This document shows, one piece after another, positions 1 through 37,133 of a DNA stretch of 37,133 bases. The stretch is taken from the IMG/VR virus record IMGVR_UViG_3300010375_000036, positions 1-37,133 of that record; one strand, 5' to 3'. Each line of letters opens with the position of its first letter. The stretch's first letter is position 1. This DNA comes from a virus. A model generated the notes under the pieces. The model saw only the letters and a program-made list of their open reading frames with translations. It was not told the DNA's origin and did not search any database. A program made the position numbers and the translations under genes.

Positions 1-2
1 TC

Positions 3-86
3 CACAACGAACTGTCTCCCGATGTCCACCAGCATCTCCGCATTGAGCAGGGAACACAGCAGGGAACAGCGGCCAAGGAAGTCTAA
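3..86 (+). CDS. C-terminal end of a rightward gene, possibly the phage integrase (partial)
   Basis: An open frame enters from the left edge and ends at TAA (84-86) after 27 codons. The tail is hydrophilic and ends in Q/G/T/A/K residues, as many C-terminal tails of tyrosine recombinases do. No catalytic motif lies inside the window, so the integrase call rests only on position: it converges on the AlpA-type gene at the end of the leftward operon and is followed by att-like sequence. It could be any other gene. Confidence 0.4.
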   Translation, partial: HNELSPDVHQHLRIEQGTQQGTAAKEV

Positions 87-109
87 AAATGGCTATTCTA
101 GGGACGTTT

Positions 110-123
110 TGGCGGAGAGGGTG
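110..123. other. Candidate attachment-site core (tRNA-Ser 3'-end-like)
   Basis: TGGCGGAGAGGG (110-121) reads, on the minus strand, like the 3' acceptor strand plus GCCA of bacterial tRNA-Ser genes, whose 5' end is GGAGAGG. No T-arm follows on the right, so this is not a whole tRNA; it would be a crossover core flanked by phage DNA. Phages often integrate into tRNA 3' ends, and the possible integrase end lies 24 bp away. The match is short and may be chance. Confidence 0.3.
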
Positions 124-138
124 CCCGCCACAATGAAA

Positions 139-170
139 GGCGTTTTTCGCAGTTTTACGCCGTTTCTGCG
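139..170. terminator. Overlapping hairpins between convergent genes
   Basis: Two mutually exclusive stems are visible: GGCGT (139-143) with ACGCC (157-161), and CGCAG (148-152) with CTGCG (166-170), in a T-rich stretch. The position between a rightward gene end and the leftward operon end fits a two-way terminator. The stems are only 5 bp, so support is modest. Confidence 0.3.
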
Positions 171-182
171 AATATCATCCAA

Positions 183-204
183 TAGGATGCCCCTAGGATG
201 CCCC
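183..204. repeat. Tandem 11-bp direct repeat
   Basis: TAGGATGCCCC occurs twice head to tail with no spacer (183-193, 194-204), 20 bp downstream of the AlpA-like gene's stop. Short direct repeats beside an int/xis pair are typical arm-type or excisionase binding sites; that function is inferred from position only. Confidence 0.5.
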
Positions 205-224
205 CAATTATTTTGGGACAGGTG

Positions 225-482
225 TCAGGCCGCATCCGCCGTCCACGATTCGGGGGCAGCAAACCACCGCGCGACATCGGTGGCATACCATGCCGAGCAG
301 TTGACGGAGAGGCGCACGGGAGCCGGGAAGGTCCCCGCCTTGATCTTCCGATAGATCGTCGCGCGGTGCAGGCCCGTGCGCTCCTCGACCTCCGCGATCC
401 GGACGAAGCTGTCGACCGCTCGGCTCAGTGGGGTGCCGGCGGCAAGCGCCTCGGCGGCGCGGTCATAGGCGCTGGTGGTCAT
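225..482 (-). CDS. AlpA-family transcriptional regulator / excisionase
   Basis: An 85-residue protein with an AlpA/MerR-like winged helix-turn-helix: the recognition region RTGLHRATIYRKIKAGTFP spans about residues 36-54 and is followed by the wing and an ending of the type W-x-x-x-D-V-x-x-W (about 65-73). AlpA proteins activate or act as directionality factors for prophage excision. The ATG at 482 was chosen because it overlaps the upstream stop by 4 bp, like the other junctions of this operon. It is the last gene of the leftward operon and lies next to the att-like region, which suits an excisionase. Confidence 0.85.
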   Translation of the reverse strand: MTTSAYDRAAEALAAGTPLSRAVDSFVRIAEVEERTGLHRATIYRKIKAGTFPAPVRLSVNCSAWYATDVARWFAAPESWTADAA

Positions 483-715
483 TGCTTGGTCGCTCCCGCC
501 ATCTCCATGGCGCATTCGATGCACATTTTGGGAGGCCGCGTCGGTGCGTGCGGCCGGTGGATCAGGATCGCACCGCACACGCTGCACGGCGCTTCCAGAT
601 TGTCGGTGAACGGCGTCGGCGTGCCCTTGCGGGCGCAGACCACGACATCCGCCTTCTCGCACTCCTCGGGCGTGGCGACGGTGGCCGTGATGCCGTTGAT
701 GGTGACGCGGGTCAT
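479..715 (-). CDS. Small zinc-ribbon protein
   Basis: A 78-residue protein with two CxxC pairs, Cys44/Cys47 and Cys65/Cys68, separated by a basic proline-rich loop, which together make a plausible single zinc ribbon. The first 40 residues are mixed beta-like sequence with no recognisable motif. ATG at 715 overlaps the upstream stop by 4 bp. Small zinc ribbons of this kind are frequent in phage accessory operons; the function is not known. Confidence 0.7.
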   Translation of the reverse strand: MTRVTINGITATVATPEECEKADVVVCARKGTPTPFTDNLEAPCSVCGAILIHRPHAPTRPPKMCIECAMEMAGATKQ

Positions 716-837
716 TGATGTCTCCCCCGCTCCGCCATCCGGCGAAGCTTGCGCAGCTCGTCGGCAATGCTGTGGAGCGGCCACCCGATCCAGATGCAGA
801 CGACGAAGGCGATGGCCCATGCGGTGCCGGCGGTCAT
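712..837 (-). CDS. 41-residue single-pass membrane protein
   Basis: This short frame begins MTAGTAWAIAFVVCIWIGWP. Residues 5-20 form one hydrophobic helix, followed by a strongly basic, helical tail (RKLRRMAERGR), so the tail is probably cytoplasmic. Both ends overlap neighbours by 4 bp in the same stop-start manner as the rest of the operon, which is the main reason to accept so short a gene. The function is unknown; small phage membrane peptides can modulate lysis or exclude superinfecting phage, but nothing here shows which. Confidence 0.6.
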   Translation of the reverse strand: MTAGTAWAIAFVVCIWIGWPLHSIADELRKLRRMAERGRHQ

Positions 838-1031
838 GCTTCCTCCAGTAGGACGCCGCTGTCCTGCTTCGGCATCACCGGACGGCTGTCACCGCACACC
901 GGGCACCGAGCGGCGCCGATCAGCTTGCAGGCGGCGATGATTTCCATCGGGAGATAGGCCGCGATCCAACAGTGGCCGCAGGCCCGGCATTTGGCCCAGA
1001 AGCCCGCCTTCCCTTCGGGAGCGGTGGTCAT
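834..1031 (-). CDS. Zinc-ribbon protein
   Basis: A 65-residue protein with Cys15/Cys18 and Cys43/Cys46 in the layout W-x-x-C-x-x-C-G-H-C-W ... C-P-x-C-G, a zinc ribbon recurrent in alphaproteobacterial phages. Extra cysteines at 21 and 35 are not needed for the ribbon. The start overlaps the upstream stop by 4 bp. It could bind nucleic acid or a protein partner; no enzymatic motif is present. Confidence 0.7.
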   Translation of the reverse strand: MTTAPEGKAGFWAKCRACGHCWIAAYLPMEIIAACKLIGAARCPVCGDSRPVMPKQDSGVLLEEA

Positions 1032-1474
1032 TGGATCGTCGCCTCCATCCCGAGCGTCGCGCGCAGGTCGAATATGTCCACGATATTGCTAAGCGCATCG
1101 ATCACGCCGGCAGGCGGGAGGCTTGCCACAAGGATCGCGACAGCGCCCTGGATCAAGACAGAGGCGCCCTCCATAGGCCCGGCGCATGCGTGGATGGCGT
1201 GATCGGCGAGGGCGCCGGCATAATCACCAGTTTCGTCGTCGGTCATGGGCGAGTCGCGGCGCAGAAGGGCGCCGGCACTCTCCAGTTCGAGGGTTCTGCG
1301 CTGCGCGGCCAGATGCCGGATGTGCTGCAACAGCAGGTGCATCCACACAGCCGGGATCGTCACGTCGGGCCCCATGGTGCCATCGTCGGGCAGCGCTGAC
1401 ATCTGCTCCAACGTCGGCATGCGAGTACGGACCTCGGTAATGATCGCTTCGATCGTGGCGTCAGTGTGGATCAT
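1028..1474 (-). CDS. Hypothetical protein
   Basis: A 148-residue acidic protein that I do not recognise. It is predicted largely helical: an amphipathic N-terminal half (about 5-75), an acidic linker with D/E runs near 76-85, and a hydrophobic alanine-rich C-terminal half that could form a helical bundle. No signal peptide or cysteine motif is seen. Four-base stop-start overlaps at both ends tie it into the leftward operon. Confidence 0.65.
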   Translation of the reverse strand: MIHTDATIEAIITEVRTRMPTLEQMSALPDDGTMGPDVTIPAVWMHLLLQHIRHLAAQRRTLELESAGALLRRDSPMTDDETGDYAGALADHAIHACAGPMEGASVLIQGAVAILVASLPPAGVIDALSNIVDIFDLRATLGMEATIQ

Positions 1475-2037
1475 GCTGCCTCCGGCCCGCTTGGTGGAGG
1501 CAAGCGCTTGGCCCTCGTCGGCAGGGAGACGACCTTGCTCTCCAAGGGGCGAACGACGACGGGCAACGAATAGCGATCAGTCCAGCGCTGCGCGACGATC
1601 GCTTGCGCCTGCTCCAATGTGTTCGCCAGATCCTGATCTCGATACTCGTCAAAGGACCCGTCCGGCCTCTCGATGTAGATCAGCCAGCGCCACGAAACCG
1701 TGACCGGCTTCCCGTTGCTCGTCCAGCCGTCGCCGGTGATCTCCTCAATGCAAATCGTGCCTTCGGCCGGCAACCACTTCGTCGGCTCGGGCTGTGGATC
1801 GGGCAGCGGAACCCAATGCGTCGGCTCGACCTCATTGCCTTCGTCATCGCACCAACCGCTCCCGATGTCGCAGCGACTGGCGATAACCCACGGCCCGTGT
1901 TGAGTGACCGGGTATTTGCGGGAAGGATCGCGAACGAGAAGCCATCGGCCATCGAGGGGCGCCGCCTCGATCGGCTGTGTGTTGTCGGTCAATGCGGCCT
2001 CCCATCGAGAATATTTCGAGTTATATTTTTCGGTCAT
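1471..2037 (-). CDS. DUF551-like phage protein
   Basis: A 188-residue protein. The N-terminal half has the pattern P-I-E-x-A-P-x-D-G-R-W-L-L (22-34), then a Trp-rich stretch ending in HWVPLPDPQ (74-82), which resembles the conserved end of DUF551/phage 'P-T-H-W-M-P-L-P' domains. The C-terminal half (about 90-170) is a separate domain with two Trp and acidic residues and no assignment. The biochemical role of DUF551 proteins is not established. Overlaps on both sides place it in the operon. Confidence 0.7.
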   Translation of the reverse strand: MTEKYNSKYSRWEAALTDNTQPIEAAPLDGRWLLVRDPSRKYPVTQHGPWVIASRCDIGSGWCDDEGNEVEPTHWVPLPDPQPEPTKWLPAEGTICIEEITGDGWTSNGKPVTVSWRWLIYIERPDGSFDEYRDQDLANTLEQAQAIVAQRWTDRYSLPVVVRPLESKVVSLPTRAKRLPPPSGPEAA

Positions 2038-2339
2038 TTTGTAGGCTTGATCTTGCCCAGCCCGACCAGCGTCTGGATCGAGGCGCGAAACTCCTTGCGG
2101 CCCTCGCGGATGATGTAGGCGCCGATACCCATCAGCACCGCCTGCTGCTCTTCGGTGATCCCGTCCTCTATCTCGACGATCACGGCAGCGAGGTTCTGAG
2201 CGCAGGCGATCATCCAGTGCTCGTCCGGCAGCCTCTTCGACAGGTCGAACATGTGGTCGATCACCGCCAGCCAGCGATCGTTCTGGCTCCAGTCCGGGCT
2301 GTCGTCAGGCGACAGATGCTCTGTATCGTGCTTAGGCAT
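2034..2339 (-). CDS. Hypothetical small helical protein
   Basis: A 101-residue acidic protein, probably all-helical. Start M at 2339 gives a hydrophilic N-terminus (MPKHDTEHLS) and an 8-bp overlap with the upstream gene; longer in-frame starts would run far into that gene. The end is basic and lysine-rich. I do not recognise the family. Its stop overlaps the next start by 4 bp. Confidence 0.6.
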   Translation of the reverse strand: MPKHDTEHLSPDDSPDWSQNDRWLAVIDHMFDLSKRLPDEHWMIACAQNLAAVIVEIEDGITEEQQAVLMGIGAYIIREGRKEFRASIQTLVGLGKIKPTK

Positions 2340-2580
2340 CGGCGATCCTCCGCAGCAGGTCGGCGGGTATCTCGAACATCGCGACCCTAGGTTGCGGAGC
2401 GCTATTGCGGTGAACTTGAGCATCGCGCGCGACTTCCTCGCCATGCGCAATAGAGATGACCCCGCCGGGGTCAGTCCGGGCAAAGCCAGGCTCGTGCTCA
2501 TTGCACATACCGGACGGGTGGTTGGTCCAGCGCCGACAGCCACGGCTCCGGCACCTATTGGGGATAAGCGAAAGCGTCAT
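2332..2580 (-). CDS. Small Cys/His zinc-binding-like protein
   Basis: An 82-residue protein with Cys10, Cys15, Cys26 and His29 in the order C-x4-C-x10-C-x2-H, like the 'C-x-x-x-x-C...G-x-C-x-x-H' zinc knuckle often placed at the N-terminus of small phage proteins. The remainder is basic and weakly structured. The ATG at 2580 overlaps the upstream stop by 4 bp. DNA binding is possible but unproven. Confidence 0.55.
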   Translation of the reverse strand: MTLSLIPNRCRSRGCRRWTNHPSGMCNEHEPGFARTDPGGVISIAHGEEVARDAQVHRNSAPQPRVAMFEIPADLLRRIADA

Positions 2581-2783
2581 TGCCTCATGTCCTCTTGCTG
2601 GACGTGGACGGCGAGCCGGCCGGGCATGTCGAGGATGCGCCGCACCCATGCGCGGAGGAGCGCGGCCTGCTTCCGGCCGTTGCTATTTCCGCGCGCATCG
2701 CGGCGCTGCGCCTCGACCTCCATGTCCTCGGCGATCCGGTCTCGCATCTGCTCGCTGGCAAGGATCTCGGCTTCGCGGGTCAT
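2577..2783 (-). CDS. Hypothetical small charged helical protein
   Basis: Sixty-eight residues, very rich in Arg, Glu and Gln, and predicted almost entirely helical (about 2-60). There are no cysteines and no membrane segment. Such small charged helices often act as adaptors or antirepressors in phages, but there is no specific motif here. Joined by 4-bp overlaps to both neighbours. Confidence 0.55.
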   Translation of the reverse strand: MTREAEILASEQMRDRIAEDMEVEAQRRDARGNSNGRKQAALLRAWVRRILDMPGRLAVHVQQEDMRQ

Positions 2784-3106
2784 GAAAGCGCCTCGAAGAT
2801 GCGATCGAAGGCTTCCAGCGCCTGGTCGTCGACCAGTGTGTCCATCAACGTCAGATCACTGTCCGAGCCCCGCGGCGCGTCGAGGCTGATGTCGCCCCAA
2901 TGGCTGCGAAACGCCTTGAATGCTGCGCTGACGAACTTGCCCGAGCGGCCCTCTATGTCGCGGGGGTGAAGAGCGCCTTCCCTGATGGCGAGGTAGACAT
3001 CGCTCAAGATGTCCTCGCGAAGCATGGGATCGATCGTGCGAGGCACTACGCGGGCGATGCGTCCGTAGATTGGGTCGATCGCCGCGATCATGGCGATCAT
3101 GTTCAT
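2780..3106 (-). CDS. Sigma-70 region 2/3-like protein fragment
   Basis: A 108-residue protein. Residues 31-42 (EDILSDVYLAIR) resemble the core-binding helix of sigma region 2.2, and ISLDAPRGSDSDLTLMDTL (73-91) resembles the S-L-D-x-P-x-x-x-x-x-x-x-L-x-D stretch at the region 3 boundary of sigma-70 proteins. Region 4, which reads the -35 element, is absent, so it cannot be a complete sigma factor. It may bind RNA polymerase or be a relic. The similarity is by eye and needs a profile search. Confidence 0.5.
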   Translation of the reverse strand: MNMIAMIAAIDPIYGRIARVVPRTIDPMLREDILSDVYLAIREGALHPRDIEGRSGKFVSAAFKAFRSHWGDISLDAPRGSDSDLTLMDTLVDDQALEAFDRIFEALS

Positions 3107-3990
3107 GCCGCCTCCTCGTAAGCCATCAGCAGCGCCTGCCGGAGTGCCAAGGCGCGATCCTCACCGCCGCCCTTGATGTCGAGCACGAAACTGGCCCAGC
3201 CCTTTTGGTCGAACCGCTGAAGCGCGCGGAACAGGCGACTATGATCCAGCGCCTCGCCCGCGACGGCGAGCTTGGTGAGCGCACGGAACACGGAAGCACC
3301 TGCGTTCAACACCTCGCCGGGGAAGGCCTCGGCAATCAGCCGCATAGCGTCAGCACAGACTTTCTCGCCGTGCTTTCGCGCGATTTTCCCGATCGAGGCC
3401 GTGAAGGCGACTTCGCCTGGCACCCATGATTGGGAACCGGTGCGGCGGGAGACCTTCAGGCCAGCTCCGGTCACGATCCGGTTGATGGCGATGGCGTCCT
3501 CATCGCCGGCTGCGACGGCCGCATGGTGATCGTCGAGCAAGCTGATTTTCTTGCGGACGCGGTTCATCTCGACGAACATTGCGGCTTCCTCGGCAACGCT
3601 CGCGTAGGTTGAGATGCAGCAGGGGATGAATCGGATATCGTCCCGATCGAAATGAGCATTCCGCATCAGCGCCGCCTCAAGCCGGTGCTGACCGTCGATG
3701 ACGAACAGGCCTGCGTCGCGGCGGGACACGACAAGCGGCTGGCACTTCCGCCAGTCCCAGCCGCGCGCGATACGCTTGATGAGCGTCTGTGATGCCGGTG
3801 TATCAATGGGACGCTGATAGCTGTCGTCGATCTGCAACTCATTCGGGTGCCGCATCTCGATCGAGGGCGGCGAACCCAGCTGCTCCGGCCATTCCGGTTT
3901 CTTGACCGGCGGCGACGGCAAGAGAGATGCGGGGTCGATCATGTCGGCCATCTCCGGGCGAATGAAGGCGACGTTCGTCATGACGGTCAT
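3103..3990 (-). CDS. ParB/DGQHR-type nuclease-fold protein (DUF6551-like)
   Basis: A 295-residue protein. A ParB/sulfiredoxin-like fold is indicated by an N-terminal Y-Q-R-P-I motif and the signature I-D-G-Q-H-R-L-E-A-A, near residue 100, as in DUF6551 and DGQHR proteins. The C-terminal half is helical. Members occur widely in phages; some ParB-like proteins cut DNA or bind CTP, but the activity of this family is unclear. ATG at 3990 was chosen because it overlaps the upstream stop; a longer start upstream would run into the previous gene. Confidence 0.75.
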   Translation of the reverse strand: MTVMTNVAFIRPEMADMIDPASLLPSPPVKKPEWPEQLGSPPSIEMRHPNELQIDDSYQRPIDTPASQTLIKRIARGWDWRKCQPLVVSRRDAGLFVIDGQHRLEAALMRNAHFDRDDIRFIPCCISTYASVAEEAAMFVEMNRVRKKISLLDDHHAAVAAGDEDAIAINRIVTGAGLKVSRRTGSQSWVPGEVAFTASIGKIARKHGEKVCADAMRLIAEAFPGEVLNAGASVFRALTKLAVAGEALDHSRLFRALQRFDQKGWASFVLDIKGGGEDRALALRQALLMAYEEAA

Positions 3991-4454
3991 GCCGCCCTCG
4001 CGTGGCGGCGTGCATGGTCGGCTTCGACCTGCCCCCACGTCCAATCGGGGTGGCGATCCCAAATCTCGCGGGTATCACGCTCGGCCGCGCGCAGCTTCGC
4101 CAGATAGGCGAGATCCGCGTTCACCTGGTCCTGTCGCAGTTTGATCAGACCGACGAACTCGATGCGCGTCAGGATACTGGTATGCTTGATCTGACCCTCG
4201 CCATCGTCGACGACGTGATGGTCGCGCAGCCCGAAGAAGGACGATTGGCGCGGATCTGCCTGCACGCGCTCCTTCATGCGGCTCTTGACGTTGGATGCGA
4301 TCAGCTTCGAGACGTGGCCACGGACGCACATCTCGGTGAGTTCCTTGTCGGCCAGCACCTTCGGGACCGCATCGGTGATGGCGGCGGCTCGGTCGATAAC
4401 GCCGTTGGCGTCGTGCGCCTCGGTCGCTTCCGCGACGATCTTATTTAACGACAT
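3987..4454 (-). CDS. Hypothetical protein between two ParB-like genes
   Basis: A 155-residue, mainly helical and charged protein ending in a Trp-containing, His/Arg-rich tail. M at 4454 is preferred because AAAGGACAG precedes it as a ribosome binding site; the alternative M at 4472 lacks one. It overlaps the upstream ParB-like gene by 14 bp and the downstream one by 4 bp. Being sandwiched between two ParB-like genes suggests a shared process, but I do not recognise the family. Confidence 0.6.
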   Translation of the reverse strand: MSLNKIVAEATEAHDANGVIDRAAAITDAVPKVLADKELTEMCVRGHVSKLIASNVKSRMKERVQADPRQSSFFGLRDHHVVDDGEGQIKHTSILTRIEFVGLIKLRQDQVNADLAYLAKLRAAERDTREIWDRHPDWTWGQVEADHARRHARAA

Positions 4455-5466
4455 CTTGGGCTGTCCTTTCATTCAGGTCGTCGAGCCTTGCCCGGCGTGC
4501 CTGTTCGGCGGCGGGGAAACCTGCGTGGAAGTCGCGCATCCAGTCGAAGGCGCCGGTGATCGCGCCATCGGCAAAGCCGGCGCCGAGGTACGCGCGCCAC
4601 CAAGCCAGCATCTCAGCCGGGCTCGGCCCCTCGATCAGAGCCTCGATGCGGTCGATCGTCGCCATCATCGGCGCATTGGCCGCGTGATCGTACACCAGCG
4701 GCTCCGGGTCGGGCGGCGGCGTTTCGGCTTTCTCGACCATGGCTGTCAGCGCGGGCGTCGGGAATACCCATGAGCCCGCATCTTTGTGCGCGCCCTCGAT
4801 CTCGCCGTCGCGTGCCATTTCGGCGAGATGGCGGTTACTGAGTCCGGTGATGCGCGCGGCGGTGGAGATCCTGCTCTCATCGCTCGTCGCAAATGACGGA
4901 TCGGGTTTCCGCTCGGCTTGGCGGCCAGCGATCACCGGTAGAGCGGCCGCCTTCTTGCCGATCGCGCCGACCTTCATGTGCGACGCGTTGCCGTGCCGAT
5001 CCAGGTAGGTGCGAACCTGACTGTCGGTTCCGACAGTGACTGGCTTGGGGCGAAGGCTTCCAACGAGGTCGCGTCCGACATGGCAGCGACGCGCTATCTC
5101 ACGATCGCTCCATTGCGCCCATTCGGGGTCGTTCAGCAGCGTGACGACGGCGCGGCGCTTGTCCATGTTCGAGCGGCGATATCCATGTGCTGCGTTGGCG
5201 CCGACCGAGAACAGGACCGCCTCCCGCCGGGTACCCTGCTGCACGTCCGCATCGATTTCCGTCAGGCCTAGGAGGTCATGCGCCTCGACCCGATGGAAGC
5301 CGTCGGCGAGCCAATATTCAGTTCCGTCGTAGAACACCGTCACTGGCGGAAATTTGGCGCCGTCAGCTATCCCCTCGGCGTAGTCCTTGGCGACCTCCAG
5401 GCTGACGTGGTCGCGCGGCTGAGTGCCCCCATCGCGCCGGATTGACGATATTGTGATCAAAGTCAT
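4441..5466 (-). CDS. ParB/RepB/Spo0J-like protein with added DNA-binding region
   Basis: A 341-residue protein. Residues 5-90 are a ParB N-terminal domain, with ADGFHRVEAH (54-63) as the conserved box. A helix-turn-helix follows at about 118-138 (DREIARRCHVGRDLVGSLRP), as in ParB proteins. A second, excisionase-like helix-turn-helix is visible near 199-240. No ParA partner is present in the window, so chromosome-style partitioning is not shown; many phages carry such lone ParB proteins. Codons 143-149 lie in an 18-bp palindrome that recurs at 12699. Confidence 0.8.
   Translation of the reverse strand: MTLITISSIRRDGGTQPRDHVSLEVAKDYAEGIADGAKFPPVTVFYDGTEYWLADGFHRVEAHDLLGLTEIDADVQQGTRREAVLFSVGANAAHGYRRSNMDKRRAVVTLLNDPEWAQWSDREIARRCHVGRDLVGSLRPKPVTVGTDSQVRTYLDRHGNASHMKVGAIGKKAAALPVIAGRQAERKPDPSFATSDESRISTAARITGLSNRHLAEMARDGEIEGAHKDAGSWVFPTPALTAMVEKAETPPPDPEPLVYDHAANAPMMATIDRIEALIEGPSPAEMLAWWRAYLGAGFADGAITGAFDWMRDFHAGFPAAEQARRARLDDLNERTAQDVVK
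5020..5037. repeat. 18-bp palindrome, copy 1 (inside parB-like gene)
   Basis: ACTGTCGGTTCCGACAGT: two 8-bp arms around TT. With the three bases that follow, 21 bp are identical to 12699-12719. The two copies sit in different genes, with opposite coding strands, so protein homology does not explain them. A binding site for a phage DNA-binding protein, for example the ParB-like protein encoded here, is a reasonable inference. Confidence 0.75.
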
Positions 5467-6017
5467 GCCGCCTTCCCCGCCAGCGTGAGGGCGTCAGCGG
5501 CGAAGGCGTCGAGCCATTCGTCAGGGATAGTGAATCCGTCCCAGCGCTCCCGCGCCATCTCGAACTTTGCGACGAGCGCCTCCGCATCGGGCGCGCGAAC
5601 CTTCTCGACGAGGTGGTCCTGCGCCGCCGCCCAGGCATCGCAGGCAGGCACGGCGAGATCGTTGTTATCCTCGGCGCACCAGCGATCCCATGCAGCTTTC
5701 TTTTCCTGCATGTCCGCGAGGGCTGCATCCCAATCGGCGCGCGGCGACGGGGCCGGCTCAAAGTCGCCACACCACTTGTCATGCCAAGTTGCCGGGAAGA
5801 GCGAGCTGTCTGAGACCCTCTGGACGGTCGCAACGTCCTCCGGGTCGTAGTTATCGCTGCGATTGCCGAGGCTCGGGATCAACATCCCGGACATGCGCTC
5901 GCTCAGCTGGGGCGGACTGCGACGGCACCATCCCCAGCCATAGGGGCGACCGCCATCGTCATCGCCGCCATCTTCGGCGAAGAGCCAGAAGCGGCACGTA
6001 TTGCACTGCTGGATCAT
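5463..6017 (-). CDS. Cys-rich N-terminal domain protein with PDA-K motif
   Basis: A 184-residue protein. The first 90 residues hold C-N-T-C-R-F-W at the start, then a Trp/Cys element (GWCRRSPP) and a W-C-G-D-F-E ending; this layout is common in phage proteins and probably binds one metal. The C-terminal half is helical and contains APDAEALVAKFEMA (about 142-155), a motif shared with the next two genes. Function unknown. Overlaps both neighbours by 4 bp. Confidence 0.65.
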   Translation of the reverse strand: MIQQCNTCRFWLFAEDGGDDDGGRPYGWGWCRRSPPQLSERMSGMLIPSLGNRSDNYDPEDVATVQRVSDSSLFPATWHDKWCGDFEPAPSPRADWDAALADMQEKKAAWDRWCAEDNNDLAVPACDAWAAAQDHLVEKVRAPDAEALVAKFEMARERWDGFTIPDEWLDAFAADALTLAGKAA

Positions 6018-6652
6018 GCCGCATCCTTTCCGAGAAGGATGGTGTCGATCTCGGCGGTCACGACCGCAAAGAGGTCGCGGTCGATGCCGATCGCGGGCAG
6101 ATCATAGAACTCGACCATTGCGGCGAGCTTCGCGCCGACATGCCGCGCACTCGCGACCGGAATCGCCAGCATCGCATCGAACGCGGCCTGCGTTGCTTCG
6201 ATGGCCGCATCGAATGCGTCGGCCATGGCTAGCGAGCTGGTTTCGGTGAACGCCAGTTCAATCGCCCGAAGACGTAGGAACTCGGCGTGCGCCGCCTCGA
6301 ACGAGGTGTTCGCCTCTTTTTCGATGAGGCGCCGAGCATCCGCTTCCAGCAAGCCGTTCCAACAATCGGTGTAGCGACCAGCGCCGTGCGCGATCATGTA
6401 CTTGAGCGCGAAACCGGCTGCGTCAGGGGCAGGATACGCCATCAGCGCGTCTTCCGCAGCATCACGGACATCGGCGAGCCGCTCGCTTTCTTCTGAGACG
6501 TCGTGAGGAATATCCTCCAAGCGATCCACCTTGGGATCGATGTTCTCGGCGTCATAGGCGCGCTCTGCGCTGCGGGCTTGCTCGTAGGCGGTGCGCAGGT
6601 AACTCCACTCGCGCACCTCCGGCGCGGGGGTGGTTTGATGGGACGCGATCAT
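6014..6652 (-). CDS. Helical hypothetical protein with PDA-K motif
   Basis: A 212-residue, acidic, almost wholly helical protein. ATG at 6652 gives the 4-bp overlap typical of this operon; an ATG three codons earlier is also possible. It contains APDAAGFALKYMIA near the middle, clearly related to the motif in the gene downstream. There is no catalytic signature, membrane segment or cysteine motif. Related proteins are frequent in alphaproteobacterial prophages and unassigned. Confidence 0.65.
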   Translation of the reverse strand: MIASHQTTPAPEVREWSYLRTAYEQARSAERAYDAENIDPKVDRLEDIPHDVSEESERLADVRDAAEDALMAYPAPDAAGFALKYMIAHGAGRYTDCWNGLLEADARRLIEKEANTSFEAAHAEFLRLRAIELAFTETSSLAMADAFDAAIEATQAAFDAMLAIPVASARHVGAKLAAMVEFYDLPAIGIDRDLFAVVTAEIDTILLGKDAA

Positions 6653-7467
6653 GCCATCCACTCCATCAGGCCCATGGCCTTGGCTTCGTTGAAGACCCTG
6701 ATCGGATCGGGATCATCGCCCGGTATCGCGGCGGCGCCGACGATCAGCAGCGCTTTGGCGAGAATGCCATCGCGAGTGGTTGCGGGAGTATCGATGATCC
6801 GCTGCTCAAGTGCTCGGCCCGCTGCGACCAGCGGTTCGTCCCGAGCTTCGTCGTCGTCCGTGTAACCGTTGTATTCCGACCAGATGGCGTCTCGTTCAGC
6901 GAGCCAGCCCATGTGCGGGTCCGACGAAAGGCGATCAAGCCCCGCGAGCGCATCGACAAGCAAGCGCCACTCGTAGTCCAGTTCCTCAGCGCGCGAAAAC
7001 AGCGTTACGAAATCACCGGAGTAGACCAGCGGCTCAGCCCAGCGCCCCAGGGCACCCGTATAAATGCCTGTCACAAGCGAGCGCAGTAGCTTGACCCGGA
7101 CACCTTCGAGCCCGGCCGGAATGGACAGGCAGATGATGTCGTCGGTTGCATCTACTATCGCTTCCAGCGGCGCATCGACTTCCGCAGAGGCGTCCGGCCC
7201 GGTCGCCTCGATCGCGGCGCGAGCCGCGCTGAAACGCTGCCACGCATCGACAAGCCTCTGGTCGCCCGCATCCGCAACTGGCATCAGGCCGACACGCTGG
7301 GCGGACCGCTTGATGCGCCCAATTTTACGGTCATCGCCGATCAGGGCGTCGATATACTCACGATCGAGCCGGTATTGGGCGAGAAAGTCCGCATCAATCG
7401 GACCCTCAACGCGGTGATCGCGCAAGTCGGCTATCAGATCGTCATCGGTGAGTGTGGGGATGTTCAT
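6649..7467 (-). CDS. Helical hypothetical protein with duplicated PA-K motif
   Basis: A 272-residue acidic helical protein. Two internal segments resemble each other: IPAGLEGVRVKLLRSLVTG (116-134) and TPATTRDGILAKALLIVGA (227-245), both of the form PA-x4-G-x2-(x)-K. This type of segment recurs in uncharacterised alphaproteobacterial phage proteins. No active-site residues are evident. It overlaps both neighbours by 4 bp, and the high acidity suggests a soluble cytoplasmic protein. Confidence 0.65.
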   Translation of the reverse strand: MNIPTLTDDDLIADLRDHRVEGPIDADFLAQYRLDREYIDALIGDDRKIGRIKRSAQRVGLMPVADAGDQRLVDAWQRFSAARAAIEATGPDASAEVDAPLEAIVDATDDIICLSIPAGLEGVRVKLLRSLVTGIYTGALGRWAEPLVYSGDFVTLFSRAEELDYEWRLLVDALAGLDRLSSDPHMGWLAERDAIWSEYNGYTDDDEARDEPLVAAGRALEQRIIDTPATTRDGILAKALLIVGAAAIPGDDPDPIRVFNEAKAMGLMEWMA

Positions 7468-7874
7468 GCCACCCTCCCCGCGTTCTGAGTGTAGACGACG
7501 ATTTGAGCATAGAGGTCGTTGAGGACGTCGAGCGCTTCGCCTTCTACGGGGAGGTGCTCCTGCGTCCGGGCAAGGAAGATCGTCGCGTTCGAAACAGCCG
7601 TCTCGACGCCGCGTCCGATGTGCTGGGCGAACGAATTATCCCCGTCCAACCCCTCGCAGACAATGTCCATCCAAGCGGCGGCGAGGCCGAGCTGGAGGGC
7701 AATGTCGCCAAGATCGGTGGGTGGGGATCGCATGATCGCGGCGGCGAGTTCGGACACGCCGCGCCAGACCGATCGCCGCGCCGACGCCGCGGCATCGGGC
7801 AGGTTTTCGTGAACCTGCTGATAGTGCTCGTAGAGACGCCCGTAGGCCACTGCCATGGTGGTGATGTCGCTCAC
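7464..7874 (-). CDS. Hypothetical helical protein (GTG start)
   Basis: A 136-residue protein. GTG at 7874 is chosen because it overlaps the upstream TGA as GTGA, in line with the other junctions; an internal ATG six codons later is the alternative. It has long amphipathic helices and no cysteine pairs or membrane segment. The family is not recognised. Confidence 0.6.
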   Translation of the reverse strand: MSDITTMAVAYGRLYEHYQQVHENLPDAAASARRSVWRGVSELAAAIMRSPPTDLGDIALQLGLAAAWMDIVCEGLDGDNSFAQHIGRGVETAVSNATIFLARTQEHLPVEGEALDVLNDLYAQIVVYTQNAGRVA

Positions 7875-8173
7875 GACCGCACCTGCTTTGGCGTGCGGCC
7901 GCCCATGATGCTGAGGTGGAGCCCCAGCCAATCGATAGTGAAGTACCAGCCGTCGCCGCCGGTCTCGTCGCGGACGCTGCTGATGCCTGCGGGCCCCCAC
8001 TCGTACCAGGGCTCAAGGGCGGCGATCATGAGCCCGAGTTGGAACTTCAGGCGCGCCCACAGGGGCGCCGGGCGGGCAGCGAGAGCGGCCAGGCTGCCGC
8101 GCGTGGCGGGGAGACGGGGAGCGGGCCGATTGCCCTCGCTATTCGTCGGGAAATTGATGACGCTGGCCGGCAT
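7871..8173 (-). CDS. Hypothetical protein, first gene of the leftward operon
   Basis: A 100-residue protein preceded by a strong ribosome binding site (AGGAGAAGG on the minus strand). The N-terminal 30 residues are Pro/Arg-rich and probably disordered. The rest has several Trp and a DETGGDGWYFTIDWLGLHL segment that looks like a small beta-rich domain. It is the first gene after the promoter/operator and would be the most highly expressed of the operon on derepression. The family is not recognised. Confidence 0.65.
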   Translation of the reverse strand: MPASVINFPTNSEGNRPAPRLPATRGSLAALAARPAPLWARLKFQLGLMIAALEPWYEWGPAGISSVRDETGGDGWYFTIDWLGLHLSIMGGRTPKQVRS

Positions 8174-8304
8174 GGGCCTTCTCCTGCTTGATGTGGCAGG
8201 ATCAGAGCCTCACGCTGGTGGCCCTCCGCGGAGGCGCCGGTTCGCGATCAGTCATTTCCCGCCGTTGCCGACACTTGGCGCGCAGCCGCTGTGTCGATGG
8301 CAGG

Positions 8305-8334
8305 ATGATAAGTTTACTTTTGGTAAACGGTCAA
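8305..8334 (-). promoter_or_regulatory. Leftward early promoter (PL-like)
   Basis: On the minus strand TTGACC (8334-8329) and TATCAT (8310-8305) are separated by 18 bp, a near-consensus sigma-70 promoter pointing into the leftward operon. An operator-like palindrome fills the spacer, so a bound repressor would block it. The promoter lies between the repressor stop and the first operon gene; readthrough from the repressor gene is also possible. Confidence 0.65.
8312..8328. promoter_or_regulatory. Operator-like palindrome in the leftward promoter
   Basis: GTTTAC-TTTTG-GTAAAC is a perfect 6-bp inverted repeat with a 5-bp centre, 17 bp in all, the size of lambdoid repressor operators. It occupies the promoter spacer. 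No second copy is seen near the repressor/Cro boundary, where a different dyad is found, so which protein binds here is open. Confidence 0.65.
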
Positions 8335-8348
8335 TAGTTTTCTTATGG

Positions 8349-9011
8349 CTACGCCCGGCGGCCTATCCATATGACGCGGCCGATGACGTGAACGTCAGCG
8401 GCATCTGCCTCAAAATCGCTGACGTGCGGGCTGTCGGACATGATCAGGAACGTTCCGCGCGGTTGCTTCCGAACGCGTTTGATCATCCCCACGTCGCCAT
8501 AGGTGAGCGCCCAGATGCGGTCCTGTTGCATTATCCGCGTCTGCGCTCGGTCAACCAGGAGAGAGTCGCTGTCGTGCAAGGTCGGAAACATTGAGTCGCC
8601 AATGCCCCGTGCAACGAACAAGCTCGCGGCAGGGCTGTCGGTGATTTGCTGTATCCACTCGCTGTCGAAGAATGAGTATTTCTCCTCGACATAGTCCTCA
8701 ATGTACGTCCCGCCGCCCATGCCGTATTCGACGGGAACCTGTCGCACACGGGTGACGCCAAGCTCCAGCGCCATCTCTTCCGGAGATGGTTTAGTCTCGA
8801 AAGCGTGCTCGTCCTTGTTGTCCGTGTATCCCATCAGGAAGGACACTGTCACATCGAGCGCTCGGGCGATCTCGGGTAGCCGCCTCGTTCTCATCGTGGT
8901 GCCATTCAATATCTGCTGGATCGCTGGCTGGGAGATCCCCGCCTCGCGCGCCAAATCGGCTTGGCTGAGCCCCTTGTGCTCCATGAGTTCGCGTATACGG
9001 TCGGTTCGCAT
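8349..9011 (-). CDS. CI-like repressor, HTH plus S24 peptidase domain
   Basis: A 220-residue protein with the two-domain plan of lambda CI/LexA-like repressors. The Xre-type helix-turn-helix covers about residues 5-60 (SQADLAREAGISQPAIQQIL at 16-35). The S24 domain follows, with Ser140 in GDSMFPTL and Lys178 in GMIKRV as the expected catalytic dyad. The usual Ala-Gly cleavage pair in the linker is not obvious, so RecA-stimulated self-cleavage is uncertain. AAGGA lies 7 bp before the ATG. It should maintain lysogeny by silencing the leftward and rightward early promoters. Confidence 0.9.
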   Translation of the reverse strand: MRTDRIRELMEHKGLSQADLAREAGISQPAIQQILNGTTMRTRRLPEIARALDVTVSFLMGYTDNKDEHAFETKPSPEEMALELGVTRVRQVPVEYGMGGGTYIEDYVEEKYSFFDSEWIQQITDSPAASLFVARGIGDSMFPTLHDSDSLLVDRAQTRIMQQDRIWALTYGDVGMIKRVRKQPRGTFLIMSDSPHVSDFEADAADVHVIGRVIWIGRRA

Positions 9012-9024
9012 ATTAGTATCCTTA

Positions 9025-9037
9025 TAGGTGCGGCCTA
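9025..9037. promoter_or_regulatory. Dyad between repressor and Cro genes
   Basis: TAGG-TGCGG-CCTA forms a short inverted repeat in the divergent intergenic region (9012-9083). It lies just upstream of the rightward promoter and within the 5' region of the repressor gene, so a repressor or Cro dimer bound here could affect both. With only 4-bp arms, this is suggestive rather than firm. Confidence 0.35.
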
Positions 9038-9047
9038 CAGGAAGCTA

Positions 9048-9076
9048 TTGAAGTTAAATTATCGTTGCGGCATAAC
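9048..9076 (+). promoter_or_regulatory. Rightward early promoter (PR-like)
   Basis: TTGAAG (9048-9053) and CATAAC (9071-9076) are spaced 17 bp. Transcription would begin about 7 bp after the -10 box, which is at the ATG of the Cro-like gene (9084). No Shine-Dalgarno sequence precedes that ATG, so the transcript may be leaderless. Confidence 0.5.
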
Positions 9077-9083
9077 CATACTT

Positions 9084-9329
9084 ATGGACGCCCCCACCCC
9101 AGAAGCGGCATTGCGCAAGGCGATCAGCCTCGCTGGCAGCCAATCCAAGCTGGCTGCCATCTGCGGCTGCACGCAAGCCGCGATATCGCAGATGCTCGCC
9201 CGCGCGGAGCCGATGCTTTCGGCTCAATATGCACTGAGGGTCGAGGAAGCTCTTGGCATTCCACGTCATATCTCACGGCCGGACTTCTACCCTGCGCCTG
9301 AGGCTGCCAATAACTCGATCGCGGCCTGA
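9084..9329 (+). CDS. Cro/YdaS-like regulator
   Basis: An 81-residue helix-turn-helix protein: LRKAISLAGSQSKLAAICGC with following TQAAISQMLAR (about 10-40) matches the YdaS/Cro family, in which a small antirepressor-like protein opposes CI. The C-terminal residues (RHISRPDFYP) also occur in YdaS-type proteins. It is transcribed away from the repressor and starts the replication operon. ATG at 9084 is used because upstream in-frame codons run into the repressor's operator region. Confidence 0.85.
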   Translation: MDAPTPEAALRKAISLAGSQSKLAAICGCTQAAISQMLARAEPMLSAQYALRVEEALGIPRHISRPDFYPAPEAANNSIAA

Positions 9330-9334
9330 CGGCC

Positions 9335-10357
9335 ATGGCAGGGGGGCGCTATCCATCCGGCAATCGCCGGCCGCGCACTGCCGCCGATGAGGCGGAGTTT
9401 CGCCGACGCGTCGAGGAGGCAAAGTCCAAGGTCGATCTGTCGACCATCGTTGGCCGTCACACCACGCTCAAGAAGACCGGCCGCGAGTTGCAGGGCCTAT
9501 GCGTCTTCCACAAGGAAAGGACGCCATCGCTGCGCGTCAATGACGCCAAGGGCTTTTACCATTGTTTCGGCTGTGGCGCGCACGGCGACCATTTCCAGTT
9601 CCTCATTCAGCACGAAGGATTGACCTTCCAGCAAGCCTATGAGGCGCTGACGAACGAATCCTTCCCGACTGTGGATCCGGCGCAGCGCGCCCAGCGCGCC
9701 GCAGAGGATCAGGCCGAGCGGCAAGCGGCTATCGACGAGGCTCGAGCCTTCTGGGCGGCGGCGATCGATCCTCACGGCACCCCGGCGGAAACCTATCTCC
9801 GCCAGGCGCGCGGCATCACCGCCAATATCCCGCCATCCTTCCGGTTCGGCATGGTGCCCGCCGGCAAGGATGATGACGGCAAGTGGGGCCCCTGCATGTC
9901 GGCGCTGATCGGCGCCGTGACCGACGGCGAGGATCAGGTCGTCGCTATCCAGCGCATATTCCTGCGCAACGACGGGATGGACAAGCGCTGGGCGAAGCCG
10001 CGCAAGTCAAAGCTGACCCTCGGGCGGTACCGCGGTGGCGCGATCAAGATGGGGAACCGTCGCCCCGATCCCGAGGAAATCGGGATCACCGAAGGACCGG
10101 AAGACTGCCATACCCTCGCGCAGGAACTGCCCCACGTCGAATGGTGGGCCGCGCTCGGTACCGCCAACATGGAGGTCCTGGAGTTTCCCGCCACCGTCAA
10201 GCGCGTGGTGATCGCCGGTCAGAATGACGGGCCCGGCCGCGCCGCCGTCGAGCGCGCGGCACTGGCCCTGACTGAGCGAGGATATTTGATCCGGATCATG
10301 TGGCCCGATGCGCGCTTCAAGGATTGGAACGACCAGCTCCGGGGGATTGCCCGGTGA
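9335..10357 (+). CDS. DnaG-like primase (CHC2 zinc finger + Toprim)
   Basis: A 340-residue primase-like protein. The CHC2 zinc-binding domain is at about 33-95, with C-x-x-H (CVFH) and later C-x-x-C (HCFGCGAHGD). The Toprim domain includes ITEGPED with the catalytic Glu (about 249-255). The second acidic motif reads AGQNDGPG where D-x-D is usual: the first Asp is replaced by Gln. The central RNA-polymerase domain of full DnaG is shorter. It would lay primers for phage DNA replication with the adjacent DUF3987 protein, whose start overlaps its stop. Confidence 0.85.
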   Translation: MAGGRYPSGNRRPRTAADEAEFRRRVEEAKSKVDLSTIVGRHTTLKKTGRELQGLCVFHKERTPSLRVNDAKGFYHCFGCGAHGDHFQFLIQHEGLTFQQAYEALTNESFPTVDPAQRAQRAAEDQAERQAAIDEARAFWAAAIDPHGTPAETYLRQARGITANIPPSFRFGMVPAGKDDDGKWGPCMSALIGAVTDGEDQVVAIQRIFLRNDGMDKRWAKPRKSKLTLGRYRGGAIKMGNRRPDPEEIGITEGPEDCHTLAQELPHVEWWAALGTANMEVLEFPATVKRVVIAGQNDGPGRAAVERAALALTERGYLIRIMWPDARFKDWNDQLRGIAR

Positions 10358-11868
10358 GCGCGACGGCCTTCCAGCAAAATTATAACGATGCGGAGGGCGC
10401 CGGCTGGGCCGCGCTTGACATGTCGATCCTGTCGGCCGGTCGCGGCGCTGCCGCTATACTGCCCCGCGAAATGTTCGGCTCTGCGTGGCAGCTGGTCGTC
10501 GATTTGGCTGCCGGCGCAGGTTGCCCCGTCGACTATTCGGCGATGAGTTTCATCGCGTGCGTCACTGCCCTGGTTGGTGCGAAGCGTCGAGTTCAGCCGT
10601 TCGCATCTTCGACGAGCTGGCGCGAGCCATGCATCATCTGGACTGCTTGCGTCGGCGACCCCTCAACCAACAAATCTCCCGGGCTTGAAGCCGCTATCAG
10701 TGGGCTTGAGGACATCGAACGGGACTATACTGCCGCACACAAGTCCTCCTTACCCCTGCATGAAGCCAAACTCGAACGAGCAAAGGCCGAAAGGGCGCGC
10801 TGGCAGGAGGCGGTCAAGGCCGCCACAAAAGAGCATCTCGCGACGCCGCCAATGCCCGACGAGGCGATCCTACCGGATGACCCGATCAGGCGTAGGCTGG
10901 TTGTCAAAGATACGACCCCCGAGGCGCTTGCTGAACTTCTGTCGGGCAATCCGAACGGTCTTATGCACTTTCGCGACGAGTTGGCCGGGTGGCTGATGAG
11001 CTTTGATCGCTATGCGCCAGGCGGCCGCGAGTTCTGGCTCGAAGCCTATGGCGGTCGATCCTATGTCGTCGATCGAAAGTCCAGTAAGGTGCCCTTATCA
11101 ATCACGTTCAACGGCGTGACAGTTCTCGGCGGTATTCAGCCGGAAAAGCTGTCCGAGTGCTTGCTAAATGCCTCTGATGACGGCCTCGTTGCTCGGTTTC
11201 TTTGGGCATGGCCCGATCCGATCCCGTTTACCCGACCTCGACAGATAGCAGACCTCGCATTGCTTGAGCGAATTTACAGACGCGTGGAGGCGCTGCACTG
11301 CGATCACGACGAATATGATCAGGCAATCCCGGTCGTGCTGCCGCTTCATCCCGACGCTAGCGACATCTTCGAAGCGTGGGTGAACGACCAGAGTGCAGCC
11401 GTTCAAGACGCGGCAAGTCTTTACAAAGGCTTTTGCGGCAAATTGCGCGGAACCGTCCTTCGTCTCGCGCTCGTCACAGAACTGATCGAGTGGGCAGCCG
11501 GCCCGCAGGGGCCGGAACCGGATCAGATCAGCATCACATCACTGATGGCCGCAATCGAGTTCGCCGAAAGTTATGCCAAACCTACGGCGCTCCGCGTGTT
11601 CGGAGACGCGGCTAGGCCACCGGCCGAGCGTGACGGGGCAATCCTGGCGCGCCATATCCTCAAAACCAAGGCCGAGATCATCAATCTGCGCGAGATAAAG
11701 CGCTCCTCTGGAATGCCGACGCTGAAGAAAGAGGGTGCGGCCGACGCCGCGATCGAAAACCTTATAGACGCAGGGTGGCTTCGGCGCCTTCGAGACCCGA
11801 ATACCAACGGTCGGCCCAAAAGCGACTTCCTCGTCAACCCTGCGGTTCATGAGGCAAAGCATGGATAG
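10354..11868 (+). CDS. DUF3987 replication protein
   Basis: A 504-residue protein with a GTG start overlapping the primase stop (GTGA). A P-loop-like segment, IIWTACVGDPSTNKSPGLEA (about 91-110), and the later RDELAGWLMSFDRY element match DUF3987 proteins, which accompany Toprim primases in phages and plasmids and are thought to act as replicative helicase or helicase-loader analogues. The canonical Walker A GK(S/T) is NKS here. The C-terminal part contains a winged-helix-like region ending near residue 495. Confidence 0.8.
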   Translation: MSATAFQQNYNDAEGAGWAALDMSILSAGRGAAAILPREMFGSAWQLVVDLAAGAGCPVDYSAMSFIACVTALVGAKRRVQPFASSTSWREPCIIWTACVGDPSTNKSPGLEAAISGLEDIERDYTAAHKSSLPLHEAKLERAKAERARWQEAVKAATKEHLATPPMPDEAILPDDPIRRRLVVKDTTPEALAELLSGNPNGLMHFRDELAGWLMSFDRYAPGGREFWLEAYGGRSYVVDRKSSKVPLSITFNGVTVLGGIQPEKLSECLLNASDDGLVARFLWAWPDPIPFTRPRQIADLALLERIYRRVEALHCDHDEYDQAIPVVLPLHPDASDIFEAWVNDQSAAVQDAASLYKGFCGKLRGTVLRLALVTELIEWAAGPQGPEPDQISITSLMAAIEFAESYAKPTALRVFGDAARPPAERDGAILARHILKTKAEIINLREIKRSSGMPTLKKEGAADAAIENLIDAGWLRRLRDPNTNGRPKSDFLVNPAVHEAKHG

Positions 11869-12307
11869 CTGGAGGAAGGTCGCGGCCGATAAATTGGCGT
11901 CGAGCCATAACGCAACCATCTCGCCGCCCCCAGAACGAAAGCCTCTCGAAATTCTCACAGAGAGGATCGAGCGCTTGTCTCGAGATCGTGCGCCGCCGAA
12001 GGTGGCGAGTGTGGCTGATTGGTCAGCCGTAATGCGCGATGCCGTCCGTTTGATACGTGATGGATGGGCGGAAAAGGCGCTGGCGCTGGGCTGGACAGAT
12101 CTCGATCTGTTCGGCGTCGGCGCCAAGGATAGTTGGGATTTCTCTGGGCTAGCGGTCTGGCTTCAGGGTCGCGAACTTCTTGCGCTCACGCCGGACGATG
12201 CCGTGGTGCGGACTGAAACCGGGCGCGCTTGGTTCCGCCGCCAAGGCTGGGGGCACGGCAAGGATGCCGACAGTCCTACCATTCCTCTTTGGGAGTTCGG
12301 ACGATGA
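11861..12307 (+). CDS. Conserved phage protein downstream of DUF3987
   Basis: A 148-residue protein. ATG at 11861, preceded by GAGGCAAAG, is preferred; another ATG 12 bp earlier is in frame. It overlaps the DUF3987 stop by 8 bp. The central part GWAEKALALGWTDLDLFGV (about 71-89) and the Trp-rich end are typical of short proteins next to alphaproteobacterial phage primases, with no assigned activity. Its 3' end abuts the candidate origin. Confidence 0.7.
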   Translation: MDSWRKVAADKLASSHNATISPPPERKPLEILTERIERLSRDRAPPKVASVADWSAVMRDAVRLIRDGWAEKALALGWTDLDLFGVGAKDSWDFSGLAVWLQGRELLALTPDDAVVRTETGRAWFRRQGWGHGKDADSPTIPLWEFGR

Positions 12308-12310
12308 TGG

Positions 12311-12482
12311 TTTTGGCAGTTTTGACAGTTTTGGCAGCGGCCGTGCGTCTGTCACCGGCCCTCAGCGCGAGGAAGTCCCCCTCTCTCTATAGGATTAGCA
12401 TCAAAGTAGATTATCTATCTATTTACAAAGAGATAGCGAGGCGGGCTGGGGGCCTCTGCCAAAAGCGCCAAAAGCGCCAAAA
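12311..12482. other. Candidate phage replication origin
   Basis: Three contiguous 9-mers TTTTGG/ACAG (12311-12319, 12320-12328, 12329-12337) are mirrored by three contiguous 9-mers CTGCCAAAA, GCGCCAAAA, GCGCCAAAA (12456-12464, 12465-12473, 12474-12482) in inverted orientation. Between them is an AT-rich segment (about 12389-12436) in an otherwise GC-rich genome. Iterons flanking an AT-rich unwinding region directly after primase/helicase genes are the classic design of lambdoid-type origins. Confidence 0.6.
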
Positions 12483-12506
12483 CCTTTCGACCGCTGAGGT
12501 GTGCTG

Positions 12507-12731
12507 ATGCGCTCCACACTCGCGCCGTTTGCCGTTCTGGGCCACGAAGCCGACGACGCGATGGCTCGGCGTGCCGCTGCTGCGGCCTGGCATCGCGAAG
12601 GCATCGTGCTGCTCAATCCGAAGTGGTTCCATAGCTGGGCCGACGCCAAGCAGGCGGAACTGTTGGCTGAGAAACTCTGGGGCAAGCGCGGAAAGGACAC
12701 TGTCGGTTCCGACAGTGACGATGGGGTTTAA
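12507..12731 (+). CDS. Small hypothetical protein
   Basis: A 74-residue protein. ATG at 12507 is preceded by GAGGTG at a suitable distance. It contains an Ala/Arg-rich helix near residues 19-30 and a Trp/Lys motif NPKWFHSWADAKQ (about 33-45); the acidic end (DSDDGV) is encoded by the palindrome copy at 12699-12716. The family is not recognised. Its stop overlaps the next start by 11 bp. Confidence 0.6.
   Translation: MRSTLAPFAVLGHEADDAMARRAAAAAWHREGIVLLNPKWFHSWADAKQAELLAEKLWGKRGKDTVGSDSDDGV
12699..12716. repeat. 18-bp palindrome, copy 2
   Basis: Same sequence as at 5020-5037, with one further complementary pair here (C12698 with G12717) giving 9-bp arms. It overlaps the end of one gene and lies just before the start of the next, about 200 bp right of the candidate origin. 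A half-site CCGACAGT also occurs at 12267-12274, near the origin. Confidence 0.75.
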
Positions 12732-13737
12732 CGTGGGGGTGGATGTGAACGAGGATCGGGTGCCGACGAAGGCGGAGCGCATCGCCGCGGCGCGGGCGGA
12801 TCTCGCGCGTCGCTATGCGGAGAACCCTGAGGCGGTGCAGCGCTTCGAGGCGCGCAAGGCGCATATCGAGGTGGCGCGGAAGCGCGAGCGGCAGCGGGTT
12901 GAGACGTTGGTGCTCGGCGGGAAGCCCGATCCCGAACCCATGCCGAAAAAGCCAGCCGGCATGTCGAGGTCCGAATGGAAAACCAAGAAGGCCGGCATCC
13001 TGCGCGCTCGCCGCCAAGCGGACGCAGCTGCCGATCGCTACCTTGGCAAGGCCGGAACCCCCGAGACACTGGCGGCGGCGGACAGCACCCATTCGGGCGG
13101 TCTGGAGCAGCTTGAGCGGAACGGCACCATCACGAAGGATCAGCGTGAATGGGCAGCGCAGATCGCCAACGTCTACCGCTCGATCGAGGCTGATGTCGGG
13201 GTGAAGGTCGCGAGCCTTGAAGCGCGGGTCGACCAGTCGCGTCGATCGCCGGCTATCGCCGAGCGGATCCACCGTGTCCGCATGCACCGGGCCTATGCCA
13301 TCTGGCGGGATCTGATCCCGGCGCCGAAAGCCTTGGTGCTCGACATGATCGTCGGCGATGCCATCGGCTATTCGGTGGCCGCACGGCGCTATCGCGTCCA
13401 CAAGCGCAAAGCGAAGCGCCTGCTGGTCGAATCGATCGACCGTTGGCCGCTATGCGTGGCGCGCGCCTTCTCTGCCGTCGACCAGGCTGTCGTGGATGCA
13501 ATGAACGCGGCGACGGCGCCGTATATGCCGGTCGGCCTGAATGACGATCCGTTGCCGCCACGCGCAAGCTATCAGCTGGCAAGGGCGATCGAAGCGGGCC
13601 GCGAGCAAACCGACGAGCCCTACCTGCTGCCGCCGGTCGACGCGGCGTTCCTGGACGACAACGGCTATCTCCGGCCGTGGGCCGAGATCGCTGCAATCGT
13701 TCGTCAGCGCGTTGCGGAAATGGCGGAGGCAGCCTGA
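12721..13737 (+). CDS. Putative DNA-binding protein at end of the replication operon
   Basis: A 338-residue, strongly basic N-terminal half (Lys/Arg/Glu-rich, probably coiled) followed by a middle region and a helix-turn-helix-like segment, IVGDAIGYSVAARRYRVHKR (about 219-238). Alphaproteobacterial phages often have such an HTH protein as the last gene before the structural operon, plausibly a late-gene activator; that role is inferred. ATG at 12721 lacks a clear ribosome binding site; GTG at 12733 is an alternative. A terminator follows. Confidence 0.65.
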   Translation: MGFNVGVDVNEDRVPTKAERIAAARADLARRYAENPEAVQRFEARKAHIEVARKRERQRVETLVLGGKPDPEPMPKKPAGMSRSEWKTKKAGILRARRQADAAADRYLGKAGTPETLAAADSTHSGGLEQLERNGTITKDQREWAAQIANVYRSIEADVGVKVASLEARVDQSRRSPAIAERIHRVRMHRAYAIWRDLIPAPKALVLDMIVGDAIGYSVAARRYRVHKRKAKRLLVESIDRWPLCVARAFSAVDQAVVDAMNAATAPYMPVGLNDDPLPPRASYQLARAIEAGREQTDEPYLLPPVDAAFLDDNGYLRPWAEIAAIVRQRVAEMAEAA

Positions 13738-13802
13738 TAGCCTCTTGCAGTGGCCCCGAAAAACTGCAAAAAGGGGCTTCCACAATTGTGCCCAGCGCAC
13801 AT

Positions 13803-13828
13803 AAAGCCGCCTCTCAGGGCGGCTTTTT
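13803..13828 (+). terminator. Rho-independent terminator after the replication operon
   Basis: AGCCGCC (13805-13811) and GGCGGCT (13818-13824) form a 7-bp stem with a 6-nt loop followed by five T. It would end rightward early transcription before the tRNA and structural genes. Confidence 0.85.
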
Positions 13829-13835
13829 CGTCTCT

Positions 13836-13868
13836 GGACCATGCGAAAGCGGTCCGCTTTTCCGGTCC
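13836..13868. repeat. Nested palindrome upstream of tRNA-Gly
   Basis: Outer arms GGACC (13836-13840) and GGTCC (13864-13868) enclose a second palindrome, AAAGCGG-T-CCGCTTT (13846-13860). The inner centre is a single base, which favours a protein-binding site on DNA rather than an RNA hairpin. It may control the tRNA/late region. Confidence 0.5.
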
Positions 13869-13900
13869 ATGTTTCCGCCGCCGAGCGCGGGCTTCTGTTA

Positions 13901-13974
13901 GCGGCTATCGTCCAACGGTAGGGCCTCAGCCTTCCAAGCTGATGATGTCGGTTCGAGTCCGACTGGCCGCTCCA
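13901..13974 (+). tRNA. tRNA-Gly (anticodon UCC)
   Basis: A 74-nt tRNA with an encoded CCA. The acceptor stem GCGGCTA pairs with TGGCCGC, with one G-T wobble; the D-arm is short; the anticodon arm CAGC/GCTG encloses CTTCCAA with anticodon TCC; the T-arm GTCGG-TTCGAGT-CCGAC is perfect. It decodes GGA/GGG glycine codons. Its place between replication and packaging genes marks it as phage-borne rather than an integration target, although the latter cannot be excluded. Confidence 0.9.
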
Positions 13975-13991
13975 CCATCCGGAGTGCGTCG

Positions 13992-14192
13992 ATGCCGCTG
14001 TCCGCGTCGCAGACCGCTCATGTCCTGGCCGAACTGATCGAGGTCCGTGATCAGGTCCGTAGCATCGTGCCCGGCGGCCGTGACCCCACGAACAGTTACC
14101 ATGCCAAGGGCGACGCGCTGAAGCTGCTCGACCGACTGATCGGCGATGATCTGCGCGGCCTGTCGCGTCAGGTACGGTACGACCATGGGTGA
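13992..14192 (+). CDS. Small hypothetical protein before HNH gene
   Basis: Sixty-six residues, probably a helical hairpin: a first helix about 7-25, then a loop with GGRDPTNSYH, then a second helix to about 60. It lies 17 bp after the tRNA and overlaps the HNH gene by 8 bp. Small helical proteins at this place are common in phages but not assigned. Confidence 0.6.
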   Translation: MPLSASQTAHVLAELIEVRDQVRSIVPGGRDPTNSYHAKGDALKLLDRLIGDDLRGLSRQVRYDHG

Positions 14193-14508
14193 GCGCGTCC
14201 GTGGCCGCGCTGGGCAGAAGATGCGGGCACGCCGCCTTCGCCGATCGAATGGGCTGTGCGAGCGCTGCCTTGAGGCCGGGCGCACCACGCTCGCCACGCG
14301 GGTCGACCACATCCAGCCGCTGGCATTGGGCGGCGAGGACGTGGACGAGAACACCCGCAACCTGTGCGAGCCGTGCCACGACATCGTGACGGCCGAGCAG
14401 TTCGGGCACGCCGCGCCCATCGAGGCGCGTGGCATCGGGCGAGACGGCCGACCGACCGACATCGACCACCCGTGGAACCGCGCGCGTCGAGATCGTCAAG
14501 CCGGTTGA
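14185..14508 (+). CDS. HNH endonuclease
   Basis: A 107-residue HNH nuclease: C-E-R-C-L-E-A-G zinc pair (about 30-37), the V-D-H-I-Q-P-L-A core with the metal-binding Asp-His (near 47-54), then N-L-C-E-P-C-H-D (about 66-73) supplying the second zinc pair and catalytic His. Such small HNH enzymes sit directly before terminase genes in HK97-type phages and assist the terminase in cutting the packaged genome. Confidence 0.9.
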   Translation: MGERVRGRAGQKMRARRLRRSNGLCERCLEAGRTTLATRVDHIQPLALGGEDVDENTRNLCEPCHDIVTAEQFGHAAPIEARGIGRDGRPTDIDHPWNRARRDRQAG

Positions 14509-14556
14509 CTGTCAACCTCGGCGGGCATCGATTGGTCAACCTCGTTGACTGTCAAC
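14504..14556. promoter_or_regulatory. Paired GTTGACTGTCAAC palindromes before the terminase genes
   Basis: GTTGAC-T-GTCAAC occurs at 14504-14516 and 14544-14556, starts exactly 40 bp apart, with an extra GTCAAC half-site at 14535-14540. The first overlaps the end of the HNH gene and the second lies in the 169-bp gap before the terminase. Two identical sites spaced by about four helical turns suggest a regulator binding site at the head of the late operon. Confidence 0.6.
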
Positions 14557-14677
14557 CCCGCCGGGGGGGGCAAACTTTCCCGCCGCAGGGGTCGGACACC
14601 GCATCGTCCCGCCGTACGCACTGAGATGTGTTTCCAAGTAAAAAGTTGGCGGCAAAATCGCCTGATTGCGAGGCGCC

Positions 14678-15112
14678 ATGAACGCGATCGACGGAACTGG
14701 CATCATCGTCGAAGAGCCCGACTGGAGCCGCTTTCTCAAGACGGCGGCCGAGAAGGCAGATGCTGCCGAGCATTGGCGTCGGCTCACGACCGAAATGCGC
14801 GATAGGGAGATCCTTTCGCCGGCAAACGCACACGCGCTGCTGCGCTTGGTCATCACCTACGTCGTTCATGATCGCGCGGCGGCGGACGCAGGCAAGTTGG
14901 GCGGCGTCGCGAAGCCAAAGCGCGGCAATCCGAAGTCGATCGCGCGGGTAAGTCCGCACTTCACTGTGATGAAGGAATCTGCTGCTGCCGCCGCATCCAT
15001 CGAAGCGGAGCTCGGGCTTGCGCCTCGCCGTCGTAATGGTGTGGCGAAGGTGCAGCGCCGTGTGGCGAAGCGGACTGGTGCAGATCGCTTCCTGAAGCCC
15101 GTTGCAAAATAG
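14678..15112 (+). CDS. Terminase small subunit (P27 family-like)
   Basis: A 144-residue protein. The N-terminal domain (about 15-70) is helical with LSPANAHALLRLVITYVVHD, and the C-terminal ELGLAPRRRNGVAKVQRR (about 112-129) matches the E-L-G-L-x-P-x-x-R ending of P27-type small terminases. It recognises phage DNA and loads the large subunit. ATG at 14678 has GAGG upstream. The first part of the large subunit overlaps its stop by 11 bp. Confidence 0.85.
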   Translation: MNAIDGTGIIVEEPDWSRFLKTAAEKADAAEHWRRLTTEMRDREILSPANAHALLRLVITYVVHDRAAADAGKLGGVAKPKRGNPKSIARVSPHFTVMKESAAAAASIEAELGLAPRRRNGVAKVQRRVAKRTGADRFLKPVAK

Positions 15113-16907
15113 CTTCCTCGACGCCGAGGACCCGACGACCGCCTGGGCGCAGGCAGCGGTCTCCGGAAAGATCGTTGTCGGCGAGTTCGTGAAGGCATCC
15201 GCGCAGCGCCATCTGCGCGATCTGCAGGATGGTCATAAGCGCGGCCTGGAATGGCGCCCGGATCGCGCTGCCGATGCACTCGAATTTCTGCCGGCCGTCT
15301 TTTCCGTCACTGCCGGCGCAATGGCAGGCAAGCCGTTCCACCCGCTAAGCTGGCATACCTTCGTCGTCGGTAGCCTGTTCGGCTGGTACACGGTCGGAGA
15401 CCGGTGGCGGTTTCGCAGCGCTTGGCTGGAAACCGGAAAGGGGCAGGCCAAATCGCCGCTGATGGGCGCGCTCGGCGTCTACATGATGGGATGGTGTGGC
15501 ATTCCCCGCGCCGAGGTCTACGCGATCGGCGAGGACAAGAAGACCGCGAACGTTCTATTCGGCGACGCCGTCGCCATGTGTCGCGCGACAATACCGGAAT
15601 GCGACGACGGCGATACGCTTGAGGCGCGCGGGGAAGTCATCATCCGCGGCGAATTGGATAACGCCTGGAAGATCGAGCACCCCGACAGCCATTCGAAGTT
15701 TCAGGCGCTGGCGAACGGCGAAGCGATTTCCGGACCCCGCCCGGTGGCGGTGCTGGCCGACGAGATCCATGAGTTTAAGTCGAACTATTCGATCGAAACA
15801 TGGAAGGGCGCTATCGGCAAGATGCCGGGTAACGCCATGATCATCCTCGGCACGAATACGCCGGCCGATTCCCAGATCGTCGGCACCGCCTACTCGCAAT
15901 TCTACCAGAAGGTCGCCAAGGGCGAGGCCAAGGACGACAGCGCCTTCTCGTTCATCGCCCGTGTCGACAAGGCGGACCGCGAAAACATCTTCGACAACGA
16001 GGCCGCCTGGCCGAAGGCTCTGCCCGCGCTGGGCGTGACGTACCCGATCGAGAACATCCGGGAGATGGTCCAGTCCGCTCGGACACTCATCTCCACGGCA
16101 TCGTCTACCAAGCGCCTATATTTCGGCATCCCGACGGGCGCAGCCGACTTCTGGATCGACGAAGAGGCCTGGGCGGAAGTGCAGGGTGCGGTCGACGTGA
16201 AGGCGATGGCGGGCAAGCCCTGCTATCTGTCCCTCGACCTCAGCCAGAAGAACGATCTTACCGCGCTCACAGCGGCATGGGACGATAGGCCCATACTGCG
16301 GGTGAAGAACTGGTATTGGACCACTCGGCAGGGACTTCCGGACCGGGCGAAGGGCGATCAGGCGCCGTATGAGGACTGGGTCGAAGAGAAATATCTGACC
16401 GCAGTGCCCGGCGCCGTGATCGACAAGGCCTTTGTCGCTGCCAGGGTCGCAGAAATCTGCGCCGAGCACGACGTGCAGTTCCTCGCGTTCGATCCGGCCG
16501 GCATCGCCGACTTTATCGCCGCGTGCGAAGAAATCGGGTTTCCGGTCTGGCGATATGAGGGGCCGGGCAAGCCTGATGGCAAAGGGCTCAAGCTGATCGC
16601 GCATGCCCAGGGCACTCGGGTGATGTTTGAGGACAAGCAGTTGTGCATGCCCCGGTCGGTCGAGAAACTAGAAGATCGGATCCTGCATAAGTCGGTCGTG
16701 ATCGACGCATCGCCGGTGACGTACATGTGCGCCGCTAATGCGGCGCTGGTTGAAGACGGCCAGAAAAACCGCGCATTCGACAAGAAGCGCTCGCGCGGTC
16801 GCATTGATGGCATTGTCACGATCGCCATGGCTGCCGGCGCGGCGGCGATGAACGAGAAGCCGAAAAAGAAGTCGGTCTACGCCACGCGCGGCCCGTTGAT
16901 GATCTGA
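15102..16907 (+). CDS. Terminase large subunit
   Basis: A 601-residue packaging ATPase-nuclease. The Walker A-like loop is ETGKGQAKSP (110-119), the Walker B VAVLADEIHE (215-224) with Asp220 and Glu221. The RNase H-like nuclease domain has Asp379 (LSLDLSQKND), Asp464 (FDPAG) and Asp569 (RGRIDGIV). Length is normal for HK97-type TerL. The start is TTG, overlapping the small subunit gene, which makes translation coupled to it. Confidence 0.93.
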   Translation: MQNSFLDAEDPTTAWAQAAVSGKIVVGEFVKASAQRHLRDLQDGHKRGLEWRPDRAADALEFLPAVFSVTAGAMAGKPFHPLSWHTFVVGSLFGWYTVGDRWRFRSAWLETGKGQAKSPLMGALGVYMMGWCGIPRAEVYAIGEDKKTANVLFGDAVAMCRATIPECDDGDTLEARGEVIIRGELDNAWKIEHPDSHSKFQALANGEAISGPRPVAVLADEIHEFKSNYSIETWKGAIGKMPGNAMIILGTNTPADSQIVGTAYSQFYQKVAKGEAKDDSAFSFIARVDKADRENIFDNEAAWPKALPALGVTYPIENIREMVQSARTLISTASSTKRLYFGIPTGAADFWIDEEAWAEVQGAVDVKAMAGKPCYLSLDLSQKNDLTALTAAWDDRPILRVKNWYWTTRQGLPDRAKGDQAPYEDWVEEKYLTAVPGAVIDKAFVAARVAEICAEHDVQFLAFDPAGIADFIAACEEIGFPVWRYEGPGKPDGKGLKLIAHAQGTRVMFEDKQLCMPRSVEKLEDRILHKSVVIDASPVTYMCAANAALVEDGQKNRAFDKKRSRGRIDGIVTIAMAAGAAAMNEKPKKKSVYATRGPLMI

Positions 16908-16917
16908 GGGAGAGAGA

Positions 16918-18273
16918 ATGGCTACTCCCGACGATTACCGCCGGGCGGCGGGATACCGGCGCTCGACCTCCTCTGGTGTCGTGTCGACCGCGGCGCCGAT
17001 CGGCCACAATAGCGGCGTCGCCGTGCATGCGGACTGGGCATACGAGCCCAATCCGCTGAGCGAAGGCTACACGTTCGAGGACATGAGCGATCCCCGGCTC
17101 GCCGTCTTCCTTGGCGGTGGGCGGGAATCAGCGGCCGGCGTCCACATCGGCGAGCACGTCGCGCTGCGGAACAGCACGTTCTTCCGCGCCGTCAATCTGA
17201 TCAGCTCGGCCATCGGCATGCTGCCCATCCATCTGATGCGCAACAAGCCGAACGGGGACACCGAGGAGGCGACCGACCACCCGCTCTACGCGGTGCTCAA
17301 GCGCAAGCCGAACGACTATCAAACGGCGCTGGAGTTCAAGAGCTTCATGCAGGCGGCGGCCCTGCTCGACGGCAACGCCTATGCGCTGGTCGTCCGCGGC
17401 TTCCGCAACAAGATCGTGGCACTGATTCCGCTGAAGCGCGGGTCGGTCACGCCCCTGCTCAGCGACGACTTCAAACTGACCTTCCGGTATAGCCGACCGA
17501 GCGGCGGCACGGTGATCCTGCCCGCCTCCGACATCTTCCACTTCCGCGCGATGACATCGTGCGATGGCGTTCGTGGCATCGGCCTGCTCGATGTCGCCAC
17601 CCAGGCGCTCGGGATCGCGGTGCAGTCCGAGCGGGCGGCGTCCCGGCTGTTCAAGAACGGCATGATGGCGGGCGGCTCGCTCCAGACCGAGCAGACGCTC
17701 GGCGAAGAGGCGATCGAGCATCTGCGTCAGACGCTGGAAGAGCGTTATTCCGGCGCGAACAATGCCGAGAAGATGCTCATCCTTGAGGAGGGGCTGAAAT
17801 ACGTTCCCTCGACCGCGAACCCCAAGGATTCGCAGCATCTGGAGACCCGCAAGTTTCAGGCGGAGGAACTGGCCCGCTTTACCGGCACGCCTCTGCCGCT
17901 TCTCATGCTCGACACGACCAATTGGGGCACTGGCGTCGAGGTATTGGGCCAGTTCTTCGTCACCTACTGCCTCGGTGCGTGGTTCGTGGCGTGGGAACAG
18001 GCGATCGAACGCTGCATGGATGCCTCCGAACAGGGGGTGATCTATCCGAAGTTCAATGCCGGCGCGCTCCTGCGCGGCTCGCTCAAGGATCAGGCCGAGT
18101 TCTTCGCCAAGGCGCTCGGCATGGGCGGCGGAGCGCCGTGGATGACCACCGACGAGGTCCGCCAGAACTTCGACCAGAACAAGATTGAGGGTGGCGACAA
18201 GCTGCCTGCCCGCTCCGTCAGCAAGGCGCCGCCAGACCCGGCCAACGACCCGAAGGACCCGAAAAATGGCTGA
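16918..18273 (+). CDS. Phage portal protein, HK97 family
   Basis: A 451-residue portal. Recognisable parts are the R-N-S-T-F-F-R-A-V-N-L-I opening of the portal domain (about 82-93), the stem/wing regions, a G-T-P-L-P-L-L-x-L-D-T-T-N-W-G-T-G-V-E block (near 323-341) and the typical E-Q-A-I-E-R crown element. It forms the dodecameric DNA gate at one capsid vertex. GGGAGAGAG provides the ribosome binding site. The protease gene overlaps its 3' end by 8 bp. Confidence 0.93.
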   Translation: MATPDDYRRAAGYRRSTSSGVVSTAAPIGHNSGVAVHADWAYEPNPLSEGYTFEDMSDPRLAVFLGGGRESAAGVHIGEHVALRNSTFFRAVNLISSAIGMLPIHLMRNKPNGDTEEATDHPLYAVLKRKPNDYQTALEFKSFMQAAALLDGNAYALVVRGFRNKIVALIPLKRGSVTPLLSDDFKLTFRYSRPSGGTVILPASDIFHFRAMTSCDGVRGIGLLDVATQALGIAVQSERAASRLFKNGMMAGGSLQTEQTLGEEAIEHLRQTLEERYSGANNAEKMLILEEGLKYVPSTANPKDSQHLETRKFQAEELARFTGTPLPLLMLDTTNWGTGVEVLGQFFVTYCLGAWFVAWEQAIERCMDASEQGVIYPKFNAGALLRGSLKDQAEFFAKALGMGGGAPWMTTDEVRQNFDQNKIEGGDKLPARSVSKAPPDPANDPKDPKNG

Positions 18274-19258
18274 TACGAAGCCTGTCCCGGCACGTCCGGG
18301 CGCCGCGAAGACGATCGAAGGCCGCCCGTTGCCCGGAAAGCCGGGCGTGGCCGGCAACAAGCCCCTGCCGCGCGCCGTCGCCGGCCGGATCAATGGGCGT
18401 GATCGCCCCGACGCGCTGCCCGTGCCTGCCGATCGGCGCGTGTCCGCCTTCACGAAGCCCAGCATCGTCGAGCGCTGGGGCGACGTGGCGGCCGGCATCC
18501 GCCCGTCCGCGCTCGCCAGTGGCGACAATGTCATCACCATGCTTGAAGACATCGGCGAGGACTTCTGGACCGGCGGCGGCGTGACTGCGAAGAGCGTCTC
18601 CGCCCAGCTGCGCGCGATCGGTGATCGTCCCGTCGAGGTCCAGATCAACTCGTCCGGCGGCGACGTCTTCGAGGGCTTCGCGATCTACAACGTCCTGCGC
18701 GAGCACCCGCAGGCGATCACGGTGAAGGTCATGGGCATGGCCGCCTCGGCCGCGTCGGTGATCGCCATGGCCGGCAACAAGATCGAGATCGGCTCGTCAG
18801 CCTTCCTGATGATCCATAATTGCTGGTGTGGCGCTGTCGGAAACCGGCACGACTTCGCCGAGGTCGCGGCTTTCCTTGAGCCGTTCGACCTCGCGATGGC
18901 CCAGGTCTACGCCAAGCAGTCGGGCAAGCCGATCGCCGACATCCAGAAGTGGATGGACGACGAGACCTTCATGTCGGGCGCGATGGCTATGGATCGGGGC
19001 TTCGCCGACGCGCTGCTGCCCGCTGATCAGATCACGCGGGACGAGAAGACGAAAGCGGCGGATCGCTCGGTCAACGAGCTTCGCGCCATGGAGCTTCAGC
19101 TGGTCTCGGCGGGCCTCACCCGCACGGAGGCCCGCGCCAAAATTCAGAAGATCAAGGGCACGCCGGGCGCTGCTCTCGATGCCGTCGACACGCCGGGCGC
19201 TGTCGATCCCGAACTGCAGAGTGGGTTCGCCGCTCTGCTCGCGACCATGCGCTCATAG
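18266..19258 (+). CDS. Prohead protease, ClpP/S49-type
   Basis: A 330-residue ClpP-fold prohead protease. The first 65 residues are Pro/Lys/Arg-rich and probably a flexible leader. Catalytic residues are Ser161 (GMAASAAS), His184 (LMIHNCW) and an Asp in MDDETFMS (230-237). The final 70 residues are helical with a GTPGAALDAVDTPGAV duplication and may act as scaffold or be processed. It matures the capsid during assembly. M at 18268-18266 was selected over longer starts inside the portal gene. Confidence 0.9.
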   Translation: MADTKPVPARPGAAKTIEGRPLPGKPGVAGNKPLPRAVAGRINGRDRPDALPVPADRRVSAFTKPSIVERWGDVAAGIRPSALASGDNVITMLEDIGEDFWTGGGVTAKSVSAQLRAIGDRPVEVQINSSGGDVFEGFAIYNVLREHPQAITVKVMGMAASAASVIAMAGNKIEIGSSAFLMIHNCWCGAVGNRHDFAEVAAFLEPFDLAMAQVYAKQSGKPIADIQKWMDDETFMSGAMAMDRGFADALLPADQITRDEKTKAADRSVNELRAMELQLVSAGLTRTEARAKIQKIKGTPGAALDAVDTPGAVDPELQSGFAALLATMRS

Positions 19259-19269
19259 GAGCTTCGACC

Positions 19270-20697
19270 ATGAAGAAGATGTCTTTCGGCCGCCTCTCGG
19301 CGGTCGCTACCGTCATGCGCAACCTGTTCGCCCCGCGCGAGCAGATGCTCAACCTGCCCACCACCGATCTCAGCAAGATCGACCTCTCGAAGTTTGAGGT
19401 GTCGGGCGAGCCGGAGGCGCGCGCCGGCCGCATCCTCATCCCGGCAATGCCGCGCGCCATCACCGGCGCCACGGTGCGCGCCGAGGTGCCCAGCGACGTC
19501 AAGGCGATGTTCACGCAGTTCAACGCGGCGTTCGAGGAGTTCAAGGCCAGCCACGCTGAGCAGCTGAAGTCCAAGGTCGACGACGTCGTGGTGACCGAGC
19601 GTCTCAACAAGATCGACGGCACCCTCACCGACCTGGAGAAGGCGCTGGACGAGGCCGCCAAGTCGGCGGCGGCGGCGAAGCTGAGCGGGCCCGGCGGGCG
19701 TGAAGTGCCGGATGCCGAATATTCCAAGCTGTTCGGCTCCTTCGTCCGCGAGGGCACGCGCGAGCAGGAGGACAAGCTCAAGTCGGAGCAGAAGGTCGGC
19801 GTCCGCGCCGCCATGTCGGAAGGCTCGTCCGCTGATGGCGGCTACACCGCTCCGGTGGAGTGGGACCGCACCATCAGCGGCCGGCTCAAGCTGATCTCGC
19901 CGCTTCGCGCCGAGGCGACGGTCCAGTCGATCAGCAAGGCCGGCTTCATCAAGCTCTTCACCGATCGCTCGATCGGCTCGGGCTGGGTCGGTGAGACGGC
20001 GTCGCGGCCCGCGACCTCCACGCCGCAGTTCACCGCGCTGCCGTTCGTGCCGGGCGAGATCTACGCAAACGCCGCGGCGTCGCAGGATCTGCTCGACGAC
20101 AGCGAAGTCGACATGGAGAACTGGCTGACGAACGAGATCGACATCGAGTTCGCCCGCCAGGAGGGCATTGCCTTCGTGTCCGGTGACGGCACCAATAAGC
20201 CGTTCGGCGTGCTGGGCTATGTTACCGGCGGCGCGGCGGCGGCCCGCCACCCGTGGGGCGCCATCCTGACCCGCAACAGTGGTAACGCGACGGCGCTGAC
20301 CGCCGATCAGGTGTCGAACATCGTCTACGATCTGCCGGCGATGTACTCGCCGAACGCCAAGTGGTTCATGAACCGTACCTCCATGGCGGCGGTTCGTCTG
20401 CTCCAGGACAGCCAGAAGCGCTATCTGTGGCAGCCGAGCTACCAGGTGGGCCAGCCGAGCACGCTGCTCGGGGCGCCGATCGTCGACGTTCCCGATATGC
20501 CGATCATCGGCGCCGGCAACATCCCGATCCTGTTCGGCGACATGCGCGAGACCTATCTGGTGGTCGACCGCATCGGATTCCGCGTCCTGCGCGATCCGTA
20601 CACCAACAAGCCGTACATCTGCTTCTACTGCACGAAGCGCGTGGGCGGCGGCGTCAAGAACCCGGACGCCATGAAGGCGCTCGTCATCGGCGCGTGA
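19270..20697 (+). CDS. Major capsid protein, HK97 fold
   Basis: A 475-residue capsid protein. A leader and delta domain occupy the first 180 residues, including a coiled coil at about 77-135. The HK97 core then begins with a D-G-G-Y-T-A-P motif (189-195) and includes SGDGTNKPFGVLGY, the conserved phage capsid G-x-G-x-x-K-P-x-G signature. Removal of the leader by the upstream protease is expected. AGGAG lies before the ATG. A strong hairpin follows the gene. Confidence 0.93.
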   Translation: MKKMSFGRLSAVATVMRNLFAPREQMLNLPTTDLSKIDLSKFEVSGEPEARAGRILIPAMPRAITGATVRAEVPSDVKAMFTQFNAAFEEFKASHAEQLKSKVDDVVVTERLNKIDGTLTDLEKALDEAAKSAAAAKLSGPGGREVPDAEYSKLFGSFVREGTREQEDKLKSEQKVGVRAAMSEGSSADGGYTAPVEWDRTISGRLKLISPLRAEATVQSISKAGFIKLFTDRSIGSGWVGETASRPATSTPQFTALPFVPGEIYANAAASQDLLDDSEVDMENWLTNEIDIEFARQEGIAFVSGDGTNKPFGVLGYVTGGAAAARHPWGAILTRNSGNATALTADQVSNIVYDLPAMYSPNAKWFMNRTSMAAVRLLQDSQKRYLWQPSYQVGQPSTLLGAPIVDVPDMPIIGAGNIPILFGDMRETYLVVDRIGFRVLRDPYTNKPYICFYCTKRVGGGVKNPDAMKALVIGA

Positions 20698-20703
20698 CGT
20701 CCC

Positions 20704-20723
20704 GGCCGGGCTTCGGCCCGGCC
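20704..20723 (+). other. GC-rich hairpin with TTCG loop after capsid gene
   Basis: GGCCGGGC-TTCG-GCCCGGCC: a perfect 8-bp stem with an exceptionally stable UUCG tetraloop. No T tract follows, so it is more likely to protect the 3' end of capsid mRNA or attenuate transcription than to terminate fully. Confidence 0.7.
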
Positions 20724-20758
20724 ATTCCCTCCCATCTGCCATGTCAGGAGACATCATC

Positions 20759-21031
20759 ATGGCCGAGACCAGCAAGAGCACCGACGTCGCCAATGCGGCG
20801 GACCTCGACACCTCCGGCGCCGCCGACATCCCGGCGGCGACCACCTTCAGCACCTCCGGCGCGCCGGTCCAGATCGTCCCCGACGTCGATCCGGATCACC
20901 CAGCCGTCGACAACAATCCCCGTGCCAACACCACGGCGGACATGAACAAGATCGACTTCAACGATCCCCGGCCGACGCAGGTCGTCCAGGCCGAGGAAGA
21001 GGCCGCCAAGGCCTCGAAGTCGAAGTCCTGA
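20759..21031 (+). CDS. Small acidic hypothetical protein after capsid
   Basis: A 90-residue acidic, Ala/Thr/Asp-rich protein without predicted compact structure, ending in Lys/Ser. ATG at 20759 with AGGAG 8 bp upstream is preferred over ATG at 20741. It lies between two strong hairpins. In this position HK97-type phages often encode a decoration or head-stabilising protein; the low-complexity sequence gives no support for or against that. Confidence 0.6.
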   Translation: MAETSKSTDVANAADLDTSGAADIPAATTFSTSGAPVQIVPDVDPDHPAVDNNPRANTTADMNKIDFNDPRPTQVVQAEEEAAKASKSKS

Positions 21032-21040
21032 TCTCCCAGC

Positions 21041-21067
21041 CCGGCGGCCTGTCCCCTTGGCCGCCGG
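21041..21067 (+). other. GC-rich hairpin between structural genes
   Basis: CCGGCGGCC (21041-21049) and GGCCGCCGG (21059-21067) form a perfect 9-bp stem with a 9-nt loop, without a T tract. It is the second hairpin bracketing the small acidic gene. Confidence 0.65.
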
Positions 21068-21091
21068 TTCCTCCCTGCGCCGAGGTGACGC

Positions 21092-21643
21092 ATGGCTGAT
21101 CCTATCCTCTCCCTCGAAGCCGCGAAGCTCCATCTCCGCGTCGATTCGAGCGCGGAGGACAGCCTCATCACCGACGCCGTCGCCGCGGCGCAGGGCTTTA
21201 TCGAGGACACCACCGTCCTCGTCCTGACCCGTCGCACCGTCGTCGAGACGCCCAGCCGGCTCTTTGGCGCGGTCGAGCTTCGCAGCTGGCCGATCGCCAG
21301 CGTGAACAGCATCTCCTATCTTGATCGCTCCGGAGCGACGCAGCAGATCGTCACCGGCGGCTGGTTCACCAACCTCGCCGCCCGGCCGGTGAGCGTCTCG
21401 CCGATCGTCGGCACCCGCTGGCCGCTGACGGCCGCGCTCGCTGGTGCGATCAGCATCTCGGTCACCGCCGGCTATGCGACGCCGGCCGACGTGCCGCCCG
21501 CCGTCATGCAGGCGGTCAAGCTGCTCACCTCGCATTTCTACACCAACCGCAACGCGGTCGAGGTCGGTGCGCGCGCTGTGTCCGTCGAGGTCCAGCTCGC
21601 CGTTGCCGATCTCCTGCGCAAGTGGAAGAGGAAGGTCATCTGA
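21092..21643 (+). CDS. Head-tail connector protein (gp6/phiE125 gp8-like)
   Basis: A 183-residue connector. The opening LSLEAAKLHLRVD followed by D-x-L-I-x-x-A-x-x-A-A (about 6-35) is diagnostic of the phage gp6-like/phiE125 gp8 family. The middle is beta-rich and the end is helical (MQAVKLLTSHFYTNR). It forms the ring below the portal. TGATG couples it to the next gene. Confidence 0.88.
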   Translation: MADPILSLEAAKLHLRVDSSAEDSLITDAVAAAQGFIEDTTVLVLTRRTVVETPSRLFGAVELRSWPIASVNSISYLDRSGATQQIVTGGWFTNLAARPVSVSPIVGTRWPLTAALAGAISISVTAGYATPADVPPAVMQAVKLLTSHFYTNRNAVEVGARAVSVEVQLAVADLLRKWKRKVI

Positions 21644-21987
21644 TGTCGCTCAGCCCGGGCCGGTTGCGTCATCGCATCGAGGTGTGGCGCAAGCAGAAGG
21701 TCGACGACGGCCTCGGCGGTCGCACCGTCGCGTGGGTGAAGGTCACCACGCTCTGGGCCGAGGTGCTAGGCCAGAATGGCCGCGAGGCGCTGCTCGCTCA
21801 GGCGGTGCAGGGGGTCCAGTTCTTCAAGATCACTGTCCGCTTCGGTTCGGGTATCGTCGATACCGACCAGCTGCGCTATGGCACGATCACGCTCAACGTC
21901 CGGTCGGTGACCGATCAGGACGGACTTCGCGAGAGCGAGATCATCCAGGCGGATACCGAATCCGTTGAGCCGCTCCCCAATGGATGA
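21643..21987 (+). CDS. Head closure / head-tail joining protein
   Basis: A 114-residue protein of the SPP1 gp16/Phage_H_T_join type: the start S-P-G-R-L-R-H-R-I-E-V-W and the beta-barrel segment with W-A-E-V-L (about 38-42) are typical. It would seal the connector channel and dock the tail. The ATG overlaps the previous stop by one base. Confidence 0.85.
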   Translation: MSLSPGRLRHRIEVWRKQKVDDGLGGRTVAWVKVTTLWAEVLGQNGREALLAQAVQGVQFFKITVRFGSGIVDTDQLRYGTITLNVRSVTDQDGLRESEIIQADTESVEPLPNG

Positions 21988-22498
21988 GGTCCTGAAGGGA
22001 CAGGCGGCGGCCATGGCCCTGTTCGACAATCTGCCCAAGGCATCGGACGACGAACTGATCAGCGTCCTGCCGAAGATGGGCGCGGCCGTGCTGGCAGCGC
22101 AGAAGCAGGATGTCGCGGTTCGTACCGGAGATTTGTGGCGCGGCTTGTCGGTGCAGGTGCTGTCCGGCGGTCATAAGATCCGTATCGGCATCGTCGGCAA
22201 GGCCGACGCCGCGTCGAGCAAGCGGTCCAATCTCTTCTATGGCCGCTTCGTGGAGTTTGGCCGGCGGGGGCAGGTCGTCACCGTCCAGCGCCGCCGCCGT
22301 TTCGGCGGACGCCTCCGATCGACGCGGGGCCGCAAGCGTTCCGAGGACATCCTCGCGACCTATACGATGAAGGTCCCGTCGGCTCCGCCACGACCATTCA
22401 TCGAAACACCTCAGGCGCAAGAGGCCGCGCTCAACGCAGACAGCGGCCTTGCCGACTTCTGGACCAAGGTCCTCCAGCGTGCGGGAGCGAGCGGCTGA
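21980..22498 (+). CDS. HK97 gp10-like tail completion protein
   Basis: A 172-residue protein. The A-V-R-T-G-D-L-W-R-G-L segment (about 46-56) and F-V-E-F-G (about 90-94) are typical of HK97 gp10-family proteins, followed by a C-terminal P-P-R-P-F-I element. A 25-residue Arg-rich insertion (RRRRFGGRLRSTRGRKR) lies between them, longer than usual. It overlaps the preceding gene by 8 bp. Confidence 0.82.
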   Translation: MDEVLKGQAAAMALFDNLPKASDDELISVLPKMGAAVLAAQKQDVAVRTGDLWRGLSVQVLSGGHKIRIGIVGKADAASSKRSNLFYGRFVEFGRRGQVVTVQRRRRFGGRLRSTRGRKRSEDILATYTMKVPSAPPRPFIETPQAQEAALNADSGLADFWTKVLQRAGASG

Positions 22499-22923
22499 TG
22501 GCGGATGATCCCACCACGCCCGGCGACGTCCTCCAAGCTGTGCAGGATGCCGTGTTTCTCAAGCTCAAGGCAGCGCTGATCGCGGCAGGCTATCCGCAGG
22601 TTTTTCAGTCGATCCCGCAGGGCACCGAACCGCCCTTCACCATGGTTGGCGACATGAACGCCGAGCCATTGGGGGGGAAGCTCGACACCAGCAAGCGCGT
22701 CACCGTCGATGTCCACTTCGTCTATCGCGGCGAAGAGCGGCGCGGCCTGCTGACGATGATGAACGCCGCCTATTGGGGCCTGTTCGGGAAAGTGCCCGAC
22801 GACATCGACGGCGTGACCTTTTGCGGGCCGATCGACTGGCTCGACGACGATACATCGACCGGAACCGACGGCGTGACCTTCGCCGGCCTGTCGACGTGGG
22901 AAGTGTGTGCGGAACCGGCCTGA
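22498..22923 (+). CDS. Tail terminator protein (DUF3168)
   Basis: A 141-residue protein with the DUF3168/lambda gpU-like plan: helical N-terminus, Y-P-Q-V-F-Q-S-I-P-Q-G-T-E-P-P-F-T (about 32-48), then beta strands ending in F-A-G-L-S-T-W-E-V. It caps the tail tube and joins it to the head. The ATG overlaps the previous TGA by one base. Confidence 0.85.
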   Translation: MADDPTTPGDVLQAVQDAVFLKLKAALIAAGYPQVFQSIPQGTEPPFTMVGDMNAEPLGGKLDTSKRVTVDVHFVYRGEERRGLLTMMNAAYWGLFGKVPDDIDGVTFCGPIDWLDDDTSTGTDGVTFAGLSTWEVCAEPA

Positions 22924-22947
22924 ACCGGACAATCAAGGAGACTGACG

Positions 22948-23379
22948 ATGGCCGTTCTTCTCGGCAACCAGTATCTGGCGTGGATCGATAGCGCCACGCC
23001 GGATCAGTATAATCCGATCAAGGGCCAGGGGACCTTCACGGAAACCCGCAACCCGCAGGAGATCGACACCTCGGACAAGACGACCGAGGGGTTCAACACC
23101 GGCGCCTACGGCAACATCGCCTGGAAGGGCGAACTCGACGTGAAGGTGAAGCTGCCCGACGCCAACGGCTACACGCGACTGGAGACGCAGTGCAACGCAG
23201 GCGTCGCCTTCGGCTTCCAGATCCGCAAGGGCGGTCTCGCCGGCCTCGTCGCCGACGCGATCTTCGCGGCGTCGGTCTATGGTGCGATCACCGGGCGCAC
23301 CTTCAACAAGGATGGCACCGTGGACGTGAAGGTCAGCTTCACGCTCGCCGAGGCGCCGACCGTGGACCAGCTGGCCTGA
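22948..23379 (+). CDS. Major tail tube protein
   Basis: A 143-residue beta-rich protein with the phage/GTA major tail protein plan: A-V-L-L-G start, T-E-T-R-N-P-Q-E-I-D-T-S-D-K-T-T-E-G-F (about 31-49) and a C-terminal G-T-V-D-V-K-V-S-F-T strand. Rings of it form the tail tube around the tape measure. AAGGAG precedes the start. Confidence 0.85.
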   Translation: MAVLLGNQYLAWIDSATPDQYNPIKGQGTFTETRNPQEIDTSDKTTEGFNTGAYGNIAWKGELDVKVKLPDANGYTRLETQCNAGVAFGFQIRKGGLAGLVADAIFAASVYGAITGRTFNKDGTVDVKVSFTLAEAPTVDQLA

Positions 23380-23382
23380 GCC

Positions 23383-23682
23383 ATGACCATCCAGATCGGA
23401 GACCAGGCGCTCGACGCCTCCCGCCCCGCTGATCTCGATCGGCGTCTCGTCGCCTCTACCGGCTGCAACGCGGCCGAGCATGTGGCGATGCTTTCTAACC
23501 CCGCGCGCGGCGCGACCCCGCTCCAGATCGCCAAGGCGCTCGCGCCGATGCTGGCAACGGCGATTCCAGTCGCAAAGCTGGCCGAACAGATCGCCGCGGC
23601 TGATGTCGTCGCGATCCGGCAGCAAGTCATCGCGCTACTCAAGCAGGAGACGCCAAATGGCGAAGCGCCCGTCGTCGCGTAA
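23383..23682 (+). CDS. Hypothetical protein between tail tube and chaperone genes
   Basis: A 99-residue, mostly helical, Ala-rich protein. It begins 3 bp after the tail tube stop and overlaps the next gene by 26 bp. Residues 40-90 are amphipathic helices. Its position suggests an accessory role in tail assembly, but I do not recognise a family. Confidence 0.6.
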   Translation: MTIQIGDQALDASRPADLDRRLVASTGCNAAEHVAMLSNPARGATPLQIAKALAPMLATAIPVAKLAEQIAAADVVAIRQQVIALLKQETPNGEAPVVA

Positions 23683-24073
23683 GCCGGCGCCAAAGCCCAA
23701 GGGGCCGAGCGTGGGGAACAAGACGCGCGGCGAGGACGATCTTGTCCTCGACGGCGCGACCTATCTCCTGCGCCCCGGTCACACCGCGCTAAAGCTGATC
23801 GAGCAGCAGACCGGACACGGCGTGCTGGCGCTCGTCCAGCTTGCCAATATGGGCGAACTCACGATCGAGATGCTCGGCATCATCGCGGCCGAGATGATCC
23901 GGGCCGGCGCGAAGGATGAGGCGACCCGCCATGTCAGTGCCGAGCGCATCGAGGAACTGATCATGGAGGCCGGCATTCCCCACGCCGCCGCCAAGCTGGT
24001 TGTCCTGCTCACCGATGCGGCGACGGGCGGGCGCACCGCCTCGGGGGAACGGAAGGCGACGTCGGCGACGTAA
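23657..24073 (+). CDS. GTA gp10-like tail assembly chaperone
   Basis: A 138-residue protein. A basic, proline-rich leader (about 1-24) precedes a gene transfer agent gp10-like domain: G-E-D-D-L-V-L-D-G-A-T-Y-L-L-R-P, then L-K-L-I-E-Q-Q-T-G-H-G and an all-helical remainder. AGGAG lies 7 bp before the ATG. Its last residues run over a 5-G tract from which a -1 shift continues into the next tail chaperone domain. Confidence 0.82.
   Translation: MAKRPSSRKPAPKPKGPSVGNKTRGEDDLVLDGATYLLRPGHTALKLIEQQTGHGVLALVQLANMGELTIEMLGIIAAEMIRAGAKDEATRHVSAERIEELIMEAGIPHAAAKLVVLLTDAATGGRTASGERKATSAT
24041..24049 (+). other. Candidate -1 frameshift site
   Basis: Zero-frame codons TCG GGG GAA contain five G (24043-24047). 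The GGG codon can re-pair perfectly one base back. It is not a canonical X-XXY-YYZ heptamer. The -1 frame is open from here to the TGA at 24226 and encodes a recognisable chaperone domain with no start codon before it. Confidence 0.5.
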
Positions 24074-24228
24074 CGGACGATCCGGATGCGCGCTGGCGTC
24101 GCCTGTGCGGCGTCGCGATGGAAGCCTTCGGCTGGTCAGCCGAGCAGTTCTGGGTATCCACCCCGCATGAGTTCTGGGCGATGATCGATGCCCGGAAAGG
24201 GGCGAACAAAGCCTTGCAGCAGCGGTGA
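24046..24228 (+). CDS. Tail assembly chaperone extension, -1 frame
   Basis: Sixty codons in the -1 frame relative to the gp10-like gene, containing the short tail chaperone pattern W-R-R-L-C-x-x-A-M-x-A-F-G-W-S-x-x-x-F-W-x-x-T-P-x-E-F (rcc01693/TIGR02216 type). No ATG, GTG or TTG precedes the domain; the only ATG (24118) cuts it in half. The simplest reading is a 190-residue gp10-chaperone fusion made by frameshifting, comparable to lambda G-GT. In gene transfer agents the two domains are separate genes. Confidence 0.6.
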   Translation, partial: GTEGDVGDVTDDPDARWRRLCGVAMEAFGWSAEQFWVSTPHEFWAMIDARKGANKALQQR

Positions 24229-24257
24229 TTGCGTCGAGAGCGCTCCCGGTCTAACTT
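24229..24257 (+). promoter_or_regulatory. Possible promoter of the lipoprotein gene
   Basis: TTGCGT (24229-24234) and TAACTT (24252-24257) are spaced 17 bp, directly ahead of the lipoprotein gene. Each box matches consensus at only three positions, so it is weak evidence, but a private promoter would fit a moron. Confidence 0.3.
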
Positions 24258-24283
24258 TGCCGCGCATCTCCTTGGAGGAATAC

Positions 24284-24511
24284 GTGCGCAAGGCGGTCAT
24301 CGGCGTGCTTTTCTGCTTGTCTGCATGTGCAGACCGGCTCGCCGACGCCGATCGGAAATATCAAATGGCCCATGACGCTGGCGACAAGGCGGCGATGTGC
24401 CGGATTGATAACGAAACTGCCGAATATGCGCTGTCCAAAGAAGATCAGTCCAAATATCTTCTGTGGCATTCGCGTTCCTTGGTTGATTGCAGGACCGATA
24501 GCGCGTTCTAG
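24284..24511 (+). CDS. Small lipoprotein, moron-like
   Basis: A 75-residue protein starting at GTG with GGAGG five bases upstream. Residues 1-15 are a lipoprotein signal: basic start, hydrophobic V-I-G-V-L-F-C core and lipobox LSAC with the acylated Cys15. The mature part (61 residues) is charged, helical and has two further Cys. It is inserted between the tail chaperone and tape measure genes, is less GC-rich than its neighbours and is followed by a terminator. Phage lipoproteins often block superinfection; this is inferred here. Confidence 0.7.
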   Translation: MRKAVIGVLFCLSACADRLADADRKYQMAHDAGDKAAMCRIDNETAEYALSKEDQSKYLLWHSRSLVDCRTDSAF

Positions 24512-24555
24512 CGGCGCCGCGCTCTACAAACACTGACGGAAAATTGAAATTGATA

Positions 24556-24577
24556 GGCGGCCTTTGAGCCGTCTTTT
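24556..24577 (+). terminator. Rho-independent terminator after the lipoprotein gene
   Basis: GGCGGC (24556-24561) pairs with GCCGTC (24568-24573) through a 6-nt loop with one G-U pair, followed by four T. A terminator inside the late operon is unusual unless it belongs to an independent transcript. Confidence 0.65.
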
Positions 24578-24595
24578 CGCGTTGGGGAGAGGCAT

Positions 24596-27500
24596 ATGGC
24601 GCGTGGCACCACGACCCAAAACCTGTTTCTCCAGGTCGGCGGTAGCGCCAGCGGGCTCCAGCAGGCCGCGAAGGTTGCCAAGGTCAGCCTAGCCGAGATC
24701 GGCGCCGGCGCGGCGAACATGCAGCAGGTCGTCGCCGACAATTTCAAGAAGTTGGGCGGCGGCGATCTGGTGCAATCGGCCCGGCAGTTGGAGGCTTCCT
24801 ACCGCCAAGCGTTCGCGAATATCCGCGCCAATGCCGAGAGCACCCTGTCCAAGCCGATGTCGGCCGCTTCAGTGGTCACCGGCAATGTCCAGGCCGCCGA
24901 GCAGCAACTCGCGACCGCGCGCAATACCGCGCAGGTATATCGCGACATGGCCGATGCGCAGATGCGCTACGTGACCACCAGCGCGACCGTGACAACCGCC
25001 GACCGCGAACTGGCCGTCGTGTTGGAAACGCAGGCCTTGGCATCGAAGGAAAGCGTCGTCGGGATGGAGCAACAGGTGCTCGTCCTCAAGCGCCTGCAGG
25101 GTGCACTCGGCCCGGTCGCAGATGCAAGCGAAGAGGTTGCCGCATCACATACCCGCATGGGCGCATCCGGCATGATTGCCGAGCACGTTGTCCGGTCATT
25201 CTCGGACTCGATCGCTGCAGGCCAGTCGCCAGTGCGCGCGCTGACCATGGAGATGGGGCGCATCACGGAGGCGATGACCCTCTACGCGGCGACCACGAAC
25301 GCGACCGGCGGCGCCATGGGCAAGTTCGCCACCTTCATGGGCGGCCCTTGGGGCTTGGCGATCAGCGTCGGCGTCGCGGCCCTGATCCCGCTTGCGGAAC
25401 ACCTGTTCAGCGCCGGTGAGGCGTCGGACACCTTGAAGGGCAAAACGCTCTCGCTGGTCGACGCGCTCAGCGCCGAGAAGTTCGGGACGGAAGCCGCGAC
25501 TAAGGCGATCCGCGACTACAACGACGAAAAGAAGCGTCAGCAGGACAACGATAGCAATGAAGCCCGCAGGGCGATTGCTTCGGCTCGTCAGCGCATTGCA
25601 GAGGCGACCGGCCGCCGCGACCAGTTCAAGCAGCAGGCGAACACGCTTGCCGCCGCACCCGTTCCCCTCGACGAAAGCGCCCAGGCGACGAGGGCTGCGA
25701 CTATCTCGGCGCTGCGCGGGAAGGCGAACGAACAGCAGTCGTTGATCAACGATTCCCAAGCGGCAATCCGCAACAGCGAGATCGCCGAGGCGGCCGAGGC
25801 GGCGAAAGCGGCCGCTGATCCGATCGAGGCGATCCGGCAGAAGTATAAGCATCTCGCCGACGCGGCGAGCGAGGCCGCGCAGTCGAACGACAAGCTGGCT
25901 GCTGCCCTTGCCGGCGTCCTCTCGAAATACGCGATCCAAGAGGCGGCCGAGATCAAGGTCGCGCAGGCGAAGAAGGCGGCAGAGCGCACGGCGGCGAACG
26001 ATAACCGCCAGTCTGGCCGGCAGATCGACATTGGCCAGGCCGAGGACATCGTTCACGGCATCGGCGGCCGGATCACCAGCACCTATCGCAGCACCGCCGA
26101 GCAGCAGGTGTTGTACGACCGGTACAAGGCCGGCAAGGGGCCGCTGGCGGCGAAACCCGGCACCTCGATGCATGAGAGCGGCCAGGCGCTCGACATCGCC
26201 AAGTCCGCTGGCATGACGCTGGCTAAGATCGTTGAGGCCTTCGCCCAGCAGGGCGTCCACCTGTCCGAGCGGCTGGACGAGGGCGACCATTATCATGTCG
26301 CCTGGGGTCCGAAGGGGCCTTCGGCAGACACTCTGGCCCGCCGGCAGCAGAGCGCCACGCGCAAGGATGCAAACGATGATCGCGCATTCCAGAACCAGCT
26401 GCGCGAGGCGAACAATTCCTACCTTGAGGCGATGCTCGGCCTGAGCACGACGACAGAGGAGCGCTATCAGGTTTCGGTCGCGCGCCTCCGCTCCGATCTC
26501 GACGGCCGGGACAAGGCGCTCGACGACCAGGTGAAGGCCGGGAGCCTGTCCGAACAAGAAGCGCTCCAGCTGAAGGTCGTCTACGGGATGACCGAGCAGC
26601 TGCAGGAGCAGCGGGCGAAGCGGGAGCAGATGACGGCACTGCTCGACCAGCAGCTGGCTGCCACCCGCACGCAGATCCAATCCGACCTCACGCTCCTCGA
26701 CCTTCAGCAGCGCGGCGCGATCGGGCGCAAGGATCAGTATAGCCTCGCTCAGCAGGCGCTGGCGAAGCAGCAGGAAGACACGCGCGCCGGCATCTCCCAG
26801 CGCATCAACAACGCCGCCCAGGACCCCGACGATGCCGCGCGCGCCGTCCAGGAATCGCAGAACCTGCCCGCGATTGAGGCCCAGCAGCGCACCAACCTCG
26901 CCAAGCAGTATCAGAGCCCACTCGATCAGTATCATGATCGCCTGAAGGCCAATGTCGGCGACATGGGCGACGCCCTCCAAGGCCTCGAAGTCACCGGCCT
27001 GAACAGCCTTGAGGACAATCTTGTCGGTATCGCGGACAAGAGCGAGACCGCTTCTCAGGCGGTCCGCAAGATGGTTGCGAGCATGCTGATGGAGATGGCG
27101 AAGCTCGCCGTCGAGAAGGGCATTCTGTCGCTCTTTAGCTTCGGCCTAAAGGACGGCGGCCTCACATCTGGTAAGGCGAGCGGCTTCGCGAATGGGGGCA
27201 TACCGGGCTTCGCCACCGGCGCCAGTGCTACAGTCCTCAACGGCGTCATTCGCGGGCCGGGCAGCGGCCGATCGGACAGCATCCTCGCCCTCGCTGGCAG
27301 GAAGCTGATCCGGGTGTCAAACGGCGAAGGCATCGCCAACGAGCGCGCCGTGAAGCAGTGGTGGCCGATCATCGATCAGATGAACAAAGGCACATTCCGA
27401 GGCTTCGCTGACGGCGGCCTTCCCTCTGATCTGCGGCAGGCTGACCTGTCCCCATCGGATATTCGGACCCTGTCGGCACCACGCATGTCCGCTTCGCCCG

Positions 27501-27652
27501 CCCACATTCTCGTCCAGGTCGAGGAGGGTGCCTTGTTCCGACCGGTCGTCAGCGACATTTCGGCGCGCCACGCGCAAGCCGCCATCATCGGTGGTGCTCG
27601 ACAGGCGGCCGAGGACAGGCATGATGATGCCTATTCGGCGATCCCGCAATGA
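24596..27652 (+). CDS. Tape measure protein with embedded M15-type peptidase
   Basis: A 1018-residue, Ala/Gln-rich, largely helical tail-length protein. A hydrophobic stretch lies near 250-265 (GPWGLAISVGVAALIPLAEH). Residues about 490-575 contain a peptidase M15/VanY-like domain: the S-M-H-x-x-G-x-A-x-D zinc motif with His526 and Asp533, and H-x-H at 565-567. Such domains hydrolyse peptidoglycan cross-links during DNA entry. The C-terminal third is Gly-rich with the repeated F-A-N-G-G type ending. The ribosome binding site is GGGGAGAGG. Confidence 0.9.
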   Translation: MARGTTTQNLFLQVGGSASGLQQAAKVAKVSLAEIGAGAANMQQVVADNFKKLGGGDLVQSARQLEASYRQAFANIRANAESTLSKPMSAASVVTGNVQAAEQQLATARNTAQVYRDMADAQMRYVTTSATVTTADRELAVVLETQALASKESVVGMEQQVLVLKRLQGALGPVADASEEVAASHTRMGASGMIAEHVVRSFSDSIAAGQSPVRALTMEMGRITEAMTLYAATTNATGGAMGKFATFMGGPWGLAISVGVAALIPLAEHLFSAGEASDTLKGKTLSLVDALSAEKFGTEAATKAIRDYNDEKKRQQDNDSNEARRAIASARQRIAEATGRRDQFKQQANTLAAAPVPLDESAQATRAATISALRGKANEQQSLINDSQAAIRNSEIAEAAEAAKAAADPIEAIRQKYKHLADAASEAAQSNDKLAAALAGVLSKYAIQEAAEIKVAQAKKAAERTAANDNRQSGRQIDIGQAEDIVHGIGGRITSTYRSTAEQQVLYDRYKAGKGPLAAKPGTSMHESGQALDIAKSAGMTLAKIVEAFAQQGVHLSERLDEGDHYHVAWGPKGPSADTLARRQQSATRKDANDDRAFQNQLREANNSYLEAMLGLSTTTEERYQVSVARLRSDLDGRDKALDDQVKAGSLSEQEALQLKVVYGMTEQLQEQRAKREQMTALLDQQLAATRTQIQSDLTLLDLQQRGAIGRKDQYSLAQQALAKQQEDTRAGISQRINNAAQDPDDAARAVQESQNLPAIEAQQRTNLAKQYQSPLDQYHDRLKANVGDMGDALQGLEVTGLNSLEDNLVGIADKSETASQAVRKMVASMLMEMAKLAVEKGILSLFSFGLKDGGLTSGKASGFANGGIPGFATGASATVLNGVIRGPGSGRSDSILALAGRKLIRVSNGEGIANERAVKQWWPIIDQMNKGTFRGFADGGLPSDLRQADLSPSDIRTLSAPRMSASPAHILVQVEEGALFRPVVSDISARHAQAAIIGGARQAAEDRHDDAYSAIPQ

Positions 27653-28257
27653 CGGGGCCGATCCTGCTGCCGGCGAAGCCCGCTCTTCAGACCGACAAGC
27701 CGAAGATGATGGATTGGGGCGGCGCCCTCACGCCGACGCTTGGCGGCCCTGTCCAGACCATCATGCGCCTCGGAACGCGACATGCCCTCGACTTCACATT
27801 GCCAAAGATGCGGACGGAGCCGCTCGGCCGCATCTGGTCGGCGCGGCTGCGCATGGCGAAGCTGTTCGGCGCGCTGCTTCCGTTCGGCCAGGACGGCTTC
27901 AAGGTGGGCGCGCCCGGCGCGATCGTGGTCGACGGCGCCGGCCAGAGCGGCATGGCGCTCAAGATCAAGGGTGGCACGCCATATTATGCGATCAGGGAGG
28001 GGCAGGCCTTCAGCATCGTCACGAACGGCAAGCGCTACCTCTACTTTGCGTCCGCGCAGACGATCCTCGATGCGAATGGCGCTGCCACGGCGATGCCCAT
28101 CTTCCCTATGCTTCGCGTCCTGCCAGCTGACGAAGACGTCTGCGAGTTCGGCCGGCCGATGATCCAGGGATCGCTGAGCGGCAATGAGGTGTCATGGAGC
28201 CGCGAGACGGCTCCGTGGACAGATCTCGGCACGATCACAATCACGGAGGACGAATAA
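27649..28257 (+). CDS. Minor tail protein downstream of tape measure
   Basis: A 202-residue protein sharing a 4-bp ATGA overlap with the tape measure gene. The N-terminal half has the D-W-G-G-A-L-T-P-x-L-G-G-P element and a Phe/Leu-rich core; the second half is beta-rich. The position right after the tape measure corresponds to distal tail or GTA gp12-like proteins. The sequence is not decisive. Confidence 0.6.
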   Translation: MTGPILLPAKPALQTDKPKMMDWGGALTPTLGGPVQTIMRLGTRHALDFTLPKMRTEPLGRIWSARLRMAKLFGALLPFGQDGFKVGAPGAIVVDGAGQSGMALKIKGGTPYYAIREGQAFSIVTNGKRYLYFASAQTILDANGAATAMPIFPMLRVLPADEDVCEFGRPMIQGSLSGNEVSWSRETAPWTDLGTITITEDE

Positions 28258-28429
28258 TTCGGGCGCCTGCCGTGCTCGTCCCGAACCGTCTTTCACCTCT
28301 TCGGCTGGACTGAGGGAATTGCCGCCACCCCCGACCTCCGCTGTGTCTCAAGCGACGCTCTAGGCTCTGAGCTACAATCAACAATTGCACGGTCCCGCTG
28401 CACGGCAGGCGGAGAAGGCATAAGCAAAT
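28258..28429. other. 172-bp gap with a degenerate tRNA-like sequence on the minus strand
   Basis: No gene fits this gap, unusual inside a tightly packed tail operon. Reading the minus strand from about 28380 to 28305, TAGCTCAG...GAGC resembles a tRNA D-arm and TCGCT...AGCGG an anticodon stem, followed by GGTCGGGGG like a T-arm start. The acceptor stem and a proper T-arm cannot be formed, so at most it is a relic. Confidence 0.35.
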
Positions 28430-29068
28430 ATGTCCCAGCTGTCACCAGAACTCGCCGCGGCGATGCGCGGCGAGCGACCGCTCCTGTTCGGAATGGTCGA
28501 GGTCAACCTGCCCGATCACGACATCTTCCTGCTCGACGGATCGGGCCAAGTCATGGTCGGCAACAGGCTCTTCGTCGGGCGCGATCCGACCTACGGCGTG
28601 CTCGACAGCATCAAGAACCTCGGGGACAGCGTCGGCGACAAATCGAAGGCGGTGACGATCACGCTCCTGCCGTCGTCGAGCGCATCGCTCGCGGAACTTG
28701 TCCGGCCAGAGGTCCAAGGCTCTCAGGTGACGGTCTCGATCGGTGTCCTCGACATCCAGACCGGGCTCTGCACCGGGACCTACGTGCTGCAGACTGGGCA
28801 GTTGGACGTGCCGATCATCAAGTGGGGCAAGAACACCCGGAGCCTCGAATATAACGTCACGGGTGTCGGCGAGCGCATGTTCCAGACCGAGGAAGGCAAG
28901 CGCCTTTCGGACAGCTGGCACCAGTCGGTATGGCCGGGAGAGACCGGCCTGTCGCTCGTCACCGACGTCGAAACCTATGTTCCCTGGGGCCAAAAGCTGG
29001 ACCTGACGGCCGTGGAAACCCGCACGGACATCCCGTCGATCGGCCAGATCACGTACAAGAGGACCTGA
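28430..29068 (+). CDS. DUF2163 family tail protein (GTA gp13-like)
   Basis: A 212-residue protein with an L-F-G-M-V-E-V motif near the start (about 19-25) and beta-strand-rich sequence throughout, matching the DUF2163/phage BR0599 N-terminal type. It is followed by an NlpC/P60-like protein and a tail-tip protein, the same order as in gene transfer agents. It probably belongs to the baseplate hub. The next gene starts one base after its stop. Confidence 0.7.
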   Translation: MSQLSPELAAAMRGERPLLFGMVEVNLPDHDIFLLDGSGQVMVGNRLFVGRDPTYGVLDSIKNLGDSVGDKSKAVTITLLPSSSASLAELVRPEVQGSQVTVSIGVLDIQTGLCTGTYVLQTGQLDVPIIKWGKNTRSLEYNVTGVGERMFQTEEGKRLSDSWHQSVWPGETGLSLVTDVETYVPWGQKLDLTAVETRTDIPSIGQITYKRT

Positions 29069-29512
29069 ATGACGCACCATCTGGTCGTCAGGCGCGATCA
29101 CGCGCAGGCGACGCTTGACGCCTATATGGAAAAGCCGTTCGGCTGGGGCGATGGCGACTGTGGCCAGATGGCGCTCAGTCACCTCGAACAATTTCCCAAG
29201 CTGACGAAGGCGATCGGCGCGATCCGCGCGAAGCTCGGCGTCTACAATACTGCGATCGGCGCGCGGCGCGCCATCGGTCGCCTCGGCTTCACCTCGCTGG
29301 CGGACCAGCTCGATCATCTCGACGGTATGGAGCGGATCTCGCCGGCTTGCGCGTGGACCGGCGACATCATCGCCGGGCCAAGCGTCGGGGCGATGGATGC
29401 GCTCACCGTCTATCTGGGCAACGCCGTTGTGGTCGGCTTCGTCGAGGAAGCGCCGCACGGAACGCATTTCCGGCTCCTCAACCCGGTCAGCGCCTGGCGG
29501 GTGCCGGTATGA
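29069..29512 (+). CDS. NlpC/P60-like or DUF6950 tail protein
   Basis: A 147-residue protein with G-W-G-x-G-D-C-G-Q-M (about 25-34), matching the Cys-containing active-site entrance of NlpC/P60-type cell-wall hydrolases and the related DUF6950 family. The His expected later could be His130 or His133 (APHGTHFRLL). If active, it degrades peptidoglycan near the tail tip during entry. It starts directly after the DUF2163 stop and overlaps the next gene by 4 bp. Confidence 0.7.
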   Translation: MTHHLVVRRDHAQATLDAYMEKPFGWGDGDCGQMALSHLEQFPKLTKAIGAIRAKLGVYNTAIGARRAIGRLGFTSLADQLDHLDGMERISPACAWTGDIIAGPSVGAMDALTVYLGNAVVVGFVEEAPHGTHFRLLNPVSAWRVPV

Positions 29513-31677
29513 AGATCATCAAGGTCGCCGCGATCGTCGTGGCGGCGGTCACCCTCGCGGTCGTGACGGCCGGCGTCGCGTCCGGCTTCTCGGCCGCGAT
29601 GACATTCTCGTATCTTGCCGCCGGCACGATCGGCACGCTGGGCATCTCGGCGACGGCGGCAACCGCGATCCTCGGCGGCATCGTCGCTCTGGGCGCAGTC
29701 AGCGCGCTGGCGGCCATCGCGCCGCAGCCGTCGGGCGGCGGGTCGCAGACGAAGTGGAAAGCCGATCCCTATGCGGGCGTGCCCTATGTGATGGGCCGCA
29801 CCGGCACGTCGGGCAACATCATCGGTAAGCGCGGCTCGGGCGGCAAGAACACCTACGAGCATTTCGTGACGGTCCTTTCCGTCTGCACGATCAACGCCCT
29901 TGAGGCGAGCTTCGCGAACAAGACGACGCTGGCGTTTCCGGGCGGCAACGGCACCCCGCCGAGCGGGTTTTACAGCACGCGCATCTACCAGCGCTGGCAG
30001 AAAGGGCTTTGTCCCGAACCCGTGGCGCTGCAGCCGATTGTCGGCGTCTTTCCGGACTGGAACAACGCCACGGCCAAGCTCTCCGGGCTGGCGGCAGTGC
30101 TCAACACGATGGAGTATGACGGCAAGGGCAAGAACACGCTCACGACCGAGCCGCAGATGTTCTGGATCCTGCAGGGCGTCTTCGTCTACGATCCTCGCCT
30201 CGACAGCACCTATCCGGGCGGCTCGGGCGCGTGCCGGGCCTTCGACGAATCCACCTACGTCTACAGCGAGAACCCGCACCTCCATGGCCTCACCTGGGCG
30301 ATGGGTCGCTACCAGAACGGCAAGCGCGTCTGCGGCATCGGCGCCAAGATCGAGGAGATCGACGTCGCCAGCTTCGTGGAGGGCGCGAACCTCGACGACG
30401 CCCGGAACTGGAAGATCGGCGGCCAGGTGGTCACGCGGCCGGACGCGCCGTGGTCCAGCCTCAAGGCGATCCTGCAGGCGGGCGGCGCCCAGCCCGCGCT
30501 GGTCGGCGGGATCATCGTCTGCCTCAACCGCTACCCCCGTGTCAGCCTCGCCACGATCACGGGCGCGGACATCGTCGGGGACTGCACCTTCGCCGGCACC
30601 CAGCCGCGCCGGTCGCGCATCAACGGCATTATCCCGATGTACCGTTCGGAGGCGCACGATTGGGAAACCGTCACCGCTGCCGGCATCATCGTCGCCGACT
30701 ATGTCGCGATCGACGGGGATGAGCGCACCAAGGAGGTGCAATATTCGCTCGTCCAGGACGTCGACCAGGCGACGCAGCTTGCCGCCTACGACGTCTGCGA
30801 CGCGCGCGAGGCCGGCCCCGGCACCGTCCCGCTCGGCCCCTGGTGGCTGAACTATCGCATCGGCGACTGCGTCACCTTCAACCCCGAAGACGGGTTCCTG
30901 ATCAAAGCGCTGATCACCGGCCGGGATCTCGATGCCCAGACCGGCACCGTGACCTATACCCTCGTGTCCGAGACGGACGGGAAGCACGCCTTCGCGCTCG
31001 GCCAGACGGGTGTCGCTCCGCCGACCGCGACGATCATCTACGACACCTACGTCTATGCGCCGCTCGCGACCGCGTGGTCGGCTAACGGCACCACCCTGTC
31101 ATCAAGCGGCGGCTCTGTCCCGGCGATCGAGGTCGATGGCGCTGTCGACGTGACCGCGGTTTCGGATGTCGTGTTCGATCTTCGTCTGCACGTCGCAGGT
31201 CAGGCCGATGACGCGGGATGGGAAACCGTGTCGACTGACCCTGCCGACATCACCCGCAAGCTGATCGGCACGGTGTCGCCGGGCACCGTCTATGATGTGG
31301 GCATCCGCTACATCATCCGAGGGGTGACAGGGGACCGCCTCATCCTCGGCCCGGTGACCGCTGGCGTGCTCTCCATTTCCCAGCCTTCGAAACCGGCCGC
31401 TCCATCCGTGTCGGCCCAGGACGGTGTCGGGTCGAACGCGGTGACGGTGCGCGCACCGCAGTCGACGCCGTTCGATCATATCGACCTGCTCGGCGGGGCG
31501 ACGAACAATCCCACGGCCATGACGGTAATTGAGGCCGGGATCGTCATCGGTCTCGGCGCCACCTTCTCGGGCACCTATTCGGCCTCGCCCGGCACGCGCT
31601 ATTATTCGGCTATCGCCTACGCTGCCGACGGGACGCCCAGCGATCCGGCCATGCCGGCCAGCGCGGTGATCAGCTGA
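29509..31677 (+). CDS. Tail tip / host-specificity J-like protein
   Basis: A 722-residue protein. Two hydrophobic Ala/Val-rich segments occupy about residues 4-25 and 32-66. The central region is the baseplate hub-like part of J/gp15 type proteins. The last 100 residues include a fibronectin III-like domain beginning with PSKPAAPSVSAQDG (from about residue 627) and ending at the stop. It sits at the tail tip and contacts the cell surface. The preceding NlpC-like gene and the following fibre gene overlap it. Confidence 0.8.
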   Translation: MKIIKVAAIVVAAVTLAVVTAGVASGFSAAMTFSYLAAGTIGTLGISATAATAILGGIVALGAVSALAAIAPQPSGGGSQTKWKADPYAGVPYVMGRTGTSGNIIGKRGSGGKNTYEHFVTVLSVCTINALEASFANKTTLAFPGGNGTPPSGFYSTRIYQRWQKGLCPEPVALQPIVGVFPDWNNATAKLSGLAAVLNTMEYDGKGKNTLTTEPQMFWILQGVFVYDPRLDSTYPGGSGACRAFDESTYVYSENPHLHGLTWAMGRYQNGKRVCGIGAKIEEIDVASFVEGANLDDARNWKIGGQVVTRPDAPWSSLKAILQAGGAQPALVGGIIVCLNRYPRVSLATITGADIVGDCTFAGTQPRRSRINGIIPMYRSEAHDWETVTAAGIIVADYVAIDGDERTKEVQYSLVQDVDQATQLAAYDVCDAREAGPGTVPLGPWWLNYRIGDCVTFNPEDGFLIKALITGRDLDAQTGTVTYTLVSETDGKHAFALGQTGVAPPTATIIYDTYVYAPLATAWSANGTTLSSSGGSVPAIEVDGAVDVTAVSDVVFDLRLHVAGQADDAGWETVSTDPADITRKLIGTVSPGTVYDVGIRYIIRGVTGDRLILGPVTAGVLSISQPSKPAAPSVSAQDGVGSNAVTVRAPQSTPFDHIDLLGGATNNPTAMTVIEAGIVIGLGATFSGTYSASPGTRYYSAIAYAADGTPSDPAMPASAVIS

Positions 31678-32342
31678 TGCCCGGCCAACTCGCGATCATG
31701 GTCCGGCGCGTCGCCGGGAAGATGGTTCCTGTGTTCGCGCCGGCGGATGTCACGGCCCAGGTGACCGCGCTGCAGCAGGCGGTATCCGGCAAGGCGGATG
31801 CGGCGACAGTCAGCACGGCGCTGGCGAAGAAGGCGGACGCCTCTTCGATCCCGGCGCCGTCCACGTCCGTACCTCCTCCCGAGGGCACGGCAGGCGCAGC
31901 TGGAGCGATGTCGCCCTATGCGCGCGGCGATCACGTCCATCCTCGCCTGACGAGCAGCACGGGCAACACCGGCGCCGCGCCGACCTCGCATGTGATCGGA
32001 TCGAACGGAACGGCGAGGATCACGTTCACCCGCACCTTCCCGACCTTCCCGGCGGCGATCTTCACCGAAGTCCCACCTCAGACAGGTGTGATGTCGGCGC
32101 AGCCTGCCATTTTCCGGGTGGATAGCTGGATCACCGACGGGACCGGAGCTTACTCGGGATGCGTGGTCCGCGCCTGGCGCACGCAGACATTGCCGACCCT
32201 TCTGACCGTCACCGGCATCCTCACGGCCGTGATCACGGGCGTCAACGCGATCGTCTCCGCCCTCACCGGCTTCAATCCCTTCGGTGCGCCAACCACCGGG
32301 ACCGCTTTCACCTGCCTTGCCGTCCAGCGGAGCGACGGCTGA
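31677..32342 (+). CDS. Tail fibre protein
   Basis: A 221-residue fibre. An N-terminal Ala/Ser/Lys-rich helical repeat (SGKADAATVSTALAKKAD, about 37-54) is followed by a Pro-rich joint and an A-R-G-D-H-V-H-P motif, characteristic of metal-coordinating collars in phage fibres. The C-terminal region is beta-rich with a hydrophobic end (LLTVTGILTAVITGV). The start overlaps the previous stop by one base. Confidence 0.75.
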   Translation: MPGQLAIMVRRVAGKMVPVFAPADVTAQVTALQQAVSGKADAATVSTALAKKADASSIPAPSTSVPPPEGTAGAAGAMSPYARGDHVHPRLTSSTGNTGAAPTSHVIGSNGTARITFTRTFPTFPAAIFTEVPPQTGVMSAQPAIFRVDSWITDGTGAYSGCVVRAWRTQTLPTLLTVTGILTAVITGVNAIVSALTGFNPFGAPTTGTAFTCLAVQRSDG

Positions 32343-32355
32343 TTTAGGGGCCTCC

Positions 32356-32763
32356 ATGCCAGTCACACAGACGTTCACCGCGTCGCGCAATGCGACGTGG
32401 GCGCCGATACTCGTCTATCCCTATCCGGGGGCGGCGTTGCCGCTGACGGACGCGACGATCGCCATGCAGCTGCGCCTCTATGCCGGCGCTGACGGCGCGG
32501 CACTCCTCGCGCTCGCGAACATCAGTTTCAGCGACGCGCTTCAGAGTGGCACAGAGGGCGGTGACGACGAAGTCCGCATCCTCACGCTCGACCTCGGAGA
32601 GGGCTTCACACCCACGCAACTTGCCGCGCTGCCGGGTCTCAACACGCCGGAGGCTGGCGACGATCAGTCCTTCGCCTTCGACATCCGCATCACCTATGCC
32701 GATGGGATCTCCGAGATCCTGTCGAGCGGCACCTTCACTGTTTCGCCAGGAGTGACGAAATGA
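32356..32763 (+). CDS. Hypothetical structural protein between fibre genes
   Basis: A 135-residue, beta-rich acidic protein starting with MPVTQTFTASRNATW and ending in a strand-like S-G-T-F-T-V-S-P-G. It may be a baseplate or fibre-attachment protein by position. It overlaps the next gene by 4 bp. The family is not recognised. Confidence 0.65.
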   Translation: MPVTQTFTASRNATWAPILVYPYPGAALPLTDATIAMQLRLYAGADGAALLALANISFSDALQSGTEGGDDEVRILTLDLGEGFTPTQLAALPGLNTPEAGDDQSFAFDIRITYADGISEILSSGTFTVSPGVTK

Positions 32764-35081
32764 GCGAGACGATTACCGCCCCGATGGTGCTTGGCCTGCG
32801 CGGCCCCGGGCTCACCGGTGCCGATGCCGCGGCACTCGATGGCAAGGTCACGGCCGCGCAAACGGCTAAGACCGGCGCGGAGACGGCCGAGGCCCTATCG
32901 AAGGCGTGGGCTCAGTCCACTGGCAACCCTGACCCCAGCGATCCGACCAGCAAGTCGGCTATGGCCTGGGCGTCCGCGCTTGCCTATCTTGCCTCGCCGA
33001 TCAGGAAGTTCACGACCGAGGCGGGCGGTCAGGCCAGTTGGAGGTTTCGGGTCGGCAACCGCCTATACGGCACCTTCGATGCGACGCTCGGCTTTTACTT
33101 TCGCAAGCTCCGCATCGCGGCCAACGCCACTATCGACGACAACACGTCGATCTCCCTCGGCCAACGGCTGTTGGCCGGCGCCATCGGCTCGAATTTCAAA
33201 CGATTGCCGGCCGAGCTGACGGCCAGCAAAGGTGCGATGCGCTGGCGGGTCGGTAATCGATTGCTGGCGACCCTCGACGTCATCAATGGCCTTTATCCGC
33301 GCCGCATGACCTTGCCGGCTAGCGCCAAGGTCGACGACGATCTCAGCGCGAACATCGTGACCCGGCTGGTGCCTCCCGGCCTGGGAAGCTACCTCGCACG
33401 CCTCCCGCTTGAGGCGGGTGGAGTGCTCCGCTTCCGCCTTGGACATCGCCTGCTTGGTCAGTGGAGCAATGCCTCGGGCATGTTCTTCACTCGCATGACC
33501 TTGCCGGCCGACGTCAAGCTGAACGATCAGCCGACGGTCAACCTGACCGATCGCCTGGGCGGTGGCCTGCTCACACTGGTCGATACGGCCAGCTATGTGG
33601 TGTCGACCTATGTCGACGCGGCGACATCAAAGAAGCGGGTGCGCAGCATCCGCAAGTCGGACATGCATCAATTCAACGGGCTGTCCGGCAGCACCTACAA
33701 CGCTACCGTGCAAGCGGTGACGGCGGATGGTCACGTCATCTACTATGTCGACGCGCTGAACTATCATCTCCATGTCCCGGTCGAGGGCGGTGCCGCCTGG
33801 CGCGCATTCAGTGATCTCGCGGTCATAGATTGCTGGGGCGACAGCCTCACTGCGGGAGCGGGGTCTACTGGCAGCGGGCCTGGACAGGGATCATACCCCA
33901 AGCAGCTGTCGGATCGGATGAACGCCAACGGCGTAACCGTGACGATCAACAATCGCGGCGTTGGTGGCCAGACATCGACGCATATCGCCGCCCGACAAAA
34001 TGGCATTCCCGCGCTGATCAGCGTCACCGGCAACCAAATACCGGCAAGTGGGGCGGTGGCCGTCTCAGCATATTCCACTGATCTGCTCTATAACAGCGGG
34101 ACCAGCGGAAGTTTGGCGCTGACCGGCACGTTGGCCGGTGTTCCCGGAGTTTTGAGCGGGACGCCGACTTCGGGCATCGGCACGGCTCCCTATACGTTCA
34201 CGCGGACGACGGCAGGATCTGCAGTCAACTGCCCGGCCAACACGCCGTTCATCACCGACTTGGGTGCGCAGACCCAAGAACGAACCGGCATCTACAAGGC
34301 CGGGCGCAACGGCGGAAGTTTCCCCACCGATCTCGCGGCGATGATCGCCTACCTCAAGACGTATTATAAGCGTCTCTTGGTGCTCTCGATCCAGAATGGT
34401 CCGACCGAAGCCGGCACCTCAACCCAGACGACCTTCATGGCATACAACGCCACTCTCGCGAGCACTTACGGCGATAGTTATGTCGAGACCAATCTTGCCC
34501 CGACAACGGAGGAAATGGCCGCTATTGGCTTCGTGCCGGATAGCTACGGCGTTTATTCCAACTTCCATACCGACGCTGCCGATCTCGCGGGCAAAGCCAG
34601 CGGCGGGTGGACCTTCACCGCCAACCCGACGGCCAATGACACGGTCTCGCTCGGCGGGTCGACGATCACGTTCGTTGCGAGCGGCGCCGTCGGGGCGCAG
34701 GTCACCATCGGCGCGGATGCCGTAGCCACTGCGGCGAGCCTGGCGAGCTACATCAACGCGAACTCCACATCGCTTGGTGTGACGGCGGTTAGCGGGACCG
34801 ATATTCTCGGCACGACCCGCTGCAACATCGCATCGACCGCCGCAGGTACCGCGAGCAACAGCGTGACGATCGCGAAGTCGAGCACGGCGTTGACGGTCTC
34901 GGGGGCTACGCTTTCCAACGGCACGGCTAATCCGTTGATGCCCTCCGGCATGCTCAGCGCCGCTTCGGCGACCACCGGCGATTGGCTCCATCGAAACAAC
35001 CTTGGCTACGCGCTGGAGGCGCTGCGCGTCTACCGCAAGATGTACGCCAAAGGCTGGTTCCCCACCCTCATTGCAGCTTGA
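32760..35081 (+). CDS. Tail fibre/spike with triple repeat and interrupted SGNH esterase
   Basis: A 773-residue protein. Residues 5-85 are an N-terminal attachment domain. Three tandem repeats of about 50-70 residues follow (about 92-157, 159-220, 222-269), each containing an R-F/W-R-V/L-G-x-R-L core and an M/L-R/T-L-P-A element. An SGNH hydrolase follows with Ser362 (CWGDSLTAG), the R-G-V-G-G-Q-T block (399-405) and Asp741/His744 (GDWLHRNN). Between these blocks lie two inserts, about 414-512 and 615-735. The enzyme probably deacylates surface polysaccharide. Confidence 0.8.
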   Translation: MSETITAPMVLGLRGPGLTGADAAALDGKVTAAQTAKTGAETAEALSKAWAQSTGNPDPSDPTSKSAMAWASALAYLASPIRKFTTEAGGQASWRFRVGNRLYGTFDATLGFYFRKLRIAANATIDDNTSISLGQRLLAGAIGSNFKRLPAELTASKGAMRWRVGNRLLATLDVINGLYPRRMTLPASAKVDDDLSANIVTRLVPPGLGSYLARLPLEAGGVLRFRLGHRLLGQWSNASGMFFTRMTLPADVKLNDQPTVNLTDRLGGGLLTLVDTASYVVSTYVDAATSKKRVRSIRKSDMHQFNGLSGSTYNATVQAVTADGHVIYYVDALNYHLHVPVEGGAAWRAFSDLAVIDCWGDSLTAGAGSTGSGPGQGSYPKQLSDRMNANGVTVTINNRGVGGQTSTHIAARQNGIPALISVTGNQIPASGAVAVSAYSTDLLYNSGTSGSLALTGTLAGVPGVLSGTPTSGIGTAPYTFTRTTAGSAVNCPANTPFITDLGAQTQERTGIYKAGRNGGSFPTDLAAMIAYLKTYYKRLLVLSIQNGPTEAGTSTQTTFMAYNATLASTYGDSYVETNLAPTTEEMAAIGFVPDSYGVYSNFHTDAADLAGKASGGWTFTANPTANDTVSLGGSTITFVASGAVGAQVTIGADAVATAASLASYINANSTSLGVTAVSGTDILGTTRCNIASTAAGTASNSVTIAKSSTALTVSGATLSNGTANPLMPSGMLSAASATTGDWLHRNNLGYALEALRVYRKMYAKGWFPTLIAA

Positions 35082-35095
35082 AGGAGAAGACTACC

Positions 35096-36010
35096 ATGGC
35101 AACGTATGGCCTTGATTTTGCGCTGCCCTATGCCGGCGATCCCGATCCGACCTTGCCGTGGGCTGACGACGATGATTCTCTGCTCGTGCCGGGTTCGCTC
35201 GTCCTTTATGAGCCGGCGCATAGTGCAAATCCGGTGGTCGGCGTTCCAGCTTCCGGTGCATCGATCCCGAATATCGCATGGAAGCGCGCGGCGGCTCTTT
35301 TGGGTAGCGGAGATGTAAATTCGCTCGCCTTATCGCGTTCAAACCCGTTCGCGGTGGCCAGCGGCGCTGACGTGGCAAATCAGATGCTTACCGAGCGCAC
35401 GACGCTCGGTGGCATTCATGTCATAGTTTCCCAGACGAATGCGCAGGTCCAGCAGGGATGGGCAGCGCGTGGCCCGGCGGCAATTGAAGCGTATCTCCAA
35501 GCTAATTTGGACCACAGTTATTATATTAGCCGATGGGACAGGCTGACACGCGCGGCAACAGCCGACGTCGATCCTGGCGAGATGATTATTGGGCAAAACA
35601 CGACGGCTCTCATTGCTCTCAGTCAACCGGAAGCGGTCAGCAGCGGAGGTACACTACCGCTTACCAGCAGCGGGAAAAGACTGGGGCTTGACTCTTCGCC
35701 AGCATCGAATTTCAGGACTACTCTCGGGAATCGCTTTCTCTCAGTTGGCGTTTCCGCGCATTCCGGAAGCCCCACCTTCTTGTATTGCAACCTCTCAATC
35801 CATGGTGTCGTCTCCCCTTGGGGAGCGACCTATCAGAACAAGGCGGGTAGTCGGGTCGATTACCGCGCTTATCTGGAAGACCTGACGGTGTCCGGGCGAA
35901 CCTATGCGCAGGTCGAGGCTCTTGATTTTGCCCTGTGGCAGGCCGCATTCGGGACTGGCGGCCGCTACAACGGCGACACAATTCCGACGAACCCGAGCAC
36001 TATTCCGTGA
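35096..36010 (+). CDS. Fibre-region protein, putative receptor-binding
   Basis: A 304-residue protein with AAGGAG upstream. Composition is less GC-rich than neighbouring genes and has long Ser/Thr/Gly stretches. It opens with a hydrophobic-acidic YGLDFALPYAG motif and ends with a serine/threonine-rich part. Function is not recognisable; position and divergent composition point to a recently exchanged host-recognition gene. Its stop overlaps the following GTG. Confidence 0.55.
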   Translation: MATYGLDFALPYAGDPDPTLPWADDDDSLLVPGSLVLYEPAHSANPVVGVPASGASIPNIAWKRAAALLGSGDVNSLALSRSNPFAVASGADVANQMLTERTTLGGIHVIVSQTNAQVQQGWAARGPAAIEAYLQANLDHSYYISRWDRLTRAATADVDPGEMIIGQNTTALIALSQPEAVSSGGTLPLTSSGKRLGLDSSPASNFRTTLGNRFLSVGVSAHSGSPTFLYCNLSIHGVVSPWGATYQNKAGSRVDYRAYLEDLTVSGRTYAQVEALDFALWQAAFGTGGRYNGDTIPTNPSTIP

Positions 36011-36573
36011 CGGCCGCCTCGGGCATCGCGGCCAAGGTCGCCGCGCTCAGTACGACCATCTCGCCGTACCCGCCGAGCTTCGACGGGAACCCATGGCTCT
36101 ACGGATCGGCGCTCGCCAGCCTCATCACGATCGGCATCATCAACGCCATCAACCTGCGCTGGATGGTGGTCGATCTCTATGCGGATCGGTATCGGTCGCA
36201 CCCGCTATCGGTGCTGTTCCTGTTCCGCACGATGATCGGCCTCCTGTCGTTGGTCGGCGTGGTCCGCTGCTTCCCCGAGGTGGTCTATCTGACTTGTTAC
36301 GGCGAGGTGACGGGCTATTGGATGGGGGTCATCCTCACCGTCAAGCGGGTGGCCGATACCATATCGCTGCCCGGCGTCATCCTGTGGACGGGCATTCTCA
36401 ACGTCACATACTCGCGGATGGTGCTGGCGCTGACGACGGTCGAGCAGCGCGCGGTACAAATCGATCCGTGGCAACAATGGCACCGCCTCGGCAAACCGCT
36501 CGCGATCCTGGGGATGATCCTCCTCTGCGCGTCGCTGATTGCCGTGGCGAAAGGGGCATGGGGGCATCATTGA
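36007..36573 (+). CDS. Four-helix membrane protein, possible holin-associated
   Basis: A 188-residue membrane protein with GTG start overlapping the upstream TGA. Hydrophobic helices lie near residues 32-54, 68-88, 96-116 and 167-183, with a Trp/Gln-containing loop (DPWQQWHRL) before the last. Neighbouring a second small membrane protein and the endolysin suggests a lysis or lysis-regulation role. It is larger than most holins, so it may instead be a superinfection or envelope protein. Confidence 0.6.
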   Translation: MTAASGIAAKVAALSTTISPYPPSFDGNPWLYGSALASLITIGIINAINLRWMVVDLYADRYRSHPLSVLFLFRTMIGLLSLVGVVRCFPEVVYLTCYGEVTGYWMGVILTVKRVADTISLPGVILWTGILNVTYSRMVLALTTVEQRAVQIDPWQQWHRLGKPLAILGMILLCASLIAVAKGAWGHH

Positions 36574-36932
36574 ACGACACCATCACGCGGTGCGCATCCG
36601 CCGTCGTGCCCGGCACCGTCTGCGTGATCGGGATGAGCGTCCCTCTAGCTTCAGCCGTGATCGGGACAGCCGCGTGCCTGATGGTGCGCTTCGCCATGTT
36701 CAAGCGGCGCGCCTTCATCAACTGGACCTGCTTCACCGGTCTCTCGGTCTTGGGCACTGTGGTGACGGTGAGCGACCATGACATCGGCCCCGGCCTCGCC
36801 TTCTGGATCGGCATCGGCTTCGCCGCAGTCGCGTCCAGCCTTCCGTCGATCGGCAAGGCGGTGATGGGCGACCTGCTCACCGAACGCCTTCAGGCGGCCG
36901 GCCGCGTGCTGTTCGGCATCAAAGGCCCTTGA
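36558..36932 (+). CDS. Putative holin
   Basis: A 124-residue protein with three predicted membrane helices (about 14-45, 57-70 and 77-95) and a basic C-terminus, the size and shape of a class I/III holin. ATG at 36558 has AAAGGGG upstream; it overlaps the previous gene by 16 bp. The endolysin gene follows after about 100 bp. Holin assignment rests on topology and position only. Confidence 0.6.
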   Translation: MGASLNDTITRCASAVVPGTVCVIGMSVPLASAVIGTAACLMVRFAMFKRRAFINWTCFTGLSVLGTVVTVSDHDIGPGLAFWIGIGFAAVASSLPSIGKAVMGDLLTERLQAAGRVLFGIKGP

Positions 36933-36938
36933 AAGAAA

Positions 36939-36965
36939 CCCCGCCGCTCAAGTGAGCGCACGGGG
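36939..36965 (+). other. Hairpin between holin and endolysin genes
   Basis: CCCCG (36939-36943) pairs with CGGGG (36961-36965) around an inner CGCT/AGCG stem. There is no T tract. It could modulate endolysin expression. Confidence 0.45.
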
Positions 36966-37038
36966 CCAAGGTTAATGGAGAAGCGAGGCGGGGGACCCAC
37001 CTCGGCCTCCTAATTGCCTGACATTGATGGAGGTTTCA

Positions 37039-37133
37039 ATGACCGACCCACTCGCCTGGGGGCGGCGCGTCTCGCCGGCCTTCCGTGACCGCGTGCGCGC
37101 GATCGCCGCCAACCTGCTTTGCGTCGCAAACCA
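37039..37133 (+). CDS. Endolysin N-terminus (partial, cut by window edge)
   Basis: Thirty-one full codons are visible. The start M-T-D-P-L-A-W-G-R-R-V-S-P-A-F-R followed by R-A-I-A-A-N-L resembles the beginning of phage muramidase/chitinase-type endolysins, where V-S-x-x-F-R-x-x-V-R-x-I-A-A-x-L precedes the catalytic core. GGAGG lies before the ATG. Catalytic residues are beyond the window, so the enzyme class is open. Confidence 0.65.
   Translation, partial: MTDPLAWGRRVSPAFRDRVRAIAANLLCVAN

Follow-up and report, generated by a model that had tools for sequence, protein, structure and literature searches.

The window, that is the whole 37,133-bp stretch of DNA analysed here, is the GC-rich genome of a temperate phage encoding a CI-type repressor (8349-9011). 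Its replication genes begin with a DnaG-type primase (9335-10357, + strand) carrying a CHC2 zinc finger and a Toprim domain, recognised by its matches to PF01807 (E 1.6e-27), PF13362 (E 3.3e-14) and PHROG 510. The adjoining gene (10300-11868, + strand) encodes a DUF3987 protein, which matches Pfam PF13148 (E 2.5e-62; 211.6 bits for a cut-off of 27) and the DNA helicase family PHROG 2373, and which received no NCBIfam name. Between this gene and the repeats described below lies a small ORF (11849-12307, + strand), with no Pfam or PHROG match and with homologues located likewise in L009 and L020, two Sphingomonadales loci that possess a window-type DUF3987; it may encode a replication accessory factor. 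The sequence-only reading had placed the repeats right after the primase and DUF3987 genes, which is correct for the gene context and has to be amended for this intervening conserved ORF. No phage DNA polymerase was recognised near the replication genes. Two ParB-like genes (3103-4062 and 4441-5466, - strand) sit among - strand genes of unknown function that form a single run; one of them also matches DUF6551.

Analysis of the region downstream of the small ORF confirmed two arrays of three 9-mers each, in opposite orientations. The left array (12311-12337, + strand), a set of proposed initiator binding sites, consists of the units TTTTGGCAG (12311-12319), TTTTGACAG (12320-12328) and TTTTGGCAG (12329-12337). 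The right array (12456-12482) reads, on the - strand, TTTTGGCGC (12482-12474), TTTTGGCGC (12473-12465) and TTTTGGCAG (12464-12456), and both arrays are kept in L009 and L020. Allowing up to three mismatches, the pattern GTTTTGGCNNTTTTGRCNNTTTTGGC occurs at two places only in the 37,133 bp, which are the two arrays, and none of 100 dinucleotide shuffles contained it at the same tolerance: chance does not produce the two inverted 9-mer triplets. Inverted tandem 9-mers were also scored without any motif, over 400-bp windows in steps of 100, and the element ranked first in the phage genome.

The spacer between the arrays (12338-12455) is 118 bp long and constitutes the proposed melting region. The roughly 50 bp of AT-rich DNA previously described between the arrays therefore exist, at about 12388-12437, but form a core within a longer spacer rather than its full length. 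The richest 40 bp of the spacer reach 75% AT, more than every 40-bp window within 1 kb on either side, and a core holding the top-AT 40 bp of the surrounding 2 kb is also found in most relatives. In addition, a TATCTATCTATT tract in the spacer is common to the window and the Sphingomonas prophage L009.

Two explanations of the element that do not involve a DNA-binding protein were considered. A frame running through the repeats (12304-12507, MMVLAVLTVLA...QKRQKRQN) is open and its ATG overlaps the preceding stop codon, as for the start of a short gene; however, a 9-bp unit preserves any frame by itself, the L009 repeats lie in another frame relative to the ATG, and the peptide is not conserved and has no Pfam or PHROG match. 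Given this lack of conservation in L009, the element most likely codes for no protein, and the probability of a short gene is very low. Both arms taken together form one imperfect 34-bp inverted repeat (12309-12342 / 12451-12484) with 82% complementarity, which could pair as RNA, in a terminator or attenuator, or as a cruciform. Such a hairpin is extremely improbable given that 108 nt separate the arms, that mismatches fall mainly at unit positions 8-9 with no co-variation between the arms (AG versus GC), and that every unit keeps TTTTGNC by itself. Moreover, the numbers of left and right units are unequal in many relatives, and spacer length varies between a few tens of bp (L053, L160, L164) and more than 100 bp.

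To place the element in a wider context, DUF3987 loci were gathered by protein homology only, giving 69 loci with the window included and 48 after removal of near-duplicates (47 obtained via homology, plus the window). Two tight alignments were used for this, a 12-protein alignment being too diverse to scan with; a single-protein scan of IMG/VR for close relatives of the window's DUF3987 protein returned none. In 36 of the 48 loci, the best inverted TTTTGNC cluster anywhere in the locus begins within the 800 bp that follow the end of the DUF3987 gene, against 4.5 expected for a random position. TTTTGNC sites reach a density of 7.9/kb over the 400 bp that follow the gene, versus 0.72/kb elsewhere, and the spacing of neighbouring units is mostly 9 bp (80 of the 136 pairs lying 7-12 bp apart). 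The element starts 8-150 bp past DUF3987 in most loci and about 440 bp past it in the window type, where one small ORF lies between. DUF3987 is the only gene found common to these loci. The comparison with relatives that the sequence-only reading had proposed as a check was thus favourable, both for the close relatives L009 and L020 and on the wider scale of the DUF3987 family.

No exact TTTTGNC cluster was found at the expected place in the other 12 loci. Diverged arrays, counted here as negative, could nevertheless be recognised by eye in L088, L105, L117 and L152, built for instance from ATTTGGCAC triplets in L088 and from TTCTGTCCC in L105; inspection of L146, L153 and L154 revealed no such array either. 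A separate observation concerns the 188-kb Acinetobacter plasmid pYUSHP14-1, which also carries aminoglycoside resistance genes and whose DUF3987 gene is accompanied by inverted TTTTGTCAG pairs (L160, 5503-5560). This locus is possibly an integrated element.

DUF3987 was detected in 33 of 398 evenly sampled Sphingomonadales genomes, and inverted tandem 9-mers directly follow many of these genes, with a sequence that varies by subfamily. The units are TTGTCGCNN triplets in L199, L202 and L203, CTATTGGCA in L214, CTATTGTCC in L216, GCTGCATTA in L221, GGGACAATA in L215, and the TTTTGNC type in L208, L209, L211 and L217. When scored without reference to any motif, 18 of the 27 Sphingomonadales loci and 27 of the 49 loci of the viral-scan set (window included) had arrays exceeding 99% of the null. 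The signal stood out at period 9 in comparison with periods 7, 8, 10 and 11, and control windows at the same loci, taken inside the gene or further downstream, exceeded the threshold in only 0-2 of 21-28 cases. The two downstream control exceptions, L051 and L052, are explained by a small ORF that places the true element there. A different arrangement was observed in L156 (after 8153), L220 and L223, where a long inverted repeat with CTTGCGCGC follows DUF3987 in place of short 9-mers, and the DUF3987 proteins of these three loci have another C-terminal tail.

The association was also examined in the opposite direction, from DNA pattern to gene. The sequence collections were scanned with the degenerate pattern TTTTGNCNNTTTTGNC, 86 to 146 bases, GNCAAAANNGNCAAAA, with no protein reference; earlier scans using a narrower spacer or stricter triplets had yielded no match. 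In IMG/VR, nine contigs matched and eight of them carry a DUF3987 gene; in the ninth, a fragment of 5 kb, the element is close to the end. In GTDB genomes, 31 places matched and a DUF3987 gene adjoins 12 of them (L012, L014, L019, L020, L021, L022, L027, L028, L029, L035, L039 and L040), in hosts that include Sphingomonas, Methylococcaceae, Desulfurivibrio, Calidithermus, Rubrobacteraceae, Chloroflexi, Planctomycetes, Fibrisoma and Clostridia. Among these, L027 is a prophage of Sphingomonas sp. BK235 that shares the layout of the window, at about 26,191-26,351 of NZ_SLXN01000001.1. A part of the other GTDB matches are imperfect, adjoin genes for RNA polymerase, glutamine synthetase, aconitase or uvrA, and look like chance occurrences.

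This two-way association bears on a third explanation, in which a ParB-like protein would bind the arrays as a partition centromere. Two candidates are indeed encoded in the window, both matching PHROG 1033 'ParB-like partition protein' (E 3.6e-23 and 6e-15), and tandem short repeats are possible in centromeres. These genes lie 7-9 kb away, however, and across phyla it is DUF3987, not ParB, that recurs beside the element and with which the 9-mer co-varies, so that a centromere appears very unlikely.

The sequence-only reading had found no obvious protein to bind the repeats and no classical DnaA- or O-like initiator. This calls for correction, as the neighbouring DUF3987 protein emerged as the best candidate. 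An AlphaFold model built from 33 homologues (pLDDT 90.1, pTM 0.87) predicts an ATPase body and, with high confidence, a well-defined winged helix at the C-terminus (model residues 402-475), with helices at 402-417, 424-430 and 441-451 and strands at 421-423, 455-457 and 470-473. The wing, at model residues 465-467, corresponds to G504-R505-P506 in full numbering, of which the G and R are invariant and the P nearly so. Foldseek returned the AAA+ subunits of MCM2-7 as best PDB matches (E 1.9e-5, TM about 0.4), with RuvB further down, and no PDB match was obtained by sequence. DUF3987 has no MCM Pfam match and is not a member of the MCM family by sequence, the resemblance being one of fold only. 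The missing initiator is thus probably the DUF3987 protein itself.

The C-terminal tail also separates loci with and without TTTTGNC arrays. Among proteins with a GRP-type tail, 30 of 42 have at least three exact TTTTGNC sites within 500 bp, versus none of the five intact DUF3987 proteins with other tails (the truncated L115 and L151 being left out); E. coli YfjI, a DUF3987 protein with no GRP wing, lacks such a cluster as well. For the 45 loci in which an array was clear, 9-mer distances correlated with winged-helix distances (rho 0.75). After correction for the ATPase domain the partial rank correlation was 0.58, a value reached by none of 500 permutations, with kinship partly controlled, whereas the reverse partial correlation, between the 9-mer and the ATPase domain, was 0.10. 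The winged helix is therefore the domain that tracks the repeat sequence, and the repeats appear to be recognised by the C-terminal tail of DUF3987.

Recognition by DUF3987 would also be compatible with an operator, from which either this protein or a repressor would regulate downstream genes while replication started elsewhere. Operators commonly contain tandem and inverted sites, a CI-type repressor is encoded in the window, and DNA-binding initiators often autoregulate. Nevertheless, the element lies after and not before DUF3987 in oriented loci, the neighbouring genes vary between loci while DUF3987 is constant, two arrays around an AT-rich core would be an unusual operator design, and what the 9-mer follows is the winged helix of a protein predicted to be a replicative helicase. 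We consider an operator unlikely.

The repeats are very probably the start site of phage DNA replication, a candidate designation drawn from sequence analysis. The iteron-origin layout suggested at the outset gains support from the linkage to DUF3987 across loci and from the AT-rich core. First, the element lies beside a primase and a helicase; secondly, inverted arrays surround an AT-rich core in most elements; thirdly, the Rep/ori module of SaPI and Cch2 of SCCmec provide precedents. Our preferred reading, to which we assign a probability of roughly 0.78, is that the element is an iteron-type phage origin, at which the adjoining DUF3987 initiator-helicase would bind the 9-mers, melt the AT-rich core and load. 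In the mechanism that we propose, each 9-mer of the two inverted triplets would be bound by one C-terminal winged helix of DUF3987, the GNC part being read by the recognition helix and the TTTT/AAAA part by the GRP wing; both the stoichiometry on each array and the wing contacts are guesses. The ATPase domains would then assemble on both arms, melt the AT-rich spacer and load as the replicative helicase. The adjoining DnaG-type primase would prime at the opened origin, and extension would be carried out by a DNA polymerase, presumably that of the host since no phage polymerase was recognised near the replication genes.

Cumulative GC skew, another of the checks suggested for an origin, did not clearly point to a start site in the window: a local rise is present at 12-13 kb, but the detrended minimum lies at 7.3 kb. 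No skew signal was observed at the element in the Bartonella plasmid described below or in the related phage NatCom_43819. As a replicon with a single candidate initiator we retained the Salinibacter plasmid pSR11 (11.5 kb), whose only recognised replication protein is DUF3987 and whose best inverted 9-mer array lies right after the DUF3987 gene. A Bartonella tribocorum plasmid (L167) had been considered for the same role and was rejected, as it also encodes a RepC initiator. This plasmid contains two more inverted 9-mer arrays away from DUF3987, at about 10.5 and 10.9 kb, one made of TTTTGAAGG, the same unit as at DUF3987, and the other of TTTTGTCAG.

The proposed origin shares tandem sites, an AT-rich region and an adjoining initiator gene with iteron plasmid origins of the RepA/RepE and TrfA type. 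Plasmid iterons are longer and usually in one orientation, and their Rep protein is not a helicase. A closer parallel is found in the S. aureus pathogenicity islands, where, in the account that PMC7581432 gives citing Ubeda et al. 2007, the SaPI Rep uses its C-terminal domain to recognise multiple short iterons, which lie in an origin immediately following the rep gene; the element studied here is likewise directly downstream of a helicase gene. SaPI Rep proteins belong to the DUF927 and D5_N/Primase_Cterm families, whereas the helicase of the window matches DUF3987 (PF13148) only. The arrangement thus works like a SaPI module without being a member of that group, since the helicase family differs. 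Further differences are the 9-mer unit with its recurrent TTTTGNC core, the two inverted sets, and a host range of many phyla; moreover, binding is experimental in SaPI and predicted by computation here. While following the SaPI logic, the arrangement differs in its helicase family, in its inverted arrays of 9-bp units and in its breadth. In SCCmec, the helicase Cch2 binds a set of three tandem iterons in a putative origin shortly past its gene, and is proposed to act as two hexamers (PMC7581432); it is of the D5_N type with an A-family polymerase primase, and its 5-nt iterons form one direct-repeat block.

The prediction that DUF3987 itself is a novel replication helicase, in mobile elements associated with a primase, comes from Kazlauskas et al. 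2018 (PMC5862659). The sections of that paper dealing with DUF3987 describe neither origin sequences nor a link between its C-terminal domain and a DNA site, and the primase of the window differs from those of the elements treated there in being a separate DnaG-type protein. In the PICMI satellites of Vibrio, a primase gene that is searched for with DUF3987 and DUF5906 profiles is described as needed for efficient replication, which its loss lowers (PMC10803314); these are small elements, and the corresponding part of the article identifies no origin. Our search of an open-access library found no paper that ties DUF3987 to an origin.

DUF3987 is widespread and has so far been only a predicted helicase; the present arrangement gives it a testable role. 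The association predicts the origin, the initiator and the binding code at once, and covers chromosomal islands as well as phages and plasmids, in hosts from Sphingomonas to Clostridia and Bacteroidales. It offers a means of finding the origins of many mobile elements not yet characterised, and a basis for mini-replicons that can be built and tested. We would give even odds to the broader proposal that DUF3987 proteins make up another large family of initiator helicases, MCM-like and self-loading, each with an origin of two inverted 9-mer sets around an AT-rich core right after its gene, and with winged helix and 9-mer co-evolving as lock and key. If so, genome sequence could suffice to read off the origins in many phages, plasmids and islands that are uncharacterised, and solitary arrays would be origins replicated in trans.

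Solitary arrays of this kind were encountered in the GTDB scan, where other remaining matches constitute a family in Bacteroidales (L013, L015, L026, L030, L032, L033, L034 and L037). This conserved element of about 130 bp contains inverted TTTTGACAC-type 9-mer pairs and is present as one exact copy per genome, in differing gene contexts and with no DUF3987 beside it; a search for a degenerate DUF3987 tail near these arrays found none. The two genomes of this family that were searched, G024 and G025, harbor DUF3987 genes elsewhere, with other 9-mers there. These elements are perhaps solo origins or remnants. In another Bacteroidales genome (G013), a solo array (L016) and a DUF3987-linked array (L040) have the 9-mer TTTTGTCAG in common, as if one initiator could act at both.
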